Assembly (NCBI RefSeq): GCF_003052165.1
Contig: NZ_CP024869.1
Location: 744,001-808,000 of the forward strand
Length of the DNA: 64,000 nt
Direction: 5' to 3'
DNA from: Dietzia sp. JS16-p6b
GTDB lineage: Bacteria; Actinomycetota; Actinomycetes; Mycobacteriales; Mycobacteriaceae
In this document: piece after piece, positions 1-64,000 of the stretch
Numbering within the stretch: the first letter of the stretch is position 1
Layout: every line of letters starts with the position of its first letter
Position numbers and translations under genes: made by a program
The notes under the pieces: model-generated
Told to the model about the DNA's origin: nothing
What the model saw: the letters and a program-made list of their open reading frames with translations, nothing else
Database searches by the model: none

Positions 1-1455
1 GAACTCGTGGAGGCCGCACACGGCCATGCCCGTGGGCTGCGCGCGCTCGGGCTGGGAGCCGGGGACGGGATCGTCCTGATGGCACCGAACAGCATCGGCT
101 TCCTCGAGGTCTACTTCGCCGCCCTGGAGATCGGGCTCTATGTCGCTCCCGCCAACTGGCACCTGACGGGTCCCGAGGTGGCCTACATTCTCGAGAACTC
201 GGGGTCGACGGTGTTCGTGGCCGACGAGAGGTTCGCCGACGTGGCCACCGTCGCCGCGGAGGAGGCCGGACTCGACCCCGCCCGCTGCTACGCGATCGGC
301 GACGTGCCGGGGTTCCGGCCGCTGTCCGAACTCGCCGTCCCGGCAAACGGCGAGGATTCCTTGCCGTCGGACCGCACGCTCGGCGCCCCCATGCTCTACA
401 CCTCGGGCACCACCGGTCGCCCCAAGGGCGTCCGCAGGCCGCTGACCGGGGCCTCCCCGGATCAGGTTACGGTCCCCAACTACTTCTTCTTCGCCGGCTT
501 CGGCATCCAGGGCCCGGACAACGTCCACATCTGCGGCTCGCCGCTCTACCACACGGCTGTGCTCAACTTCGTCGCGATCTCGCTCAACCTGGGTCAGACG
601 GTGGTCCTCATGGACAAGTGGAGCCCGGAGGAGATGCTGCGTCTGATCGACGCGCACGGGGTCACCCAGTCCCACATGGTCCCGACGCAGTTCTCGCGAC
701 TGCTCGAACTGCCGGAGGACGTGCGCGCGAAGTACGACGTGTCGAGTCTCCGGACGATCGTCCACGGCGCCGCCCCGTGCCCGCAGCACGTCAAACAGGC
801 GATGCTGGACTGGTGGGGGCCCGTCCTGACCGAGTACTACGCGGGCACCGAGGGCGGCGGCTGCACCATCACGGGCGAGGAGTGGCTGCGCAAGCCCGGG
901 AGCGTGGGCCGGCCGTGGAAGACCACCACTCTGAAAATCCTCGACGACGACGGCAACGAGCTCCCCGTCGGCGAGACGGGCAACGTCTACCTCCAGATGC
1001 ACGGATCCAGATTCGAGTATCACCAGGACAAGGAGAAGACGGCGAAGACCTATGTCGGCGAGCTGTTCACCATGGGCGACATCGGCTACGTGGATTCGGA
1101 CGGCTACCTGTTCCTGTGCGACCGCAAGAACGACATGATCATCTCCGGAGGGGTGAACATCTACCCTGCCGAGATCGAGTCGGAGATGACCCGCCACGAC
1201 GCCGTCCGTGACGTGGCGGTGTTCGGCATCCCGCACGCCGACTGGGGCGAGGAGGTCAAGGCCGTGGTGGAGCTGGCCGAGGGATACGTCGAATCCGACG
1301 AGCTCAAGGCCCAGATCCTCGAGGACCTCTCCGGGCGACTGGCCAAGTTCAAGATGCCGCGGTCGATCGACGTGGTGGAGGAACTGCCCCGACAGGCCAA
1401 CGGCAAGCTGGTCAAGCGCACGCTCAAGGACCCGTACTGGGCGGACGCCCGCTGA
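1..1455 (+). CDS. Acyl-CoA synthetase (FadD family), 5' end outside window
   Basis: An AMP-forming acyl-CoA ligase that activates a carboxylic acid to its CoA thioester via an acyl-adenylate. The frame is open from base 1, so the start lies upstream and the first ATP-binding segment is cut off. Visible motifs are the phosphate-binding loop YTSGTTGRPKGV (about 394-432), the adenylate motif YYAGTEGGG (about 835), the hinge region GYLFLCDRKNDMI (about 1102-1140) and the C-terminal catalytic lysine in ANGKLVKR (about 1396). It sits just upstream of an aldehyde dehydrogenase in a sterol-degradation locus, so a steroid or other lipid acid is a plausible substrate. That is inference; the family fold alone does not fix the substrate. 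Confidence 0.88.
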   Translation, partial: ELVEAAHGHARGLRALGLGAGDGIVLMAPNSIGFLEVYFAALEIGLYVAPANWHLTGPEVAYILENSGSTVFVADERFADVATVAAEEAGLDPARCYAIGDVPGFRPLSELAVPANGEDSLPSDRTLGAPMLYTSGTTGRPKGVRRPLTGASPDQVTVPNYFFFAGFGIQGPDNVHICGSPLYHTAVLNFVAISLNLGQTVVLMDKWSPEEMLRLIDAHGVTQSHMVPTQFSRLLELPEDVRAKYDVSSLRTIVHGAAPCPQHVKQAMLDWWGPVLTEYYAGTEGGGCTITGEEWLRKPGSVGRPWKTTTLKILDDDGNELPVGETGNVYLQMHGSRFEYHQDKEKTAKTYVGELFTMGDIGYVDSDGYLFLCDRKNDMIISGGVNIYPAEIESEMTRHDAVRDVAVFGIPHADWGEEVKAVVELAEGYVESDELKAQILEDLSGRLAKFKMPRSIDVVEELPRQANGKLVKRTLKDPYWADAR

Positions 1456-1488
1456 GGCGGAACCCCAACCGACCGGAGGGGCGGTCAC

Positions 1489-1494
1489 TACCCT
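1489..1494 (+). promoter_or_regulatory. Putative -10 hexamer TACCCT for leaderless aldehyde dehydrogenase
   Basis: TACCCT ends 6 nt before the ATG at 1501. No Shine-Dalgarno sequence lies at normal distance (the nearest GGAGG is about 25 nt away), so transcription probably begins at or next to the ATG. Confidence 0.45.
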
Positions 1495-1500
1495 GGACAC

Positions 1501-2961
1501 ATGACCAGAACCCCGACCGCCCGTGATCTCACGCTCGCCCAGATCCTCGAGCGGCAGCAGCAGGCGTTCCTCGCCGACCCACAGCCCGCCGCCGGGATCC
1601 GGCGGGACCGGATCCAACGGCTCAAACGCCTCGTGCTGGACAACGCGGCCGAGTTCAACGAGGCGATCCGGGAAGACTACGGTTGCCGGCCCGAGGCGTT
1701 CTCCACGATCACCGACATCGCCTCGTCGATCCCGGACCTGGACCATCAGCGCGGCCACCTCACCCGGTGGATGAAGCCCACGCGGGTCTCCCGGGCCCTC
1801 GACGCGGCGGGGTTCACCCAGCAGGTTCGCCATGATCCCAAGGGCGTCGTCGGGATCATCGGCCCCTGGAATTTCCCCCTGTACCTGACCATCGTCCCGG
1901 CCGGGTCGGCGCTCGCGGCGGGCAACCGGGTGATGATCCGGCCGTCGTCGGTCACCGCCCACACGACAGAGGTGCTCTGCGACCGCGCGCCCGAATACTT
2001 CGCCGTCGACGAACTGGCCGTCGCGGGACCCGAGCACGGGCGCGGTTCGGACTTCTCCGGCCTGCCCTTCGACCACCTGTTCTTCACCGGGTCCCCGGGC
2101 GTCGGCAGGTCCGTCGCGAGGGACGCAGCCGACAACCTGACCCCGGTCACCCTCGAACTCGGCGGCAAGAACCCCGTGGTGGTGGACGCCAGCGCCGACC
2201 TCGATCGTGCCGCGCGCGGCATCGCGGCCTCCCGCATCATCAACGGTGGCCAGGTGTGCATGTGCCCGGACTACGTCTTCGTCCCCGAGGGCGACGTCGG
2301 CAGGTTCTGCGACACCGTCCTGGACCAGTGGCGCCGCACACTGCCCGCCATCGTGGGCAACCCCGAGTACACCGCGATCGTCAACACGTCCAACTATGAG
2401 CGCGTCGTCGGCCTGATCGAGGACGCAGTGGCCAAGGGCGCGGTGCGGCGTGACGCCACCCCGGCGGGGGAGAGATTACCGGACGCGTCCGTCCGGAAGA
2501 TCGCCCCCACGCTGCTCACTGGCGTGACGCCGGAGATGGAGATCGACTCGGACGAGGTGTTCGGGCCCGTGCTCACGGTCTTCGGTTACCGGGGGCTCGA
2601 CGAGGCCGTGCGCTACATCAACGAGCGACCCAGCCCGCTGGTCCTGTACTGGTACGGCGAGAAGAACAGTCGCTTCGACCTCGTGGCCGACCGCACGCGC
2701 TCGGGGAACATCTACGGCAACGACTTCGGCATCGGGATGGCCTCCCCGGCCGTCCCCTTCGGAGGGGTCGGCAACTCGGGCATGGGCGGCTACCACGGGC
2801 ACTACGGCTTCCGCACGTTCAGGCACGAGCGGGCCGTGGCCATGCATTCCTGGAACGTCAACGTCTCCGAGTTCATGACGCCCCCGTTCACCGCGGCCAA
2901 GAAGCGGCTGGCCTCGGGGTACCTCGGGGCGCTGCGGGCCCGGACCCGGCTGGGCTTGTAA
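1501..2961 (+). CDS. Aldehyde dehydrogenase (ALDH superfamily, class-3/coniferyl-aldehyde-like)
   Basis: NAD(P)-dependent oxidation of an aldehyde to an acid. The 486-aa protein has the cofactor motif PWNFPLYL near residue 120, FFTGSPGVG near 196, the general-base glutamate in LELGGKNP, and the catalytic cysteine in GGQVCMCPDY near residue 255. The C-terminus is basic and lacks a clear membrane anchor. It follows an acyl-CoA ligase by 45 bp in the same direction. An aldehyde dehydrogenase followed by CoA ligation is a logical way to feed a side-chain alcohol or aldehyde into beta-oxidation. The ATG at 1501 is chosen because a TANNNT element precedes it by 6 nt and the N-terminus matches the family. 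Confidence 0.9.
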   Translation: MTRTPTARDLTLAQILERQQQAFLADPQPAAGIRRDRIQRLKRLVLDNAAEFNEAIREDYGCRPEAFSTITDIASSIPDLDHQRGHLTRWMKPTRVSRALDAAGFTQQVRHDPKGVVGIIGPWNFPLYLTIVPAGSALAAGNRVMIRPSSVTAHTTEVLCDRAPEYFAVDELAVAGPEHGRGSDFSGLPFDHLFFTGSPGVGRSVARDAADNLTPVTLELGGKNPVVVDASADLDRAARGIAASRIINGGQVCMCPDYVFVPEGDVGRFCDTVLDQWRRTLPAIVGNPEYTAIVNTSNYERVVGLIEDAVAKGAVRRDATPAGERLPDASVRKIAPTLLTGVTPEMEIDSDEVFGPVLTVFGYRGLDEAVRYINERPSPLVLYWYGEKNSRFDLVADRTRSGNIYGNDFGIGMASPAVPFGGVGNSGMGGYHGHYGFRTFRHERAVAMHSWNVNVSEFMTPPFTAAKKRLASGYLGALRARTRLGL

Positions 2962-2964
2962 CCG

Positions 2965-3002
2965 GGCGCGGGCCCTGCTGGGAATGCAGCCGGGCCCGCG
3001 CC
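2965..3002. terminator. Bidirectional hairpin terminator
   Basis: Inverted repeat GGCGCGGGCCC (2965-2975) and GGGCCCGCGCC (2992-3002), with a small inner TGC/GCA pairing. It lies between the converging aldehyde dehydrogenase and echA19 genes. No T tract follows, as is common in actinobacteria. Confidence 0.6.
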
Positions 3003-3007
3003 GCCGC

Positions 3008-3814
3008 TCACTCTCCGCGGAACTCGGGCCTGCGCTTCTCCGCGAACGCGCGGGGGCCCTCCTTGGCGTCGGCGGAGGCGAAGACCCGGCCGCCGACCTC
3101 GGCGTCGACGCGGAAGGCCTCCTCCTCGTGCATGCCCTCGGTGCGGCGGATCGTCTCGATCATCCCCTGCACCGCCAGGGGCCCGTTCGCGGCGATGAGC
3201 TCGGCGAGCTCGAGTGCCTTGTCGAGCGCGGTGCCGTCCTCGACCACGTGGCCGATCAGTCCGAACCGCTCCGCCTCCTCGGCGCTGAGATGGCGGCCCG
3301 TCATGAGGACCTCCATGGCCACGGTGTAGGGGATCTGGCGCACGAGTCGGACCGCGGACCCACCGAGGGGGTACAGGCCCCAGCGGGCCTCGGAGACGCC
3401 GAACTTCGCCGACCGGCCGGCGACCCGGATGTCGGTGCCCTGCAGGATCTCGGTCCCGCCCGCGATCGCGGGCCCCTCGACGGCGGCGATGAGCGGCTTG
3501 CTCAACCGACGACCCTTGAGCAGCGCGGGCAGACGGGACAGGTCCCAGCCCCCGCCCGCGAACTTGTCCCCCGGCGCGTCCTTGTTCATGGCCTTGAGAT
3601 CCGCGCCCGCGCAGAAGTACCCGCCCGCGCCGGTGAGGATGCACGCACGGATGTCCGGGTCGGAGTCCACCAGATCCCACGCCGCCTCCATGCCGCGCAT
3701 CATCGGGCCGGACAGGGCGTTGCGGGCCTCGGGGCGGTTCATGGTCACCACCAGGACGTGCCCACGTCGTTCGGTGAGCAGGTGCTGGTCCTCGGGCGTC
3801 TCGACGCGGGTCAT
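3008..3814 (-). CDS. echA19: Enoyl-CoA hydratase, EchA19-like
   Basis: A crotonase-fold hydratase of 268 aa. Both catalytic glutamates are visible, in [12 protein letters not shown] and [14 protein letters not shown]. The oxyanion-hole segment is [12 protein letters not shown]. The ATG at 3814 follows a good ribosome binding site (GGAGG, 4 nt upstream). It is divergent from fadD19 with a KstR-like operator between them, the arrangement of echA19 (Rv3516) and fadD19 (Rv3515c) in mycobacteria. There EchA19 hydrates a steroid enoyl-CoA with a shortened side chain. The family is certain; the sterol role is inferred from context and synteny. Confidence 0.85.
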
Positions 3815-3866
3815 CGGGCCTCCAAAAATTAGTTACGCGGGTTCACGGCTTTCGCCCACGGCTGAC

Positions 3867-3880
3867 GGTAACACGTTCTA
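3867..3880. promoter_or_regulatory. KstR-type operator in the echA19/fadD19 divergent promoter
   Basis: GGTAACACGTTCTA contains the palindromic core AACACGTT. It shares this core and the CTA flank with the boxes at 11578 and 12918. KstR, a TetR-family repressor of sterol catabolism, is known to bind palindromes with an AACnnGTT core. The box touches the TAGTTT element (3879-3884) 6 nt before the fadD19 ATG, so a bound repressor would block that promoter. Confidence 0.8.
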
Positions 3881-3884
3881 GTTT
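3879..3884 (+). promoter_or_regulatory. Putative -10 hexamer TAGTTT for leaderless fadD19
   Basis: TAGTTT is 6 nt upstream of the ATG at 3891 and overlaps the KstR-like box by 2 nt. There is no Shine-Dalgarno sequence between the hexamer and the start. Confidence 0.5.
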
Positions 3885-3890
3885 GGGTGT

Positions 3891-5527
3891 ATGGCGTACA
3901 CCATCGGAGATCTCGTCGAGCACAGCGTTGACCGCGTTCCGGACCGGGTCGTCCTGGTCCAGGAGGGTCGGTCGTTCACCTTCAGAGAACTGGAGGCCAG
4001 GGCCAACAGACTCGCCCACCACCTGACATCGGTCGGCGTCGGGCCGGACGACAAGGTGGCGGTGTACAGCCGCAACACCATCGAGGCGGTCGAGGCCATG
4101 GTCGCGATCTTCAAGATCCGCGCGGTCATGGTCAACGTCAACTACCGGTACGTCCCGGCGGAACTCGAGTACCTGCTCGACAACTCCGACTCGGTCGTGG
4201 TGGTCCACGAGCGCCGGTACTCGGACGTGCTGGCCCAGGCCCTGCCCCACACGCCGGGGGTCAGGCACTGCCTGGTGATCGAGGACGGCACCGACACCCC
4301 CGACCCGCAGACGCCGGACGGGGTCTCCGTCGCGCACTACGACGACGCGCTGGCGGCGCAGTCACCCGAGCGGGACTTCGGTGAGCGGTCGAACGACGAC
4401 ATCTACATGCTGTACACCGGCGGCACCACGGGCTCACCGAAGGGCGTGATGTGGCGGCAGGAGGACGTGTTCATGGTCCTCGGCGGAGGCATCGACTTCC
4501 TCACCGGTGAGAAGGTCGCCGACGAGTGGGAGCTCGCGAACAAGGCCGTCGACGGTGGCGTGCTGGTCCGGGCCGCGCTGCCGCCGCTGATCCACGGCGG
4601 CGCGCAGTGGGCGATCCTCATGGCCCTGTTCGCCGGGCACACCAGCGTGCTCATCCCGGAGTTCGACCCCGAGGAAATCTGGCAGACGGTCACCGACCGC
4701 AAGATCAACCTGATGTTCATCACCGGTGACGCGATGGCGCGCCCGATGATCGAGGCCTGGGACGCGGAGAAGTACGACCCGTCATCGCTCTTCTACATCG
4801 GCTCCTCCGCCGCCCTGTTCTCGCCGTCGGTCAAGGACCAGTTCATCGAGGCCTTCCCCAACGCGATGATCTCGGACTCCATCGGCTCCTCCGAGACCGG
4901 CTTCTCCGGGATCGCCCTGGCGGAGAAGGGCAAGACCCACACCGGGGGTCCCCGCGTGAAGATCGACGGCGAGACCACGGTCCTCGACGCCGACGGCAAC
5001 GAGGTCCCCCCGGTTCCGACATCGTCGGCAAGGTCGCCCGCACCGGGCACATCCCGGTCGGGTACTACAAGGACGAGGTCAAGACCGCCGCCACGTTCAA
5101 GACGTACAACGGCAGGCGCTACTCCATCCCCGGTGACGACGCCCGGGTCGAGTCCGACGGGACCGTCACGATGCTCGGCCGCGGCTCGGTCTCCATCAAC
5201 ACCGGCGGCGAGAAGGTGCATCCGGAAGAGGTCGAGGCGGCACTGAAGACGCACCCCGACGTGTTCGACGCACTGGTGATCGGCGTGCCGGACGAGCGGA
5301 TGGGTCACAAGGTCGCGGCGGTGTTGCACACCCGTGACGGCAAGTGCCCGCCGATCGAGGAGATCAACGAGTACGCCCGCAAGGAGATCGCGCGGTACAA
5401 GTGCCCGCGCGCGCTGTGGGTCGAGACCTCGGTCAAGCGCAACCCCGCGGGCAAGCCCGACTACCGGTGGGCCGCGGAGATCGCCGCGTCCCGCCCCGCA
5501 GACGACACCCAGGAGATCAGCAAGTGA
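3891..5527 (+). CDS. fadD19: Steroid side-chain acyl-CoA synthetase FadD19, apparent -1 frameshift at 5006-5011
   Basis: An AMP-forming ligase; FadD19 homologues activate the C26 carboxylate of 3-oxo-cholestenoic acid. The first part (3891-5011) carries the loop LYTGGTTGSPKGVMW and the motif GSSETGFSG. The C-terminal part continues in another frame and carries RRYSIPGDDARVE, NTGGEKVHPEE and the catalytic lysine in RNPAGKPDYRW. The frame breaks in a run of six C at 5006-5011. A seventh C restores GSDIVGKVARTGHIPVGYYK and a protein of about 545 aa, the normal family length. Both halves look under purifying selection, so I favour a sequencing error over a real pseudogene. A KstR-like box controls the promoter. 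Confidence 0.85.
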
Positions 5528-6636
5528 GCATCCGCACCCCCCTCGCCGAGCAGTTCGGCATCGAGTACCCGGTCTTCGCGTTCACCCCGTCCAAGGCCGT
5601 CGCGGCGGCGGTGACTCGCGCCGGTGGCATGGGCGTGCTGGGCTGCGTCCGCTACAACGACGCCGCCGAGCTCGACGAGGTGCTCACCTGGATGGACGAG
5701 AACACCGACGGCAAGCCCTACGGTGTCGACATCGTCATGCCCAACAAGGTCCCCACCGAGGGCAGCACCACCGACATCGCCGCGATGATCCCCGAGGAGC
5801 ACAAGGCGTTCGTCTCGCGCGTCCTGGACGACCTCGGCGTGCCGCCGCTCGGTGACGACGCCGAGCACAACGCCGGCGTGATCGGGTGGCTGCACTCGGT
5901 CGCGCAGTCGCACGTGGAGATGTCGCTCAAGCACCGGCCGGTGCTCATCGCCAACGCGCTCGGCTCCCCGCCCAAGCACATCGTGGACCTCGCGCACGCC
6001 AACGGGATCAAGGTCGCCGCGCTCGCCGGTGCGAAGAAGCACGCGCTCGCGCACGTGGACAACGGCGTCGACATCGTGATCGCCCAGGGCGGGGAGGCCG
6101 GCGGCCACACCGGCGAGGTCGCCACCCTCGTGCTGGTGCCGGAGATCGTCGCTGCGCTCGACGGGCGCGCGCCCGTGCTGGCCGCCGGCGGGATCGGGAG
6201 CGGCTCGCAGGTCGCGGCCGCGATCGGCATGGGCGCCGAGGGGGCGTGGATGGGCTCCCGGTGGCTCACCGCCGCGGAGTACGGCGATGACGGCGGCTCG
6301 AAGGCGATGCAGGAGGCGCTCGTCGCGGCCACCAGTGCCGACACCGTCCGCACCCGCATCTACTCGGGCAAGCCCGCGCGACTGCTCAAGAGCAAGTGGA
6401 CCGAGGCGTGGGCGGCCGAGGGTGCGCCGAGTCCGTTGCCGATGCCGCTGCAGAACATCCTCGTCGCGGAGGCGCACCAGCGGATCTCGGAGGCGCAGGA
6501 TCCGGAGGTCGTGGCCATGCCGGCGGGCCAGATCATCGGTTCCCTGGAGGGTGTCGTCCCGGTCGCCGAGACGATGGCCCAGATCGCGAGAGAGTACGAG
6601 GCGGCGGTGGAGCGCCTGCGCGGCACCCTGGGCTGA
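5524..6636 (+). CDS. Nitronate monooxygenase / 2-nitropropane dioxygenase family FMN oxidoreductase
   Basis: A 370-aa TIM-barrel flavoprotein. Diagnostic segments are TRAGGMGVLG near residue 30, AQGGEAGGHTGEV near residue 180 (the phosphate-binding glycine-rich loop with the conserved histidine) and VLAAGGIGSG near residue 220. The GTG start at 5524 overlaps the fadD19 stop by 4 nt (GTGA), so the two genes are translationally coupled. A longer open frame upstream exists only as a shadow of fadD19. Relatives in steroid loci (IpdC class) act as enoyl-CoA reductases in ring degradation, so a steroid reductase role is possible. The exact reaction cannot be read from sequence. Confidence 0.85.
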   Translation: MSIRTPLAEQFGIEYPVFAFTPSKAVAAAVTRAGGMGVLGCVRYNDAAELDEVLTWMDENTDGKPYGVDIVMPNKVPTEGSTTDIAAMIPEEHKAFVSRVLDDLGVPPLGDDAEHNAGVIGWLHSVAQSHVEMSLKHRPVLIANALGSPPKHIVDLAHANGIKVAALAGAKKHALAHVDNGVDIVIAQGGEAGGHTGEVATLVLVPEIVAALDGRAPVLAAGGIGSGSQVAAAIGMGAEGAWMGSRWLTAAEYGDDGGSKAMQEALVAATSADTVRTRIYSGKPARLLKSKWTEAWAAEGAPSPLPMPLQNILVAEAHQRISEAQDPEVVAMPAGQIIGSLEGVVPVAETMAQIAREYEAAVERLRGTLG

Positions 6637-6688
6637 CCACGCTGACCACCCTGGGCTGACCACCCCGGGCTGATCACCCCGGGCCCAC
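6624..6688 (+). repeat. 14-bp tandem repeat across the stop codon of the nitronate monooxygenase gene
   Basis: Units are CACCCTGGGCTGAC at 6624 and 6647, CACCCCGGGCTGAT at 6661 and CACCCCGGGCCCAC at 6675, with a 9-nt fragment (CACGCTGAC) between the first two. The gene's TGA at 6634-6636 lies inside the first unit. Confidence 0.85.
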
Positions 6689-6716
6689 GTCAGCGCGCGT
6701 CCGGATTTCTTTCACT

Positions 6717-6782
6717 GCCGCCCCCGGCGATGAACCCTCGCCCGCACCGATGCGCACGCGAGAGTTCATCGCCGGGGGCGGC
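6717..6782. terminator. Large bidirectional hairpin between converging genes
   Basis: Two 25-nt arms (6717-6741 and 6758-6782) match at 24 of 25 positions. The 16-nt loop can itself fold (CGCA/TGCG). It separates the nitronate monooxygenase gene from the oppositely oriented hemolysin III gene, and TGTGTTCT follows on the plus strand. Confidence 0.75.
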
Positions 6783-6838
6783 TGTGTTCTGGGCGTACAG
6801 GCGCGGCCGCGGATGCCCGCGCACGCCGGGGTGGCGGT

Positions 6839-7531
6839 TCAGGACTGCGTGATGAACAGCAGCATCGCCGCCCAGTGGCAGGCGAACGCGATGACCGTGC
6901 AGGTGTGGAAGACCTCGTGGAAGCCGAAGACCCCGGGAACGGGGTTCGGGCGCTTGAGGCCGTAGACCACTGCCCCGCCCGTGTAGGCCACGCCGCCGGC
7001 GACCACCAGTGCGACGCCGACGAGGTTGGCCTCGACAAGGTCACCGGCGAACCACACCGCCGTCCACCCGAGGACGATGTACAGCACGACGTACAACCAC
7101 CGCGGCGCCGACAGCCAGAACAGGCGGAACGCGATACCGATCAGCGCTCCCGTCCACACGATCGCCAGCAGGATCGTGCTGGCCGGGGCGTCGAGGGCGG
7201 CGACCGTCATGGGGGTGTAGGTGCCCGCGATGAGCAGGAAGATGTTCGAGTGGTCCAGCCGACGCAGCAGCGCGGTGGCCACCGGGCCCCAGGAACGGCG
7301 GTGGTACAGGGCCGAGATCCCGAAGAGCAGCGACGACGTGGCCAGGAACACCGCGCACGCCCACTTCAGCGCGGTCCCGTCCGCCAGGACGGTGAGGACC
7401 ACGCCGAGGACCACGGCCACCGGCAGCGTCCCGGCGTGGATCCACCCGCGGAGCAGCGGCTTCTCGGGTAGAGCGGGAACGCCGAAGTCGTCGTCGTCCA
7501 CGTCGGGCCTCGGGTGTGCAGTGGAGTTCAC
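6839..7531 (-). CDS. Hemolysin III / PAQR-family membrane protein (YqfA-like)
   Basis: A 230-aa protein with seven predicted hydrophobic segments. It carries the family's metal-site elements: serine and histidine in GISALYHRRSW near residue 75, and the paired histidines of FHEVFHTCTV with CHW near the C-terminus. The GTG at 7531 is chosen because TAGGTT lies 6 nt upstream, implying a leaderless transcript. Bacterial PAQR proteins are linked to membrane-lipid homeostasis, and the hemolysin name is historical. It lies between two sterol gene groups but shows no obvious KstR-like box of its own. Confidence 0.85.
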   Translation of the reverse strand: MNSTAHPRPDVDDDDFGVPALPEKPLLRGWIHAGTLPVAVVLGVVLTVLADGTALKWACAVFLATSSLLFGISALYHRRSWGPVATALLRRLDHSNIFLLIAGTYTPMTVAALDAPASTILLAIVWTGALIGIAFRLFWLSAPRWLYVVLYIVLGWTAVWFAGDLVEANLVGVALVVAGGVAYTGGAVVYGLKRPNPVPGVFGFHEVFHTCTVIAFACHWAAMLLFITQS

Positions 7532-7537
7532 ACGCAG

Positions 7538-7543
7538 AACCTA
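7538..7543 (-). promoter_or_regulatory. Putative -10 hexamer TAGGTT for the hemolysin III gene
   Basis: On the minus strand TAGGTT is followed by 6 nt and then the GTG at 7531. No Shine-Dalgarno sequence is present. Confidence 0.45.
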
Positions 7544-7551
7544 CCGCCACC

Positions 7552-9237
7552 TCACACGGGCGTGAACGTCCTGTGACCGTCCACACGCGCCCACACACGG
7601 TCGCCGGCGGGGTCGGGGCCCAGCGCGGTGAGGTCGCGGGCGCGGAACTTGAAGCTCGCCGTGCGCGGCAGCTCCGCGGTCACCCGCAACAGTGACGGCC
7701 ACTGCTTGGGGCCCAGGTCGGACTGCGCGGCGAGGAACTGCCCCATGCCGGCCGCCACCTCGGCCGGGTCCGCCCCGTCCCGCAGCACGACCGCCGCGGC
7801 GACGGCGTCGCCGATCGTGCCCGGGGCGCGCACCTCGCCCGCCGGCACGGCGTACACGCCCACCTCGACCAGATCGGGATGGCGTCGCAGGACGCGTTCG
7901 ACCGGCGCGGCGGCCAGGTTCTCCCCGTCGACCCGCATCCAGCCACCGGATCGGCCCGCGAAATACACCCACCCGTCGTCGTCGACATAGGCCAGATCTC
8001 CGGAATGGAACCGCCCGCCGCGCAAGCGTTCGGCGTCGGCGTCCGGGTCGCCCCAGTAGCCGGCGAACAGGCCGGGTCCGTCGGCGACCAGCTCGCCGAC
8101 GGCGTCGGCGGCGTTGAGCAGTACGCCCGCCTCGTCGAACCGGGCACGGGGGCACGGTGCACCGGACTCCGGGTCGACGATCGACACTCCGGCGGGCAGC
8201 GGGCCGAGCGCGGCGTCGGGAGTGTCCGGTGTGCGGGACACCGAGACCCCGCCCTCGCTCGAGCCGAACCCGTCGACCACGGTCACGCCGAAGCGCCGGG
8301 CGAACTCGTGGCGCACCTCCGCCGGCGCCTCGTTGCCGTAGACCACGCGCATGGGGTTGTCCGCGTCGTCGGGCTTCTCCGGTGTGGCGAGGATGTAGGA
8401 CAGCGGCGCACCGACGTAGTTGGCGAAAGTGCATCCGTGGCGACGGACGTCGTCGAGCCAGTTGGAGGCGGAGAACCGGCGGCGCAGCGCGATCGAGCAG
8501 CCCGTGAACAGGGCGATCGGCCATGCCACCATGACCGCGTTGGAGTGGAACAGCGGCATGGCGCTGTACACGCAGTCGTCCGGGCCGATCCCGAACCTGT
8601 CGGCCAGCATGCGACCGGGAACGGAGATCTTGGACTGGGTGATCCGCACCGCCTTGGGATCGCCACTGGTGCCCGAGGTGAAGACCAGGGCGACCAGGTC
8701 GTCGGGCCCCGCAGGAGCCCCGGAGAGGTCCGGGTGCGCGGCGTCGGCGTGCCGCGCGAGCAGGTCGGCCCACTGCGGGGAGTCCACCGAGATCACCGGG
8801 ATGTCGATCGTCAGACCGTCGAGCAACCCGGCGTGGTCGGTGTCGGTGAGGATCAGTGCGCAGTCGGCGAGCGCGGCGTCCCGGGCCAGGGCCGCGCCGC
8901 GGCGGGTGGGGTTGAGCCCGGCCACGACGATCTCCGAGCACGCGGCCGCACCGAGCAGGTGGAGATACTCGGGCGTGCCGGCCAGGAGCAGCCCGACGTG
9001 GGGCGGAGACGCCGATGCCGGCGACGCCGACGACGATGAGGACGACGACGAGCCGAGCAGCTCCCGCAGCGCCGCGATCCGCACGGCCGACGCACCGACC
9101 GCCTGCGACCAGGGCGTCAGGTCGCCGTCGGACCAGATGCCCCGGTCCCGCACGTCGCGCAGGGCGTACACCGCCTCGGCGACCGAGGCGTACGGCCCGG
9201 CGGCGACGTCCGCGATGGTCCGGACGGGCGCGTTCAC
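7552..9237 (-). CDS. fadD17: Acyl-CoA synthetase FadD17-like
   Basis: An AMP-forming ligase of 561 aa, last gene of the fadE26-fadE27-fadD17 operon. FadD17 homologues activate steroid acids with shortened side chains. Motifs are VFTSGTSGDPKAVRI (phosphate loop), GFGSSEGGVSV (adenylate motif), FHSGDLAYVDDDGW and SFKFRARDL with the C-terminal lysine. The ATG at 9237 overlaps the fadE27 stop by 4 nt. Unusual is a stretch of eight serines followed by A/S/P residues (about residues 63-77), encoded by a TCN triplet run and inserted before the first beta strand. It makes the protein longer than typical FadD17 (about 500 aa). Confidence 0.85.
   Translation of the reverse strand: MNAPVRTIADVAAGPYASVAEAVYALRDVRDRGIWSDGDLTPWSQAVGASAVRIAALRELLGSSSSSSSSASPASASPPHVGLLLAGTPEYLHLLGAAACSEIVVAGLNPTRRGAALARDAALADCALILTDTDHAGLLDGLTIDIPVISVDSPQWADLLARHADAAHPDLSGAPAGPDDLVALVFTSGTSGDPKAVRITQSKISVPGRMLADRFGIGPDDCVYSAMPLFHSNAVMVAWPIALFTGCSIALRRRFSASNWLDDVRRHGCTFANYVGAPLSYILATPEKPDDADNPMRVVYGNEAPAEVRHEFARRFGVTVVDGFGSSEGGVSVSRTPDTPDAALGPLPAGVSIVDPESGAPCPRARFDEAGVLLNAADAVGELVADGPGLFAGYWGDPDADAERLRGGRFHSGDLAYVDDDGWVYFAGRSGGWMRVDGENLAAAPVERVLRRHPDLVEVGVYAVPAGEVRAPGTIGDAVAAAVVLRDGADPAEVAAGMGQFLAAQSDLGPKQWPSLLRVTAELPRTASFKFRARDLTALGPDPAGDRVWARVDGHRTFTPV
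9028..9051 (-). repeat. Trinucleotide run encoding eight serines in fadD17
   Basis: Eight consecutive TCN codons (mostly TCG) on the minus strand. A degenerate A/S/P-coding extension continues to about 9008. Triplet-based, so slippage would keep the frame. Confidence 0.85.
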
Positions 9238-10298
9238 GCCGAGTACTCCCAGGGGTCACCCTGCTCGGCGAGCACCGCACCCAGGTCGATCAGCTGCCGG
9301 GTGGCCCCGCCCAGGCGGAACTCCCCGGCCTTGGCGGCGAGGAAGTAGCGGTGGGCGGGCTCGGAGCGGTCCAGCCCCACGCCCCCGTGGACGTGGACCG
9401 CGGTGTGGGCGAGGCGGTGCCCGGCGTCGCAGGCCCAGAAATGGGCGGAGGCCACTGCGGCGTGGGCGGGGGCACCGGGCTCTCCGCTACACGCGTCGAG
9501 TTCGTAGGCCGCGCGCAGAGTACTCAGCCGGACGGCGTCGACGTCGATCGAGCCGTCGGCCAGCCTCGCGGCGACGGCCTGGAAGGACCCGATGGGCCGA
9601 CCGAACTGGTGGCGGGTGCTCGCGTACGCGGCGGTGCGCTCCAGCGCGGCCTCGATCACGCCCCACTGGTAGGCCGCCAGGTGGACGCGGCGGCGCAGGG
9701 CGTCGACCTCGAGTACCGCGCCCGGCACGGTGGTGGGCTCGGCCTCGGCGCCGGACACCAGGCCCGCGCAGGAGAAGTCGACCGGGACGGTCCTCTCGAC
9801 CGAGACGGAGGTCCGGTCGGACACCCTGATGCCGTCCGGCGTGGCCTGCACGATCACGTCGGCGATCGGCGCCCAGTCGACCTCGGGAGCGTCACCGTCG
9901 CCCACCGCGGCGATCTCGCGCCCCTCGGCCACGGCCCCGGCCCTCGCGGAGAGACCGGCGGCCTCGAGCAGGACGGTGGCGCGGATCGCGGGGGACAGGG
10001 GGACAGGGGCCAGGACCCGGCCCAGCTCGCGCAGGACCAGGGCCTCGCCGACCACGCCCAGGCCGGCGCCGCCGAGCGACTCCGGGGCGAGGGCGGCGGG
10101 CACGCCCGCGCGGACCAGCTCGTCCCAGTAGCGGGAATGGAACCGTGCGGTCGCGTGGTCTGCTCCGCCGTCGGCCTCGGTCCCGGGGCCGAAGCGGGCG
10201 TCGAGCTCGCGCAGGGAGTCGTCGGTGACCAGTTGCTCGCCCATGGTGCGGACGAGCGTGGAGAGCTCACGGGTGGTGTCGTCGATGTGGAAATCCAT
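9234..10298 (-). CDS. fadE27: Acyl-CoA dehydrogenase FadE27-like (ChsE5 subunit)
   Basis: A 354-aa acyl-CoA dehydrogenase-fold protein. Recognisable parts are the N-terminal helical domain, QWGVIEAALERTAAYASTRHQFGRPIGSFQ (quoted in part: FGRPIGSFQAVAARLAD) and VHVHGGVGLDRSEPAHRYF. In mycobacteria FadE26 and FadE27 form one alpha2beta2 enzyme that dehydrogenates the CoA thioester of the C26 steroid side chain. One subunit brings the catalytic base and each contributes part of the FAD site. The start is 1 nt after the end of fadE26, and the 3' end overlaps fadD17, so the three genes form an operon. Confidence 0.88.
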   Translation of the reverse strand: MDFHIDDTTRELSTLVRTMGEQLVTDDSLRELDARFGPGTEADGGADHATARFHSRYWDELVRAGVPAALAPESLGGAGLGVVGEALVLRELGRVLAPVPLSPAIRATVLLEAAGLSARAGAVAEGREIAAVGDGDAPEVDWAPIADVIVQATPDGIRVSDRTSVSVERTVPVDFSCAGLVSGAEAEPTTVPGAVLEVDALRRRVHLAAYQWGVIEAALERTAAYASTRHQFGRPIGSFQAVAARLADGSIDVDAVRLSTLRAAYELDACSGEPGAPAHAAVASAHFWACDAGHRLAHTAVHVHGGVGLDRSEPAHRYFLAAKAGEFRLGGATRQLIDLGAVLAEQGDPWEYSA

Positions 10299-10299
10299 G

Positions 10300-11556
10300 T
10301 CAGCTGTCCTTCCGGGCAGAGGACGGAGTGGGGGCGATCCGCGGCGCCGGTGGCAACCCGAGTCCGGCGGCGGCGATGATGTCGCGCTGGACCTCGTTGG
10401 TGCCTCCGCCGAAGGTGAGGATGAGGGCCGAACGATGCAGCTTCTCGATGCGCCCGTGGAGGACGGCGGTGGGGGAGTGGGAGCGTTGGAACCCGGCGGA
10501 GCCCAGCACCTCCATGAGGAGCCGGTACGCCTCGCACGCGGTCTCGGTGCCGTACACCTTGGTCGCCGACGCGGCGATGCGGGTGGGCGTGGTGGAGTCG
10601 GCGGAGACGATCTCCCAGTTGCGCAGCGCCAGGTACTCGGCCATCGCGTGGACGCGGGCCAGGTGGGTGCGCACCCACTCGTTGTCGATCACGTCCCCGC
10701 CGCCGGGCAGGCCGACGTCGGCCGCACGCGTGGTGCGCGCCCACTCCAGGACCTGCCGGAGCGAGGCCTGGAGTGGACCGGCGGCCGTGAGGGCGACCCG
10801 CTCGTGGTTGAGCTGGTTGGTCATGAGCGGCCACCCGCCGTGTTCGGGCCCGACCAGGTTGGAGGCGGGCACCACCACGTCCTGGTAGTAGGTGGCGCTG
10901 GTGTCCGGGCCCGCCATCGTGTGGACGGGAGTCCACGAGAACCCCTCGGCGTCGGTGGGCACCATGATCATCGAGATGCCCTTGTGTCGCTTGGCGTCCG
11001 GATCGGTGCGTGCGGCCAGCCAGATCCAGTCCGCGTAGGCCACGAGGGACGTCCACATCTTCTGCCCGTTGATGCGGTACACCTCCCGGCCCGCGTGCTC
11101 CCCGGTCCCGGCCTCGCGCACGGCCCGGGTCTTCAGGGAGGCGAGGTCCGTGCCCGATTCCGGCTCGGAGTAGCCGATGCCGAAGTGCAGCTCGCCGCGG
11201 CTGATCCGGGGCAGGAAGTAGCTCTTCTGCTCCTCGGACCCGAAGGCCATGATCGTCGGCGCGACCGAGTTGATGGTGAGGAAGGGCACCGGGACCCCGG
11301 CGATCGCGGCCTCGTCGGTGAAGATCAACTGCTCCACCATCGGGCGGTTCCGACCGCCGAACTCCTCCGGCCATCCGATCGTCAGCCAGCCGTCGCGGCC
11401 CATCTCGGCGACGATCTCACGGTAGGCGTTGCCGTGGCCGTATTCGCCGGTCGTGGAGGTGAAGGCCTCTCGGCGCTCGGGGGTCATCAGGGCGGAGAAG
11501 TACTCGCGCAACTCCCCGCGCAGCCGTTGCTGGTCTGTGGTGTAGGTGATGTCCAT
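10300..11556 (-). CDS. fadE26: Acyl-CoA dehydrogenase FadE26-like (ChsE4 subunit)
   Basis: The larger, 418-aa partner of FadE27 in the steroid-CoA dehydrogenase. Visible are YSEPESGTDLASLKTRA (substrate/FAD loop), NGQKMWTSLVAYADW, the PTDAEGFSW region and GGTNEVQRDIIA at the C-terminus, which binds the FAD pyrophosphate. I place the start at the ATG at 11556 rather than the in-frame ATG at 11571. AGGG lies about 5 nt upstream and the protein then begins MDITYTTDQQ, as in homologues. A KstR-like box lies 22 nt upstream. Confidence 0.9.
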   Translation of the reverse strand: MDITYTTDQQRLRGELREYFSALMTPERREAFTSTTGEYGHGNAYREIVAEMGRDGWLTIGWPEEFGGRNRPMVEQLIFTDEAAIAGVPVPFLTINSVAPTIMAFGSEEQKSYFLPRISRGELHFGIGYSEPESGTDLASLKTRAVREAGTGEHAGREVYRINGQKMWTSLVAYADWIWLAARTDPDAKRHKGISMIMVPTDAEGFSWTPVHTMAGPDTSATYYQDVVVPASNLVGPEHGGWPLMTNQLNHERVALTAAGPLQASLRQVLEWARTTRAADVGLPGGGDVIDNEWVRTHLARVHAMAEYLALRNWEIVSADSTTPTRIAASATKVYGTETACEAYRLLMEVLGSAGFQRSHSPTAVLHGRIEKLHRSALILTFGGGTNEVQRDIIAAAGLGLPPAPRIAPTPSSARKDS

Positions 11557-11577
11557 ATGCCCTAAGCTCATCTCGAG

Positions 11578-11591
11578 TGGAACACGTTCTA
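11578..11591. promoter_or_regulatory. KstR-type operator between fadE26 and fdxD
   Basis: TGGAACACGTTCTA, core AACACGTT at 11581-11588, identical to the core at 3870. It is the only such box in the divergent region and could control both the fadE26 operon (minus) and fdxD-hsd4A (plus). Confidence 0.8.
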
Positions 11592-11664
11592 GTGTCGTGT
11601 CTCACATAGTATCGAATCATGCTCGCGGCCACAGTGGTCGCGGGCCCGGCCAAGGAGGACGGGT

Positions 11665-11859
11665 ATGAGGATTGACGTGGATCCCGACCGCTGCGAGGGG
11701 CAGGCCGTGTGTGTCGGGCTCGCCCCGAAGGTCTTCGAGTTGAACGACGACGACGAGGTGGTGCGGGTGATCGTCGACGAGGTCCCCGAGGAACTGCAGA
11801 AGCGCGCGCTCAAGGCTGTCGAGAAGTGCCCGATGGCGGCGCTCAAGGTCGCGGAGTGA
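11665..11859 (+). CDS. fdxD: Ferredoxin FdxD ([3Fe-4S] type)
   Basis: A 64-aa acidic electron carrier. It has only three cluster cysteines, C10 and C16 (DRCEGQAVCVG) and C55 (EKCPMAAL), which indicates a [3Fe-4S] or loosely bound [4Fe-4S] cluster of the kind that serves cytochromes P450. A strong ribosome binding site (AAGGAGG) precedes the ATG. It overlaps the next gene by 4 nt. Position and size match Rv3503c. The likely partner is a sterol 26-hydroxylase P450, not encoded in this window. Confidence 0.9.
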   Translation: MRIDVDPDRCEGQAVCVGLAPKVFELNDDDEVVRVIVDEVPEELQKRALKAVEKCPMAALKVAE

Positions 11860-12785
11860 CGCCCGGGCAGGGCCGGAAGGACCTCGGGGCGGATCTCTCG
11901 CTCGACGGCCGGGTGGCGGTCGTCACCGGGTCCGGCTCCGGGCTGGGCGCCGCGGAAGCCGTGGAGTTGGCGCGCTCGGGTGCGGCCGCGGTCGTCATCA
12001 ACGACATCCGGTCCGGCGAGGCCACGGACGCCGTGATCGGCGACATCGAGGCGGCGGGCGCCAAGGCCGCCCTGGTGGTCGGGGACGTCTCCGAACGGGA
12101 GACCGCCGACGCGATGGTGGCCGAGGCCGTGCGACTCGGCGGCCTGCACGTGGTGGTCAACAACGCCGGCATCACCCGGGACAAGATGCTGTTCAACATG
12201 GAGGACGACGACTTCGACGCGGTGATCAGGGTGCACCTGCGCGGGCATTTCCTGCTCACCCGCAACGCCGCGGCCCACTGGCGGGGCGAGAGCAAGAAGT
12301 CCGACTCCCCGGTGTACGGGCGGCTGATCAACACCTCGTCCGAGGCGGGACTCTTCGGCCCGCCCGGGCAGGCGAACTACGGCGCGGCCAAGGCCGCCAT
12401 CACCGCGCTCACCCTCTCGGCCTCACGTGTGCTCTCCCGGATCGGCTGTACGGCCAACGCCATCGCTCCCCGGGGACGCACGGGGATGACCGAGGGCGTC
12501 TTCGAGGACTGGGACGAGTCGAAGGGGCCCGACCCGCTGTCGCCGGACCGGGTGGCGGACCTGGTGTCGTACCTCGCGTCGCCCGCCGCGGCCGGTGTCA
12601 GCGGTCAGCTGTTCGTGGTATACGGCGGCATGGTGGCGTTGGTGGACGCCCCGGTGGTGGAGAAGCGGTTCGACGCCGAGGGCGGTGTGTGGGACCGCCG
12701 GGAGTTCGCCGACGCGGTCTCCGGCCACTGGTCAGGGCGGCCCGAGGGCAAGTCCTTCTCCGCCTCGGAGATCATGACCCTCTGA
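11856..12785 (+). CDS. hsd4A: Short-chain dehydrogenase, Hsd4A type (steroid beta-hydroxyacyl-CoA/17-beta-HSD)
   Basis: A 309-aa SDR oxidoreductase. NAD-binding VVTGSGSGLGAAEA is near residue 26, then NNAGITRDK, the catalytic serine in INTSSEAG, and YGAAKAAIT carrying the Tyr-X3-Lys pair. The GTG at 11856 overlaps the fdxD stop (GTGA), and ORFs opening further upstream are in the fdxD shadow frame. The homologue (Rv3502c/Hsd4A) oxidises the beta-hydroxy steroid-CoA side chain and also 17-beta-hydroxysteroids. The C-terminal extension (KRFDAEGGVWDRREF onward) is typical of the multifunctional-enzyme-2-like SDRs. Confidence 0.87.
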   Translation: MTPGQGRKDLGADLSLDGRVAVVTGSGSGLGAAEAVELARSGAAAVVINDIRSGEATDAVIGDIEAAGAKAALVVGDVSERETADAMVAEAVRLGGLHVVVNNAGITRDKMLFNMEDDDFDAVIRVHLRGHFLLTRNAAAHWRGESKKSDSPVYGRLINTSSEAGLFGPPGQANYGAAKAAITALTLSASRVLSRIGCTANAIAPRGRTGMTEGVFEDWDESKGPDPLSPDRVADLVSYLASPAAAGVSGQLFVVYGGMVALVDAPVVEKRFDAEGGVWDRREFADAVSGHWSGRPEGKSFSASEIMTL

Positions 12786-12796
12786 CCTGAACCGAT

Positions 12797-12837
12797 GCGG
12801 TCCCCGCGGCGTTTGCTGAGAGACGCGCGGGGACCGC
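12797..12837 (+). terminator. Terminator of fdxD-hsd4A
   Basis: A perfect 12-bp inverted repeat, GCGGTCCCCGCG (12797-12808) and CGCGGGGACCGC (12826-12837), is followed by TTTCGTT. It starts 12 nt after the hsd4A stop and separates this operon from mce4. Confidence 0.8.
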
Positions 12838-12917
12838 TTTCGTTGTGTCGGGGCGTGTTAGATTCCCGGCACACGCGCAGGGGCACCGTTCGGGGGTGAT
12901 TGGTAGGCCTTGCTAAT

Positions 12918-12931
12918 GAGAACGTGTTCTA
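12918..12931. promoter_or_regulatory. KstR-type operator upstream of the mce4 operon
   Basis: GAGAACGTGTTCTA with core AACGTGTT, the reverse complement of the core in the other two boxes. It is 87 nt before the yrbE4A ATG. TACTAT (12934-12939) or TAATCT (12941-12946) just downstream could serve as the -10 element. Confidence 0.82.
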
Positions 12932-13018
12932 GCTACTATGTAATCTAGGTCACGCCGAACCGGTCACTTGTTCAGTTCGGTGCGACCGGGGGATGAGAGA
13001 AGACAGGAGGGGGGCGAT

Positions 13019-13783
13019 ATGGCGAGAGTTCTCGATGCGCCGCTCAAGGGAGTCGGCGATTTCGTCGCCATGAGCCTCGACACGTTCGTGTCCTTCCCGT
13101 CGATCGTGCGGCAGGGCCGGGAGTTCGTCGAACAGTCCTGGTTCATCGCCCGGGTCTCCATGATGGCCACCATCCTGGTGGCGATCCCGTTCACCGTCCT
13201 GGTGAGCTTCACGCTCAACATCCTGCTCCGCGAGATCGGTGCGGCCGATCTTTCGGGGGCGGGGGCCGCGCTCGGCGCCGTCACCCAGGTCGGTCCCATG
13301 GTCACGGTCCTCATCGTGGCGGGGGCCGGGGCCACCGCCATCTGCGCGGACCTCGGGGCCCGCACCATCCGCGAGGAGATCGACGCGATGGAGGTCCTCG
13401 GGATCGACCCGGTCAAGCGCCTGGTCGTCCCCCGGGTCGCCGCGTCCACCTTCGTGGCGCTGCTGCTCAATGGCCTGGTGTGCACGATCGGCATCCTCGG
13501 TGGTTTCCTCTTCTCGGTTCTCCTGCAGGGCGTCAACCCGGGCGCCTTTGTAGACGGGATCACCCTGCTCACGGGCCTGGGTGAGCTCATCCTGGCGCAG
13601 ATCAAGGCCGGGATGTTCGGGATGCTCGCCGGCCTGGTGGCCTGCTACAAGGGCCTCTACGTCCGGGGCGGGCCGAAAGAGGTGGGCAGCGCTGTGAACG
13701 AGACCGTCGTCTTCGCCTTCATGGCCCTGTTCGTCGTCAACACCGTGCTCACGGCGGTCGGCGTCAAGGTCCTGGGGGCGTGA
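13019..13783 (+). CDS. yrbE4A: Mce4 transporter permease YrbE4A (MlaE family)
   Basis: A 254-aa integral membrane permease with about five or six hydrophobic segments. It is the first gene of the sterol importer operon. It has the MlaE-family cytoplasmic signature GATAICADLGARTIREEIDAMEVLGIDP, represented here by REEIDAMEVLGIDP near residue 120. That loop contacts the MceG ATPase, which is not in this window. The ATG at 13019 is preceded by AGGAGGGG; an earlier in-frame ATG at 12968 lacks a binding site. The 3' end is 1 nt from yrbE4B. Confidence 0.93.
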   Translation: MARVLDAPLKGVGDFVAMSLDTFVSFPSIVRQGREFVEQSWFIARVSMMATILVAIPFTVLVSFTLNILLREIGAADLSGAGAALGAVTQVGPMVTVLIVAGAGATAICADLGARTIREEIDAMEVLGIDPVKRLVVPRVAASTFVALLLNGLVCTIGILGGFLFSVLLQGVNPGAFVDGITLLTGLGELILAQIKAGMFGMLAGLVACYKGLYVRGGPKEVGSAVNETVVFAFMALFVVNTVLTAVGVKVLGA

Positions 13784-13784
13784 G

Positions 13785-14636
13785 GTGACCGTCATTGAGA
13801 CCACCCGGTTCCCGCGCCTCGCGCGGGCCCGGCACCACACCGTCGGCAGGGCCGACGACTTCGGCGGCATCGCCCTGTTCTTCTGGCGAGCACTGCTGGC
13901 CACGCCGCGGGCGCTCACCCAGTACCCGAAGGAGACGCTGCGTCTGATCGCCGAGATCGCCATGGGAACGGGTGCGCTGGCGATGATCGGCGGCACAGTG
14001 GTGATCGTCGGCTTCCTCACCCTCGCCACCGGCGGCGTGATCGCGGTCCAGGGCTTCTCCTCGCTCACCGACGTCGGGGTCGAAGCGCTCACCGGCTTCT
14101 TCGCGGCGTTCATCAACGTCCGTATCGCCGCCCCCGTGATCGCTGGCATCGGGTTGGCCGCCACCATCGGTGCCGGCGCGACGGCCCAGCTCGGGGCGAT
14201 GCGGGTGTCCGAGGAGATCGACGCGCTGGAGGTCATGGCGATCGACTCGATCACCTACCTGGTCTCCACCCGGATCGTCGCCGGGATGATCGCCGTGGTG
14301 CCGTTGTACTCGCTCGCCGTCATCGCCTCGTTCGTGGCGAGCCGGTTCGCGACCGTCCAGATCTATGGTCAGTCCGGTGGCGTGTACGACCATTACTTCT
14401 CGACGTTCCTCATCCCCACGGACATCCTGTGGTCCTTCGTCCAGGCCATAGCGATGGCCATCACGATCATGCTCATCCACACCTACTACGGCTACAACGC
14501 CGCCGGCGGTCCCGCCGGCGTCGGCTCGGCCGTGGGCAACGCCGTCCGCACCTCGCTCATCGCGGTGGTGACCGTGACCCTTCTCGTCTCCCTCGCGATC
14601 TACGGCGGAGACGGCAACTTCAACCTGTCGGGATAG
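13785..14636 (+). CDS. yrbE4B: Mce4 transporter permease YrbE4B (MlaE family)
   Basis: The second permease subunit, 283 aa with a GTG start. It has the same fold as YrbE4A and the matching motif SEEIDALEVMAIDSI. The C-terminal [18 protein letters not shown] is also conserved in the family. The two permeases are expected to pair in the inner membrane and pass sterol from the Mce4A-F periplasmic assembly. It is spaced 9 nt from mce4A, whose GGAGG binding site begins at the yrbE4B stop codon. Confidence 0.93.
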   Translation: MTVIETTRFPRLARARHHTVGRADDFGGIALFFWRALLATPRALTQYPKETLRLIAEIAMGTGALAMIGGTVVIVGFLTLATGGVIAVQGFSSLTDVGVEALTGFFAAFINVRIAAPVIAGIGLAATIGAGATAQLGAMRVSEEIDALEVMAIDSITYLVSTRIVAGMIAVVPLYSLAVIASFVASRFATVQIYGQSGGVYDHYFSTFLIPTDILWSFVQAIAMAITIMLIHTYYGYNAAGGPAGVGSAVGNAVRTSLIAVVTVTLLVSLAIYGGDGNFNLSG

Positions 14637-14645
14637 GAGGCGGAC

Positions 14646-15884
14646 GTGGCGAGAACTGTGAGTCAGAGCGATACGGTGCCCAAGCGCATCGCGGCGACGG
14701 TGCTGGCGCTCTTCATCGTCGTGGTGATCGCGCTCTCCCTCCTGATGTTCGCGAGGGTCTTCGACAGTCGGGTGCCGTTGACCGTCCGCAGTGATCGCGC
14801 CGGTCTGGTCATGGAGGCCGACGCCAAGGTGCGCGCCCGCGGTGTGGAGATCGGCAACGTCAAGGACATCCGCCAGGAGTTCGGCGGGGCGACGATCGAG
14901 ATCGAGGTCGATCCCGCGGCGCTGGAGGCCATCCCCGCCAACTCCCCGGTGACGATCGGATCCAACACGGTGTTCGGTGCGAAGTCCGTCGACTTCGAGT
15001 CCCCGATGCGGCCGGACCCGACGCCGCTGGCCGCGGGCACTGTCGTCGAGGCGTCCAATGTCACCGCCGAGGTCAACACACTGTTCCAGGACCTCACCGA
15101 CCTGCTCATCGCGATCGAGCCGGAGAAGCTCAACGCCACCCTCGGCGCGGTCTCTGGGGCGGTCGACGGGCGCGGTGAACAGGTGGGGCGCACGATCACC
15201 GACTTGGGCGACTACCTGCAGGAGATCAACCCGCAGATCGACACCCTCCAGAGGGACCTGGCCAAGGGGTCGCGGGTGGCCAACCTCTACGCCGACGTCA
15301 CCCCCGACATCATGCGCCTGCTCGACTCCGGCACCGATGTCGGCGCCAACGTCGTCAGCAACCAGGCGCGGTTCGAACAATTGCTGGTCTCTGCGATCGG
15401 CACGGGCGAGACCGGCAAGCGCCTGCTGTCCGAGAACGGCAACGAGTTGGTCAAGATGCTCTCGGACCTGCGTGCCTCGACCAGCCTGCTCGCGGAGTAC
15501 CACCCCATGCTCACCTGTCTGATCGTGGGCCTGAACCAGGGCGTCGAGGGCGCCACGTCAGCCTTCGGCGGCGAGGACCAGCCCGGCCTGGTATTCAAGT
15601 CGGGGTGGCAGCAGGGGGCGCGAGCGTACGAGTACCCCAAGGACCTGCCGAAGGTCAACGCCAGCACCGGACCCAACTGCTACGGCCTCCCGTTCCCCGA
15701 CCCGAACGTCCACGCCCCGTTCGTCGTGACCGACACGGGCTCCAACCCCGTGGAGGGCATGCCCGACGTGTTCACCTCTCGCCCCGCCCCGCTATTCGGC
15801 CCGTTGCGGCCCACCGAGCCCGGTCGTCCCGCGCCCCCGACGCTGCTGCAGGTCATGCTCGGCATGGACGGGGAGACCCCGTGA
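14646..15884 (+). CDS. mce4A: Mce4A, MCE/MlaD-family substrate-binding protein
   Basis: A 412-aa protein with one N-terminal membrane anchor (ATVLALFIVVVIALSLLMF), then the MCE/MlaD beta-barrel domain at about residues 45-120 (KVRARGVEIGNVKDI, PVTIGSNTVFGAKSV). A long helical region and a proline-rich tail follow. In Mce4 complexes such subunits form a hollow tube that shields the sterol between the mycolate membrane and the permease. The GTG start follows GGAGG by 5 nt. The stop overlaps the mce4B start by 4 nt. Confidence 0.93.
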   Translation: MARTVSQSDTVPKRIAATVLALFIVVVIALSLLMFARVFDSRVPLTVRSDRAGLVMEADAKVRARGVEIGNVKDIRQEFGGATIEIEVDPAALEAIPANSPVTIGSNTVFGAKSVDFESPMRPDPTPLAAGTVVEASNVTAEVNTLFQDLTDLLIAIEPEKLNATLGAVSGAVDGRGEQVGRTITDLGDYLQEINPQIDTLQRDLAKGSRVANLYADVTPDIMRLLDSGTDVGANVVSNQARFEQLLVSAIGTGETGKRLLSENGNELVKMLSDLRASTSLLAEYHPMLTCLIVGLNQGVEGATSAFGGEDQPGLVFKSGWQQGARAYEYPKDLPKVNASTGPNCYGLPFPDPNVHAPFVVTDTGSNPVEGMPDVFTSRPAPLFGPLRPTEPGRPAPPTLLQVMLGMDGETP

Positions 15885-16936
15885 CCGCCGGGCGCTCGGC
15901 AGCGCGAAACGCCCGTCTTACCCTGATCAAGCTGGCGATCTTCACCACGGTGATGGTGCTGGTCCTGGCCGGTCTGGTCATGGTCTTCAGCGAGTACCGC
16001 TCCGGCGCGTCCGAGAAGTTTAATGCCGTGTTCACCGACGTCTCGGGGCTGGAGTCCGGGGACAAGGTGCGCATCGCGGGAGTGGAGGTGGGCCGCGTCG
16101 ACCGGATCGCACTGGCGGACGGGAACACAGCCGCGGTCCGGTTCTCCGTGGCCGGGAACCAGGTCGTGCACGCCAGCACCGAGGCGATGGTGCGGTACGA
16201 GAACCTGACCGGGGACCGCTATCTGGAACTCAACCGGGGGGAGGGGGATCAGTCTCCGCTCGAGGCGGGCGGGACGCTGCCGATCTCGCAGACCTCCCCG
16301 GCCCTGGATCTCGATGCCTTGCTCGGCGGGTTCCGTCCGCTGTTCCGCGCGTTGGACCCCGGCCAGGTCAACCAACTGTCGGAGTCGATCGTCAAGGTGT
16401 TCCAGGGTGAGGCCGGCACCGTGCAGGACCTGCTCGCCTCGACATCGTCCCTCACACAGACACTTGCAGACAGGGACCAACTCATCGGGGACGTGATCAC
16501 CAACCTCAACGGCGTTCTCACCACCGTGTCGGACAACCAGTCCAACGTCGATTCGATCGTCGACGACCTCCAGCAGCTCGTCTCCGGTCTGTCCGCGAAC
16601 GCCGAGCCGATAGGCGAGTCCGTCGAACGCCTCAACGACGCCAGCGCCAACATGACCACACTCCTGTCCGACGTCCGCCCGGCCCTGCGCGAGGACGTCG
16701 CCCAGATCGACCGGGTGGCGACGCTCATCAACGAGGACGAGCCGTTCGTCGAGAACGTGATCAACCGGCTCCCGTCCGACTTCGAGAAGATGGGGCGCTT
16801 GGGCGTGTACGGCAGCTTCTTCCAGTTCTATCTCTGCGGTGTGATCGTGCAGGTCACCAACCCCGTGACCGGTAGGGGCGTGTACCTGCCCCAGTACGAG
16901 CAGACGACGGGACGGTGTGCGTTCCCCGATGAGTGA
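15881..16936 (+). CDS. mce4B: Mce4B, MCE-family protein
   Basis: A 351-aa MCE subunit with an N-terminal anchor (LIKLAIFTTVMVLVLAGLV), an MCE domain (SGLESGDKVRIAGVEVGRV, residues about 52-70) and a long coiled-coil-like helical segment (TLADRDQLIGDVITNLNGV region). The C-terminal domain is short. The GTG at 15881 overlaps the mce4A stop, and the longer frame upstream is a shadow of mce4A. It overlaps mce4C by 8 nt. Expected to be one of six subunits of the periplasmic Mce4 tube. Confidence 0.93.
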   Translation: MTAGRSAARNARLTLIKLAIFTTVMVLVLAGLVMVFSEYRSGASEKFNAVFTDVSGLESGDKVRIAGVEVGRVDRIALADGNTAAVRFSVAGNQVVHASTEAMVRYENLTGDRYLELNRGEGDQSPLEAGGTLPISQTSPALDLDALLGGFRPLFRALDPGQVNQLSESIVKVFQGEAGTVQDLLASTSSLTQTLADRDQLIGDVITNLNGVLTTVSDNQSNVDSIVDDLQQLVSGLSANAEPIGESVERLNDASANMTTLLSDVRPALREDVAQIDRVATLINEDEPFVENVINRLPSDFEKMGRLGVYGSFFQFYLCGVIVQVTNPVTGRGVYLPQYEQTTGRCAFPDE

Positions 16937-18077
16937 CACAATAGACGGGACCCCGCCGAAGGCGCCCCGAGGACAGCTCCGCTTCCGCGACCGCGACCCC
17001 AAGACGATCGGTGTCTGGGGAGCCGTGGGGGCCGTGGCGTTGATGGCGATCTCGCTCAACTACGACCGGATCCCGTATGTCAACGGGATGCGCGGCGCGA
17101 CCGCGTACGTGGCCGACGCCGCCGGGCTCAACACCGGTGACGAGGTGCAGGTGGCCGGGATGAGGGTCGGCTCGGTGCGGAAGATCGAGCTCGACGGGGA
17201 CAGGGTCAGGGTCCGCTTCGACATCGACACCGGCGTCGCGCTCGGCACGGACACCTCCGCCCAGGTCAAGACGGACTCGATCCTGGGCCGGCGCGCGCTC
17301 GGTGTCTTCTCCGACGGTCGGGGTGAACTCCCCGACAACACCATCCCGCTCGAGCGGACCTCGGTCCCGTACTCGCTCACCGCCGCGCTCGGAGACCTCA
17401 GCGACACGGTCGAGGCGATGGACACGGACAAGGTCGACGAGGCGCTGACCGTGCTCGCCGAGACAATGGAGGGGTCCTCGCCCGAGATCCGCGGCGCGTT
17501 GGACGGGATTACCAGGCTCTCGCGCTCTCTCAACGAGCGCGACGAGGGCGTCCGGCAGCTCCTCGACAAGGCCGCGGGGACCACCGACATCCTCGGGCGG
17601 CGAAGTGACCAGATCAACCAGCTCATGGTGGACGGCAACGTGCTGTTCACCCAGCTCGACCTCCGGCGAAGGGCCCTCAGCGAGTTGATCGTCAACATCG
17701 ACGAACTCGCCCGGCAGCTCTCGGGGGTGGTCCAGGACAACGAGGCACAGCTCGGACCCGCCCTTGACAAGTTGGAGCAGGTGTCGGATCTGTTGATCCG
17801 CAACAAAGAGGACATCGATCTGGGGCTGCGCCGGATCGTCCCGTTCTCCACGGCGCTGAGCGAGGCCGTGGCGTCCGGACCGTGGTTCAACGCCTACGTG
17901 TCCAACCTGTCGATCGGTCATTACCAGCAGACCATCCTGCGCGACCTCATGCCTCTCATCGACGACCGCGTCCAGCCCGAGCCGGGACTGGTCCGCGAGC
18001 CGACGATGCCGGCCGTACCGGGTCTGACCCTGATGGACGAGCACCCCGGCTGGGGCGAGAAGAGGTTGCCCCGATGA
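16929..18077 (+). CDS. mce4C: Mce4C, MCE-family protein
   Basis: A 382-aa MCE subunit. It has a short cytoplasmic N-terminus, an anchor (IGVWGAVGAVALMAISL), an MCE domain (AAGLNTGDEVQVAGMRVG) and a helical region to about residue 320. The ATG at 16929 is inside the end of mce4B (8-nt overlap), which fits translational coupling. An in-frame ATG four codons earlier has no support. The stop overlaps the mce4D ATG by 4 nt. Confidence 0.92.
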   Translation: MSDTIDGTPPKAPRGQLRFRDRDPKTIGVWGAVGAVALMAISLNYDRIPYVNGMRGATAYVADAAGLNTGDEVQVAGMRVGSVRKIELDGDRVRVRFDIDTGVALGTDTSAQVKTDSILGRRALGVFSDGRGELPDNTIPLERTSVPYSLTAALGDLSDTVEAMDTDKVDEALTVLAETMEGSSPEIRGALDGITRLSRSLNERDEGVRQLLDKAAGTTDILGRRSDQINQLMVDGNVLFTQLDLRRRALSELIVNIDELARQLSGVVQDNEAQLGPALDKLEQVSDLLIRNKEDIDLGLRRIVPFSTALSEAVASGPWFNAYVSNLSIGHYQQTILRDLMPLIDDRVQPEPGLVREPTMPAVPGLTLMDEHPGWGEKRLPR

Positions 18078-19339
18078 GTCGACTGCTGGCGTCCACACTG
18101 TCCAAGGTCGTGGCCCTCGTCGTCGTCGTCCTCCTCGTGATTGCCGCGGTGTGGTTCTTCTCCACCCGGACCAAGACGATCGTCGCCTTCTTCGAATCCA
18201 CCCGGGGCGTCTACGAGGACGACACCGTCCGGGTGCTCGGGGTGCGTGTCGGACGGATCTCCGAGATCACCTCCGAGGACGGCAGGTCCAAGGTCACGAT
18301 GAAGGTCGACCGGGACGTCCCGGTCCCCGCCGACGCCACCGCGTTGCTCGTGGCACAGTCCCTCGTGGCCGAGCGGTTCATCCAGATCACCCCCGCCTTC
18401 ACGGGCGGCGAGGAGATGCCGGACGGCGGCACGATCCCCGTCGAGCGCACCGCGATCCCGGTGGAATGGGACGGGGTCAAGGAGCAGCTCATGAAGCTGT
18501 CCACCGCCCTCAGTCCCGTCGGTCACGAGGAGACGGGCCCGCTCGGCGAGTTCGTCGACTCGGCCGACGCGATGCTCGACGGCAACGGTGTGGAGGTCCG
18601 CGACGCCCTCAACGAGGTCTCGCAGACCATGGCGCTGCTCTCGGACGGGCGGGAGAACCTCTTCACCACCCTCAAGAACCTGCAACTGTTCGTCACAGCG
18701 CTCTCACAGAGCGAGGAACAGATCGTGTCCTTCGGGGGGAAGCTGGCCAGCGTGTCGCAGGTGCTCGGAGACCAGACGGGCGACATCGATGCGGCGCTGA
18801 GCGATCTCGACCTGGCGGTGACCGACATCAACCGGTTCCTCGACAACAACGGGGAACGCGTGACCACTGCTGTCGACAAGCTCGGCCAGGCGACCGAGGT
18901 GGTGCGCGACCGGCGGGCCGAGCTGGAGGGAGTGCTCCACGTGGGCCCCACCGCCATGGCCAACTTCTACAACATCTACCGGCCGTACCAGGGCGTCCTC
19001 ACCGGGGTGTTGACCATGAACCAGATGGCCAACCCGACCAACTTCATCTGCGGTGCGATCGCGGGCCTGGCCAACAACACCGCCGAATCCGACGCACAGC
19101 TGTGCGCCCAGTACATGGGCCCGCTGTTCAACTCGCTCGCCTCCAGCTACCCATACGGCGCGGTCACCCCGCCGATCACCCCCACCGCGGAGCCCCAACA
19201 GATCTGGGACTCGCAGAAGCCAGGGACGCAGACCCCACCGGGTGTGCAGCCGGTCTCCGACCGGCCTGACCCGCTGATCAACGTGGTCAACAAGGGCGAC
19301 AACCTCACCGACACCCTGCTCGTGACGGGAGATGCGTAG
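18074..19339 (+). CDS. mce4D: Mce4D, MCE-family protein
   Basis: A 421-aa MCE subunit with an N-terminal anchor (VVALVVVVLLVIAAVWFF) and an MCE domain (RGVYEDDTVRVLGVRVGRI near residues 43-61). A long helical tract follows, with a C-terminal region rich in Pro and Gln. The ATG at 18074 forms an ATGA overlap with mce4C. Its stop codon directly abuts the mce4E ATG. Confidence 0.92.
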   Translation: MSRLLASTLSKVVALVVVVLLVIAAVWFFSTRTKTIVAFFESTRGVYEDDTVRVLGVRVGRISEITSEDGRSKVTMKVDRDVPVPADATALLVAQSLVAERFIQITPAFTGGEEMPDGGTIPVERTAIPVEWDGVKEQLMKLSTALSPVGHEETGPLGEFVDSADAMLDGNGVEVRDALNEVSQTMALLSDGRENLFTTLKNLQLFVTALSQSEEQIVSFGGKLASVSQVLGDQTGDIDAALSDLDLAVTDINRFLDNNGERVTTAVDKLGQATEVVRDRRAELEGVLHVGPTAMANFYNIYRPYQGVLTGVLTMNQMANPTNFICGAIAGLANNTAESDAQLCAQYMGPLFNSLASSYPYGAVTPPITPTAEPQQIWDSQKPGTQTPPGVQPVSDRPDPLINVVNKGDNLTDTLLVTGDA

Positions 19340-20545
19340 ATGTTTCGCAACCGACCCAGTGGCCGAATTCTGACGGCAGGTGCACTCGGCGCCGTCGTGC
19401 TGCTCTCCGGTGCCGGATGCACCTGGGAGGGTCTCAACTCCCTGCCGCTACCCGGAGCGCAGGGCAGGGGGGAGGGTGCGTACGAGATCACCCTCGAGAT
19501 GCCCAACGTCACCACCATCACCCGCAACTCCCCGGTCCGGGTGAACGACGTCAACGTCGGGTCGATCACGGACATGCAGGTGGAGGACTACACGGCGATC
19601 GTCACGGTCTCGCTCAACGAGGATGTCCGGCTCCCGGCCAACGCACATGCGAAGATCGGGCAGACCAGCCTCCTGGGGTCGCAACATCTCGAGATCTTCC
19701 CGCCCCCGGACGGCGAACCCGAGGGCTCGCTCTCCGACGGGGACGTCATCCCGTTGGCCCGCGCCGGAGTGTACCCGACCACGGAGCAGACGCTGTCGGC
19801 CTTGTCGGTCGTCCTGACCGACGGCGGGCTGGCGCAGTTCGAGACCATCGCCAGCGAGCTCAACACCGCGTTGGACGGCCGGCAGGTCGACGCCAAGGAG
19901 GTCATCACCCAGCTGGAGACCACCGTGAGCGGCCTCGACGAGCAGCGGGCCGACATCATCGCCGCCATGGACGGGCTGGACCGGCTGTCCCGCCAGATCA
20001 ACGACCAGACCGACACCCTGGCCAGAGCGCTGGCGCAGATGCCCGAGGCCGTCGCGCTGATCAACGACCAGAAGCAGGAGCTGACCACAGCAATGGTCTC
20101 GCTCGGGGATTTCGGCAACAAGGCCAACCAGGTGATCGACGCCGGTGGTGGACAGAACCTGGTGGACAACCTCCGCGACATCACGCCGGTCCTCGACTCG
20201 CTGGCCAACGCCGGGCGCGACCTGACCCGGGCGCTGAGCGTGCTCATCACGTTCCCGTTCCCGCAGGCGGGCATCGACAACTTCCTCCGCGGCGACTACG
20301 CCAACCTGTACATCCACGCCGACACGACGATGCCGCGTCTGTCGGAGACCTTCCTCCTGGGCACCGAGTTCGGCAACCGTATGGCCGGCCTCGAGGGCTA
20401 TGTGGGCCTCGCGCCCAATCCGCTGGCCGGCGCGAACCCGTTCTCCCTCGACATCCCGCGGCCGGAGCACTCGGGCGAGGAGCCGTTCGCCGAACTGCCA
20501 CCTGAGCCGGGATCCGGCGCCCCGACTGAGGAGGCCCCCCGATGA
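19340..20545 (+). CDS. mce4E: Mce4E lipoprotein (LprN-like), MCE family
   Basis: A 401-aa MCE subunit that is a lipoprotein instead of a transmembrane protein. The signal peptide ends in the lipobox LLSGAGC, giving an acylated cysteine near residue 27. The MCE domain includes NSPVRVNDVNVGSITDMQV. The fifth Mce protein in these operons is always the lipoprotein. It is fused back-to-back with mce4D (no gap) and overlaps mce4F by 4 nt (ATGA). Confidence 0.93.
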   Translation: MFRNRPSGRILTAGALGAVVLLSGAGCTWEGLNSLPLPGAQGRGEGAYEITLEMPNVTTITRNSPVRVNDVNVGSITDMQVEDYTAIVTVSLNEDVRLPANAHAKIGQTSLLGSQHLEIFPPPDGEPEGSLSDGDVIPLARAGVYPTTEQTLSALSVVLTDGGLAQFETIASELNTALDGRQVDAKEVITQLETTVSGLDEQRADIIAAMDGLDRLSRQINDQTDTLARALAQMPEAVALINDQKQELTTAMVSLGDFGNKANQVIDAGGGQNLVDNLRDITPVLDSLANAGRDLTRALSVLITFPFPQAGIDNFLRGDYANLYIHADTTMPRLSETFLLGTEFGNRMAGLEGYVGLAPNPLAGANPFSLDIPRPEHSGEEPFAELPPEPGSGAPTEEAPR

Positions 20546-21960
20546 CCCGGTTCGTGCGAATCCAGCTGACCATCTTCGCCGTGGTGACGGTTCTCGCCCT
20601 GTCGGTAATGTCGGTCTCCTACCTCAAGCTGCCGACTGCGTTCGGCTGGCAGCGCACCGATGTCGCACTGCAGATGCCGGACACCGGTGGGGTCTACAAG
20701 AACGCCAACGTCTCCTACCTGGGCAATGTGATCGGGAGAGTCGACGCGGTCACCCTCAAGCCCGGTCACGTCGTGGCCGAACTGCACTTCGACACGCGGG
20801 CGGAGGTCCCCGAGAACGTCCGCGCGCAGATCCGGAGTGTCTCCGCGGTCGGGGAGCAGTTCGTCGAGCTAGTGCCCGAGGGCGAGCCCGTCGGCGAGAT
20901 GGCCGACGGCACCGTGCTCGGCGAGGACCGGGTCGACATGCCCCAGGGGATCGGCCCCGTCCTGGACCAGGCCACGGTGCTCATGGCGTCGATCGACGAC
21001 GGCAAGATGCGCCGCGTCATCTCTGAGTCGTTCGACGCGTTCAACGGTTCCGAGCGGGAGCTCCAGCAGTTCCTGGACTCCGCGCAGCTCCTCCTTGAGG
21101 AGGCCCAGCGCAACACCGGGGCCACCCGCCAGCTGATCGCCGACGCCGAGCCGGTCCTGGACTCGCAGCTGCGCTCAGCGGACTCGATCCGTGCCTGGAC
21201 CCGGAACCTCGCAGACCTGACCGATCAGCTCCGGGTCAACGAGCCCCAGCTGACCTCGATCATCCAGCGCGGCCCGGACTCCCTGGCCCGGGCGACCAGG
21301 GTCCTCAACGATCTGCAGCCGACCATGCCGGTGCTGGTCGCCAACCTGGTGAGCGTCGGCGAGGTTGGCGTGGTCTACAACCGCTCCATCGAGCAGTTGC
21401 TCGTGATCTACCCGGCCCTGGTGTCCTCGCTCATCACCGCGATCAACGGCGCCAAGGACACCGGTGAGATCAAGGTGGATTTCAACCTCCAGATCAACGA
21501 GACCCCGCCGTGCACCACCGGCTTCTTGCCGGCGGACCAGCGGCGGTCGCCCGCCGACCTGTCCGTGCCCCCGCTGATGAACGGCATCTACTGCAAGGTC
21601 CCCAAGGACTCCCAGACGACCGTCCGTGGAGCCCGCAACCTGCCGTGCATGGAGTACCCCGGTCGGCGAGCTGCCTCTCCGGCGGAGTGTGCGGCCGATG
21701 ACTACGTCCCCGAGGGCATCAACCCGCCGGACACCAGCGAGGTCGGCCCGCCCGGTGACAGCCCGTACGCGTACAACGTTGTCCCCTCGTCCAACAGCGG
21801 CGAGCGGGAGATCCGCACCTCCGCCGCCATGTACGACCCGGCGACGGGCGAGTACCTCGGTGCGAACGGCAAGACGTATCGTCAGCTTAACCTGGGGACC
21901 GCGAGCAAGCTGTCCGCGGACGCCGACCTGGCCGACATCCTGACGAATGGAGTGACCTAG
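20542..21960 (+). CDS. mce4F: Mce4F, MCE-family protein
   Basis: A 472-aa protein, the last of the six MCE subunits. It has an N-terminal anchor (LTIFAVVTVLALSVMSVSYL), an MCE domain (GGVYKNANVSYLGNVIGRV), a helical region and a long extracytoplasmic tail. That tail has four cysteines (CTTG, YCKV, PCMEY, ECAAD) that could form disulfides. The stop shares one base with the following Mce-associated gene. Confidence 0.92.
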   Translation: MTRFVRIQLTIFAVVTVLALSVMSVSYLKLPTAFGWQRTDVALQMPDTGGVYKNANVSYLGNVIGRVDAVTLKPGHVVAELHFDTRAEVPENVRAQIRSVSAVGEQFVELVPEGEPVGEMADGTVLGEDRVDMPQGIGPVLDQATVLMASIDDGKMRRVISESFDAFNGSERELQQFLDSAQLLLEEAQRNTGATRQLIADAEPVLDSQLRSADSIRAWTRNLADLTDQLRVNEPQLTSIIQRGPDSLARATRVLNDLQPTMPVLVANLVSVGEVGVVYNRSIEQLLVIYPALVSSLITAINGAKDTGEIKVDFNLQINETPPCTTGFLPADQRRSPADLSVPPLMNGIYCKVPKDSQTTVRGARNLPCMEYPGRRAASPAECAADDYVPEGINPPDTSEVGPPGDSPYAYNVVPSSNSGEREIRTSAAMYDPATGEYLGANGKTYRQLNLGTASKLSADADLADILTNGVT

Positions 21961-22502
21961 TGCCGCAGTCGGACGAGACCCCCACTGATGGTGAGCGGAC
22001 CGGGCTGGTCGTCGCCTCCGTGATCACTGCCCTGTGCCTGGTGGCGGCCCTCGTTGCCTCGGGGCTGTGGCTCACCGAGCGTGGCCAGGCGGCCTCGATC
22101 CGGGCGGACCGGGCGTCCGCGAGCGAGCTCGATGGGTCATACCGCGACTTCGCCACCGACGTGATGACCCGGCTCATGACCATCCGTCAGGAGACCCTGA
22201 CCGAGGACGTGGACCGGATCGTGGACATGATCGAGGGCGACTTCTCCGAGCAGTTCACCCCCCGTCGCGACTCCTACGAGGAGGTCGTCAAGACCACCGC
22301 GGTGGTGGCCGACGGGGTGGTGTCCGCCGCAGCGGTCGAGCACTCCTACCCCGAGCGCGCAGAGGTGATCATGGCGATCGACCAGACCATCGGCAATCCC
22401 CGGTCCCAGGAGGACCAGGACCGGCAGTACCGCGTCCGGGTGACGGTCAACCGTCACGACGACGGCGAGATGAGGGTCTCGGGGGTGAACTTCATCCCGT
22501 GA
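21960..22502 (+). CDS. Mce-associated membrane protein (Mas, first copy)
   Basis: A 180-aa protein with one N-terminal transmembrane segment (LVVASVITALCLVAALVASGL) and a small extracytoplasmic NTF2-like domain. It corresponds in place and form to Rv3493c downstream of mce4F. Mas proteins are thought to assist assembly or stability of Mce complexes. The GTG at 21960 shares a base with the mce4F stop, and the 3' end overlaps the next gene (GTGA). Confidence 0.85.
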   Translation: MPQSDETPTDGERTGLVVASVITALCLVAALVASGLWLTERGQAASIRADRASASELDGSYRDFATDVMTRLMTIRQETLTEDVDRIVDMIEGDFSEQFTPRRDSYEEVVKTTAVVADGVVSAAAVEHSYPERAEVIMAIDQTIGNPRSQEDQDRQYRVRVTVNRHDDGEMRVSGVNFIP

Positions 22503-23287
22503 GCAGCAACGACGTGCCAGACGCCCGCTCCGCCCGCCGTGCGCAGCGTGAGGCCGAGCGTGCGGCCCGGGCCCAGCGCAAGGCCGACGCGGCCCGGGAG
22601 CGCGCCCTGGCGGCCGCCCGTGCCGGTGGCCTGTTCGAGGGGATGGAGGCCATGCCCCGCACCGCCGCCGCGGACACGACCACCGGCGGGGAGGCGGAAC
22701 CGGCTGATTCCGGGGAGGCGGAGCCGGCCGGGACCGAGCGGGCGCGCGCGACGCCGGGGCCCACCCGGGAGCCGCTCGATTCGTCGCGTCGACGCAGGCT
22801 CACCGTGGTCCTGGCCGCGGCGTCCGCCGTCCTCGTCGTCGTCACCGGTCTGACCTCCTGGCAGTACGTCGAGGCCAGGGGAGATGCGGCGACCGAGCAG
22901 CGGGTCGCGGACGCGCCCGCCTCCGCGACGGACGCGGCGCGCGAGATCGTGACCCAGATGTTCACCTACGATCACCGGACGGTCGATTCGGAACTCGCTG
23001 CGGTCCGGGATCGGCTCGCCGATCCAGCACTGTCGGAGTTCGTGGAGCAATCCATGCTCACCGTCGCCTCCGCTGCCAAACAGCAGGAGGCCAGCGTCTA
23101 CGCGACGGTGGCTGCCGCCGCGCCGCAGGAGGTCGTGGACGCCGATAACGTCACGGTTCTGCTCATGCTCAACCGGATGGTGTCGACGAAGGACGCGCCC
23201 GAGGCGGCGAGCTCGGCTTCCCGGCTCACCGTGTCGATGGTGCGGGTCGACGACACGTGGAGGCTCGGGGAGCTGGAAGCACTCTAA
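22499..23287 (+). CDS. Mce-associated membrane protein (Mas, second copy)
   Basis: A 262-aa protein. A charged Ala/Arg/Glu-rich cytoplasmic N-terminus of about 100 residues is likely coiled or disordered. One membrane helix follows (LTVVLAAASAVLVVVTGL), then an extracytoplasmic NTF2-like domain related to the preceding gene product. The GTG at 22499 overlaps the previous stop by 4 nt; upstream in-frame codons are a shadow. It ends the mce4 operon and matches Rv3492c in position. Confidence 0.85.
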   Translation: MSSNDVPDARSARRAQREAERAARAQRKADAARERALAAARAGGLFEGMEAMPRTAAADTTTGGEAEPADSGEAEPAGTERARATPGPTREPLDSSRRRRLTVVLAAASAVLVVVTGLTSWQYVEARGDAATEQRVADAPASATDAAREIVTQMFTYDHRTVDSELAAVRDRLADPALSEFVEQSMLTVASAAKQQEASVYATVAAAAPQEVVDADNVTVLLMLNRMVSTKDAPEAASSASRLTVSMVRVDDTWRLGELEAL

Positions 23288-23293
23288 AGACGG

Positions 23294-23310
23294 CCGGGCC
23301 GGGGGCCCGG
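23294..23310. terminator. Short hairpin between the mce4 operon and otsA
   Basis: CCGGGCC, loop GGG, GGCCCGG. It lies 7 nt after the last Mas stop and 10 nt before the converging otsA stop. It is small with no T tract, so termination strength is uncertain. Confidence 0.45.
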
Positions 23311-23320
23311 AACCGTCGAC

Positions 23321-24769
23321 TCACTCGTCGGAGGTGGCGTCCAACGTCTCGAAGAACCGTCGTGCCCACGCGTGGACGTCGTTGCCCAACACCTGTCGGC
23401 GCAGCGCCCGCATGCGACGACGCCGGTCGTCCTTCGACTCGGTGACGGCCGCCATGATGGCGTCCTTGACCCCCTCCAGGTCATGCGGATTGCACAGGTA
23501 CGCCTGCCGGAGTTCGGCGGCGGCGCCGGCGAACTCGCTCAGCACCAGCGCGCCCTCGCCATCGGTGCAGGAGGCCACGTACTCCTTGGCCACAAGGTTC
23601 ATCCCGTCGCGCACGGGAGTGACAAGCATGACGTCGGCGGCCACGTAGAAGGCCGTGAGTTCGGACTTGGGGACGGGGCGGTGGATGTAAGTCACCACGG
23701 GGTGCCCGATCTCGCCGAAACTACCGTTGATCCGTCCCACGGACTCCTCGATCCGCGAGCGCATGATCTGGTACTGCTCGACCCTCTCGCGGCTCGGGGT
23801 GGCGAGCTGGAGCAGGGTGACGTCGGCGGTCTCGAGCCGCCCCTCCTCGAACAACTCCTCCAGGGCGCGGAGCCGGACGTCGATCCCCTTGGTGTAGTCG
23901 AGGCGGTCGACACCCAGAAGCAGGATCTCGGGGGAGCCGAGTTCGGTGCGCAGGCGTTCCGCGCGGGCGCGGGTGCCGCGGTCGCGGGCGGCCGCGTCGA
24001 TGGAAGCCGAGTCGATCGAGATGGGGAACGCTCCCACCCGGACCCTCCGGTCGTCCACCCGGATCTCGGACGCCCGCCCCCGGGTGGAGCGCAACCGCAC
24101 CGAGGGGTGGCCGCCGAGCCGGTGGGCGAGGATCCGGAAGTTGTCAGCGCCCCCGGGCAGGTGGAAGCCCACCAGGTCGGCCCCGAGCATCCCCTCGACG
24201 ATCTCCGAGCGCCACGGCAGCTGCATGAACAACTCGACGGGGGGGAACGGGATGTGGAGGAAGAACCCGATGGTCAGGTCGGGACGCATCTCACGTAACA
24301 GGCGGGGGACCAGCAGGAGTTGGTAGTCCTGCACCCAGACCGTGGCGTCGGTGGCGGCGGCCGCGGCGGTGGCCTCGGCGAACCGGCGGTTGATCGCGAC
24401 GTAGGCGTTCCACCATTCGCGGTGGTACTCGGGGGGGACCACCACGTCGTGGAACAGCGGCCACAGCGTGCCGTTGGAGAACCCCTCGTAGTAGAGCCCG
24501 ACATCCTCGGCGGACAGCGTGACCGAGTGCAGCCGGATGCCGTCGGCGTCGAAGGGCTCGGGGGCGGCGTCCGCCACGCCGGGCCAACCCACCCAGGCGC
24601 CGTGGTTGGCCTTGAGGATGGACTCCAGGGCCGTCACCAGCCCACCGGGGCTGGCCTTCCAGTGTTCCCGGCCGTCCTTGTCACGGACGAGGTCGACGGG
24701 TAGCCGATTGGCGACGACGACGAAGTCCGCACCGGCGTCCGGCGGCGTCTGCTCGGTCGCGCGCGTCAT
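23321..24769 (-). CDS. otsA: Trehalose-6-phosphate synthase OtsA
   Basis: A GT20 glycosyltransferase of 482 aa that joins glucose from a nucleotide sugar to glucose-6-phosphate. Seen are the N-terminal [40 protein letters not shown] and the retaining-site region [14 protein letters not shown]. Trehalose is the mycolate carrier in this group. The ATG at 24769 follows GAAGGGA. In M. tuberculosis otsA (Rv3490) also flanks the mce4 operon, so the adjacency is an old arrangement. Confidence 0.95.
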
Positions 24770-24800
24770 CCCCGTCCCTTCCGTGATCGCTGTGATGCGG

Positions 24801-24989
24801 CTAGTCGACGTCGGCAGGGTCGACCTTCTCGGGGCCGATCCCGAGCATCTCGAGCAGCATCAGGCACTCGTCGGCGTCTGCGGCGTACGAGGCCACGATC
24901 CTCTGGGCCTGATATGCGGTCTCGTCGGCGACGGGCTCGAGGTCGACGTCGAGCTCGGGCTCCTTGCTGGCCGCTGCGGCGGATGCCAT
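24801..24989 (-). CDS. Small conserved acidic protein (Rv3489-like)
   Basis: A 62-aa acidic protein of unknown function. It has a good binding site (GGGAGG, 6 nt before the ATG) and lies 31 nt upstream of otsA in the same direction, so the two are probably co-transcribed. Mycobacteria also encode a short unknown protein beside otsA (Rv3489). There is one cysteine and no signal or membrane segment. Confidence 0.7.
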
Positions 24990-25058
24990 GTGTGTCCTCC
25001 CGTGGTCGGTATGGGACGCAGGGCCCGTGTGGGCTCAGGCGTCCGACGTCATCTTACG

Positions 25059-26441
25059 TCACTGGTCGGCGGCGGCGGACCTGCGCAGATTACGCGTGAC
25101 CCATTCGCCGAACACGATGCCGGCCGCCAGGGCCACCGCGATCGCCAGGGCCTGGAACATCAGTCCCACACCGATACCGGTCTGGTCACTGGTGAGGGCC
25201 GACAGTCCCCGATAGACGGACAGCCCGGGCAGGAGTGGTGTGATCCCCGCGATGGTCACGATCAGTGGCGGGACGGTCGCGATACGGGCGAGGATGCCGC
25301 CGAACAACCCCATCGCACAGGCCGCGAGCGCGGAACCCACCACCACGCCCAGCCCGGTCGTCGTGACCACCTGGAAGATGACCATCCCGATCGCCCCGAC
25401 CGCCGCGGCGAGCCACGTCGCACGCACGGTGGCGTAACTGGCCACCGCGAAGCCGGCGGCCCCGACCCCCGCCGCGAAGACGGCGAGATACAGGGGCGCG
25501 TTGCCGGAGATGGTCGGGTCGATGGGGGGCGGGGACATGCCCAGTCGCGCGAACACCGCCAGGGCGATCGTGATGCCGCCGAGAACCCCGCCGGTGAGGA
25601 TCATCGTCTCCACGCCGCGGCCGGCCGACGTCACGGGGAACCCGGTGATGGCGTCCTCGATCGCGCCGACGAGCGTGAGCCCCGCGAGGAGCACGATGAT
25701 TCCCGCGGCGACGAGTGTGGATGGCTGGATGTCCACGAAGTTGTCGCTCAGGAACACGTAGGCCAACAGCGCCCAGGCGGCCGCGATGAACCCCCCGACG
25801 ATCTGCTGGAAGAACTTCGGGAGGCGGTGGCCGTCCAGATAGCGGTTGGCGTACATCAGCGCGAACGTCGACACCATGGACAGGAGTCCGGCGAGCGGGC
25901 TGCCACCCAGTTGGATGACGACCGCGCAACCGAGCATCGCCCACCCCAGGACCGCGACCCGGAACGAGTGGGGGTGCGGGGAGGCGATGATCTGCTCGAC
26001 CTCCGCCGTGGCCTGCTCGACGGTCAGTTGGCGCCGCACGATGAGGTCGATGAGCCGGGCGACACGGGTCACCCGGGTCATGTCGATCGTGCGGTAGTTG
26101 ACCACCCGGATGACGGAGATCGGCGGGCGACCACGTCGGCGGTTCACGCCGATGGTCAACGAGGTGAAGGTGACCTCGACGGTGGCGCCCGGCAGGCCGA
26201 ACGCCGCCGCGACCGATTCCCCCTGGGCGACGGTGTCCGCCGCGCCCTCCCCGGAGGAGAGGAGGATGCCGGCGATCTCCAGGGCCAGGTTCAGGACGTC
26301 GGTGACGGCGCCGTCGTCGTCCAGGTCGACCGGCGCCATCGGTGACAGGGGCGGCTCGACCGCCAGGTCCATCGTGGACTTGCGCAGACCCAGCCACGCC
26401 AGGGGGCGGGTGAACGGGGCAGGTGCGTCGCGGATCTCCAC
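25059..26441 (-). CDS. ThrE-family threonine/serine exporter
   Basis: A 460-aa protein joining an N-terminal ThrE domain and a C-terminal ThrE-2 domain, with about ten membrane segments. Family motifs include the hydrophilic start VEVTFTSLTIGVNRR and the C-terminal region GITPLLPGLSVYRGL. It probably exports small amino acids by proton antiport. The longest open frame would start at 26558 inside the tRNA gene, which is impossible. I choose the GTG at 26441 because TACGGT precedes it by exactly 6 nt, the leaderless pattern seen for neighbours. Confidence 0.88.
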   Translation of the reverse strand: MEIRDAPAPFTRPLAWLGLRKSTMDLAVEPPLSPMAPVDLDDDGAVTDVLNLALEIAGILLSSGEGAADTVAQGESVAAAFGLPGATVEVTFTSLTIGVNRRRGRPPISVIRVVNYRTIDMTRVTRVARLIDLIVRRQLTVEQATAEVEQIIASPHPHSFRVAVLGWAMLGCAVVIQLGGSPLAGLLSMVSTFALMYANRYLDGHRLPKFFQQIVGGFIAAAWALLAYVFLSDNFVDIQPSTLVAAGIIVLLAGLTLVGAIEDAITGFPVTSAGRGVETMILTGGVLGGITIALAVFARLGMSPPPIDPTISGNAPLYLAVFAAGVGAAGFAVASYATVRATWLAAAVGAIGMVIFQVVTTTGLGVVVGSALAACAMGLFGGILARIATVPPLIVTIAGITPLLPGLSVYRGLSALTSDQTGIGVGLMFQALAIAVALAAGIVFGEWVTRNLRRSAAADQ

Positions 26442-26447
26442 GTGGAC

Positions 26448-26453
26448 ACCGTA
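26448..26453 (-). promoter_or_regulatory. Putative -10 hexamer TACGGT for the ThrE-like gene
   Basis: On the minus strand TACGGT, 6 nt, then the GTG at 26441. It supports the shorter start. Confidence 0.45.
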
Positions 26454-26531
26454 GTCAAGACCGCGGCGGTCGAGAGCGCGGCCCGGGATCCGGTTAGGAT
26501 GTGACCCGGACCCCGGCCGTGCCGGAGCCGT

Positions 26532-26604
26532 GCTGGAGTGGCGCAATTGGTAGCGCACCCGACTTGTAATCGGGCGGTTGCGAGTTCAAGTCTCGTCTCC
26601 AGCT
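26532..26604 (+). tRNA. tRNA-Thr (anticodon TGT)
   Basis: A 73-nt cloverleaf with acceptor arms GCTGGAG (26532) and CTCCAGC (to 26603) and discriminator T. The anticodon stem is CCCGA/TCGGG around loop CTTGTAA, giving anticodon TGT at 26565-26567. The T-arm contains GTTCAAG. CCA is not encoded. It would read ACA and other ACN codons, rare ones in a genome this GC-rich. Confidence 0.95.
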
Positions 26605-26681
26605 CTCACCCGCCGCCCGGTGGAGCCGGGAGTGCACGCCACGCGCGCGCGGTATACGTTTAGTTTTCTCAGGTTTCTGGG

Positions 26682-26687
26682 TAGGAT
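26682..26687 (+). promoter_or_regulatory. Putative -10 hexamer TAGGAT for the first SnoaL-like gene
   Basis: TAGGAT followed by 7 nt and the GTG at 26695. It also covers an in-frame ATG (26686), which would then not be transcribed. Confidence 0.4.
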
Positions 26688-26694
26688 GTGGCAG

Positions 26695-27114
26695 GTGTTC
26701 AGCGACGGCGAGGACTCCGGAGACGTGGACGGGGGCGTGGACGCTGAGTCCACCCGGCGGATCGCCGAGGCATGGATGCGCGCGGTCACCTCATGTGACG
26801 TGGACGCCGCGCTGGCACTTTCCTCGCCGTCGATCGTCTACTCCAACGGCGGCCACCTCCGTCTCTACGAGGGACACGACGGCCTGCGTGACATCATCGA
26901 GGATGTCGCCCGTATGTCCGGGTTCCTCGACGTGGCCGTCCTGTCGGCGGTGGCGCAAGCGGGGACCGTTGCCCTCCGGCGACTCGAGACCTACACCCTG
27001 CCCGAGGGCGGCGTGGAGATCCCGGCACTGGCCTTCGTCGATGTCGCGGACGGTGTGGTGACCCGCTGGGAGGACTACAAGGACCTACGTACTCTGAACA
27101 CGATCTCGGAGTAG
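26695..27114 (+). CDS. SnoaL-like / NTF2-fold protein, first of a tandem pair
   Basis: About 139 aa forming a small cone-shaped NTF2-like domain: helix (TRRIAEAWMRAVTSCDVDAA), then SPSIVYSNGGHLRLYEGHDGLRDII and C-terminal strands (VVTRWEDYKDL). Family members include polyketide cyclases, ketosteroid isomerases and many proteins of unknown function, so no reaction is assigned. The longer frame reaching back to 26578 runs through the tRNA and is rejected. The start could be the ATG at 26686 or the GTG at 26695; the spacing to TAGGAT favours the latter. Confidence 0.7.
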   Translation: MFSDGEDSGDVDGGVDAESTRRIAEAWMRAVTSCDVDAALALSSPSIVYSNGGHLRLYEGHDGLRDIIEDVARMSGFLDVAVLSAVAQAGTVALRRLETYTLPEGGVEIPALAFVDVADGVVTRWEDYKDLRTLNTISE

Positions 27115-27117
27115 ACG

Positions 27118-27525
27118 GTGGACGGGGGCGGTCCGGTGGACCGGGAGGAGCATGAAGTCGACGCCGCCGCGGTGGTCAGGGCGCTCGTCGAAGCCAGGTT
27201 CCGGGGGGATGTGACCACGACGACCGCTCTGTGTACGCCCGACATCGTGTTGCGGATCGAGGGGTCTCATGAGGCGCGCGGGCGAGAGGGAGTGGCGCAC
27301 CTGATGGAGTTCAACCGAGAGGTCGCCACCAACGTGCGTGTCGAGATTCACCGGGTCATGGCATCGGGTGACACCGTCGCGATGAGCAGGACCATGTTCC
27401 TCACCATCAACGGGCAGGCCGTCGAGCTCAGCGCGGGCGCGTTCTTCACGTTGCGTGACGGCCTGGTGCGGGAATGGAGTGACTACCTGGACATGAGCGA
27501 GGTGGCGCGCGCGCTCGGGCACTGA
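27118..27525 (+). CDS. SnoaL-like / NTF2-fold protein, second of a tandem pair
   Basis: A 135-aa protein of the same fold as its upstream neighbour: DAAAVVRALVEARFRGDV, then TPDIVLRIEGSHEARGREGV and GLVREWSDYLDMSEV. The two share the D-I-V-x-x-x-G and W-x-D-Y positions but are otherwise divergent. The GTG start is 3 nt after the previous stop, so they are one transcript and may form a heterodimer. No catalytic residues can be named with confidence. Confidence 0.75.
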   Translation: MDGGGPVDREEHEVDAAAVVRALVEARFRGDVTTTTALCTPDIVLRIEGSHEARGREGVAHLMEFNREVATNVRVEIHRVMASGDTVAMSRTMFLTINGQAVELSAGAFFTLRDGLVREWSDYLDMSEVARALGH

Positions 27526-27577
27526 GCCGGTCACCCGCCCGACCCGACCACCGGGGCGGCGAGTCGGGGTGGGCCGG

Positions 27578-28006
27578 TCAGTCCCCGGGAACGAACTCGT
27601 CGTGGCCGAGTTCCCGCAGAGCGCGACGGATCGTCGCGGCCGCCGCGTCCGACTCCTCCGCCGGGGCGTCGGGGTCCGCGCGGGACAGGTCGAAGCCGGA
27701 CATGTCGTCGGCGGGGAAGACGTGGATGTGGGTGTGTGGGACCTCGAAACCCGCGATCAGATAGCCGGCCCGCGACGCCCCGAAACCCTCGACGACGGCC
27801 TCGCCGACCGCCTGGGCGACCTCGTTGAGCCGCGCCCACAGCCGGGGGTCGAGGTCGGTCCAGCGGTCGATCTCCTCTCGCGGGACGATGAGGGTGTGGC
27901 CGGCCGCGACGGGCGCGATCGTGAGGAAGGCGACCACCTCGGGGTCCTCCCAGACGAACCTGCCCGGCAGCTCACCGGAGATGATCTTGCTGAAAACGGT
28001 CGACAT
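27578..28006 (-). CDS. HIT-family nucleotide hydrolase/transferase
   Basis: A 142-aa histidine-triad protein with the triad at H91, H93 and H95 in VPHTHIHVFP. It begins with the typical FSKIISGELP and has GHTLIVPREEIDRW near residue 36. Such proteins hydrolyse AMP-linked or dinucleoside compounds. The ATG at 28006 follows TAGGCT by 6 nt, suggesting a leaderless message. It converges with the SnoaL-like pair and is divergent from the TetR gene. Confidence 0.9.
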   Translation of the reverse strand: MSTVFSKIISGELPGRFVWEDPEVVAFLTIAPVAAGHTLIVPREEIDRWTDLDPRLWARLNEVAQAVGEAVVEGFGASRAGYLIAGFEVPHTHIHVFPADDMSGFDLSRADPDAPAEESDAAAATIRRALRELGHDEFVPGD

Positions 28007-28012
28007 GCTCCC

Positions 28013-28018
28013 AGCCTA
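28013..28018 (-). promoter_or_regulatory. Putative -10 hexamer TAGGCT for the HIT gene
   Basis: Minus-strand TAGGCT, 6 nt, then the ATG at 28006. Confidence 0.45.
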
Positions 28019-28133
28019 CGTACCCGGGGCGGCCGGTTGCCGCTGATGCGCGGTGGCTCGTGGTGTAATGAGGGGTACGCCACCCGGACAACGAGCGGCG
28101 AACGGTCCTTAGAGGATGGCGGAGGGACGGCAG

Positions 28134-28838
28134 ATGATCGAGGCAACGGCACCGACGGCAGACGACACCGTCAAGAAGAAGTCCTACCACCACGGTGACC
28201 AGCGGAACGCGATCATCCACGAGGCCACCACGCGGGCGAGGTCCTCGGGGGAGAAGGCGATCGTGCTGCGGGAGATCGCGCCGGTCATCGGGGTGTCGGC
28301 CACCGCCGCCTACCGACATTTCACCAACCGGCAGCAGTTGGTCGAGGAGGTCTCGGCCCGCGGGTTCGCCGCGATGGGTGAGCGTGTCGCCCTCCCGGGG
28401 GTCACCGGCGCGGAGTCGGCCCCGGGGCTCGCGGCCTACCTGGACCTCCGCAACGCGGGGATCGCGATCGTGGCGTTCACGGTCGCGGAGCCCGCCTGGG
28501 CGCGGATGATGATCGAGACTCTGGGGGAGTCGCCGACGGTCGGGTTCGCTGCGTCGGATGTCACCGACATCATGCAGCAGATCGTCGACCGCGGGATCGC
28601 CGCGGGGATCTTCCGTCCGGGGACGAGGATCAGGGACCAGCGCGTCCTGTGGGCGGGGATCGACGGCCTCTGTTCGCACGCGATGTTCGGGCTCAAGCCG
28701 ATGGGGACCCCGGAGGCGGACCACGCGACGGCGCGCACGCTCGATCTCTGCATGACGGACATGCTCACCGCGGAGGGGCTGCGGGTCCGCGATGAGGCCA
28801 CGTTGCCGGACGGGATCGCGACCGACCTGCCGAGCTGA
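28134..28838 (+). CDS. TetR-family regulator with WHG-type C-terminal domain
   Basis: A 234-aa regulator. The N-terminal helix-turn-helix (KKSYHHGDQRNAIIHEA then GVSATAAYRHFTNRQQL, residues about 15-70) is typical of the TetR group with a WHG ligand domain. The ATG at 28134 has GGAGGG 8 nt upstream; an ATG at 28116 is possible. It is divergent from the HIT gene and upstream of purD. Its N-terminus does not resemble KstR. The ligand and target are unknown; the divergent HIT promoter is the obvious candidate. Confidence 0.82.
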   Translation: MIEATAPTADDTVKKKSYHHGDQRNAIIHEATTRARSSGEKAIVLREIAPVIGVSATAAYRHFTNRQQLVEEVSARGFAAMGERVALPGVTGAESAPGLAAYLDLRNAGIAIVAFTVAEPAWARMMIETLGESPTVGFAASDVTDIMQQIVDRGIAAGIFRPGTRIRDQRVLWAGIDGLCSHAMFGLKPMGTPEADHATARTLDLCMTDMLTAEGLRVRDEATLPDGIATDLPS

Positions 28839-28897
28839 GGTCCACCCGACGACGCCCGCACCGGCCGTGCCGGGTCACGTCGCCCGGGGGGCGCGAC

Positions 28898-28903
28898 TAC
28901 TGT
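28898..28903 (+). promoter_or_regulatory. Putative -10 hexamer TACTGT for purD
   Basis: TACTGT, 7 nt, then GTG at 28911. It argues for the 28911 start and not the in-frame GTG at 28902, which lies within the element. Confidence 0.45.
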
Positions 28904-28910
28904 GGTCGCT

Positions 28911-30166
28911 GTGCGAATTCTCGTGATCGGTTCCGGTGCCCGTGAGCACGCCATCCTCGTCGCCCTCGCCGCGGACCCCGCGGTGACGGAGCTCCACGCC
29001 GCGCCGGGCAACCCCGGCATGGTGCAGGCCACGTGTCACGACGCGTCGGTGACGGATCCCTCGGCGGTCTCCGCGTTGGCACGGCGGCTCGAGGTGGACC
29101 TGGTCGTCATCGGCCCCGAGGTGCCGCTGGTGGCGGGGGTGGCCGATGCCCTCCGCGCGGCCGGCGTCCCGGTGTTCGGTCCCTCGGCCGAGGCCGCCCG
29201 GATCGAGGGCTCCAAGGCCTTCGCCAAGGACGTCATGGCCGCGGCGGGGGTCCGCACGGCGCGCGCCGAGGTCGTCGACTCGCCCGCCGACCTGGACGAG
29301 GCGCTCGACCGGTTCGGCCCCACCTGGGTGGTCAAGGACGACGGCCTCGCGGCCGGCAAGGGGGTCGTGGTCACGCCCGACCGCGCCGCCGCGCACGCCC
29401 ACGCGCTCGCCTGCCTGGACGACGGGCACCCGGTTCTGCTCGAGTCCTTCCTCGACGGCCCCGAGGTGTCGCTGTTCTGTCTCGTGGACGGCGAGACGGT
29501 GGTCCCGCTCCTCCCCGCTCAGGATCACAAGCGTGTCGGGGAGGGGGACCGCGGACCCAACACCGGCGGGATGGGCGCCTACACCCCCCTGCCGTGGCTG
29601 CCGCAGGGGATGGTCGACCGGATCGTCTCCGAGGTGTGTGAGCCGGTCGCCCGCGAGATGGTCGCACGGGGATGCGGCTTCTCCGGTCTCTTGTACGCGG
29701 GTCTGGCGATCACCACGTCCGGCCCCGAGGTCGTGGAGTTCAACTGCCGTTTCGGTGATCCCGAGACGCAGGCGGTCCTGGCGCTACTGGAGTCGCCCCT
29801 CGGGCAGGCCCTCCACGCGGTGGCCACCGGCCGTCTCGCCGAGCTGCCTCCGCTGGTGTGGCGCGACGGCGCCGCCGTGACCGTCGTGCTGGCCGCGGAG
29901 AACTACCCGTCCTCGCCACGCCGGGGGACGTGATCGAGGGCGCCGAGCAGCCGGGGGTCTTCCACGCCGGGACGGCCCGGGACGAGAACGGGCGACTGGT
30001 CTCGGCCGGGGGGCGGGTCCTGTCGGTCGTCGGGACCGGTCCCGACCTCGCCGCCGCGCGCGCGGAGGCCTACCGGATCCTCGACGGGGTCGAGCTGGGC
30101 GGCGGTCACTTCCGTCGCGACATCGGCCTGGCGGCCGAGGAGGGACACATCAGCATCCCGGGCTGA
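28911..30166 (+). CDS. purD: Phosphoribosylamine-glycine ligase PurD, apparent -1 frameshift near 29919-29927
   Basis: An ATP-grasp enzyme forming glycinamide ribonucleotide, the second step of purine synthesis. The protein begins [14 protein letters not shown]. The ATP-grasp core shows [35 protein letters not shown] and [15 protein letters not shown]. After [12 protein letters not shown] the frame meets TGA at 29931. The rest ([20 protein letters not shown] to HISIPG) lies in another frame. One extra C or G in CGCCGGGGG (29919-29927) would give PRPGDVIEG and about 418 aa, the normal length. PurD is needed for purine prototrophy, so sequencing error is most likely. Confidence 0.88.
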
Positions 30167-30192
30167 CGGCGGCAGCCCGCCGGGCTGACGGC
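30158..30192 (+). repeat. Direct repeat across the purD stop codon
   Basis: CCGGGCTGACGGC occurs at 30158-30170 and 30180-30192. The purD TGA is at 30164-30166 within the first copy. Confidence 0.7.
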
Positions 30193-30199
30193 CGATCCG

Positions 30200-30259
30200 C
30201 CGTCCTCAACGCGCCTGTCCTCACCGAGCCCGTCCTCAACGAGCCCGTCCTCAACGAGC
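30200..30259 (-). repeat. Four 15-bp tandem units covering the idi stop codon
   Basis: CCGTCCTCAACGCGC, CTGTCCTCACCGAGC, then two identical CCGTCCTCAACGAGC. The unit is five codons long, so readthrough of the idi TGA (30251-30253) would meet another in-frame TGA every 15 nt, at 30236, 30221 and 30206. Confidence 0.88.
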
Positions 30260-30805
30260 GTAGAGGGCCATGCGCGGCGCCTGCGCGACCAGCCAGGGGC
30301 TGAACGCGAACGGCGTCGCGTCGATGGCCTTGCGCACGTCCTCGGGCCGGGCCCAGTGGTGGGCGCACACCTCGTCCGCCCGCGGGGCCAGGTCGGCGCG
30401 GATGCGGGCGGTGAACACGGGGCAGATCTCGTTCTCCACGATCCCGGAGTCGTCCACCGCCCGGTACCGGAAGTCCGGCAACGCCGGCTCGATCCCGTCC
30501 ACGCGCGTCCCGAGTTCCTGTTCCGCCCGTCGCACTATCGCCTCGGCGGGGTCCTCGCCCGGTGCGGGGTGACCACAGAACGAGTTGGTCCACACACCCG
30601 GCCAGGCGCGCTTGTGCAGCGCGCGACGGGTGAGCAGGACGCGGCCCTCCTCGTCGACCACGTGGCACGAGAACGCCAGGTGCAGCGGGGTGTCGGTGGT
30701 GTGGACGGTGGCCTTGTCCGCGGTGCCGACGGGCTGGCCGTCCTCCGAGAGGAGGACCACGTACTCGGTGCCCGCGGGAGCGGAGGCGTCGGGGAGGGAG
30801 GACAT
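30251..30805 (-). CDS. idi: Isopentenyl-diphosphate delta-isomerase, type 1
   Basis: A Nudix-fold enzyme of 184 aa that interconverts isopentenyl and dimethylallyl diphosphate for isoprenoid synthesis (carotenoids, quinones, polyprenyl carriers). The catalytic cysteine C77 is in TNSFCGHPAPGE and the glutamate in IVENEICPVF; metal-binding histidines are present (LHLAFSCHV). The ATG at 30805 follows TAAGGT by 7 nt. It is probably monocistronic. The last codons are made by the tandem repeat described at 30200-30259. Confidence 0.93.
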   Translation of the reverse strand: MSSLPDASAPAGTEYVVLLSEDGQPVGTADKATVHTTDTPLHLAFSCHVVDEEGRVLLTRRALHKRAWPGVWTNSFCGHPAPGEDPAEAIVRRAEQELGTRVDGIEPALPDFRYRAVDDSGIVENEICPVFTARIRADLAPRADEVCAHHWARPEDVRKAIDATPFAFSPWLVAQAPRMALYAR

Positions 30806-30812
30806 GCCGCCA

Positions 30813-30818
30813 ACCTTA
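30813..30818 (-). promoter_or_regulatory. Putative -10 hexamer TAAGGT for idi
   Basis: Minus-strand TAAGGT, 7 nt, then the ATG at 30805; no Shine-Dalgarno sequence. Confidence 0.45.
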
Positions 30819-30849
30819 GGCGCTCCGGGCCGGACGGGCCGCCGGGGAC

Positions 30850-31989
30850 TCAGACGGCGAGGTCGCGGGCGATCACCAGTCGCTGGATCTGGTTGGTGCC
30901 CTCGAAGATCTGGGTGATCTTGGCCTCGCGCATGTACCGCTCCACGGGGAACTCCCGGGTGTAGCCGACGCCGCCGAGCACCTGGACCGCGTCCGTCGTG
31001 ACCTTCATCGCCGCGTCCGTGGCGGTGAGCTTGGCGATCGAGGCCTGGCGGGAGTAGGGACGGCCGGCGTCCTTGCGTCGGGCGGCGTCGAGGTACGTGG
31101 CGCGGGCGGAGGTCACGGCCGCGGCCATGTCCGCCAGCAGGAAGCCCAGGCCCTGGTGGCCGATGATGGTCTTGCCGAACGCCTCGCGCTCATTGGCGTA
31201 GGCGACCGCGTCGTCGAGCGCCCGCTGCGCGATGCCGGTGGCCACCGCGGCGATCCCGAGCCGGCCCGAGTCCAGGGCGGAGAACGCGATGCGCAGTCCG
31301 TCGCCCTCGGCGCCCAGGAGACGGGCGGCGTCGACCCGGGCGCCCTCGTAGGCGGCGGTGGTGGTGGGGACACCGTTCAGGCCCATCTTGTCCTCGGGCT
31401 TCCCGAACGTCAGGTTCTCGGTGTCGCGGGGGACCAGGAGACACGAGATGCCGCGGGACCCCTCGCCGGTGCGGACGAAGGTGTTGTACACGTCGGCGAT
31501 CCCACCGTGCGTGATCCAGGACTTGGTGCCGGTGACCACGAACTCGTCACCCTCGCGCTCGGCGCGGCACCGCAGCGCCGCCGCGTCCGACCCGGCCTGT
31601 GGCTCCGAGAGCGAATACGCGCCGATCTGCTCGCCGGCGAGCATCCCGGGCAGCCACTCGGCCTTCTGCTCGTCGGAGCCGGCGGTGGCCAGGGGGAAGC
31701 AGGACAGACCGTGCACGCTCGTCGCGACGGCGACAGCCGCCCACCGGGCACCGAGCTCCTCCAGCACCTGCAGGTACACCTCGTACGGCTGGTCGCCGCC
31801 GCCGAACTCCTCCGGATAGGGCAGCCCCAGCAGGCCCACCTCGCCGAGTTGCGCGAAGAGCCCCTCGGGATAGGTGTGGTTCCGCTCGTGCTCGGCCGCG
31901 ATCGGCTCGAGCAGCTTGTCCGCGACCGAGCGGGTCATGTCGAGGAGTTCGTACGCCTCGTCGCTGGGGAGCAGTCGGTCGACGGCCAT
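30850..31989 (-). CDS. Acyl-CoA dehydrogenase
   Basis: A 379-aa FAD enzyme of fatty or branched acyl-CoA oxidation. It contains YSLSEPQAGSDAAALRCRAE and VTGTKSWITHGGIAD, then GGVGYTREFPVERYMREAKI. The C-terminal IFEGTNQIQRLVIAR is typical of short-chain members, with the catalytic glutamate likely in MREAKITQIFEGT. The ATG at 31989 has AGGA 6 nt upstream; the longer open frame (to 32172) overlaps the divergent promoter region. It is divergent from an acyl-CoA ligase, a natural functional pair. Confidence 0.9.
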   Translation of the reverse strand: MAVDRLLPSDEAYELLDMTRSVADKLLEPIAAEHERNHTYPEGLFAQLGEVGLLGLPYPEEFGGGDQPYEVYLQVLEELGARWAAVAVATSVHGLSCFPLATAGSDEQKAEWLPGMLAGEQIGAYSLSEPQAGSDAAALRCRAEREGDEFVVTGTKSWITHGGIADVYNTFVRTGEGSRGISCLLVPRDTENLTFGKPEDKMGLNGVPTTTAAYEGARVDAARLLGAEGDGLRIAFSALDSGRLGIAAVATGIAQRALDDAVAYANEREAFGKTIIGHQGLGFLLADMAAAVTSARATYLDAARRKDAGRPYSRQASIAKLTATDAAMKVTTDAVQVLGGVGYTREFPVERYMREAKITQIFEGTNQIQRLVIARDLAV

Positions 31990-32146
31990 GGGAGTCCTTC
32001 CGGGTCGCTGAGGGAGATGTCGGCTGGTCTCGCTGGGGCTGGTCTCATTAGAGTGCACGGCGTCCGTGCGGTCGTACCAGCCCCGAAAGCGGGGGTGCCC
32101 GTCGGTGGGTGGTGCGCGGCGGGTCCGTGCAGCAGTATCCGGAGAC

Positions 32147-33796
32147 ATGTCTGCAGATATGGCCCAGACCACTCCACCCGCCGCTCTCCCGTTGTCCCCG
32201 GACGAGCTCCTGGCGATCTACGACGTGCCCGGCGCGAGTGCGGCGCAGTTCCTGTGTGACCGCCACGATCCCGACGCGGTGGCGTTCACCGTGATCGATG
32301 CCGACCTGTCGGGTCGGGACATCACCTACGGCGAGCTCAGGGCGAGGAGTGAGAAGGTGGCCGCCGCGCTCTCGGCCCTCGGGGTGGGCGAGGGGGACCG
32401 GGTCGCCACCCTCATGTCCAAGTCCGCCGACCTGGTGTTCACGCTCATGGGGATCTGGCGCCTGGGCGCGGTGCACATGCCGCTGTTCACCGCGTTCGCG
32501 TGGCCCGCCATCGAGATGCGGCTCACCGGCGGGGCGGCCAGAGTGATCGTGACGGATGCCGACCAGCGGGACAAGCTCGAGACCACGTCGGTGCCGATCG
32601 TCGTGGCGGGGCTCGCGGACTGCCCCGCGGCCCGGGAGGGGGATCTGGACCTCCACACGATCGTCGACGCCCGCGAGTCCGGCCGGGCGGCCGCCGTCAC
32701 CGGCCCTGACGCCGGGATGGTCATGCTGTTCACCTCCGGCACCACCGGCACCCCCAAGGGCGTCGTGGTCCCCGTCCGGGCGCTCGCCGCGTTCCACCAG
32801 TACATCGAGACCGGTCTGGACGTGCGCGCCGACGACGTGTTCTGGAACGGCGCCGATCCGGGCTGGGCGTACGGCCTCTACTACGGCATCCTCGGTCCGC
32901 TGGCCGTGGGGCGCCGCAGCCTGCTGCTCCACGCGCGATACACCCCGGAACTGGCCTTCGCGGTCCTGCAGTACTACGGGGTCACCAACTTCGCGGCCGC
33001 GCCGACCGTCTACCGGACCATGCGGGCGAAGCGCGAGATCGCCCCGGACGTCAGGCTCCGCCGGGCCTCCTCCGCCGGGGAGCCGCTGACCCCCGAGGTG
33101 ATCGAGTGGTCGATCGAGCAGTTCGGTGTCGAGGTCCGGGACCAGTACGGTCAGACCGAGCACGGGATGTTCATCATCAATCCCTGGCACGACTCGCTCC
33201 GCGAGGACGTCCGGCCGGGCTCCATGGGCGTGCCGCTTCCGGGCTGGGCGTGCACCGTGCTCGCGGCCGATGCCGATGAGCCCGCCCCGGTCGGGGAACT
33301 CGGCCGCGTGGCGATCGACGTCCCGGACAGCCCGCTCATGTGGTTCACGGGGTACCACGACGCGCCGGAGAAGACGGCCGAGCGGTTCAGCGCGGACGGT
33401 CGCTGGTACTACACGGGCGACGCGGCCACGCTCGACGCCGACGGTCACTTCTACTTCTCGAGCCGCGACGACGACGTGATCATCATGTCCGGTTACCGGA
33501 TCGGCCCGTTCGACGTGGAGTCCGTTCTGGCCAGGCACCCGGACGTCCTGGAGTCGGCGATCATCGGCGTTCCCGACGACCTGGCCGGCGAGGTGCTCGA
33601 GGCGTATGTCGTGCTGCGGGACGGGGTCGAGGGCGACGACGACACGGTGGCGGACCTGCAGAAGTGGGTCAAGACGGAGTTCGCCGCCCACGCCTTCCCT
33701 CGGAAGGTCCACTTCGTCCGCGAGCTGCCCAAGACGCCGTCGGGCAAGATCCAGCGCTTCCTGCTGCGCAAGGAACGCCGGGCGAGTCAGGGATAG
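32147..33796 (+). CDS. Acyl-CoA synthetase (medium-chain/acetyl-CoA-synthetase-like AMP-binding enzyme)
   Basis: A 549-aa AMP-forming ligase. Core motifs are MLFTSGTTGTPKGVVVPV, the adenylate motif RDQYGQTEHGMFI, WYYTGDAATLDADGHFYF, SRDDDVIIMSGYRIGP and the C-terminal lysine PKTPSGKIQRFLL. Among FadD-type genes of this window it is the closest to ACSM/benzoate-CoA-ligase-like enzymes. The start is uncertain (ATG 32147 or 32159). A palindrome AGACATGTCT spans the first ATG. It probably works with the divergent acyl-CoA dehydrogenase on a common substrate, which I cannot name. Confidence 0.87.
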   Translation: MSADMAQTTPPAALPLSPDELLAIYDVPGASAAQFLCDRHDPDAVAFTVIDADLSGRDITYGELRARSEKVAAALSALGVGEGDRVATLMSKSADLVFTLMGIWRLGAVHMPLFTAFAWPAIEMRLTGGAARVIVTDADQRDKLETTSVPIVVAGLADCPAAREGDLDLHTIVDARESGRAAAVTGPDAGMVMLFTSGTTGTPKGVVVPVRALAAFHQYIETGLDVRADDVFWNGADPGWAYGLYYGILGPLAVGRRSLLLHARYTPELAFAVLQYYGVTNFAAAPTVYRTMRAKREIAPDVRLRRASSAGEPLTPEVIEWSIEQFGVEVRDQYGQTEHGMFIINPWHDSLREDVRPGSMGVPLPGWACTVLAADADEPAPVGELGRVAIDVPDSPLMWFTGYHDAPEKTAERFSADGRWYYTGDAATLDADGHFYFSSRDDDVIIMSGYRIGPFDVESVLARHPDVLESAIIGVPDDLAGEVLEAYVVLRDGVEGDDDTVADLQKWVKTEFAAHAFPRKVHFVRELPKTPSGKIQRFLLRKERRASQG

Positions 33797-33856
33797 TAGG
33801 CGAACGACGCCCGGGACCGAAGTGACATACCGTCACATAAAGGGGGATTGCGGGTC

Positions 33857-33862
33857 TATCAT
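33857..33862 (+). promoter_or_regulatory. Putative -10 hexamer TATCAT for the GH43-like gene
   Basis: TATCAT, 6 nt, then ATG at 33869. A short palindrome TGACATACCGTCA lies about 20 nt further upstream (near 33822-33834). Confidence 0.45.
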
Positions 33863-33868
33863 CGGCCG

Positions 33869-35323
33869 ATGAGAATCTCGCGCGGTGCCCGCGCCCTCGG
33901 GGCCGCAGCTCTGGCCGTCGTCATCCCCGTCGTCTCCGCGACCGCGGCGGTCCCCGCCGGCGCCAACCCGGTGATCTCGTCGATCGCGCCGGATCCGTCC
34001 GTCCAGAGGGGAGCGGACGGGGCGTTCCACGTCTACGCGTCCTCCGACGACTGGTCGGACGGCGCCGGCTACCGGCTCGTCCCGCACTTCCGTTCCTTCG
34101 ACCTGGTCGAGTGGGAGTACGTGGGGGATGCCTTCGGCTCCCGTCCGGCGTGGGCGCCCCAGGGTTCGTTCCTCTGGGCCCCGGACGTCCACGTGACCGA
34201 CACCGGTGCCGTCATGTACTACACCACCGGAGGCCCGGCCCCCTGTATCGGCATGGCCACCGCGCCGGGGATCGAGGGCCCGTGGACCCACGGTTCGGCG
34301 CCGATCGTCTGCTTCGGTGCCGACGCCCCCTACCAGGACCTGGACCCCATGGACCCCGAGGTCGTGTTCACCGACGACGGGCCCGTCATGTTCATGGGCA
34401 ATTTCGAGGGCATCCACGCGGTACCGATGAACCCCGCGGGCACGGCGCTCGTCGGGGACCCCGTCCTGGTGGCGGGCACGGGGGTGGAGGCGCCCGCCGT
34501 GCTCACCAGAGAGGGCAGGACCCACCTGTTCACCAGCGCGGGATTGTGCTGCGACGGCGAGCAGTCGCAGTACCGGGTTCTGGGCGGCCGCGCCGACAGC
34601 GTGATGGGGCCGTACACCGACCGGCAGCAGCGTCCGCTGGTGCAGGCGCCGGGCGCGCCGCTCCCCGGAGATGTGATCCTCAAGGGTGACGCCGACTGGG
34701 TGGGCCCGGGTCACGTCGACGTGACCACCGACGACGCGGGGCAGGACTGGATGCTCTACCACGCCGCGCCCCGCGGCAGCGCCGTTCTCCCCAACGGTGT
34801 GCAGCGGCGCTACATGATGCTCGACCGCCTGGACTGGGTCGGCGGGTGGCCCGTGGTGGGCGACGGCACCCCGTCGTCGACCCGGCCCGCCGACCCGGTC
34901 GTCTCCCTGCCCGTCCGGCTCACGGCGGTCGGGGACGCGGTACTCCGGCCGGACCGGGACCGCCAGGTGCTCGACGCCTCGGTGCGGATGGACTCCACGG
35001 GGGCCGCCTATGCGGGAGAGCTGCGAGCCACGCTCACCGGCCCGGGCTCGCAACGGGTGGAGATGCCCGTCCTCGTCGACGGTCAGCAGTGGCCGTCGGT
35101 GCCCCAGAGCGTCGAGGTCGGTGCCACCGTCACCCGCGCGGTGACCCTCGTACCCCCCGCGCCCCTCGCGCCGGGGCGGTACGAGCTCGTCGTGTCAGTC
35201 GGGGACGCGGGTGGGCCGGTGCGCGAGCTGGCGGTGTTCGGCCTCGAGGTGGCGCCCGACGGGTCGCTCTCGATGGGCTCGGGCGCACTCGGCTCGGCAC
35301 CGTTGGGTTCCCTCGGCGGCTGA
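33869..35323 (+). CDS. Secreted glycoside hydrolase family 43-like protein
   Basis: A 484-aa exported protein. The N-terminal signal peptide (ALGAAALAVVIPVVSATAAVP) probably ends near ANP. A five-bladed beta-propeller follows, as in GH43 arabinanases/xylosidases. Candidate catalytic residues are the Asp in APDPSVQRGADG (base), the Asp in MDPEVVFTDDG (pKa modulator) and the Glu in GTGVEAPAVLT (acid). FLWAPDVHV and HVDVTT are also family-like. The C-terminal part (from about residue 350) is a beta-rich domain ending in a Gly/Ser/Leu tail. The substrate is unknown, possibly the organism's own arabinogalactan. Confidence 0.75.
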   Translation: MRISRGARALGAAALAVVIPVVSATAAVPAGANPVISSIAPDPSVQRGADGAFHVYASSDDWSDGAGYRLVPHFRSFDLVEWEYVGDAFGSRPAWAPQGSFLWAPDVHVTDTGAVMYYTTGGPAPCIGMATAPGIEGPWTHGSAPIVCFGADAPYQDLDPMDPEVVFTDDGPVMFMGNFEGIHAVPMNPAGTALVGDPVLVAGTGVEAPAVLTREGRTHLFTSAGLCCDGEQSQYRVLGGRADSVMGPYTDRQQRPLVQAPGAPLPGDVILKGDADWVGPGHVDVTTDDAGQDWMLYHAAPRGSAVLPNGVQRRYMMLDRLDWVGGWPVVGDGTPSSTRPADPVVSLPVRLTAVGDAVLRPDRDRQVLDASVRMDSTGAAYAGELRATLTGPGSQRVEMPVLVDGQQWPSVPQSVEVGATVTRAVTLVPPAPLAPGRYELVVSVGDAGGPVRELAVFGLEVAPDGSLSMGSGALGSAPLGSLGG

Positions 35324-35415
35324 TCGCCTGACCCGCGCCCGGATCACGTTTACGGTGAGTGCACTGCACCCCGGGGGACCGCTCCGGGGTGTGTCACACG
35401 CGAGGGGGACGGCGA

Positions 35416-37080
35416 ATGGCGACCGGCGATCAGGAACGACCGAGCGGCCGGAGGATGGTCATGGCCCCGCACCTGAGCGGCCTGGAGCCGGACCCCACCC
35501 GTGGAATGGAGATCGCGCAGAAATCGCCCGGCGAACGTGACGGGGCCGTGCCGCGCGGGGAGTTCATCCGCAGTGTGATCGGGACCGTCGCGGGGGTCGT
35601 GGCGGCGTTGGTGGTCTACGCGGTCATGCCGGGGGATCTGGAGCACAACGCGCGGTTGACCGCAGCCGTGGCGGTCCTGCTGGGGATCTGGTGGATGACC
35701 GAGTGCATCCCGATCCCGGCCACCGCGCTGGTGCCGCTCATCGCGTTCCCGGTGCTGGGTCAGGACATCTCGGTCGACGACGTGGGCGCCCAGTACGGGA
35801 ACAACATCATCTTCCTGTTCATGGGCGGCTTCCTGATCGCGATCGCCATGCAGAGATGGAACCTGCACCGGCGGATCGCGTTGTTGACCGTCCGCGCGAT
35901 GGGCACCCGCTCGACACGGGTGATCGCCGGGTTCATGATCGCGACCGGGTTCCTGAGCATGTGGGTGTCCAACACCGCCACAGCGGTCATGATGCTGCCG
36001 ATCGGGGTCTCGGTCCTCATGCTGGCCTCGGAGCTGAGCAGGAGTGGGTCCGGTGGGGAGGCGGACCCGGATGGGGCGCTGCCCCACATGGACTCCTCGT
36101 CGGACCCGACATCCGACGAGGTCAAGAAGGCCGTCATCCGGTCGAACTTCGGGACCGCGCTCATGCTGGGCATCGCCTACGCCGCGTCGATCGGGTCGTT
36201 GGCCACGATCATCGGGACCCCGCCCAACACCTTGCTCGCCGGCTACCTCGAGAGCGAGCACGGCATCATCCTCGGCTTCGGCCGGTGGATGATGGTCGGT
36301 CTGCCCCTGTCCATCGTCATGCTGGTCATCGCCTGGTTCCTGCTCACCAAGGTCCTGTTCAAGCCCGAGGTCGAGCAGATCCCCGGCGGGCGGAAACTGT
36401 TCGACGACGAGCTGCGCAGCCTCGGCCCGATCTCCTCGGGCGAGAAGCGCGTTCTGGCCGTGTTCATCGCGGCCGCGGTCGCGTGGGTGGCGGTGCCCTT
36501 GGTGTGGGACAGCCCGCCGGTCTCCGACGCCGGGATCGCGTTGATCGCCGGGCTCGTGCTGTTCCTCATGCCCGCGGGCACCGCGCGTGGCGTGCGGCTG
36601 CTGACGTGGGAGGCCGCCCTCGCCCTGCCGTGGGGTGTGCTCCTGCTGTTCGGCGGCGGGCTGGCGCTGTCGTCCCAGTTCTCCGGCTCCGGGCTCACCG
36701 AGTGGATCGGGGAGAAGTCCGCGGGCCTCGGCGGGCTGCCGGTCGTCCTGCTGGTCGTGGTCGCCGCGGGCGGGGTCCTGATGCTGACCGAGCTGACGAG
36801 CAACACCGCCACCGCCGCGACCTTCCTGCCCGTGGCGGGCGGGGTGGCGCTGGGGCTCGGGCTCGATCCGATGCTCCTGGCCGTTCCGGTGGCGCTGGCC
36901 GCCACCTGCGCGTTCATGTTGCCGGTGGCGACCCCGCCCAACGCCATCGCCTACGGATCGGGATACGTGACGATCGGGCAGATGATCCGGGGTGGTGTCT
37001 GGCTCAACCTCGTGGGGATCGTGCTCATCACGCTGGTCACCATGACCCTGATGGTGTGGGTGTTCGGCCTGGCCCTCTGA
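35416..37080 (+). CDS. DASS (SLC13) family sodium/dicarboxylate-type transporter
   Basis: A 554-aa membrane protein with about eleven segments. It has both pseudo-symmetric substrate sites: SNTATAVMMLP and GTPPNTLL in the first half, SNTATAATFLP and ATPPNAIAYG in the second, the SNT/TP signature of the family. It likely imports succinate or related dicarboxylates. The ATG at 35416 is preceded by GAGGGGG; an earlier ATG at 35359 lacks a site. It lies 43 nt before the aminotransferase gene, which has its own promoter-like element. Confidence 0.92.
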   Translation: MATGDQERPSGRRMVMAPHLSGLEPDPTRGMEIAQKSPGERDGAVPRGEFIRSVIGTVAGVVAALVVYAVMPGDLEHNARLTAAVAVLLGIWWMTECIPIPATALVPLIAFPVLGQDISVDDVGAQYGNNIIFLFMGGFLIAIAMQRWNLHRRIALLTVRAMGTRSTRVIAGFMIATGFLSMWVSNTATAVMMLPIGVSVLMLASELSRSGSGGEADPDGALPHMDSSSDPTSDEVKKAVIRSNFGTALMLGIAYAASIGSLATIIGTPPNTLLAGYLESEHGIILGFGRWMMVGLPLSIVMLVIAWFLLTKVLFKPEVEQIPGGRKLFDDELRSLGPISSGEKRVLAVFIAAAVAWVAVPLVWDSPPVSDAGIALIAGLVLFLMPAGTARGVRLLTWEAALALPWGVLLLFGGGLALSSQFSGSGLTEWIGEKSAGLGGLPVVLLVVVAAGGVLMLTELTSNTATAATFLPVAGGVALGLGLDPMLLAVPVALAATCAFMLPVATPPNAIAYGSGYVTIGQMIRGGVWLNLVGIVLITLVTMTLMVWVFGLAL

Positions 37081-37110
37081 CGTGGGCGCTGGCGCTCGGT
37101 GTCGGGGCGC

Positions 37111-37116
37111 TAGCGT
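37111..37116 (+). promoter_or_regulatory. Putative -10 hexamer TAGCGT for the aminotransferase gene
   Basis: TAGCGT, 7 nt, then ATG at 37124. Confidence 0.42.
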
Positions 37117-37123
37117 CAGGGGC

Positions 37124-38299
37124 ATGAGCGTCGCGCGTACCCCCTCTCGCCGGTCGGCCGTCGAGCCCTTCCATGTCATGAGCGTCCTCGCGGCGGCCGC
37201 GCGGCGCCAGGAGACGCACGGCGACGTGATCTCGCTCTGCGCCGGGCAGCCCTCGACGCCGGCGCCCGCGCCGGTGCTGGAGGCGGCACGACGCGCGTTG
37301 GACACCGAGATCCTCGGGTACACCGAGGCCCTCGGCATCCGGCCGCTACGGGAGGCCATCGCGGACCACCACCGCAGGGTCGACGGCGTCGAGGTGGCCG
37401 TCGACGACGTCGTCGTCACCACCGGGTCCTCCGGCGGATTCACCGTGCTGTTCCTGGCCGCGTTCGACCCCGGGGACGCGGTGGTGATGGCCCGCCCCGG
37501 GTATCCCGCGTACCGGAACACCCTCCAGGCGTTGGGGTGCCGCGTCGTCGAGGTTGCCTGTGGTCCCGAGACCCGGTACCAGCCCACGGTCGCCCAACTC
37601 GAGGCCGTCGCGGCGGAGCTGGGGCACGCGCCCGCCGGTCTCGTCGTGGCCAGTCCCGCCAACCCGACCGGGACGATCATCGACGCCGCCGAACTCGCCG
37701 CCCTCGCGCGCTGGTGCGAGGACCGGGGCACGCTGCTCATCAGTGACGAGATCTACCACGGGGTCGCCTACGGTCGGGAGTGCGCGAGCGCGTGGCGGAC
37801 CAGCCGCGAATCCGTGGTGGTGGGGTCGGTCTCCAAGTACTTCTCCATGACCGGGTGGCGCATCGGGTGGATGCTGCTGCCGCGCTACCTGCACGCCCCC
37901 GTGGACCGGCTCATCGGCAACCTCACCATCTGCCCGCCCGCGCACGCCCAGTTCGCCGCCGTCGCCGCGTTCACAGAGGTCTCCGCCGCTGAGCTCGACT
38001 CGCACGTCCGGCGGTACGCCCGCAACCGCGACCTGGTGCTACGCCGCCTGGGCGAGCTGGGGGTGGGACGGATCGCTCCGCCGGATGGTGCCTTCTACGC
38101 CTACGTCGACGTCTCGCAGTGGACCGACGACTCGGTGGCGTGGTGCGCCGAGATCCTCGACCGCACCGGGGTGGCCCTGACCCCGGGTGTCGACTTCGAC
38201 ACCGTCGACGGGCGGCACACCGTCCGGCTGAGCTTCGCCGGCGGCACCGAGGCGATCGCCGAGGCCATGGATCGGCTCCAGGCCGTGCTGTTGCCGTGA
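37124..38299 (+). CDS. Class I/II PLP-dependent aminotransferase
   Basis: A 391-aa fold-type I aminotransferase. It shows SPANPTGTIID, the PLP-ring aspartate in LLISDEIYHGVAYG, and the Schiff-base lysine in SVSKYFSMTGWRIGWML. The substrate-carboxylate arginine is in VRLSFAGG. The amino-group donor cannot be read from the sequence; aspartate/aromatic/alanine activities all occur in this subgroup. The ATG at 37124 is used because the frame further upstream overlaps the promoter element. The 3' end is part of a 20-nt direct repeat. Confidence 0.9.
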   Translation: MSVARTPSRRSAVEPFHVMSVLAAAARRQETHGDVISLCAGQPSTPAPAPVLEAARRALDTEILGYTEALGIRPLREAIADHHRRVDGVEVAVDDVVVTTGSSGGFTVLFLAAFDPGDAVVMARPGYPAYRNTLQALGCRVVEVACGPETRYQPTVAQLEAVAAELGHAPAGLVVASPANPTGTIIDAAELAALARWCEDRGTLLISDEIYHGVAYGRECASAWRTSRESVVVGSVSKYFSMTGWRIGWMLLPRYLHAPVDRLIGNLTICPPAHAQFAAVAAFTEVSAAELDSHVRRYARNRDLVLRRLGELGVGRIAPPDGAFYAYVDVSQWTDDSVAWCAEILDRTGVALTPGVDFDTVDGRHTVRLSFAGGTEAIAEAMDRLQAVLLP

Positions 38300-38323
38300 G
38301 AGCGGTGCTCCTGCCGTGAGAAC
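38284..38323 (+). repeat. 20-bp direct repeat across the aminotransferase stop codon
   Basis: Units 38284-38303 and 38304-38323 agree at 16 of 20 positions (shared GTGC and TGCCGTGAGA). The TGA at 38297-38299 is in the first unit. Confidence 0.7.
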
Positions 38324-38349
38324 GGGTCACGGGGGACGCCCGGGGACGC

Positions 38350-38355
38350 TACCGT
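38350..38355 (+). promoter_or_regulatory. Putative -10 hexamer TACCGT for the 47-aa ORF
   Basis: TACCGT, 6 nt, then ATG at 38362; same geometry as for larger genes here. Confidence 0.42.
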
Positions 38356-38361
38356 CGGCGC

Positions 38362-38505
38362 ATGGGTTCCGCCGAGATCATCACCACCGCCGTGTACATC
38401 TTCCGCCCGTGGCTGCTGCTGCAGGCCCCGTTGACGGTGGAGCAGGTCTACGTCAACGCCAGTGAGATCTTCAACGGGTCCACCGGCGGATCCATGGTCT
38501 CCTGA
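38362..38505 (+). CDS. Possible 47-aa small protein of unknown function
   Basis: A short frame starting MGSAEIITTAVYIF and ending GGSMVS. It has a hydrophobic/amphipathic centre (YIFRPWLLLQAPLTV) and no typical signal peptide. It has a TACCGT element 6 nt before the ATG and ends 22 nt before purB. I recognise no family. It might be a small membrane-associated or mycolate-layer peptide, or not a gene at all. Only comparison with related genomes can decide. Confidence 0.45.
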   Translation: MGSAEIITTAVYIFRPWLLLQAPLTVEQVYVNASEIFNGSTGGSMVS

Positions 38506-38527
38506 CCGCCCTGCGATACTGGGTGGC

Positions 38528-39985
38528 GTGACCGCTCAGAACGCCGCTTCCCCGCAGACCGTCAAGCCCCGCCTGGCGAACGTCCTCGCCTCGCGGTACG
38601 CGAGCGCCGACCTGGCCACGCTGTGGTCCGCCGAGCACAAGATCGTCCTCGAGCGCCAGTTGTGGATCGCGGTCCTGCGCGCCCAACGGGATCTGGGCAT
38701 CGACGTCTCCGACGGCGTGATCGAGGCCTACGAGGCGGTGATCGACCGGGTCGACCTCGGGTCGATCGCCGAGCGCGAGCGGGTCACCCGACACGACGTC
38801 AAGGCCCGCATCGAGGAGTTCAACGCCCTCGCCGGGCACGAGCACATCCACAAGGGCATGACGAGCCGGGACCTCACCGAGAACGTCGAGCAGTTGCAGG
38901 TGGTGCGCTCCCTCGAGCTCGTCCGCGACCGGGGCGTGGCGGCCGTCCGTCGACTGGCCGAGCACGCCGTCGCCCACCGCGACACCGTGATGGCCGGGCG
39001 CAGTCACAACGTCGCCGCGCAGGCCACCACGCTCGGCAAGCGGTTCGCCTCCGCCGCCGACGAGCTGCTGGTCGCGCTCGAGCGGGTCGAGTCGCTGCTC
39101 GAGCGGTACCCGCTGCGGGGGATCAAGGGCCCGATGGGGACGGCCCAGGACATGCTCGACCTCCTCGGCGGTGACGCCGCCGCCATGTCCGAGCTCGAGG
39201 GCCGGATCGCCGAGCACCTGGGTTTCTCCCGCACCTTCGACTCGGTAGGGCAGGTCTACCCGCGGTCGCTCGACCACGAGGTCGTCTCCGCGTTGGTGCA
39301 GCTCGGCGCAGGGCCGTCGTCGCTGGCGCAGACCATCCGTCTCATGGCCGGGCACGAGCTGGTCACGGAGGGGTTCCAGCCGGGCCAGGTCGGCTCGTCG
39401 GCCATGCCCCACAAGATGAACACCCGCTCGTGCGAGCGCGTCAACGGCCTGCAGGTGGTGCTCCGCGGCTACGGCTCCATGGCGGCCGAGCTCGCGGGCG
39501 CGCAGTGGAACGAGGGGGATGTCTTCTGCTCGGTGGTGCGTCGCGTGGCACTGCCGGACGCGTTCTTCGCCCTGGACGGGATGTTCGAGACCTTCCTCAC
39601 CGTCCTGGACGAGTTCGGCGCCTATCCGGCGGTGATCGACAAGGAGCTCCAGCGCTACCTGCCGTTCCTCGCCACCACCAAGGTCCTCATGGCCGCCGTC
39701 CGGGCGGGGGTCGGGCGAGAGGTGGCCCACGAGGCGATCAAGGAGAACGCGGTCGCGGTGGCGCTGGCCATGCGCGAGGAGGGCCGCGAACCCGACCTGT
39801 TGGACCGGTTGGCCGCGGATGACCGGCTGCCCCTGGATCGCGCGGCGCTCGACGAGGCGCTGTCCGACCGCGCGGCGTTCGTGGGTGCGGCGGGAGACCA
39901 GGTCGACGCGGTGGTCGCGCGGGCCACGGAACTCGCCCGCCGCCACCCGGAGGCCGCCGGGTACACCCCGGGCGCGATCCTCTAG
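38528..39985 (+). CDS. purB: Adenylosuccinate lyase PurB
   Basis: A fumarase-superfamily enzyme of 485 aa acting twice in purine synthesis: SAICAR to AICAR, and adenylosuccinate to AMP. The signature loop is QVGSSAMPHKMNTR. Catalytic histidine regions are HEHIHKGMTSRDLTEN and RSHNVAAQ. The GTG at 38528 is chosen because the protein then starts in step with homologues and GATACT lies 7 nt upstream; the frame from 38462 overlaps the small ORF. It is monocistronic or read from the small ORF's promoter. Confidence 0.95.
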   Translation: MTAQNAASPQTVKPRLANVLASRYASADLATLWSAEHKIVLERQLWIAVLRAQRDLGIDVSDGVIEAYEAVIDRVDLGSIAERERVTRHDVKARIEEFNALAGHEHIHKGMTSRDLTENVEQLQVVRSLELVRDRGVAAVRRLAEHAVAHRDTVMAGRSHNVAAQATTLGKRFASAADELLVALERVESLLERYPLRGIKGPMGTAQDMLDLLGGDAAAMSELEGRIAEHLGFSRTFDSVGQVYPRSLDHEVVSALVQLGAGPSSLAQTIRLMAGHELVTEGFQPGQVGSSAMPHKMNTRSCERVNGLQVVLRGYGSMAAELAGAQWNEGDVFCSVVRRVALPDAFFALDGMFETFLTVLDEFGAYPAVIDKELQRYLPFLATTKVLMAAVRAGVGREVAHEAIKENAVAVALAMREEGREPDLLDRLAADDRLPLDRAALDEALSDRAAFVGAAGDQVDAVVARATELARRHPEAAGYTPGAIL

Positions 39986-39990
39986 GTGCT

Positions 39991-40007
39991 CTGTCCACGC
40001 GGGACAG
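39991..40007. terminator. Small hairpin between purB and the response-regulator gene
   Basis: CTGTCC (39991-39996) and GGACAG (40002-40007) with a 5-nt loop, between converging stops. Short, so a weak call. Confidence 0.4.
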
Positions 40008-40017
40008 GTTCGGGCGG

Positions 40018-40674
40018 TCACGTCCCGCCCGCGACCCCCGTCCGGTAGGCCCACACCACGGTCTGCAACCGGTCCCTCGTGCCGAGTTTGGTCATCGCCC
40101 GCCCGAGGTGGGACTTCACGGTGGACTGCTCCACGTGGAGAGCGGCGGCGATCTCGGAGTTCGACATGCCCTCGGCGAGCAGCCGGACGATGTCACGTTC
40201 CCGGGGGGTGAGGGGACCGGCGGCCTGCGCGGGGTCCGGGGCGGGGCGTCGGCGGGCGAATTCGGCGATCACGCGCCGGGTGACGGCCTGGTCGACCATC
40301 CCCTCCCCGCGGGCGAGGCGCCGGATGGCGTGGGCGAGGTCGGCGGGATCGCAGTCCTTGAGGAGGAACCCGCTGGCCCCGGCCTCGAGAGCCCCGAAGA
40401 CGTAATCGTCCAGATCGAAGGTCGTCACCACGAGCACGGCGGGCAGATCGCCGTCGCGGTCGGCGACGATCTGCCGGGTCGCGGTCAGCCCGTCCCCGCC
40501 GGGCATCCGCACGTCCATGCAGACGACGTCGGGCCGGGCGCGACGCACCATGGCGACGGCCTCGGGCCCGCTGGCCGCCTCGCCGACCACCTCGAGGTCC
40601 GCGGCCTCCTCCAACAGCACCCGGAATCCGACGCGGACCACCGCCTGATCGTCGACCAGGGCCACCCGGATCAT
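40018..40674 (-). CDS. NarL/FixJ-type response regulator
   Basis: A 218-aa two-component regulator. The receiver domain has acidic residues in LVDDQAV, the phospho-accepting D54 in VCMDVRMPGGDG and the lysine in GFLLKDCD. The C-terminal LuxR helix-turn-helix has LTPRERDIVRLLAEGMSNSEIA, quoted in part as REREIV-type recognition EIAAALHVEQSTVKSHL. Its ATG overlaps the kinase stop by 4 nt (ATGA), so the kinase is its cognate partner. The stimulus and targets are unknown; the PBP-like lipoprotein upstream of the pair is a candidate. Confidence 0.93.
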   Translation of the reverse strand: MIRVALVDDQAVVRVGFRVLLEEAADLEVVGEAASGPEAVAMVRRARPDVVCMDVRMPGGDGLTATRQIVADRDGDLPAVLVVTTFDLDDYVFGALEAGASGFLLKDCDPADLAHAIRRLARGEGMVDQAVTRRVIAEFARRRPAPDPAQAAGPLTPRERDIVRLLAEGMSNSEIAAALHVEQSTVKSHLGRAMTKLGTRDRLQTVVWAYRTGVAGGT

Positions 40675-41983
40675 TCCCGCCTCCCGTCATCCGTGGCGAG
40701 GGGGACCCGGAGCCACACCCGCCATCCACCGTCGTCGGTCGCGCCCGCCTCGAGGGTCCCCCGACGAGATCGGCGCGCTCGCGCATGACCGCCAGGCCGG
40801 CGCCGCCGCGCGTGGCCCGCTCCGGCTCCGCAGGCGTGCGGGCGGGGCCGTTGTGTACCTCGAGCACCACCCCGTCGACCTCGTGGATGACCCGGATGGT
40901 CACGTCCGTGCCGCGCGCGTGCTGCCGGGCGTTCGTCACAGCCTGCTGGGCCACCCGGAACACCGAGACATCGACGAGGGTGGGCAGGGGGTTCGGATCG
41001 CCGACGTGCTCGACGGTGACCCGGTCGCCGAGGGCCCGCGCCGTCCGGGCCAGGTGGTCCAGCGCCGCCACTCCCGGCACCGGGGCCAGTCCGTCGCGGC
41101 CCCCGGCCTCCCCGGCGTGCGCGGAGTCCCCGGCGTCCTCGGTGTCCTCGGGGTCCTCGCGCAGGAGTCCGACCATCTGCCGCAGGTTGTCGAGGGTCTC
41201 GCGCCCCTGGTTCCGCAGCCACACCGCCCCGGTCCGCGCGGCGTCGGGGTCGCGGTCGACGAGTCGTTCCACGGCCGCCGCCTGCACCACCATCGCCGAC
41301 AGGTGGTGCGCGGCGACGTCGTGCAGCTCGCGGGCCAGACGGGCCCGCTCCTCGGTGACGGCCGACCTCACCCGGGCATCCCGGTCCCGCTCGAGCCGGT
41401 CCGCCCGCTCCTGCACGAGCCGCAGGTGGTCCCGTCTCGTCGCGAGGTACACCCCGAGCAGCACCGAGGGGATCCACACCGCCACCGTGGAGAGCACGTG
41501 CTCGACGGTGACGCCGATCCCCGCGCCGCGGGCGAGGGCGACCGCCGCGACCGCCGCGGACTCCGCCCCGGTCGCGGCGGCGGCCATCCGTAGGGCCCGC
41601 CCGGCGGGGAACATCGTCCCGAGGGTCACGGCCACGACGATCCCCGCGATCCCCCGCACCGAGACCTCCGGGTCGAGCGCCACCAGACCGACCTGGGTGG
41701 CGATCACTAGTACCGCGCACCACCCCAGCCGTACCCGCCGCAGGGCGAGTGCCAGGGACTGGACCACGACGATCGCGACGAACCACGTCACCGTCCCCTC
41801 GGCGGGGGCGAGGTCGGCCGGCGCGTACCGCATGGCCGTGAGGACCGCCGCGGCCATGACCACCGCGACCGTCACCGCGAGCAGGGCGTCGCGGGCCACC
41901 GGCCGCCGGAATCCCAGCCTGGTCAGGCGCGCGTCCCACCAGGCCCCGGGGGCGGTGAGCTGGTCGGTGCGCATGACGGACAT
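40671..41983 (-). CDS. Sensor histidine kinase (HisKA_3), apparent frameshift at 40758-40762
   Basis: A membrane kinase with about six N-terminal hydrophobic segments (to about residue 185), a short coiled linker, the dimerisation box ARELHDVAAHHLSAMV with the phospho-histidine, and a HATPase domain (QQAVTNARQHARG N-box; GAGLAVMRERADLVGG G-box). In the sequence as given, the frame leaves the gene at a run of five C (plus strand) at 40758-40762. A sixth restores GGTLEAGATDDGGWRVWL and a stop at 40671 that overlaps the regulator ATG. The full length would be about 437 aa. It is likely a sequencing error. The start could be the ATG at 41983 or 41974. Confidence 0.87.
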
Positions 41984-42000
41984 CTTCTCCTACCGGGCCG

Positions 42001-44127
42001 TCAGTAGCTGATGTCAGGGGACAGGAGCAGCAACTCGACCGCGCCGAAGGTGAACGCCGCGAACCCCAGGACGACCATGACCGCGGCGGCCGGACGGAGC
42101 CGACCCGAGCGGACGCGGAACACGGCGATCGTCCACCACACCGAGAACGGCAGCCCCAGTACCCCGAGGGCGGTGAGCGTCTGCGCGGTGCGGATCACCG
42201 CGGTCGGCACCGGTTCCATGCCCAGAGCGGCGACGAGGACGTAAGCCCACGTGGCCGATCCCAGCACCGCGGCCAGGGCCGCGAGGCGGGTCGCGAGGCG
42301 CGGGACCCGGGCGGGACCCACGGGCGCGCCGTCGGCAGGACGAACGTCGCGGCGAACGCGCACCCGCCGGGCGCGCACCAGTCGGACGAGGGCCCCCGCC
42401 GGCCACGCCAGGACCGTGAGCAGGAGCACCACGCCACCGCCGACGAGGCCCGGCAGCGCCACGGCGCGTGCCGGAGTGACCGGCGTCAGCGACATCGCCG
42501 AGTCGTGGCCGATGAGCTGGACCCCGCCGTCGTCGTCCGTCCGCACCGCGAGGACCCGGTGGCCGTCGACCTCCTGGTACACCCACGGCTCGACCTCCTC
42601 GTAGACGGTGGACCGGATCCCCACGCCGGGGGAGAAGCGCACCCGGTCGCCGTCGACGACCGTCGCCCGGATCGGTTGGAGGGGGCCGACCAGCGTGAGG
42701 AACGTGGTGTGGAATCCGCGCGTGCTCTCGTACGTGCCGGCGAGGGCGCGGGCGTGGTCCGCCCGGGTCGCTGGGTCGACGGCGACGGGCGTCGCATCGT
42801 CGGCGGGGAAGTACCGGTCGGCGAACCCGTCGAGCAGGTCCTCACGCAGGGCCAGAGCGGCGGCGTCGGCCCCCGTGCTGTTGACGGAGAGGAAGACGCC
42901 CGTGTCGTCGTCGGGCCACAGTTGCAGGTGGGAGTGGAACGCGAGGGTGTCGCCGCCGTGCCCGACGACGGCCCGGCCGTTGCGGGACTCGTCGAACCAG
43001 CCCAGCCCCATCCTCGGACCGGAGGCCAGGGCCCCGAGGGAGGCGGCGTCGAGGGCGGGCTCCCGCATGAGCTGCAGGGCCTCGTCACTGAGGATGGCTG
43101 TGTCTCCGCCCGTACCCGCGCTGCCACCGGCGGGGTGGCCGAGATGGGCGAGCATGAACCGCGCCATGTCCGTGGCCGTGGCGCTCATCGAGCCCGCGGG
43201 AGGCACGCCCACCACCTCGAAGTCGATCGTCGCCTCGTCCGAGGTCGGATATCCCTGGGAGACCTCCTGCGCCAGGTGGTCCGGCAGCGGTTGGGCGAAG
43301 GACGAGGACGTCATCCCGAGCGGGGTGAGGATGTTCTGCTCGACGTAGTCCTCGAACGGCATGCCGCTCACCGCCTCCACGACGTACCCGGCGAGCGCCA
43401 TGCCGTAGTTGGAGTACGCGGGTGTGGTGCCCGGTTCGTACACCTGGGCGGGCGGATCCTCCGCCAGGGAGCGGCGCAGGTCCACAGCCTGACCCGGAGG
43501 CAGGAAGAGCCCCGCGGCGCGCTCCTCGTAGCCGGGGGTGTGTGAGAGCAGATGGCGCAGAGTCACCGGGTGGTCGTGGGGGAGGTCCAGGCCGGTGTAG
43601 TGCTCGACGTCGGTGTCCAGGTCGACCTCGCCGCGGTCGACGAGCTGCATCACGGCGGTCGCGGTCACCGTCTTCGAGACCGACCCCACCCGGAACACGG
43701 TCCTTGCCGGGTCGACGGCGGTGCCGGTGGAGACCTCGGCCTCCCCGAACCCGCGGGCGGTGAGGAGCTCGCCGTCGTGGACCACCGCGACCGACGCCCC
43801 GGCGATCCGCCCGGACTCGAGCGCCGACGGGATCGTCCCGTCGAGCCACGCGTCCACGTCTGCCCGGGTCAGGCCGGCCCCGGTCAGGTCGGCGGCGACG
43901 GCGGGCGGGGAGGGGAGCGGAGTGGGTGGAGGCTCCGCGGGACCGCACGCGCCGAGAATCGTGAGCAGCAGCGCTCCGGCCGTCGCCGCGACCACCGCTC
44001 CGGCCGAGCGGTGGGTGCGTCGGGTGGAGCGGCGAATGGAATGTCGGGTGCGATGCCTGATCCGACGTCGGGTGCGACTCCGGCCGGATGTGGGTTCCGG
44101 CGACGTCGCGGGGGTGGTGGGGACCAC
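42001..44127 (-). CDS. Beta-lactamase-class-C/PBP4*-like serine hydrolase lipoprotein with C-terminal membrane domain
   Basis: About 708 aa. An arginine-rich N-terminus precedes a lipoprotein signal ending in LTILGACG. The serine-hydrolase domain has SVSK (nucleophile and lysine in RVGSVSKTVTATAVMQL), YSN (YSNYGMALAGY) and HGGD motifs. After a beta-rich linker there are four or five membrane segments (from about residue 555). The start is set at the GTG at 44127 because AGGAGG lies 5 nt upstream; ATGs at 44145 and 44190 have no site. Possible jobs are D-amino-acid peptide or ester hydrolysis in the envelope. It sits 17 nt upstream of the kinase in the same direction. Confidence 0.82.
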   Translation of the reverse strand: MVPTTPATSPEPTSGRSRTRRRIRHRTRHSIRRSTRRTHRSAGAVVAATAGALLLTILGACGPAEPPPTPLPSPPAVAADLTGAGLTRADVDAWLDGTIPSALESGRIAGASVAVVHDGELLTARGFGEAEVSTGTAVDPARTVFRVGSVSKTVTATAVMQLVDRGEVDLDTDVEHYTGLDLPHDHPVTLRHLLSHTPGYEERAAGLFLPPGQAVDLRRSLAEDPPAQVYEPGTTPAYSNYGMALAGYVVEAVSGMPFEDYVEQNILTPLGMTSSSFAQPLPDHLAQEVSQGYPTSDEATIDFEVVGVPPAGSMSATATDMARFMLAHLGHPAGGSAGTGGDTAILSDEALQLMREPALDAASLGALASGPRMGLGWFDESRNGRAVVGHGGDTLAFHSHLQLWPDDDTGVFLSVNSTGADAAALALREDLLDGFADRYFPADDATPVAVDPATRADHARALAGTYESTRGFHTTFLTLVGPLQPIRATVVDGDRVRFSPGVGIRSTVYEEVEPWVYQEVDGHRVLAVRTDDDGGVQLIGHDSAMSLTPVTPARAVALPGLVGGGVVLLLTVLAWPAGALVRLVRARRVRVRRDVRPADGAPVGPARVPRLATRLAALAAVLGSATWAYVLVAALGMEPVPTAVIRTAQTLTALGVLGLPFSVWWTIAVFRVRSGRLRPAAAVMVVLGFAAFTFGAVELLLLSPDISY

Positions 44128-44276
44128 GGGGACCTCCTGTGTCATGGGCGTCCGGACCGTCTCCGGACGGATCTCTCGGACCCGTTCCATGCTCGTCGGC
44201 GTGCGGGCGCCCGTCTTGACGCCCGAGGTGGAGATCCGGTTGGCACCTTTGGGGGAGGACGGCGGCCCGAGGGCGC

Positions 44277-44282
44277 TAGTCT
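44277..44282 (+). promoter_or_regulatory. Putative -10 hexamer TAGTCT for the lipase-like gene
   Basis: TAGTCT, 6 nt, then ATG at 44289. Confidence 0.45.
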
Positions 44283-44288
44283 CGGCGC

Positions 44289-45152
44289 ATGCGCGAGACC
44301 GTCATCCCCGTCCCCGGTACTTCCGGTCTGCAGGCGACCCTGCACCACGCCGAGGCCCCCCGGGCCCTGCTCCTGCTGGTCCACGGCTTCGGTGAGCACT
44401 CCGGCCGGTACGGGCGGACCGTGCGGTTCCTGACCGATCACGGCGTCTCCGTGGTCACCTACGACCTCCGGGGTCACGGCACCGCGCCCGGACCGCGGGC
44501 CAGGGTCGCGGTGGAGACCCACATCCGGGACAACCTGGCCGTCCGCGACGCGGTCCTGGAGTGGACCCGCACCCCCGCCGGCGACGGCACGGGATCCCTG
44601 CCGCGGCTGCTGATGGGGCACTCGATGGGTGGGCTGATCGCGGGGGAGTCCGCCCTCCGACGTCCCTGGGATCTCGCAGGGCTGATCCTGTCCTCTCCGG
44701 GGATCGTGGTGGGTGAGGGCACACCCGCGCCCCTGAAGGCCGCGGCCCCGGTGATCGCCCGTCTCCTGCCGTTCCTGCCGGTGGAGAAGCTGGATCCGAA
44801 CGAGATCTCCCGCGTCGCCGAGTACGTCGCCGACTACACCTCGGACCCGCTCGTGCACCACAAGGGGGTGCCGGCCCTGGCCGCCGGGACGCTGCTCGCG
44901 GGCGGGCAGAGGTTCCTGGAGCGCTCGAGCTCCCTGCGGCTTCCGACTCTGGTGATCAACGGGTCGGCGGACTCCATCACCTCACCGAAGGGAGCCCGGC
45001 GGTTCGCCCAGGTCGCGGGATCGGATCACGACCCGCGGCCGGAGGTCACCTACCGGGAGTTCGAGGGCGGCCTCCACGAATTGTTCAACGATGTGTGCGC
45101 GGACGAGGCGTACGCGGCGCTGGGGGAGTGGCTGGACGCGCGGCTGGGGTGA
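44289..45152 (+). CDS. Alpha/beta hydrolase, monoacylglycerol-lipase-like
   Basis: A 287-aa serine hydrolase resembling mycobacterial Rv0183 monoglyceride lipase. The oxyanion motif is [13 protein letters not shown] near residue 30. The nucleophile is in [13 protein letters not shown] near residue 119, the acid in [10 protein letters not shown] near 230, and the catalytic histidine in GGLHELFND near 265. There is no signal peptide, so it is likely cytoplasmic or membrane-associated, recycling host- or self-derived lipids. The start is leaderless (TAGTCT). It is 85 nt upstream of purC, which has its own element. Confidence 0.87.
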
Positions 45153-45224
45153 GTCGATTGATGACCCGGGGCGCACCGGGTGCCGATACCGATCGGCGGA
45201 TCGGGCGTCCCGACACCCTCCGAC

Positions 45225-45230
45225 TACGCT
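45225..45230 (+). promoter_or_regulatory. Putative -10 hexamer TACGCT for purC
   Basis: TACGCT, 7 nt, then ATG at 45238; supports this start over the longer frame. Confidence 0.45.
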
Positions 45231-45237
45231 GGCCCCC

Positions 45238-46131
45238 ATGCGACCCGAGCTCTCCACCTACCGCCATCTCGCCGCCGGGAAGGTCCGCGAGTTATACGAG
45301 GTCGACGCCGAGACGCTGCTCCTGGTGGCCACGGACAGGATCTCGGCGTACGACCACGTGCTGAGCACGCCGATCCCCGACAAGGGCCGGGTGCTCACGG
45401 CCATGAGCGCCTACTTCTTCGACGCCCTCGACGTGCCGAACCACCTGGCGGGGCCTCTCGACGACGAGCGGATCCCCGCCGAGGTGCTCGGCCGCGCGAT
45501 GGTCGTGCGCCGTCTCGACATGGTTCCGGCCGAGTGCGTGGCCCGCGGGTACCTGACCGGGTCCGGGATGGCCGAGTACGTCGAATCCGGGTCGGTGTGC
45601 GGCGTTGAGCTGCCCGGGGGGCTGGTGGAGGCCAGTCGCCTGCCGGAGCCGATCTTCACCCCGGCCACCAAGGCGGCGGTGGGCGACCACGACGAGAACA
45701 TCTCGTTCGAGCAGCTCTCGGCGATCGTCGGGGACGAGCTGGCCGGCCGGCTCCGGACCGCCACCCTGGAGGTGTACGCGCGGGCCGCCGAGATGGTCGC
45801 CGACCGTGGGGTGCTGTTGGCGGACACCAAGTTCGAGTTCGGCGTGTCCGGGGGCGAGTTGATCCTGGCCGACGAGGTGCTCACCCCGGACTCCTCCCGG
45901 TACTGGCCGGCGGACGGGTACGAGCCCGGCCGCGTCCAGCCGAGCTTCGACAAGCAGTTCGTGCGCGACTGGCTGACCGGCCCGGACTCGGGCTGGGACC
46001 GGGCCTCGGAAACCCCGCCACCCCCGCTCCCGCCGGAGGTGGTCGAGGCGACCCGGGCGCGGTACATCGAGGCGTACGAGCGGATCTCCGGCCTGCGGTT
46101 CTCCGACTGGCTCGGCGGTGAGTCCGCGTGA
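45238..46131 (+). CDS. purC: SAICAR synthetase PurC
   Basis: Joins aspartate to CAIR in purine synthesis; 297 aa. Motifs are [10 protein letters not shown] (ATP loop), [20 protein letters not shown] (signature) and [20 protein letters not shown]. The C-terminal [12 protein letters not shown] is typical. A longer frame from 45091 overlaps the preceding hydrolase gene and is rejected. The 3' end overlaps oligopeptidase B by 4 nt (GTGA), the same purC-ptrB adjacency as in mycobacteria. Confidence 0.95.
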
Positions 46132-48386
46132 GCGCCTTCGACGCCACCGGCAGCGGAGCCGACACCGCCCCTCTCGGCGGAGCCGACACGACCGGGGCTC
46201 CGCGGGTACCGGTGGCCCCCCGGGCCGAGCGCCGCCCCCACCGCCGCGAGCATCACGGCCGCGTCTTCGTGGACGACTACGAGTGGCTGCGGGACAAGGA
46301 CGCCCCGGCGACCCGCGAGTACCTCGAGGCGGAGAACGCGTACACCGACGCGATGACGGTCGATCAGAAGCCGCTCGAGGACGAGGTCTACGAGGAGATC
46401 CGTTCCCGCGTCAAGGAGACCGACATGTCGGTCCCCGTGCGGTCCGGTGGATGGTGGTACTTCTCGCGCACGTCGGAGGGCCTGTCCTACGCCCGGCACT
46501 GCCGCGTCCCCGTACCTCCGGAGTTCGTGGCGGATCCCGGTGACCCGGCCGGATGGGTCCCGCCGGAGGTCTCGCCCGGTGTCGAACTGCCCGGCGAACA
46601 GCTGCTCCTGGACGGCAACGCCGAGGCCGAGGGCCACGAGTACTTCGCGCTCGGAGCGTTCTCGGTCAGTCACGACGGCCGCGTGCTGGCCTGGGCCACG
46701 GACACCGAGGGGGACGAGCGCTACACCCTGCGATTCCGCTCCCTGGATCCCGATCACACGGCGCCGACGGAGGAGATCTCGGGCATCGCGGCCGGCGTCA
46801 CCTGGTCACGCGACGGGCAGTACGTGTTCTACGTGACGGTCGACGAGGCGTGGCGTCCCGACACCGTGTGGCGTCACCGTCTGGGGACGACCCGGGACGA
46901 CGACGACGAGGTGTTCCACGAGCCCGACGAGTCCTACTGGATCGGGATCGGCGAGACACGCAGTGAGAAGTACCTGCAGGTCGCCGCGGGGTCCAAGATC
47001 ACCTCCGAGGTGTGGTGTCTGGACTCCGCCGACCCCGCGGGTGAGTTCTGGTGCGTGCGGACTCGCGAGGAGGGCGTCGAGTACGACGTCGAGCACGCGG
47101 TCGTCGGCGGCGAGGACCGCTTCCTCATCACACACAACGCGGGTTCGCCCAACTTCGCCGTCGTCGAGGCGCCGGCCGGCCCGGTCGACCGCGACTTCCG
47201 CGACCTGACCCCGCTCGTCGAGCACCGCGACGACGTGCGGGTGGAGGGGGTCGACGCCTTCGCCCGCGTGCTGGTGCTGGGGTATCGCGAGGGAGCGTTG
47301 CCGCGGTTCTCGCTGATGCCGCTGGACCCTGCCGCCACCGGGGGCACGCAGGAGTACTCCGAGTTCACCCCTGTGGAGTTCGACGAGGAGCTGTTCACCT
47401 CCGGGCCGGGGTCGAACCCGGAGTGGGACGCGCCCGTACTGAGGTTCGGGTTCGGCTCGTTCGTCACCCCGGGCCGCGTCTACTCCCTGGCGCTGGCCAC
47501 GGGGGAGCGGACCCTGTTGCGCGAGCAGGAGGTGCTCGGCGGCTATGACCCGGCCGGGTACGTGCAGCGCCGGGACTGGGCCACCGCGACGGACGGCACG
47601 CGGGTGCCGATCTCCCTGGTGATGTCGCTGGACACGGCGGAGCGGATCGACGCGGGCGAGCGGGTTCCGACCCTGCTGTACGGCTACGGCTCATACGAGA
47701 CCAGCATCGACCCCGCCTTCTCGGTGGCCAGGCTCTCGCTGCTCGACCGGGGGATGGCCTACGCCGTGGCCCACGTGCGTGGCGGAGGCGAGATGGGGCG
47801 CCTCTGGTACGAGCAGGGCAAGACCCTGACCAAGCGGAACACCTTCACCGACTTCGTCGACTGCGCCCGGCACCTGGTCGACACCGGGCTCACCGCTCCG
47901 GATCGTCTGGTGGCCGAGGGCGGCAGCGCGGGTGGACTGCTTATGGGCGCCGTGGCCAACCTGGCGCCGGACCTGTTCGTGGGAATCCAGGCCGTGGTGC
48001 CGTTCGTCGATCCGCTCACCTCGATTCTCATGCCCGAACTGCCGCTCACGGTGATCGAGTGGGACGAGTGGGGGGATCCCCTGCACTCGCAGGAGGTCTA
48101 CGACTACATGGCGTCCTATGCGCCGTACGAGAACATCGAGGCCAAGGACTACCCGGCGATCCTGGCGGTCACCTCGCTCAACGACACCCGGGTGCTCTAC
48201 GTGGAGCCCGCCAAGTGGGTGGCCCGTCTCCGGGCGGTGTCGACCTCGGCTGATTCCGCCGAGCGCCCGGTCCTGCTGCGCTGCGAGATGAGTGCCGGTC
48301 ACGGTGGCGTCTCCGGGCGGTACGAGCGCTGGCGCCAGACCGCGTTCGAGTACGCCTGGACGGTCCGCACGGCCGGCGCCGGATAG
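46128..48386 (+). CDS. ptrB: Oligopeptidase B / prolyl oligopeptidase family (S9A)
   Basis: A 752-aa serine peptidase that trims short peptides, usually after basic residues. A seven-bladed propeller (residues about 80-450) gates an alpha/beta-hydrolase domain. The nucleophile is in [15 protein letters not shown] near residue 605, with YGYGSYE and [16 protein letters not shown] as oligopeptidase-B signatures. Asp and His are expected in [13 protein letters not shown] and [11 protein letters not shown]. It is translationally coupled to purC. Mycobacterial genomes often have a split ptrB here; this copy is intact. Confidence 0.93.
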
Positions 48387-48404
48387 GGTTCTGTCCCGCG
48401 CGCG

Positions 48405-48493
48405 GGCCGGCACACGCACCCGGCCGGCACACGCGCGCCCGGCCGGCACACGCGCGCCCGGCCGGCACACGCGCCCGGCCGGCACACGCGCGC
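48405..48493 (+). repeat. Five tandem 17-19-bp GC-rich repeats
   Basis: Copies start with GGCCGGCACACGC at 48405, 48422, 48441, 48460 and 48477. They differ only by 2-nt GC insertions near the end. They lie 18 nt after the ptrB stop and run directly into a strong hairpin. Confidence 0.88.
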
Positions 48494-48496
48494 AAG

Positions 48497-48536
48497 CACT
48501 GCAGCCACACACGAAATCTCGCGTGTGGCTGCAGTG
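48497..48536. terminator. Bidirectional hairpin terminator downstream of ptrB
   Basis: CACTGCAGCCACAC (48497-48510) and GTGTGGCTGCAGTG (48523-48536) match perfectly over 14 bp. The pairing can extend inward by CG/CG and outward through the flanking GCGCGC. It lies between ptrB and a converging gene. Confidence 0.75.
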
Positions 48537-48579
48537 TTCGCGCGCGGTTGTGCCCGACAGTTGTTCTCGACGGTTGTGG

Positions 48580-49107
48580 TCAGCGCTCGTCGTCGTCGGC
48601 GGGGTCCATGGTCCCGGCCATCGCGGCGGCGGGGATGATCCCGCCGACGAAGACACCCAGGATCGCGACCCCGCCCATCGCGTAGGCGAGGCGATGGCCG
48701 TCCCCGAGTTCCAAGGAGGATCCGAAGACCAGCACGATCCCGGTCACGAAACAGAGTCCCACGAGCACCGACAGCGCGGTGGACCTGGCGCGCAGGAGTG
48801 TCTGCGTCTCGAACTCGTCGAGGTAGCGCGGCGGGGCGGTGTCCTTGACGTCGATGACGGTGCGCAGCATCGTCCACACCGTGCAGATCGCCACCGCCAT
48901 CGGCACCCAGGCGATCACGATGGGGAGCCAGAAGAACCCGGCCAGGGCGATCAGCGCCATGACCGCGACGCACGCCCAGTTCAACCGGACCAGCAGTCGG
49001 CGACGCTCGGGGGTGCGCCAGGAGGGCAGGCTGCCGGAGAGTCGGCCGACGGTCGTCTCGTAACGGCGCTCGGCGGCGGTCAGGGTGTCGTCGGCGATCG
49101 AGTTCAT
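48580..49107 (-). CDS. Membrane protein paired with an XRE regulator
   Basis: A 175-aa protein of unknown function with four hydrophobic segments in two pairs: LLVRLNWACVAVMALIALAG and LPIVIAWVPMAVAICTVW, then ALSVLVGLCFVTGIVLVF and AYAMGGVAILGVFVGGI. The N-terminus is soluble and the C-terminus acidic. The ATG at 49107 overlaps the stop of the upstream helix-turn-helix gene (ATGA) and has GAGGA upstream. A small XRE regulator and a multi-span membrane protein in one coupled transcript is a recurring module, but the function of this one is unknown to me. Confidence 0.72.
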   Translation of the reverse strand: MNSIADDTLTAAERRYETTVGRLSGSLPSWRTPERRRLLVRLNWACVAVMALIALAGFFWLPIVIAWVPMAVAICTVWTMLRTVIDVKDTAPPRYLDEFETQTLLRARSTALSVLVGLCFVTGIVLVFGSSLELGDGHRLAYAMGGVAILGVFVGGIIPAAAMAGTMDPADDDER

Positions 49108-49400
49108 GGTGTGTCCTCTGCTCGTGGCGTGTCCGGTGGTGTGCGGCGGTAGATCTCGGTGGACATCGGCTGGAACTCGTCCCGGGAGAACACGGCCTCG
49201 ACGGGCAGGTCGAACACCGCGCAGATGCGGAAGGCCAGATCCAGGCTGGGGTAGTGGTCGCCCCGTTCGAGCGCCCCCACGGTCTGGGGGTTGACCTCGA
49301 TCCGTTCGGCGAGCGAGGCCCGGCTGAGTCGGTGCTCGGCCCGCAGGACGGCAATCCGGTTGTAGATGGGGAGCTTTTCCCCCCGTCGCACTGGGCTCAT
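49104..49400 (-). CDS. XRE/Cro-CI-family helix-turn-helix regulator
   Basis: A 98-aa DNA-binding protein. The helix-turn-helix is YNRIAVLRAEHRLSRASLAE then IEVNPQTVGALERGDHYPSLDLAFRI, with the FDLPVEAVF end typical of small YozG-like regulators. The ATG at 49400 is used because TTGACA, a 17-nt spacer, AACACT and 7 nt lead exactly to it. The palindrome TGCAATGCA (49400-49408) lies at the start and could be its own operator. It is divergent from a glutathione peroxidase gene and coupled to a membrane protein. Confidence 0.8.
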   Translation of the reverse strand: MSPVRRGEKLPIYNRIAVLRAEHRLSRASLAERIEVNPQTVGALERGDHYPSLDLAFRICAVFDLPVEAVFSRDEFQPMSTEIYRRTPPDTPRAEDTP

Positions 49401-49407
49401 GCAATGC

Positions 49408-49436
49408 AGTGTTGTAAAAACCCATCGATCTGTCAA
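49408..49436 (-). promoter_or_regulatory. Promoter of the XRE regulator gene (TTGACA-17-AACACT)
   Basis: On the minus strand -35 TTGACA (49436-49431), 17 nt, -10 AACACT (49413-49408), then 7 nt to the ATG. It is the best consensus promoter in the window. Confidence 0.65.
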
Positions 49437-49450
49437 GTCTGCCGACGGCG

Positions 49451-49456
49451 TATTCT
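49451..49456 (+). promoter_or_regulatory. Putative -10 hexamer TATTCT for the glutathione peroxidase gene
   Basis: TATTCT, 7 nt, then ATG at 49464. It lies back-to-back with the divergent XRE promoter. Confidence 0.5.
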
Positions 49457-49463
49457 GGCTCAC

Positions 49464-49955
49464 ATGAGCAGCCTCCACGACATCACCTTCACGACCATCG
49501 ACGGCGAACAGGCCCGGCTCGGTGACTACGCGGGGCACGCCGTCCTGGTGGTCAACGTGGCCAGCGAGTGTGGACTCACCCCGCAGTACGAGGGTCTGCA
49601 GGAACTGGCGGACGACTACCGGGACCGCGGGTTCTTCGTCCTGGGCTTCCCGTGCAACCAGTTCATGGGTCAGGAGCCCGGTGACGAGGACGCGATCAAG
49701 AAGTTCACCACCGAGAAGTACGGGATCTCCTTCCCGCTGGCGGCCAAGGTCGACGTCAACGGCCCGGATCGCCACCCGCTGTACGCGGAGCTGACCGCGG
49801 TCGCCGACGCCGACGGCCAGGCCGGTGACGTGCAGTGGAACTTCGAGAAATTCCTGCTCTCCCCCGCGGGAGAGGTCGTGGGTCGCTTCCGTCCCAAGGT
49901 GGAGCCGGGCGCCCCCGAGCTCACCGAGGCGATCGAGGACGTCCTCCCGGTCTGA
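49464..49955 (+). CDS. Glutathione-peroxidase-family thiol peroxidase
   Basis: A 163-aa peroxidase that reduces H2O2 or lipid hydroperoxides. In actinobacteria it is probably thioredoxin-dependent. The peroxidatic C36 is in NVASECGLTPQY. The second motif is GFPCNQFMGQEPG with the conserved Gln, and the Trp/Asn of the catalytic tetrad are in QWNFEKFLL. There is no signal peptide. A longer frame to 49254 is a shadow of the XRE gene. Being divergent from a regulator suggests, but does not prove, shared control. Confidence 0.92.
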   Translation: MSSLHDITFTTIDGEQARLGDYAGHAVLVVNVASECGLTPQYEGLQELADDYRDRGFFVLGFPCNQFMGQEPGDEDAIKKFTTEKYGISFPLAAKVDVNGPDRHPLYAELTAVADADGQAGDVQWNFEKFLLSPAGEVVGRFRPKVEPGAPELTEAIEDVLPV

Positions 49956-49968
49956 CCCCGTCCCGGCG

Positions 49969-50010
49969 CGTCACGTCCGGCCGGGGCGTCACGTCCGGCC
50001 GGGGCGTCAC
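49969..50010 (+). repeat. 18-bp tandem repeat behind the glutathione peroxidase gene
   Basis: CGTCACGTCCGGCCGGGG at 49969 and 49987, then a partial CGTCAC at 50005. It begins 14 nt after the stop codon. Confidence 0.8.
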
Positions 50011-50072
50011 CTCCTGTAGGGCCACCGGACGTACACCTCGTCGTCGTCGCTCCGTCACATGGGGCTGCGACC

Positions 50073-50801
50073 ATGGCGACCATGACATCGCGCCCGGCCA
50101 CCGCCCGCCTCATCGTCTCCGTCTCGGGTCTGCGGGACTCCACTCTCGAGGGAGCGGTCGACCTGGTCGGCGACCTCGAACGGCGACGCGTGCCAGTCTC
50201 ATTGCTCGTCGCGCCGAGGCGGGGGCGTGAATACCGGATGACCGAGGACCGGGCCACCCAGGGGTGGCTCCGGCACCGTCGCGAGCGGGGTGACTCGATC
50301 GTGCTGGGTGGATACGACGAGGCGGCTACCCGACCGCGCCGGCCCGAGTTCGCCGCAATCGGACCTGCGGAGGCGGCAGTCCGTCTCGCCGCTGCGGACC
50401 GGATCATGGCCGATATGGGCCTGAGGACGCGGCTTTTCGCACCTCCTCGGTGGAACGCCTCGCCGGGGTGCCTCGAGGCGCTGCCCGGCGCGGGCTTCCG
50501 GCTCTGCGCCTCCCTCGTCGGCGTCCATGACGTGGTCCGCGGGACCACGGAGCGTGGACGGGCGCTGTCGATCGGGGAGGGCTTCATCGCCGACGCCTGG
50601 TGGTGCCGGGCCCTCGTCACCGCAGCCTGTCGGACGGCGGCGTCGGGAGGTCTGGTGCGCGTCAACGTCTCCGCAACCCAGCTCTCGCGCCGCGCACCGC
50701 GGTCGGCGTTGTTGGACGCGGTGGATCGGGTGACCGGGGAGTACGGGGCGATCGCCGGCCGCTACGAATGGCCGGCGGTCGCACTGGCCCCCGCGGCCTG
50801 A
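50073..50801 (+). CDS. DUF2334/polysaccharide-deacetylase-like protein, atypical metal site
   Basis: A 242-aa (beta/alpha) protein resembling the DUF2334 branch of carbohydrate esterase 4 proteins. RLIVSVSGLRD forms the first strand. FAPPRWNASPGCLEAL is the motif that normally places the catalytic Arg/Trp. Where relatives carry an H-x-x-x-H-type metal motif (for example HGYDH), this protein has GGYDEA, so the metal ligands look lost. The first strand likewise has SGLRD where an Asp pair is expected. It may be a non-catalytic or altered enzyme. It sits upstream of purS as in related genomes. An alternative start is the ATG at 50082. Confidence 0.6.
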   Translation: MATMTSRPATARLIVSVSGLRDSTLEGAVDLVGDLERRRVPVSLLVAPRRGREYRMTEDRATQGWLRHRRERGDSIVLGGYDEAATRPRRPEFAAIGPAEAAVRLAAADRIMADMGLRTRLFAPPRWNASPGCLEALPGAGFRLCASLVGVHDVVRGTTERGRALSIGEGFIADAWWCRALVTAACRTAASGGLVRVNVSATQLSRRAPRSALLDAVDRVTGEYGAIAGRYEWPAVALAPAA

Positions 50802-50899
50802 GCCATTCGGTGGCCCCGCCGACTCCTAGTACGATTGGCAGCCGAGCCCCGGCCGGTCCGGGTCCGCCCCCGCGTTTCCACCGATCGAGGAGATCCACC

Positions 50900-51154
50900 G
50901 TGGCCCGAGTCGTCGTCGAAGTCATGCCCAAGGCCGAGATCCTCGATCCGCAGGGGCAGGCCATCCACCGGGCCCTGGGCCGTCTCGGCCACACGGGCGT
51001 GACCGACATCCGTCAGGGCAAGCGGTTCGAGCTCGAGGTGTCCGACGAGGTGTCCGACGCCGAACTCGAGGAGATCGCGTCGTCGCTCCTGGCCAACACG
51101 GTCATCGAGGACTGGACGGTCGTGCGCGTGGACACCGCGGAGGTGGCCTCGTGA
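50900..51154 (+). CDS. purS: FGAM synthase subunit PurS
   Basis: An 84-aa subunit bridging PurL and PurQ in formylglycinamidine synthesis. [19 protein letters not shown] and [10 protein letters not shown] are typical. The GTG at 50900 follows GAGGAG by 7 nt. TACGAT at 50830-50835 could be its promoter, giving a short leader. It overlaps purQ by 4 nt (GTGA). Confidence 0.94.
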
Positions 51155-51828
51155 GCGCACGGGTCGGCGTCATCACCTTCCCCGGCACGCTCGACGACAT
51201 CGACGCCTCGCGGGCCGTGACCAGGTCCGGCGCGGAGGCCGTCTCGTTGTGGCACGACGACGCCGACCTCAAGGGGGTCGACGCCGTGGTGGTGCCCGGC
51301 GGATTCTCCTACGGCGACTACCTGCGTTGCGGCGCGATCGCCTCGATGGCACCCGTCATGGGCGAGGTCATCGCGGCCGCCCGGGGAGGGATGCCGGTGC
51401 TGGGCATCTGCAACGGCTTCCAGATCCTGTGTGAGGCGGGCCTGCTGCCCGGTGCCCTCGGGCGCAACCGCGACATGCACTTCGTGTGCCGCGACGAGTG
51501 GCTGCGCGTGGAGAACACCGGCACCGCGTGGACCGGGCGGTTCGAGCAGGGGGCCGAGATCCTCATCCCCCTCAAGTCCGGCGAGGGGCGCTTCATGGCC
51601 ACGGCGGAGACGATCGCGCAGCTCGAGGGCGAGGGGCGAGTGGTGTTCCGCTTCGCCGGCGACGCCCCCAACGGATCGACCAACGGCATCGCCGGTATCT
51701 GCTCGGAGAACGGCCGGGTCGTGGGCCTCATGCCCCACCCGGAGCACGCGATCGACCCGCTGACCGGCCCCTCCGACGACGGCCTGGGGCTGTTCCTGTC
51801 CGCCCTCGACTCGGTGGTCACCGCCTGA
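51151..51828 (+). CDS. purQ: FGAM synthase glutaminase subunit PurQ
   Basis: A 225-aa class I glutamine amidotransferase that supplies ammonia to PurL. The nucleophile C87 is in [15 protein letters not shown], and the triad His/Glu in [27 protein letters not shown] forms the oxyanion strand. The GTG start overlaps purS. It is followed by a strong terminator, so purL (1.8 kb away) is transcribed separately. Confidence 0.96.
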
Positions 51829-51847
51829 CCCGAGACCTCTACTCGCC

Positions 51848-51887
51848 ACGACGGGCCCGCCGGGATCACTCCCGGCGGGCCCGTCGT
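51848..51887. terminator. Strong bidirectional hairpin after purQ
   Basis: Perfect 18-bp stem (51848-51865 with 51870-51887, centre CGGGA TCAC TCCCG). It lies between purQ and the converging 63-aa gene. Confidence 0.82.
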
Positions 51888-51907
51888 TCAGCAGGGTGGG
51901 TCCGCGA

Positions 51908-52099
51908 TCAGAAGGCCGGGGCGCTGCTCCCGATATCCGCCCCGGCTCCACCGAGGATGTTCAGCAGCAGGCCCGGGAGGATGAACGCGGCCTGCGTGAG
52001 GGTGTCCACCGCGGAGGACCCGGTGGGCTCGCCGACGCTGCCCGAGGCCTCTCCGATGATGGGAAGGATGATTTCGCTGACCGAACCGACGAGGTCCAT
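51908..52099 (-). CDS. Small 63-aa hydrophobic/acidic protein, function unknown
   Basis: Begins MDLVGSVSEIILPIIGEA and ends GGAGADIGSSAPAF. It has two hydrophobic stretches (SEIILPIIGEA and AAFILPGLLLNILGGAG), no basic residues, no cysteine and no classical signal peptide. A near-perfect Shine-Dalgarno (AAGGAG, 6 nt before the ATG) and a long leader suggest high expression. Size, acidity and lack of a signal recall the small pore-forming PorA/PorH peptides of the corynebacterial mycolate membrane. I see no sequence identity to them, so that comparison is speculative. Confidence 0.68.
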   Translation of the reverse strand: MDLVGSVSEIILPIIGEASGSVGEPTGSSAVDTLTQAAFILPGLLLNILGGAGADIGSSAPAF

Positions 52100-52394
52100 G
52101 TGGTCTCCTTTACGTAACCGCCCCGAACGGTCTCGGGGTTGATGCCTGCCACCCTGGTGGTCGCAGGTGCAGGCGAGTCTGCACCCGGAGTTGGACACGT
52201 GGGGACTATTGCGTCCAGTTCGTTACATTAGTGTTTGCTGAGATTCTGGCCCTCGAGTGGGCGCGGGCAGACCGGAGCTCGGCGGATCGCCCGTCCTGCC
52301 GGCCCTCATGGATGCGGGCGTTCGATCCTCCGGCCCGGCAGCGGTCGCCGGACCCGTGGACTGCGGTAGGCGTGGAATGCGGTAGAACCGTGGG
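52100..52394 (-). other. 295-nt intergenic region with a foldable leader for the 63-aa gene
   Basis: This is the only gap of this size in the window. Read on the minus strand it holds possible -10 elements TAATGT and TAACGA around 52220-52235. Nearer the ATG are two small inverted repeats, GTGCAG-ACTCGC-CTGCAC (about 52170-52187) and CCACC-AGG-GTGG (about 52150-52162). No ORF or known riboswitch fold is recognised. Confidence 0.4.
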
Positions 52395-53606
52395 GTGAGC
52401 GAATCCACCACCCAGCCCGAGTCCGCGTCCGACAGATCCCACCGGCCGTTCGACATCGTCGTCTACGGTGCGACCGGCTACACCGGCGGCCTGGTCGCCG
52501 ACTACCTGATGCGCAACCTCCCCGAGGGGGGCGCGTGGGCGGTGGCGGGCCGGTCGAGGGTGAAGCTCGATGCACTCGTGGCCAGGCTCAGCGCCGAGAT
52601 GCCCGACGTCCCGGCCCCGGGGATCGTGGTGGCGGACACCGGGGATCCGGAGTCACTGGCGGACATGGCCGGGTCGGCCCGTGTCGTGCTCACCACCGTG
52701 GGCCCGTACCTCGAGTACGGCGAACCGCTCGTCGCCGCGTGTGCGGAGGCCGGTACCGACTACGTCGACCTCACGGGCGAGCCCGAGTTCGCCGACCGCA
52801 TGTACCTCGAGTACCACGACACGGCCGTGGCCTCCGGCGCGCGCATCATCCACGCGTGCGGGTTCGACTCCATCCCCCACGACCTGGGCGTGTACTACAC
52901 CATGAAGCAGGTCCCCGAGGGGGTACCGGTGGCCGTGTACGGCGCGGTCCACGCCGACGCCCAGTTCTCCGGCGGCACCTACCACTCGGCCATCGGCCAG
53001 TTCGCGAGGCTCCGCCAGGCCGCCCGCACCGCAAAGGCGCGGCGCGCGAAGGAGGGCAGGGTCGAGGGTCGGCGCATCAAGTCGGTGACGGGCAAGCCGC
53101 ACCACGACAGCGTCCTCGGTCGCTGGTTGGTCCCCCTGCCCACGATCGACCCGCAGATCGTCCTGCGCTCGGCGGCCGCGTTGGAGAGCTACGGCCCGGA
53201 CTTCAGCTACGCGCACTACGCCTCGGTCAAATCGCCTCTGACCGCGACGGCGGGCATGGTCGGGGTCGGGGCGCTGGCCGTGGGTGCGCAGATCGGCCCC
53301 ATCAGGTCTCAGCTTCTCAAGAGGATCGATCGTGGCGCCGGGCCGAGCGAGTCCCGCCGCGCCCGGTCGTCGTTCGACGTGACCTTCGTGGCGTTGGCGG
53401 GTGGGCGTCGGGTGGTCACCCGGGTCTGCGGCGGTGACCCCGGATACACCGAGACCTCCATGATGATCGCGGAGTCGGCCCTGTGCCTGGCCTTCGACGA
53501 GCTTTCCGCTCTCGCGGGGCAACTCACCACCGCCCAGGCGATGGGGGACGCGCTCCTCGCGCGCGTCGAGCGCGGGGGTCTGACCTTCGAGGTGCTGTCC
53601 ACCTAG
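52395..53606 (+). CDS. Saccharopine-dehydrogenase-like oxidoreductase (trans-acting enoyl reductase type)
   Basis: A 403-aa protein with an N-terminal Rossmann motif ([18 protein letters not shown]), [11 protein letters not shown], and the conserved [13 protein letters not shown] and [11 protein letters not shown]. This group includes mycobacterial Rv2449c and Rv2953, the latter an enoyl reductase working with polyketide synthases. No PKS is nearby. The GTG at 52395 follows TAGAAC by 6 nt, so it may be leaderless. It is likely an NADPH-dependent reductase; the substrate is unknown. Confidence 0.82.
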
Positions 53607-53646
53607 CCCCGGCCGGGAGCGGATTCGCGGGCCGCCGGGGGCCGAC

Positions 53647-53652
53647 TAGACT
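53647..53652 (+). promoter_or_regulatory. Putative -10 hexamer TAGACT for purL
   Basis: TAGACT, 7 nt, then GTG at 53660. Confidence 0.47.
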
Positions 53653-53659
53653 CGCCCCC

Positions 53660-55960
53660 GTGACGACTCACGTGGATTCCATCTCGCACGCCTCCGACAC
53701 CCCCGAGCTCGCCCAGCCGTGGGCCGAACTCGGGCTGAAGGAGGACGAGTACGCCCGGATACGCGAGATCCTCGGCCGTCGGCCCACGGACGCCGAGCTG
53801 GCCATGTACTCGGTCATGTGGTCGGAGCACTGCTCGTACAAGTCCTCCAAGGTGCATCTGCGCTACTTCGGCGAGACGACGACGGACGAGATGCGATCCA
53901 CCATGCTCGCGGGAATCGGCGAGAACGCCGGCGTGGTCGACATCGGTGACGGGTGGGCCGTGACGTTCAAGGTCGAGTCACACAACCACCCCTCCTACAT
54001 CGAGCCGTACCAGGGCGCCGCGACCGGTGTCGGCGGGATCGTCCGCGACATCATGGCGATGGGCGCGCGCCCGGTGGCGGTCATGGACCAGCTGCGGTTC
54101 GGCCCGGCCGACGCGGACGACACCCACCGTGTGCTCCCGGGCGTCGTCGCGGGTGTCGGCGGTTACGGAAACTGCCTCGGTCTGCCGAACCTCGGCGGTG
54201 AGACCGTCTTCGATGAGTCCTATGCGGCCAACCCGCTGGTCAACGCCCTGTGTGCCGGCGTGATGCGGGTCGAGGACCTCCATCTCGCGTTCGCGTCCGG
54301 GACGGGGAACCGGATCATCCTCTTCGGCGCCCGGACAGGACTCGACGGGATCGGGGGAGTGTCCGTCCTCGCCTCCGAGACCTTCGAGGAGGACGAGCAC
54401 GGCGCGCCCGTCAAGCCCCGCAAGCTCCCCAGCGTCCAGGTGGGGGACCCGTTCGCCGAGAAGGTGCTCATCGAGTGCTGTCTCGAGCTCTACCGCGAGG
54501 AGCTCGTGGTCGGGATCCAGGACCTCGGGGGAGCGGGTCTGGCCTGTGCCACCTCCGAACTCGCCGCGGCGGGTGACGGCGGGATGCACGTCGTGCTGGA
54601 CAACGTGCCCCTGCGCGCCGAGGGGATGTCGGCGGCGGAGATCCTGTCGAGCGAGTCGCAGGAGCGGATGTGCGCCGTGGTGGCGCCGGAGAACGTGGAC
54701 GCCTTCATGGAGGTGTGCCGCCGGTGGGACGTGTTGGCCACCGACATCGGTGAGGTCACCGACGGCGACCGGCTCACCATCGAGTTCCGCGGCGAGACCG
54801 TGGTGGACGTCCCCCCGCGCACCGTGGCCCACGACGGCCCGGTCTACGATCGCCCCCTGGAGCGCCCGGCGGACCAGGACGCCCTGCAGGCGGACACCAC
54901 CGCCTCGTTGGCGCGGCCGACCACCGGCGAGGAACTGCGTCGCACGCTCCTCGACATGGTGGCCAGCCCCGCACTGTGTTCGCGCAAGTTCATCACCGAG
55001 CAGTACGACCGCTACGTGCGCGGGAACACGGTCCTGGCGGAGAACGCGGACGGCGGGGTCCTGCGGATCGATGAGGAGTCGGGCCGCGGCATCGCGCTGT
55101 CGACCGACGCCTCGGGGCGCTACACCAGGCTGGACCCGTACACTGGCGCCCGCCTCGCGTTGGCCGAGGCGTACCGGAACGTGGCCGTCACCGGCGCGCT
55201 CCCGGTCGCCGTGACCAACTGCCTCAATTTCGGCTCCCCCGAGGACCCCGGCGTCATGTGGCAGTTCCGCGAGGCCGTCCACGGCCTGGCAGACGGCTGC
55301 GCCGAGCTCGGCATCCCCGTGACCGGTGGAAATGTGTCCTTCTACAACCAGACCGGGTCCACACCCATCCTGCCCACTCCCGTCGTGGGGGTGCTCGGGG
55401 TGATCGACGACGTCGCGCGTCGTATCCCGACCGCGTTCGGAGACACCCCGGGCGAGAGCGTCTACCTGCTCGGTGAGACCCGGGACGAGCTCGACGGTTC
55501 GATCTGGGCGCAGGTCGCCCACCAGCACCTCGGCGGCATGCCCCCGACGGTCGACCTCGAGTGGGAGGCCACGCTCGCCCGGATCCTGGCCACGTGCTCC
55601 AAGGACGGCCTGATCACCGGCGCACACGACCTGTCGGAGGGCGGGCTCGCCCAGGCGCTCGTGGAGTCGGCCCTCGCCGGGGAGTGCGGCCTCAGAGTGG
55701 TGTTGCCCGCCGACGCGGACCCGTTCGTGTGGCTGTTCTCCGAATCCTCCGGCCGCGTGATCGTGTCGGTTCCCCGGGGCGAGGAGATCCGGTTCCAGCA
55801 GATGCTCACGGCACAGCACATCCCGCACACCCGCATCGCCGTCACGGACCCGGACTCGGAGGCCTTCGAGGTCCAGGGGCAGTTCACCCTCACCACCGCC
55901 GACCTGCGCGCGGCCCACGAGGGGACGCTGCCGGAGTTGTTCGGCGTCGACCCCGTGTGA
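53660..55960 (+). CDS. purL: FGAM synthase subunit PurL
   Basis: The ATP-dependent synthase subunit, 766 aa, of the small three-component type that needs PurS and PurQ. Seen: [35 protein letters not shown] (signature with the ATP-site His), [11 protein letters not shown], and in the second half [12 protein letters not shown] and [16 protein letters not shown]. The GTG at 53660 matches the TAGACT spacing; the frame upstream is a shadow. It is separated from purSQ by two unrelated genes. Confidence 0.96.
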
Positions 55961-56029
55961 GACCCCTCCTCCGGAGTCAGACCGCTCCGAGTACGGTCGC
56001 TCCGAATGCGGCCGCTCGGAGGTGGTCCG

Positions 56030-56698
56030 ATGCGTGACCTCCGCAGGCGCGAGCGGGTGCTCGCGGTGGTCCTGGCCGGCACGGCGGGCTTCGTCGACGC
56101 GGTCGGCTTCCTGGTGGTGGGCGGTTACTTCGTCTCGTTCATGAGTGGTAACTCCACCCGGCTGGCCGTCGATCTGGTGGAGGGGGACTTCGGGGGCGCG
56201 GGCATCGCGGCCGTCGTCCTGGTCTCGTTCTTCCTCGGAGCGGTCGCGGGAGCGGTGGTGACCCGGCTCCGGCCCGGGGACGACCGCCCGGCCGTCCTGG
56301 CCCTGGTCGCCTCCTTGCTGTTGCTATCGCTCGCGGTGCACCAGCTCACCGCGGCCACGGTCGTCGGGGCGCCGGCGTCGATGACTGTCGTCGCGGCCTC
56401 GATGGGGGCCATGAACTCGGTGTTCCACTCCAGGGGCGAGGTCTCGCTGGGGGTCACCTACATGACCGGTGCGGTGGTCAAGTCCGCACATCGCCTGGTG
56501 GATGCGCTGGCGGGGGGGTCGTGGGCGCCCTATCGTCAGCAGGTCTCGCTCTGGGCGGCACTCGCGCTGGGCGGTGTGGCGGGCGCGGTACTCCAGATCG
56601 TCCTCGGCGTGGCCGCGCTGGGCGTCGCCGCGGCGGTCGTGGCCGTCGCCCTGTTCGTGACCGTGTGGGTGCGCGGGCGGGAGCGCCGAGGGGCTTGA
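56030..56698 (+). CDS. DUF1275 (YoaK-family) membrane protein
   Basis: A 222-aa protein with six hydrophobic segments. It has the family signature GTAGFVDAVGFLVVGGYFVSFMSGNSTRLA and MGAMNSVF, then SLGVTYMTGAVVKSAHRL, quoted here as positions 10-40 and 130-160. The function is not established; some relatives are proposed transporters. The ATG at 56030 follows GGAGG, whereas the ATG at 56006 does not. It lies 69 nt after purL and might be read through from it. Confidence 0.85.
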   Translation: MRDLRRRERVLAVVLAGTAGFVDAVGFLVVGGYFVSFMSGNSTRLAVDLVEGDFGGAGIAAVVLVSFFLGAVAGAVVTRLRPGDDRPAVLALVASLLLLSLAVHQLTAATVVGAPASMTVVAASMGAMNSVFHSRGEVSLGVTYMTGAVVKSAHRLVDALAGGSWAPYRQQVSLWAALALGGVAGAVLQIVLGVAALGVAAAVVAVALFVTVWVRGRERRGA

Positions 56699-56745
56699 GG
56701 CAGGGGGCCGAGGTGGGGCCCGAGGCCGGGACCAGAGGGCCTGGT

Positions 56746-57903
56746 TCAGCCTCGTCGCCGTGCCCGCAGATAGGCCTCCCGCGCGGCGAGGCCATGGACC
56801 ACCTCGTCGATCATGGGACGGACGAACCGCGCGCGGTGCGCGGAGTCTGAGGCCGCCGCGGCGGCCAGGTTGAGGGCGGAGAACGCGGCGAGGGTGAGCG
56901 AGACCCGCACCAGGGTCACGCTGACCGGGACGCCTGCCAGCAGGCCGCCGAGACCCTCCGTCGTCCAGAGCGTCCACCGGGTCTCGGTGGCCTCGGGGAT
57001 CGCTATCCACCCCAGGAAGACGAAGAACAGGAAGACCAGGCAGGCGAACAGCGCGGCCTGGATCAGGGTGGCGATCACCGGGACCAGCAGGACGTTGATC
57101 CGTTCGGCGATCCGCAGTTCCCGGCCCGGCGCCCGGGCCTCCAACTCGTCGTGGAGGTCGTCGCGCGTGGTGATGGTCACGAGGAGGACCGTGAGCAGGC
57201 CCATGACGCCCACCACGGCGAAGGTCCGCGGCCAGGACAGGGCCACCATCACCTGCCAGATCTCCGCGCTGAAGAACAGGAAGAGCACGGCCAACATGAG
57301 GACCGGCAGGACCCGGGCCACCATGTGGCCCATGGTCCCCAGCTCGCGCCGGACCCGCCGTGCGGACCAGCGCACGAGCGAGCCCGCGCCGACGTAGGTG
57401 CCCACCAGGACCCCCGCCGCGAGCAGAACGGTCGTGCCCGGGCCGGGGCCGTCATGGGGTTCGAAGGACAGCGGGGCCGCCACGACGAGCGCGACCGCCG
57501 AGGCGAGCCCGATGACGGACCCGGGCAATGGGCCCACGCGACGGACCACGCGGGCCACGAACCAGCCGAGGATCGGCGCCGCGATGAACAGTCCGAGTGC
57601 CAACAGGAGCAGGAGGATGATCGGATCGCTCACCGCCAGCTCCTCCCATTCGGGGGAGTCCTCTCCGACCCGCTCGAGCAGCGCCACCGCGTAGTCGTTC
57701 GAGCGGTCCAGTGCGGAGAGACCCGAGGTGGCCACCGCGAGGCCCGCGCTGACCCCGGCCGAACGGACCAGGATCTCCCGGGCCCGCGTGGACGGGACGA
57801 TCATCATCGGCAGGCCGAGGTCCCGCAGGTGATCCTCGTGGGCGCCGAGGCTGCTGGCCGGCGTCGGAGCTGTCGTGGACACGGGGGATATTCTGGCAGT
57901 CAT
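56746..57903 (-). CDS. Polytopic membrane protein of unknown function
   Basis: 385 aa with about eight hydrophobic segments, including PIILLLLLALGLFIAAPILG, VLPVLMLAVLFLFF and LIQAALFACLVFLFFVFLG. Basic loops and a cytoplasmic tail rich in Arg complete it. I recognise no motif. The start is uncertain: the ATG at 57903 or a downstream GTG reading VSTTAPTPAS. It converges with the DUF1275 gene and is divergent, only 40 nt away, from the LssY-domain gene, so the two may be co-regulated. Confidence 0.72.
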   Translation of the reverse strand: MTARISPVSTTAPTPASSLGAHEDHLRDLGLPMMIVPSTRAREILVRSAGVSAGLAVATSGLSALDRSNDYAVALLERVGEDSPEWEELAVSDPIILLLLLALGLFIAAPILGWFVARVVRRVGPLPGSVIGLASAVALVVAAPLSFEPHDGPGPGTTVLLAAGVLVGTYVGAGSLVRWSARRVRRELGTMGHMVARVLPVLMLAVLFLFFSAEIWQVMVALSWPRTFAVVGVMGLLTVLLVTITTRDDLHDELEARAPGRELRIAERINVLLVPVIATLIQAALFACLVFLFFVFLGWIAIPEATETRWTLWTTEGLGGLLAGVPVSVTLVRVSLTLAAFSALNLAAAAASDSAHRARFVRPMIDEVVHGLAAREAYLRARRRG

Positions 57904-57931
57904 CGTGCTCCACGCGGACCGTACCGCGGAC

Positions 57932-57937
57932 TATCGT
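57932..57937 (+). promoter_or_regulatory. Putative -10 hexamer TATCGT for the LssY-domain gene
   Basis: TATCGT, 6 nt, then ATG at 57944. Confidence 0.45.
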
Positions 57938-57943
57938 CGAGCC

Positions 57944-59530
57944 ATGCCCACCAGCGAGCGACCGGTCACGTCGCCCGGCGCGGAATCGGACGACCCTGCC
58001 GGGCCGGCCGGGCCGGAGACACAGGCCGGGCCCCCAGTCTACGCCCGCCTGCCGTCCAAGGTGCGGGACGACGACGTCCGTCCGGCGCTGCCGGGTCAGA
58101 TCGTCGACACGGTGTTCTTCGCCCTGGCCACCCTCTCGGCCGGATGGTTGGGCTGGCGACTGTTGGACGAGGTGTGGCGCCACACGTGGTGGCACCTGTT
58201 CCTGCTGATCCCGTTCTGGGCGCTCGTGGCCTATCTGGTCCTGCCCCGCCTGCAGACCATGATCACCTCGGTCTACGTGCCCGGGTACTTCATCGCCCGC
58301 ACCCGGACGTCAGACGGTCTGCTGGGGGACCCGGTCAACCTGGCCGTCGACGGCACGGCCCGGCAGATCCACGAGGCCATGACGGCCTGTGGTTGGGTGC
58401 TGGCCGACGACGTCACGGTCCGCTCGTCCTGGGGCATCATCCTGTCCTCGGTGCTGCGGCGGTCCTACCCCTCGGCGCCGGTGAGCCCCCTGCGGCTCTT
58501 CGGCCGGAGGCAGTGCCTGGCATACCAACAGGAGGTGGAGGGCAACGCGGCGCAGCGACATCACGTCCGGTTCTGGCGGTGCCCCGACGGCTGGCTGCTG
58601 CCCGGCGGCCATCGCGTGCAGTGGCTCGGGGCGGGAACCTACGACAGGGCGGTGGGGCTGTCGCTGTTCACCCTGCAGGTGACCCACAAGATCGACGCGG
58701 ACATCGACGTGGAGCGCGACTACATCGTGGCCTCGATCCGGTACCACGTCCCCGCCGCGGAGGTCCGCGTACTCGAGAACTTCTCGGCCGGGTATCACTC
58801 CCGGAACGGCGGGGGCGACGCGATCCGCACGGACGGCGACCTGCCGGTGGTGGACCTGCGGGCCGTTCCGGTCCCCGAGGTCGCCGCGGCCGATCTGCCC
58901 GCCGGGCTGGTGCGGGCCGCCCGCGGGTACGACGACCCCCAGGCGGAGGGCGGGGTGGCGTCGGGGGACGCTGATCGCCCGGCCGACGACGTGGCCCCCG
59001 ACCCCGGACACCTGCCGCGTCCGGCCGCACTCACCGCGGGCTGTGGACTGGTCGGGGCGAGCGTTCTCGTCCTGGTGGTGCTGGCGTTGCGCGACATTCT
59101 CGGGGACCAGGGCATGGAGGAGTTCGCCGGTCTCGACCGATCCGAGGTGGTGCCGGCGATCATCGCGCTCGCGGTGTTCATCGGCGGCGTCTACGGGGCG
59201 ATGGGCGTCCTGGCCCTGCTCACCTACCTGGGGTACGCCAGACCGCGCGTGTGGCTTCTCACCCTCACGGTGGTGAGCATCGTCTCGACGGAGTCCGGCC
59301 GCGTCACCACGGACGCCGAACTGGGGACCGTTCTCGGCGGCTACCTCGCCCTGGCGGTCAACGTCCTGATCCTGCTGCTGCTCACCAGCCAGGCCACGCG
59401 GACGTGGAGCCGCAGGACCGCGCAGGAACGGCGGCGGGCGCGGCGGGCCCGGCGCCGCGGGTCCCGCCGGGCGCGCACCCCGGTGCCTGGGTCCGACCCG
59501 GTTCTCCCGGACATGGGTGATCGCACATGA
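57944..59530 (+). CDS. Membrane protein with LssY C-terminal-like domain
   Basis: 528 aa. Two N-terminal membrane helices ([35 protein letters not shown]) precede a soluble LssY_C-like domain: [45 protein letters not shown] and [12 protein letters not shown]. Three or four more helices and a very arginine-rich tail follow. LssY domains occur with PAP2 phosphatases and membrane-trafficking-like proteins, but their role is unclear. It overlaps the next gene by 4 nt (ATGA). Confidence 0.75.
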
Positions 59531-59949
59531 GGCGGGTCCCCGACGGCGCGACGGTCCGCGCGGCGGTCGAGGAGGTGGCGCCCTGGCTCGACGACGACGA
59601 GGTGGACGCCCCCGGCCGGTCCACGATAGCGGCGGCGGTCCGCGCCACCGCTGCCGTGCTGGCGGCCGAGCTCCCCGGCCGGGCGGTCGAGGTGCGGGTG
59701 CCGCCCTATGTGGCCGTGCAGTGCATCGAGGGGCCGCGCCACACGCGGGGGACCCCGCCCAACGTCGTCGAGACCGACGCCAGGACCTGGCTCGAACTCG
59801 CCACCGGCCGCCGCAGCTGGCAGTCCGCCGTCTCGGCCGGGCTGGTCCGTGCGTCGGGGACGAGGGCCGGTGAGGTCGCGTCGGGGCTGCCGGTGGTGCG
59901 ACCGGGGACACGGGAGTGGGGTCACGGGGGTCCGGGAACGTACACTTGA
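59527..59949 (+). CDS. Sterol-carrier-family protein (Rv0807-like), upstream of purF
   Basis: A 140-aa protein resembling the actinobacterial 'sterol carrier' family, with [35 protein letters not shown] and [14 protein letters not shown]. Its function is not demonstrated; the name reflects a fold similarity to SCP-2. The same gene precedes purF in mycobacteria (Rv0807). It is translationally coupled to the LssY-domain gene and ends 59 nt before purF, so all three may share a transcript. Confidence 0.82.
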
Positions 59950-60008
59950 ACGGCACCGCCGGGGTCTGTCCGGGCGGACCGCCCCGAACCATGAGGGAGC
60001 ACCACCAG

Positions 60009-61640
60009 GTGGAGAGCACGTCGTCACGTCCGGGCACGTCCGGACCACTCCGCCGCACAACGAGTCGCGCCGCCGTCGGTCTGGGTCTGCCCGACCCGTC
60101 CGTTCCCGGTCCGACCGGCCTGCCTGTCGACGCCGAGCGCATCGGCCCGGTCGAGGAGTGCGGTGTCTTCGGTGTGTGGGCTCCGGGCGAGGATGTCGCC
60201 AAGCTCACCTACTACGGCCTGTACGCGCTGCAACACCGAGGCCAGGAGGCCGCAGGGATCGCGGTCGCGGACGGTGAGCAGGTCCTGGTCTACAAGGATC
60301 TCGGTCTGGTGAGTCAGGTCTTCGACGAGAAGACCCTCGAATCGATGAGCGGCCACGTGGGCGTGGGGCACTGCCGGTACTCGACGACCGGCGCGGCGTC
60401 CTGGGACAACGCCCAGCCCATGTTCCGGCCCACTCCCGGTGGAGGGTCCGTGGTGCTGGGGCACAACGGGAATCTGGTCAACACCCAGGAACTCAAGCGT
60501 TACGCCACGTCGATCGGTATCCGTGGGTACTCCGAGAACAGCACCCACTCGGACTCGGACATCGTCTCCACCCTCCTCGCCCACGACGCGGGGGACGGGG
60601 GGCTCGAGGAGGCGGCGGCCCGGTTGTTGCCGCGACTGCGCGGTGCCTACTGCCTGACGTTCTCCGACGAGAGCACGCTGTACGCGGCCCGCGACCCTCA
60701 CGGGGTGCGCCCCCTCGCGCTCGGTCGGCTCGAGCGGGGCTGGGTGGTCTCGTCCGAGACCTCTGCGCTCGACATCGTCGGGGCGTCGTTCGTCCGCGAC
60801 ATCGAGCCCGGTGAGCTCATCGCGATCGACGCCGACGGCGTCAGGTCGCGCAGACTGGCGGAACCCGCCCCCAAGGCCTGCGTCTTCGAGTACGTCTACC
60901 TGGCGCGTCCCGACTCGGTGATCAACGAGCGGCTGGTCAACTCCGCTCGCGTGGAGATCGGTCGCACGCTGGCCGCCGAACACCCCGTCGAGGGCGACCT
61001 GGTCATCCCGGTCCCGGAGTCGGGCACCCCGGCCGCGGTCGGATACGCGCAGGGCTCCGGAATCCCCTTCGCACAGGGGTTGACCAAGAACGCCTACGTC
61101 GGCCGCACGTTCATCCAGCCCAGTCAGACGATCCGGCAGCTCGGAATCCGGCTCAAACTCAACCCGCTTCGCGAGGTGATCCACGGGAAGAAGCTGGTGG
61201 TGGTGGATGACTCGATCGTCCGGGGCAACACCCAGCGGGCCCTGATCAGGATGCTCAGGGAGGCGGGCGCCCTCGAGGTGCACGTCCGTATAGCCTCTCC
61301 TCCGGTCCGGTGGCCGTGCTTCTACGGCATCGACTTCGCCAGCCCGGCCGAGCTGATCGCCAACGGCGTCGACGTGACGGACGGGATGCTCGAGGGTGTC
61401 CGCAGGGCGATCGGCGCGGACACCCTCGGGTACATCTCGGTGGACGGGATGATCTCGGCCACCGGGCAGCCGCGGGACGAGTTGTGCGCCGCGTGCTTCG
61501 ACGGCCACTATCCCATCGCGCTCCCGGACGACTCGCCCATGAGTGCGGCCGTGCTGGCCCTGGCCGCCCAGGTCGACGGCGAGACCCCCGACCGGCACCT
61601 GGTCCTGCACGACACCACGGACGCCGTCCGCCGACCCTGA
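60009..61640 (+). CDS. purF: Amidophosphoribosyltransferase PurF
   Basis: Commits PRPP to purine synthesis. The 543-aa precursor has a propeptide of about 50 residues ending before the catalytic C51 in VEECGVFGVW, so N-terminal cleavage is expected. The glutaminase domain shows LQHRGQEAAGIA and GHNGNLVN. The phosphoribosyltransferase domain has the PRPP loop LVVVDDSIVRGNTQ and ASPPVRWPCFYGID. Four cysteines near the end (CFYG, ELCAACFDG) fit the [4Fe-4S] type. The GTG at 60009 has GAGGGAG upstream; ATG at 59991 is the alternative. Confidence 0.94.
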   Translation: MESTSSRPGTSGPLRRTTSRAAVGLGLPDPSVPGPTGLPVDAERIGPVEECGVFGVWAPGEDVAKLTYYGLYALQHRGQEAAGIAVADGEQVLVYKDLGLVSQVFDEKTLESMSGHVGVGHCRYSTTGAASWDNAQPMFRPTPGGGSVVLGHNGNLVNTQELKRYATSIGIRGYSENSTHSDSDIVSTLLAHDAGDGGLEEAAARLLPRLRGAYCLTFSDESTLYAARDPHGVRPLALGRLERGWVVSSETSALDIVGASFVRDIEPGELIAIDADGVRSRRLAEPAPKACVFEYVYLARPDSVINERLVNSARVEIGRTLAAEHPVEGDLVIPVPESGTPAAVGYAQGSGIPFAQGLTKNAYVGRTFIQPSQTIRQLGIRLKLNPLREVIHGKKLVVVDDSIVRGNTQRALIRMLREAGALEVHVRIASPPVRWPCFYGIDFASPAELIANGVDVTDGMLEGVRRAIGADTLGYISVDGMISATGQPRDELCAACFDGHYPIALPDDSPMSAAVLALAAQVDGETPDRHLVLHDTTDAVRRP

Positions 61641-61680
61641 CCGGGCGCCCGCCCAGGGGCGCCGATGAGGAGAATCGACC

Positions 61681-62766
61681 ATGACCGAGAACCACCACCC
61701 CGCGCGCGGCGCCTCGTACGCCGCCGCCGGCGTCGACATCGACGCCGGCGAGCGCGCTGTCGAACTGTTCGCGCCCCACGCCAGGCGTGCGACCCGACCG
61801 GAGGTGATGGGCGGTCTCGGGGGTTTCGCGGGGTTGTTCTCCCTGAAGAACACGTATCGGCAGCCGCTCCTGGCCTCGTCGACGGACGGCGTCGGCACCA
61901 AGATCGCGGTGGCGCAGGCCATGGATGTCCACGACACGGTGGGCATCGACCTCGTGGCGATGGTGGTGGACGATCTCGTGGTGTGCGGCGCCGAGCCGCT
62001 GTTCCTCCAGGACTACATCGCCATCGGCAAGGTCGTGCCGGAGCATGTCGCCGCCATCGTCGAGGGGATCGCCGAGGGGTGCGTGCGGGCGGGATGTGCC
62101 CTGCTGGGCGGGGAGACCGCCGAGCACCCCGGGCTCATGGCGCCCGGCGAGTACGACATCTCGGGCACCGGGGTCGGGATCGTCGAAGCCGACGAGGTGC
62201 TCAAGGCGGAGAACGTCCGCCCCGGCGATGTGATCGTGGGTATGGCGTCCTCGGGTCTGCATTCCAACGGCTACTCACTGGCCCGGCACGTGCTGCTGGA
62301 CCTCGCTCGCCTACCGCTGGAGGGTCACGTCGAGGAGTTCGGTCGGACACTGGGCGAGGAACTCCTCGAACCCACCCGCATCTACGCCCTGGACTGTCTG
62401 AGTCTCATCGCGGAGACCGACGTCCGGGTGTTCAGCCATGTGACAGGCGGAGGCCTCGCGGAGAACCTCGCGCGGGTCATGCCGCGCGGACTGGTCGCAC
62501 GGCTCGACCGAGGGCGGTGGCCAGTGCCCGCCGTGTTCGGCACGATCGCCCACCACGGCCGTGTCGAACAGACCGAGATGGAACGGACGTTCAACATGGG
62601 CGTCGGGATGATCGCCGTCCTCCCGGCCGAGGACGTGGACCGAGCCCAGGCCGTGCTCACGGCACGGCACGTCGACAACTGGGTGATCGGGCACGTGGAC
62701 AAGGCTGGAGAGGACGCCGCGGACTCGCCCCGCGTCGTCCTGGAGGGGTCGCACGCCAGATTCTGA
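61681..62766 (+). CDS. purM: AIR synthetase PurM
   Basis: 361 aa, closes the imidazole ring (FGAM to AIR). It shows ASSTDGVGTKIAVAQ, DLVVCGAEPLFLQDY, CALLGGETAEHPG, GMASSGLHSNGYSL and FSHVTGGGLAENL, all typical. GAGGAG lies 8 nt before the ATG. It follows purF by 40 nt and is probably co-transcribed. A very strong hairpin ends the unit. Confidence 0.96.
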   Translation: MTENHHPARGASYAAAGVDIDAGERAVELFAPHARRATRPEVMGGLGGFAGLFSLKNTYRQPLLASSTDGVGTKIAVAQAMDVHDTVGIDLVAMVVDDLVVCGAEPLFLQDYIAIGKVVPEHVAAIVEGIAEGCVRAGCALLGGETAEHPGLMAPGEYDISGTGVGIVEADEVLKAENVRPGDVIVGMASSGLHSNGYSLARHVLLDLARLPLEGHVEEFGRTLGEELLEPTRIYALDCLSLIAETDVRVFSHVTGGGLAENLARVMPRGLVARLDRGRWPVPAVFGTIAHHGRVEQTEMERTFNMGVGMIAVLPAEDVDRAQAVLTARHVDNWVIGHVDKAGEDAADSPRVVLEGSHARF

Positions 62767-62784
62767 CCGGGGGGTCAGACCCCA

Positions 62785-62838
62785 CCGCACACACGTGGGC
62801 CGGGCATCCAGCGGGATGCCCGGCCCACGTGTGTGCGG
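62785..62838. terminator. 25-bp perfect hairpin between purM and the DUF3073 gene
   Basis: Arms 62785-62809 and 62814-62838 are perfectly complementary over 25 bp with the tetraloop AGCG. It sits 18 nt after purM and 12 nt before the converging stop, so it should stop both transcripts. Confidence 0.85.
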
Positions 62839-62850
62839 CTGGAAGTGCGG

Positions 62851-63054
62851 TCAGAACCTGCTGTCGCCGTCGGACCACGAATCGTAGGGGTCCTCGTCCT
62901 CGTCGGCACCGGGCCGATCGGTGCTGACCCGAGTGGTGGGTGCGCCACCACCGGCCAACTCCGCCTGGAGACGTTCTAGGTCCGTCTGCGGAGTGTTGTA
63001 CTTGAGTTCGCGAGCGACCTTGGTCTGCTTCGCCTTCGCGCGGCCTCGGCCCAT
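62851..63054 (-). CDS. DUF3073 protein (Rv0810c-like)
   Basis: A 67-aa protein with a basic start (MGRGRAKAKQTKVARELKY) and a very acidic end (ADEDEDPYDSWSDGDSRF). It is conserved next to purM in actinobacteria; function unknown. GAGGGGG precedes the ATG. The two-charge layout suggests a nucleic-acid- or ribosome-associated role, which is only inference. Confidence 0.88.
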   Translation of the reverse strand: MGRGRAKAKQTKVARELKYNTPQTDLERLQAELAGGGAPTTRVSTDRPGADEDEDPYDSWSDGDSRF

Positions 63055-63185
63055 CGACCTGACCCCCTCGGAAACGGTGCTGGGCCACCTCGGGGGTGCC
63101 CATCAATGTGAGTATCTGCCTGCCCACAGGATAGCGTGCCCGGCCCGGAATGTCCGCCCGGGTGTCGCGGGGCGGCCTGCGGCAC

Positions 63186-64000
63186 CTACCCCTGGCCGCG
63201 CAGCCTGCGGATCGCCTCGCGTCCGGCCTGCGGACCGGAGTCGTCCGGGAGGGAGTCGGGGTCGAGGGCGGCGGAGACCCCGTCCACCTCCAGGGCGGTG
63301 CCCGGCGCGACCGACCTCTTGATCAGCGCGAGCGCCACCGGACCGTCCTCGTGGTGATGGACGACGGTGCCCAACCGGCCGACGGGGCGACCGCCGACCG
63401 TGACCGCGGCACCGGGGGTCACGGACTGGTCGACGCCGGAGCCGTCCAGGTGCAGGCGGACGAGGACCCGGGGGGACTTACCCAGATTGTGGACGCGGGA
63501 GACCGTCTCCTGGCCCCGGTAGCACCCCTTGTCCAGGTGGACCGCGCCCCGCTGGGCCACCTCGCCGATCCACGCGGGGACCTCGTGGGGGATGGTCTTC
63601 TCGTCGGTGTCCACGCCGAGCCGGGCACGCAGCGGGATCGACTCGGCCGTGCGCATGGCCTCCAGCGCCCACGACCCCGCGGGGCGGGCGCCGGAGCGGA
63701 CGGCCGAGTCGAACCACGCGGTCAGGTCGGCCCGGGGGACGAGGAGGTCGATCGAACCCGCGGCCGGCCAGGGCATCCGGCGGGCGATACCTCCCCCCGG
63801 GAGCGGGACGCTCGCGTAATCCCGGCGGGGGAGCTCGACCGGGGTCCCGTCCGGTGCGGTGACCGTGTCGGGCAGCCCGGTGCCGACGAGGGTGACGACG
63901 ACGAGGTCGGCCGTCCGCGGGGCGGCGTCGGCCCAGAAGACCATCCGGGTGAGGAACGCGAGAAGGTCCGCGCCCCGCCCGGGCTCGGTGTCCAGCACGA
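63186..64000 (-). CDS. ygfZ: Folate-binding YgfZ/GcvT-like protein, start outside window
   Basis: A tetrahydrofolate-dependent protein that supports Fe-S cluster maintenance. The signature DKGCYRGQETVSRVHN is present about 150 residues before the C-terminus, and PVALALIKRSVAPG near the end. The GTG at 63998 is inside the coding region; homologues are about 350 aa, so roughly 80-100 N-terminal residues lie beyond base 64000. It matches Rv0811c in position. Confidence 0.9.
   Translation of the reverse strand, partial: VLDTEPGRGADLLAFLTRMVFWADAAPRTADLVVVTLVGTGLPDTVTAPDGTPVELPRRDYASVPLPGGGIARRMPWPAAGSIDLLVPRADLTAWFDSAVRSGARPAGSWALEAMRTAESIPLRARLGVDTDEKTIPHEVPAWIGEVAQRGAVHLDKGCYRGQETVSRVHNLGKSPRVLVRLHLDGSGVDQSVTPGAAVTVGGRPVGRLGTVVHHHEDGPVALALIKRSVAPGTALEVDGVSAALDPDSLPDDSGPQAGREAIRRLRGQG

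Follow-up and report, generated by a model that had tools for sequence, protein, structure and literature searches.

The small leaderless proteins of the mycolic-acid outer membrane (mycomembrane) that are characterised in the papers cited here are corynebacterial, and the route by which such proteins reach this membrane is unexplained. According to a preprint (PMC12632848), PorA, PorH and ProtX of Corynebacterium have no signal sequences and an unknown export route, Cmt1 is needed for PorH, the mycoloylated sites are S15 in PorA and S56 in PorH, and PorH and ProtX are linked to the cell wall. In the account of PMC11066868, mycoloylated serines tend to lie among Gly, Ser and Ala, with no strict consensus. 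ProtX of C. glutamicum, an O-mycoloylated phage receptor, is described as a very small, predicted helical mycomembrane protein that is not a proven pore, and a corynephage is reported to require both ProtX and PorA (PMC9671496). Small porins sit between groEL2 and ppk2 in C. jeikeium and other corynebacteria (PMC3792995), and Dietzia channels have been assigned to the MspA superfamily (PMC9233653).

The window studied here, by which we mean the whole 64,000-nt stretch of Dietzia sp. JS16-p6b DNA that was analysed (host genome a single contig of 3.72 Mb, 70.5% GC), contains between purQ and a dehydrogenase-like gene a 63-codon ORF whose product has three Asp, three Glu, no Lys, Arg, His or Cys and a net charge of -6 (Table 1). 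The original prediction had described a protein without Lys, Arg or signal sequence, having two hydrophobic stretches, a near-perfect Shine-Dalgarno sequence, two small leader hairpins and no identity to PorA or PorH. Each of these traits is found: the stretches are EIILPIIG and AAFILPGLLLNILGG, a basic n-region is absent, both hairpins can be placed ahead of the ribosome site, and the curated porin models are unmatched (see below). The window contains 600 ORF starts that give 50-80 aa, and this one alone is free of Lys and Arg; it also carries a Shine-Dalgarno sequence; the 15,617 ORF starts of 20 order-2 Markov windows included none. The perfect inverted repeat lying between the peptide gene and purQ is likely the shared terminator of these converging genes; it is GC-rich, has no T-run and was missed by a consensus terminator scan, and the seven weak matches of an Rfam scan, none of them near the gathering score, all fall over it. 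A scan for sigma-70-type promoters found none, and the gene had no match in either phage or plasmid sequence collections.

Table 1. Positions of the features discussed; plain numbers refer to the window, and G000:C1 numbers to the window genome.
Feature	Position	Strand	Basis or remark
63-aa peptide gene (family 1, locus A)	51908..52099	-	ORF (ATG at 52099, stop ends 51908), family alignment, K/R-free test, codon table
Shine-Dalgarno AAAGGAG	52105..52111	-	5 nt before ATG
Leader hairpin 2 (CCCCGAG-loop-TTCGGGG)	52121..52138	-	folding, leader alignment
Leader hairpin 1, shifted stem in window	52145..52167	-	most of 11 aligned relatives: GCGACC-ACCCG-GGTCGC
purQ, convergent neighbour	51151..51828	+	NCBIfam NF002957
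Saccharopine-dehydrogenase-like (NADP-binding) protein, divergent neighbour	52395..53606	+	Pfam PF03435
Perfect 18-bp inverted repeat, 4-nt loop (51848-51865/51870-51887)	51848..51887	.	between purQ and peptide-gene stops; fold z -7.97
Locus B smaller peptide	G000:C1:128364-128507	-	head-to-head pair
Locus B larger peptide	G000:C1:128744-128929	+	head-to-head pair
Locus C peptide	G000:C1:3251922-3252059	+	profile search
Locus D 52-aa peptide	G000:C1:3018626-3018784		behind GroEL
Locus D 53-aa peptide	about G000:C1:3017831-3017989		before PF00756 gene

Conservation in close relatives, by which the original prediction was to be judged, is found in part. With purQ located in all 23 genomes of the genus and the interval up to the dehydrogenase-like gene read in each, an intact peptide gene lies antisense between purQ and this same gene in 15 of them: as a single copy in 10, as two copies in G018 and G017 (the second in G017 having a weak ribosome site), as three in G013 and G015, and as two or more in G014, one stretch of which is masked by Ns. 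Four genomes have no copy here (G002, G003, G007 and G022, with intervals of 110, 310, 87 and 18 nt), so the purQ-locus gene is dispensable; purQ and the dehydrogenase-like gene persist in genomes that lost it. Only remnants are left in G001 (judged by eye) and G020, and the interval of G005 is interrupted by a contig end. The copy in G004 (L041) has ACG at the start position with its Shine-Dalgarno sequence and frame kept, which suggests that the gene is either silenced or translated, unusually, from ACG. The truncated copy in G020 (L018) is on the purQ strand, opposite to all others, and has no Shine-Dalgarno sequence, which suggests a local inversion followed by decay.

The purQ-locus peptides (family 1) are 61-79 aa long, carry a net charge of -3 to -7 (19 members) and diverge rapidly, with 35-53% identity to the window peptide as against 83-97% for PurQ. 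Their dN/dS ranges from 0.28 to 2.0 with a median of 0.88 over 11 hand-picked pairs, compared with 0.041-0.098 for purQ (8 pairs). Five of the 11 values lie at 0.88-0.99 and one is 2.0, figures that also fit weak constraint and that would suit a spurious ORF. We consider the latter possibility negligible given that: (i) the copies are intact and syntenic; (ii) ORFs free of Lys and Arg are so rare; (iii) all 19 leaders checked contain a Shine-Dalgarno-like motif and (iv) nine positions (M1, G5, S6, G27, S28, G53, D55, G57 and S58) are invariant in the family 1 alignment (A1), the codons of the glycines and of Ser 6 and Ser 28 varying synonymously and S58 always being AGC. The alignment has 20 rows, the duplicate G014 copies, the G004 ACG copy and the G001 and G020 remnants having been set aside; the codon comparison covers 19 sequences and omits the second G017 copy, with its weak ribosome site. 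The invariant positions include three unchanging Gly-Ser dyads, G5-S6, G27-S28 and G57-S58. In the family 1 tree 11 of 16 inner branches are open, and we claim no duplication history.

There are sister peptides elsewhere in the genome. The second match of the family 1 profile in the window genome (G000:C1:128750-128914, E 2.1e-7) falls in locus B, where a 58-61 aa peptide is encoded head-to-head with one of 48-55 aa, both GS-rich and leaderless (L149-L168), between a patatin-like gene and a sulfite/nitrite reductase gene. The smaller peptide, which 20 of the 23 genomes contain with E values no higher than 3.1e-20, is the most widespread family member, and the larger adjoins it in nine of the 20 loci (some contigs end nearby). 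Profile comparison by hhalign relates family 1 to the larger peptide at 95.6% (E 1.2e-8) and, less surely, to the smaller at 70% (E 4e-5). The locus B peptides (family 3; alignment A6 holds 18 of 20, two identical ones having been dropped) are free of Lys and Arg in 8 of 18 cases, as are 15 of 19 family 1 members, and across both families Cys is absent and Lys plus Arg number at most two in all 37 peptides checked. At locus C, 14 of the 23 genomes (E <1e-12) encode a peptide of 46-54 aa, joined in L175, L193 and L197-L200 by a tandem neighbour of 48-55 aa, and the ribosome sites mostly read GAAAGGA (L171, L175, L193, L197-L200 and the window genome); the locus C profile also retrieves locus B peptides, with E values of 2.6e-6 at best. 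A single locus C peptide was seen in the window genome, near ArgJ, AMP-ligase and polyketide-cyclase-like genes. The family profiles detected none of loci A, B and C in G007, and across these loci G022 has only one doubtful 58-aa ORF. The window gene is thus a real, rapidly diverging protein-coding gene belonging to a multi-locus family.

Within the limits of our search this Gly-Ser family appears to be confined to one genus. An order-wide scan of 397 genomes (86 genera), in which at most 15-17 candidates each were scored in the genomes listed and a distant relative could therefore be missed, gave six matches at E<=0.01 for A1 and two for A6; five of the former (best E 0.003) and one of the latter (E 0.002) lie outside the genus, with E values of 0.002-0.0075. 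We took these as chance matches, since a comparable small ORF was absent from the five of the six that were inspected. One of these five, L057, does show some resemblance, but it is partial and falls within a longer reading frame rich in basic residues. Of 80 named purQ loci, 14 (Rhodococcus, mycobacteria and Corynebacterium; 2,400 nt each) were inspected, and none has downstream a Shine-Dalgarno-led ORF of 40-85 aa that contains no more than one Lys or Arg. The Dietzia literature, among the matches listed, included no paper on such small leaderless peptides.

In size and build the window peptide agrees with PorA and PorH (about 40-60 aa, leaderless, acidic and helical), its 63 residues and its family being slightly larger. 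Likeness to the corynebacterial PorA/PorH families (NF033925, NF033937, NF033938 and PorACj, NF038022) extends from tiny, leaderless, helical proteins with mostly few basic residues to a strong Shine-Dalgarno sequence, a mycolate host and the low between-species sequence conservation described in PMC3792995. The window family nevertheless differs from them in that: (i) no sequence relation is detectable, the window peptide failing to match the curated NCBIfam PorA and PorH models at E<=10 and family 1 aligning by hhalign at only 2.2% with PorH and 0.2% with PorA, weak values given single sequences on the porin side; (ii) the gene stands alone between purQ and the dehydrogenase-like gene and not in the groEL2-adjacent porH-porA operon position and (iii) it has invariant Gly-Ser dyads and occurs in zero to three tandem copies. 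We accordingly rejected PorA/PorH membership, there being no model match, no profile similarity and another gene position, and by these tests the family at best works like PorA, PorH or ProtX. As a control, C. glutamicum PorH and PorA sequences pass the porH_2 and pora_1 models; the reach of porH_2 is limited, with none of five Corynebacterium genomes passing. None of the 23 genus genomes passes the cut-off for PorH_2, PorA or MspA, which is not evidence of absence given this PorH_2 result, an MspA model without a positive control and the existence of a peptide pair in the porin position (locus D). PE/PPE and WXG100 proteins are similarly leaderless, helix-loop-helix in form and often paired, but they are larger and depend on type VII signals, the residues of which are missing from the window peptide; without Trp and Tyr it can hold neither a WxG nor a YxxxD/E motif, and we rejected it as a type VII substrate. 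MspA superfamily proteins, expected to fill the same role in mycolata, have a 179-position domain and are secreted with a Sec signal; MspA membership was rejected as well, the window peptide having no match to PF09203 (Pfam). None of the 23 genus genomes exceeded the PF09203 cut-off, for which no positive control passed, and this contrasts with the MspA assignment of a Dietzia channel reported in PMC9233653.

Porin models below their cut-offs gave PorH_2 matches in one of the 23 genomes (E 0.25 and 0.37) and PorA matches at E<=1 in 14 (the best, 0.008, with an in-frame stop); three of these loci (L143-L145) encode groEL-linked leaderless peptides of 51-53 aa. In G013 (L213) a GroEL gene (TIGR02348 over cut-off) is followed by tandem peptides, each with a Shine-Dalgarno sequence, and then by a PF00756 esterase/mycoloyltransferase-like gene, every gene having the same orientation. 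This order is repeated in the window genome (G000:C1:3014000-3024000; GroEL 98% identical), and it recurs in fragments in G018 and in G007, where one peptide was seen, so that locus D is known from these four genomes. The 51-aa locus D peptide shares 10 of 13 residues with C. glutamicum PorA (BLAST E 2e-4, a single comparison) and matches the PorACj model below cut-off (E 0.0074); its hhalign value, 2.7%, is not convincing. For this peptide no relation to loci A and C is detectable (hhalign 1.2% between family 1 and the groEL-linked pair). The pair forms a separate family with a weak PorA/PorACj resemblance only; what it has in common with the window family is traits, no sequence relation being detectable. 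We think it likely that the genus has its main small porins in this pair, perhaps with the lipidating enzyme next to them. Because locus D is a better candidate for that role than the window gene, we regard the formation of an actual pore by the window peptide as doubtful.

AlphaFold models the window peptide as a helix-loop-helix (helices 3-21 and 29-58) with moderate scores (pLDDT 74.3, pTM 0.41), with S28 immediately preceding the second helix and S58 ending that helix, and gives the same form for family 3 (pLDDT 67.2). Foldseek found no fold match for the window peptide model in the PDB; a sequence search of solved structures returned two designed toroid proteins (E about 0.002), which we judged to be chance. 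A mycomembrane is to be expected in this host, since its genome encodes Pks13 and FadD32 over NCBIfam cut-offs in a mycolate cluster whose side-by-side members also include an LGFP-repeat mycoloyltransferase-like protein and an AftB-like enzyme, the latter below cut-off. The genome has six PF00756 matches.

We favor the possibility that the window peptide, whether or not it forms a channel, is a leaderless protein of the mycomembrane, of the same type as PorA, PorH and ProtX, and consider this probable. Our reasoning is that intact syntenic ORFs, invariant residues, a mycolate host, porin-like traits, sister peptides, a groEL-linked pair elsewhere and fast change all point this way; on the other side stand the missing relation to PorA and PorH, the lack of a partner gene at the window locus, the four genomes without a copy and the moderate AlphaFold scores. 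Of the original prediction, which proposed a small outer-membrane channel peptide, what has held is a real, small, leaderless and acidic peptide, conserved within the genus and having sister peptides elsewhere, in a mycolate host; envelope location, export and high expression are putative, and the channel is the doubtful part. As a working model, the peptide would be a small acidic protein of helix-loop-helix form, located in the mycolic-acid outer membrane, and a fast-evolving branch of a genus-specific family. Its strong ribosome binding site behind stem-loops, which is seen in the sequence, may give high expression; the product would be exported independently of Sec signals by the PorA/PorH/ProtX route, an Ag85/Cmt1-type enzyme would O-mycoloylate Ser of the invariant Gly-Ser dyads, and the protein would insert into the mycomembrane and self- or co-assemble, possibly as an accessory pore (the weakest step). 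The dyads are candidate mycoloylation sites and serve as a lead only, because the modified serines described in PMC11066868 follow no strict consensus. Exposure at the surface could then let phages drive both the divergence, which is observed, and the change in copy number, much as a corynephage needs ProtX and PorA (PMC9671496). A more tentative scheme, which we hold as possible rather than probable, has four loci of leaderless small mycomembrane proteins: D the main porin with an adjacent lipidating enzyme, A-C a separate Gly-Ser family with mycoloylated dyads, in which B and C form the core and the purQ locus a hypervariable, phage-driven accessory array.

A version of the preferred reading that denies only the assembly step would make the peptide a surface protein or wall linker resembling ProtX and carrying lipid at its Gly-Ser dyads; its copies would vary since phages use it. 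The likeness to ProtX is one of description, and the reported cell-wall linkage of PorH and ProtX (PMC12632848) agrees with it; fast divergence and loss suit a surface protein that is not the sole porin, for which locus D offers a separate candidate. The tandem pairs of locus C and the kinship of the window peptide to them keep a pore possible, and we rate this non-channel version as plausible, if rather unlikely. It is improbable, in our estimation, that the peptide stays in the plasma membrane or cytoplasm as a regulatory micro-protein. The absent signal peptide and the long predicted helix 29-58 with its hydrophobic core would be as expected, but Lys and Arg, which anchor membrane proteins at the inner face under the positive-inside rule, are lacking, invariant Gly-Ser dyads and fast change would be unusual in a regulator, and purQ and the dehydrogenase-like gene have outlived the peptide gene where it was lost.

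Still less probable, to the point of being hard to credit, is that the peptide is secreted as an antimicrobial or surfactant, or is a substrate of type VII secretion (PE/WXG100-like): such proteins too could be leaderless, and the predicted helical hairpin and the pairs at other loci are in keeping with one, but the 19 members are all acidic, Tyr and Trp are missing from the window protein, and the neighbours scanned (few at loci B and C) are not toxin, immunity or ESX genes. For the mycomembrane protein that we prefer, trypsin proteomics would be blind, as a peptide free of Lys and Arg offers no trypsin site, and the Dietzia vesicle proteome of PMC8027190 was made with trypsin. If its Gly-Ser dyads are mycoloylated, protein mycoloylation would extend beyond Corynebacterium. 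A separate family in another mycolate genus, its invariant Gly-Ser positions being clearly patterned, together with a groEL-linked pair beside a mycoloyltransferase-like gene, would allow determinants of export and lipidation to be compared and would give this genus concrete candidates for its channels.

The leader of the window gene may have a role of its own. Its 75 nt fold at -29.4 kcal/mol (z -1.94; 7 of 200 shuffles equally good), and two aligned stem-loops precede the Shine-Dalgarno sequence in 11 of 19 family 1 leaders. These 11 were chosen by eye for sharing hairpin 1 (alignment A4, leaving out two leaders of G015, one each of G013 and G018, and those of G016, G017, G006 and G021), and covariation among them is conditional on that selection: 93.3% of cells pair, against 33-53% in slid controls, and 4 of 15 pairs show two-sided change (1 of 500 shuffles as good), with an RNAalifold covariation term of only -0.03. 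In an unselected test, requiring a perfect stem of at least five pairs whose end lies 8-40 nt upstream of the start codon and using 100 shuffles per locus that preserve base composition only, the related and thus not independent leaders had such a stem in 13 of 19 cases at locus A (shuffle mean 7.6, maximum 12), a modest excess, in 16 of 20 at locus B (maximum 11) and in 14 of 14 at locus C (maximum 8). A role such as mRNA stabilisation would be consistent with these stems.
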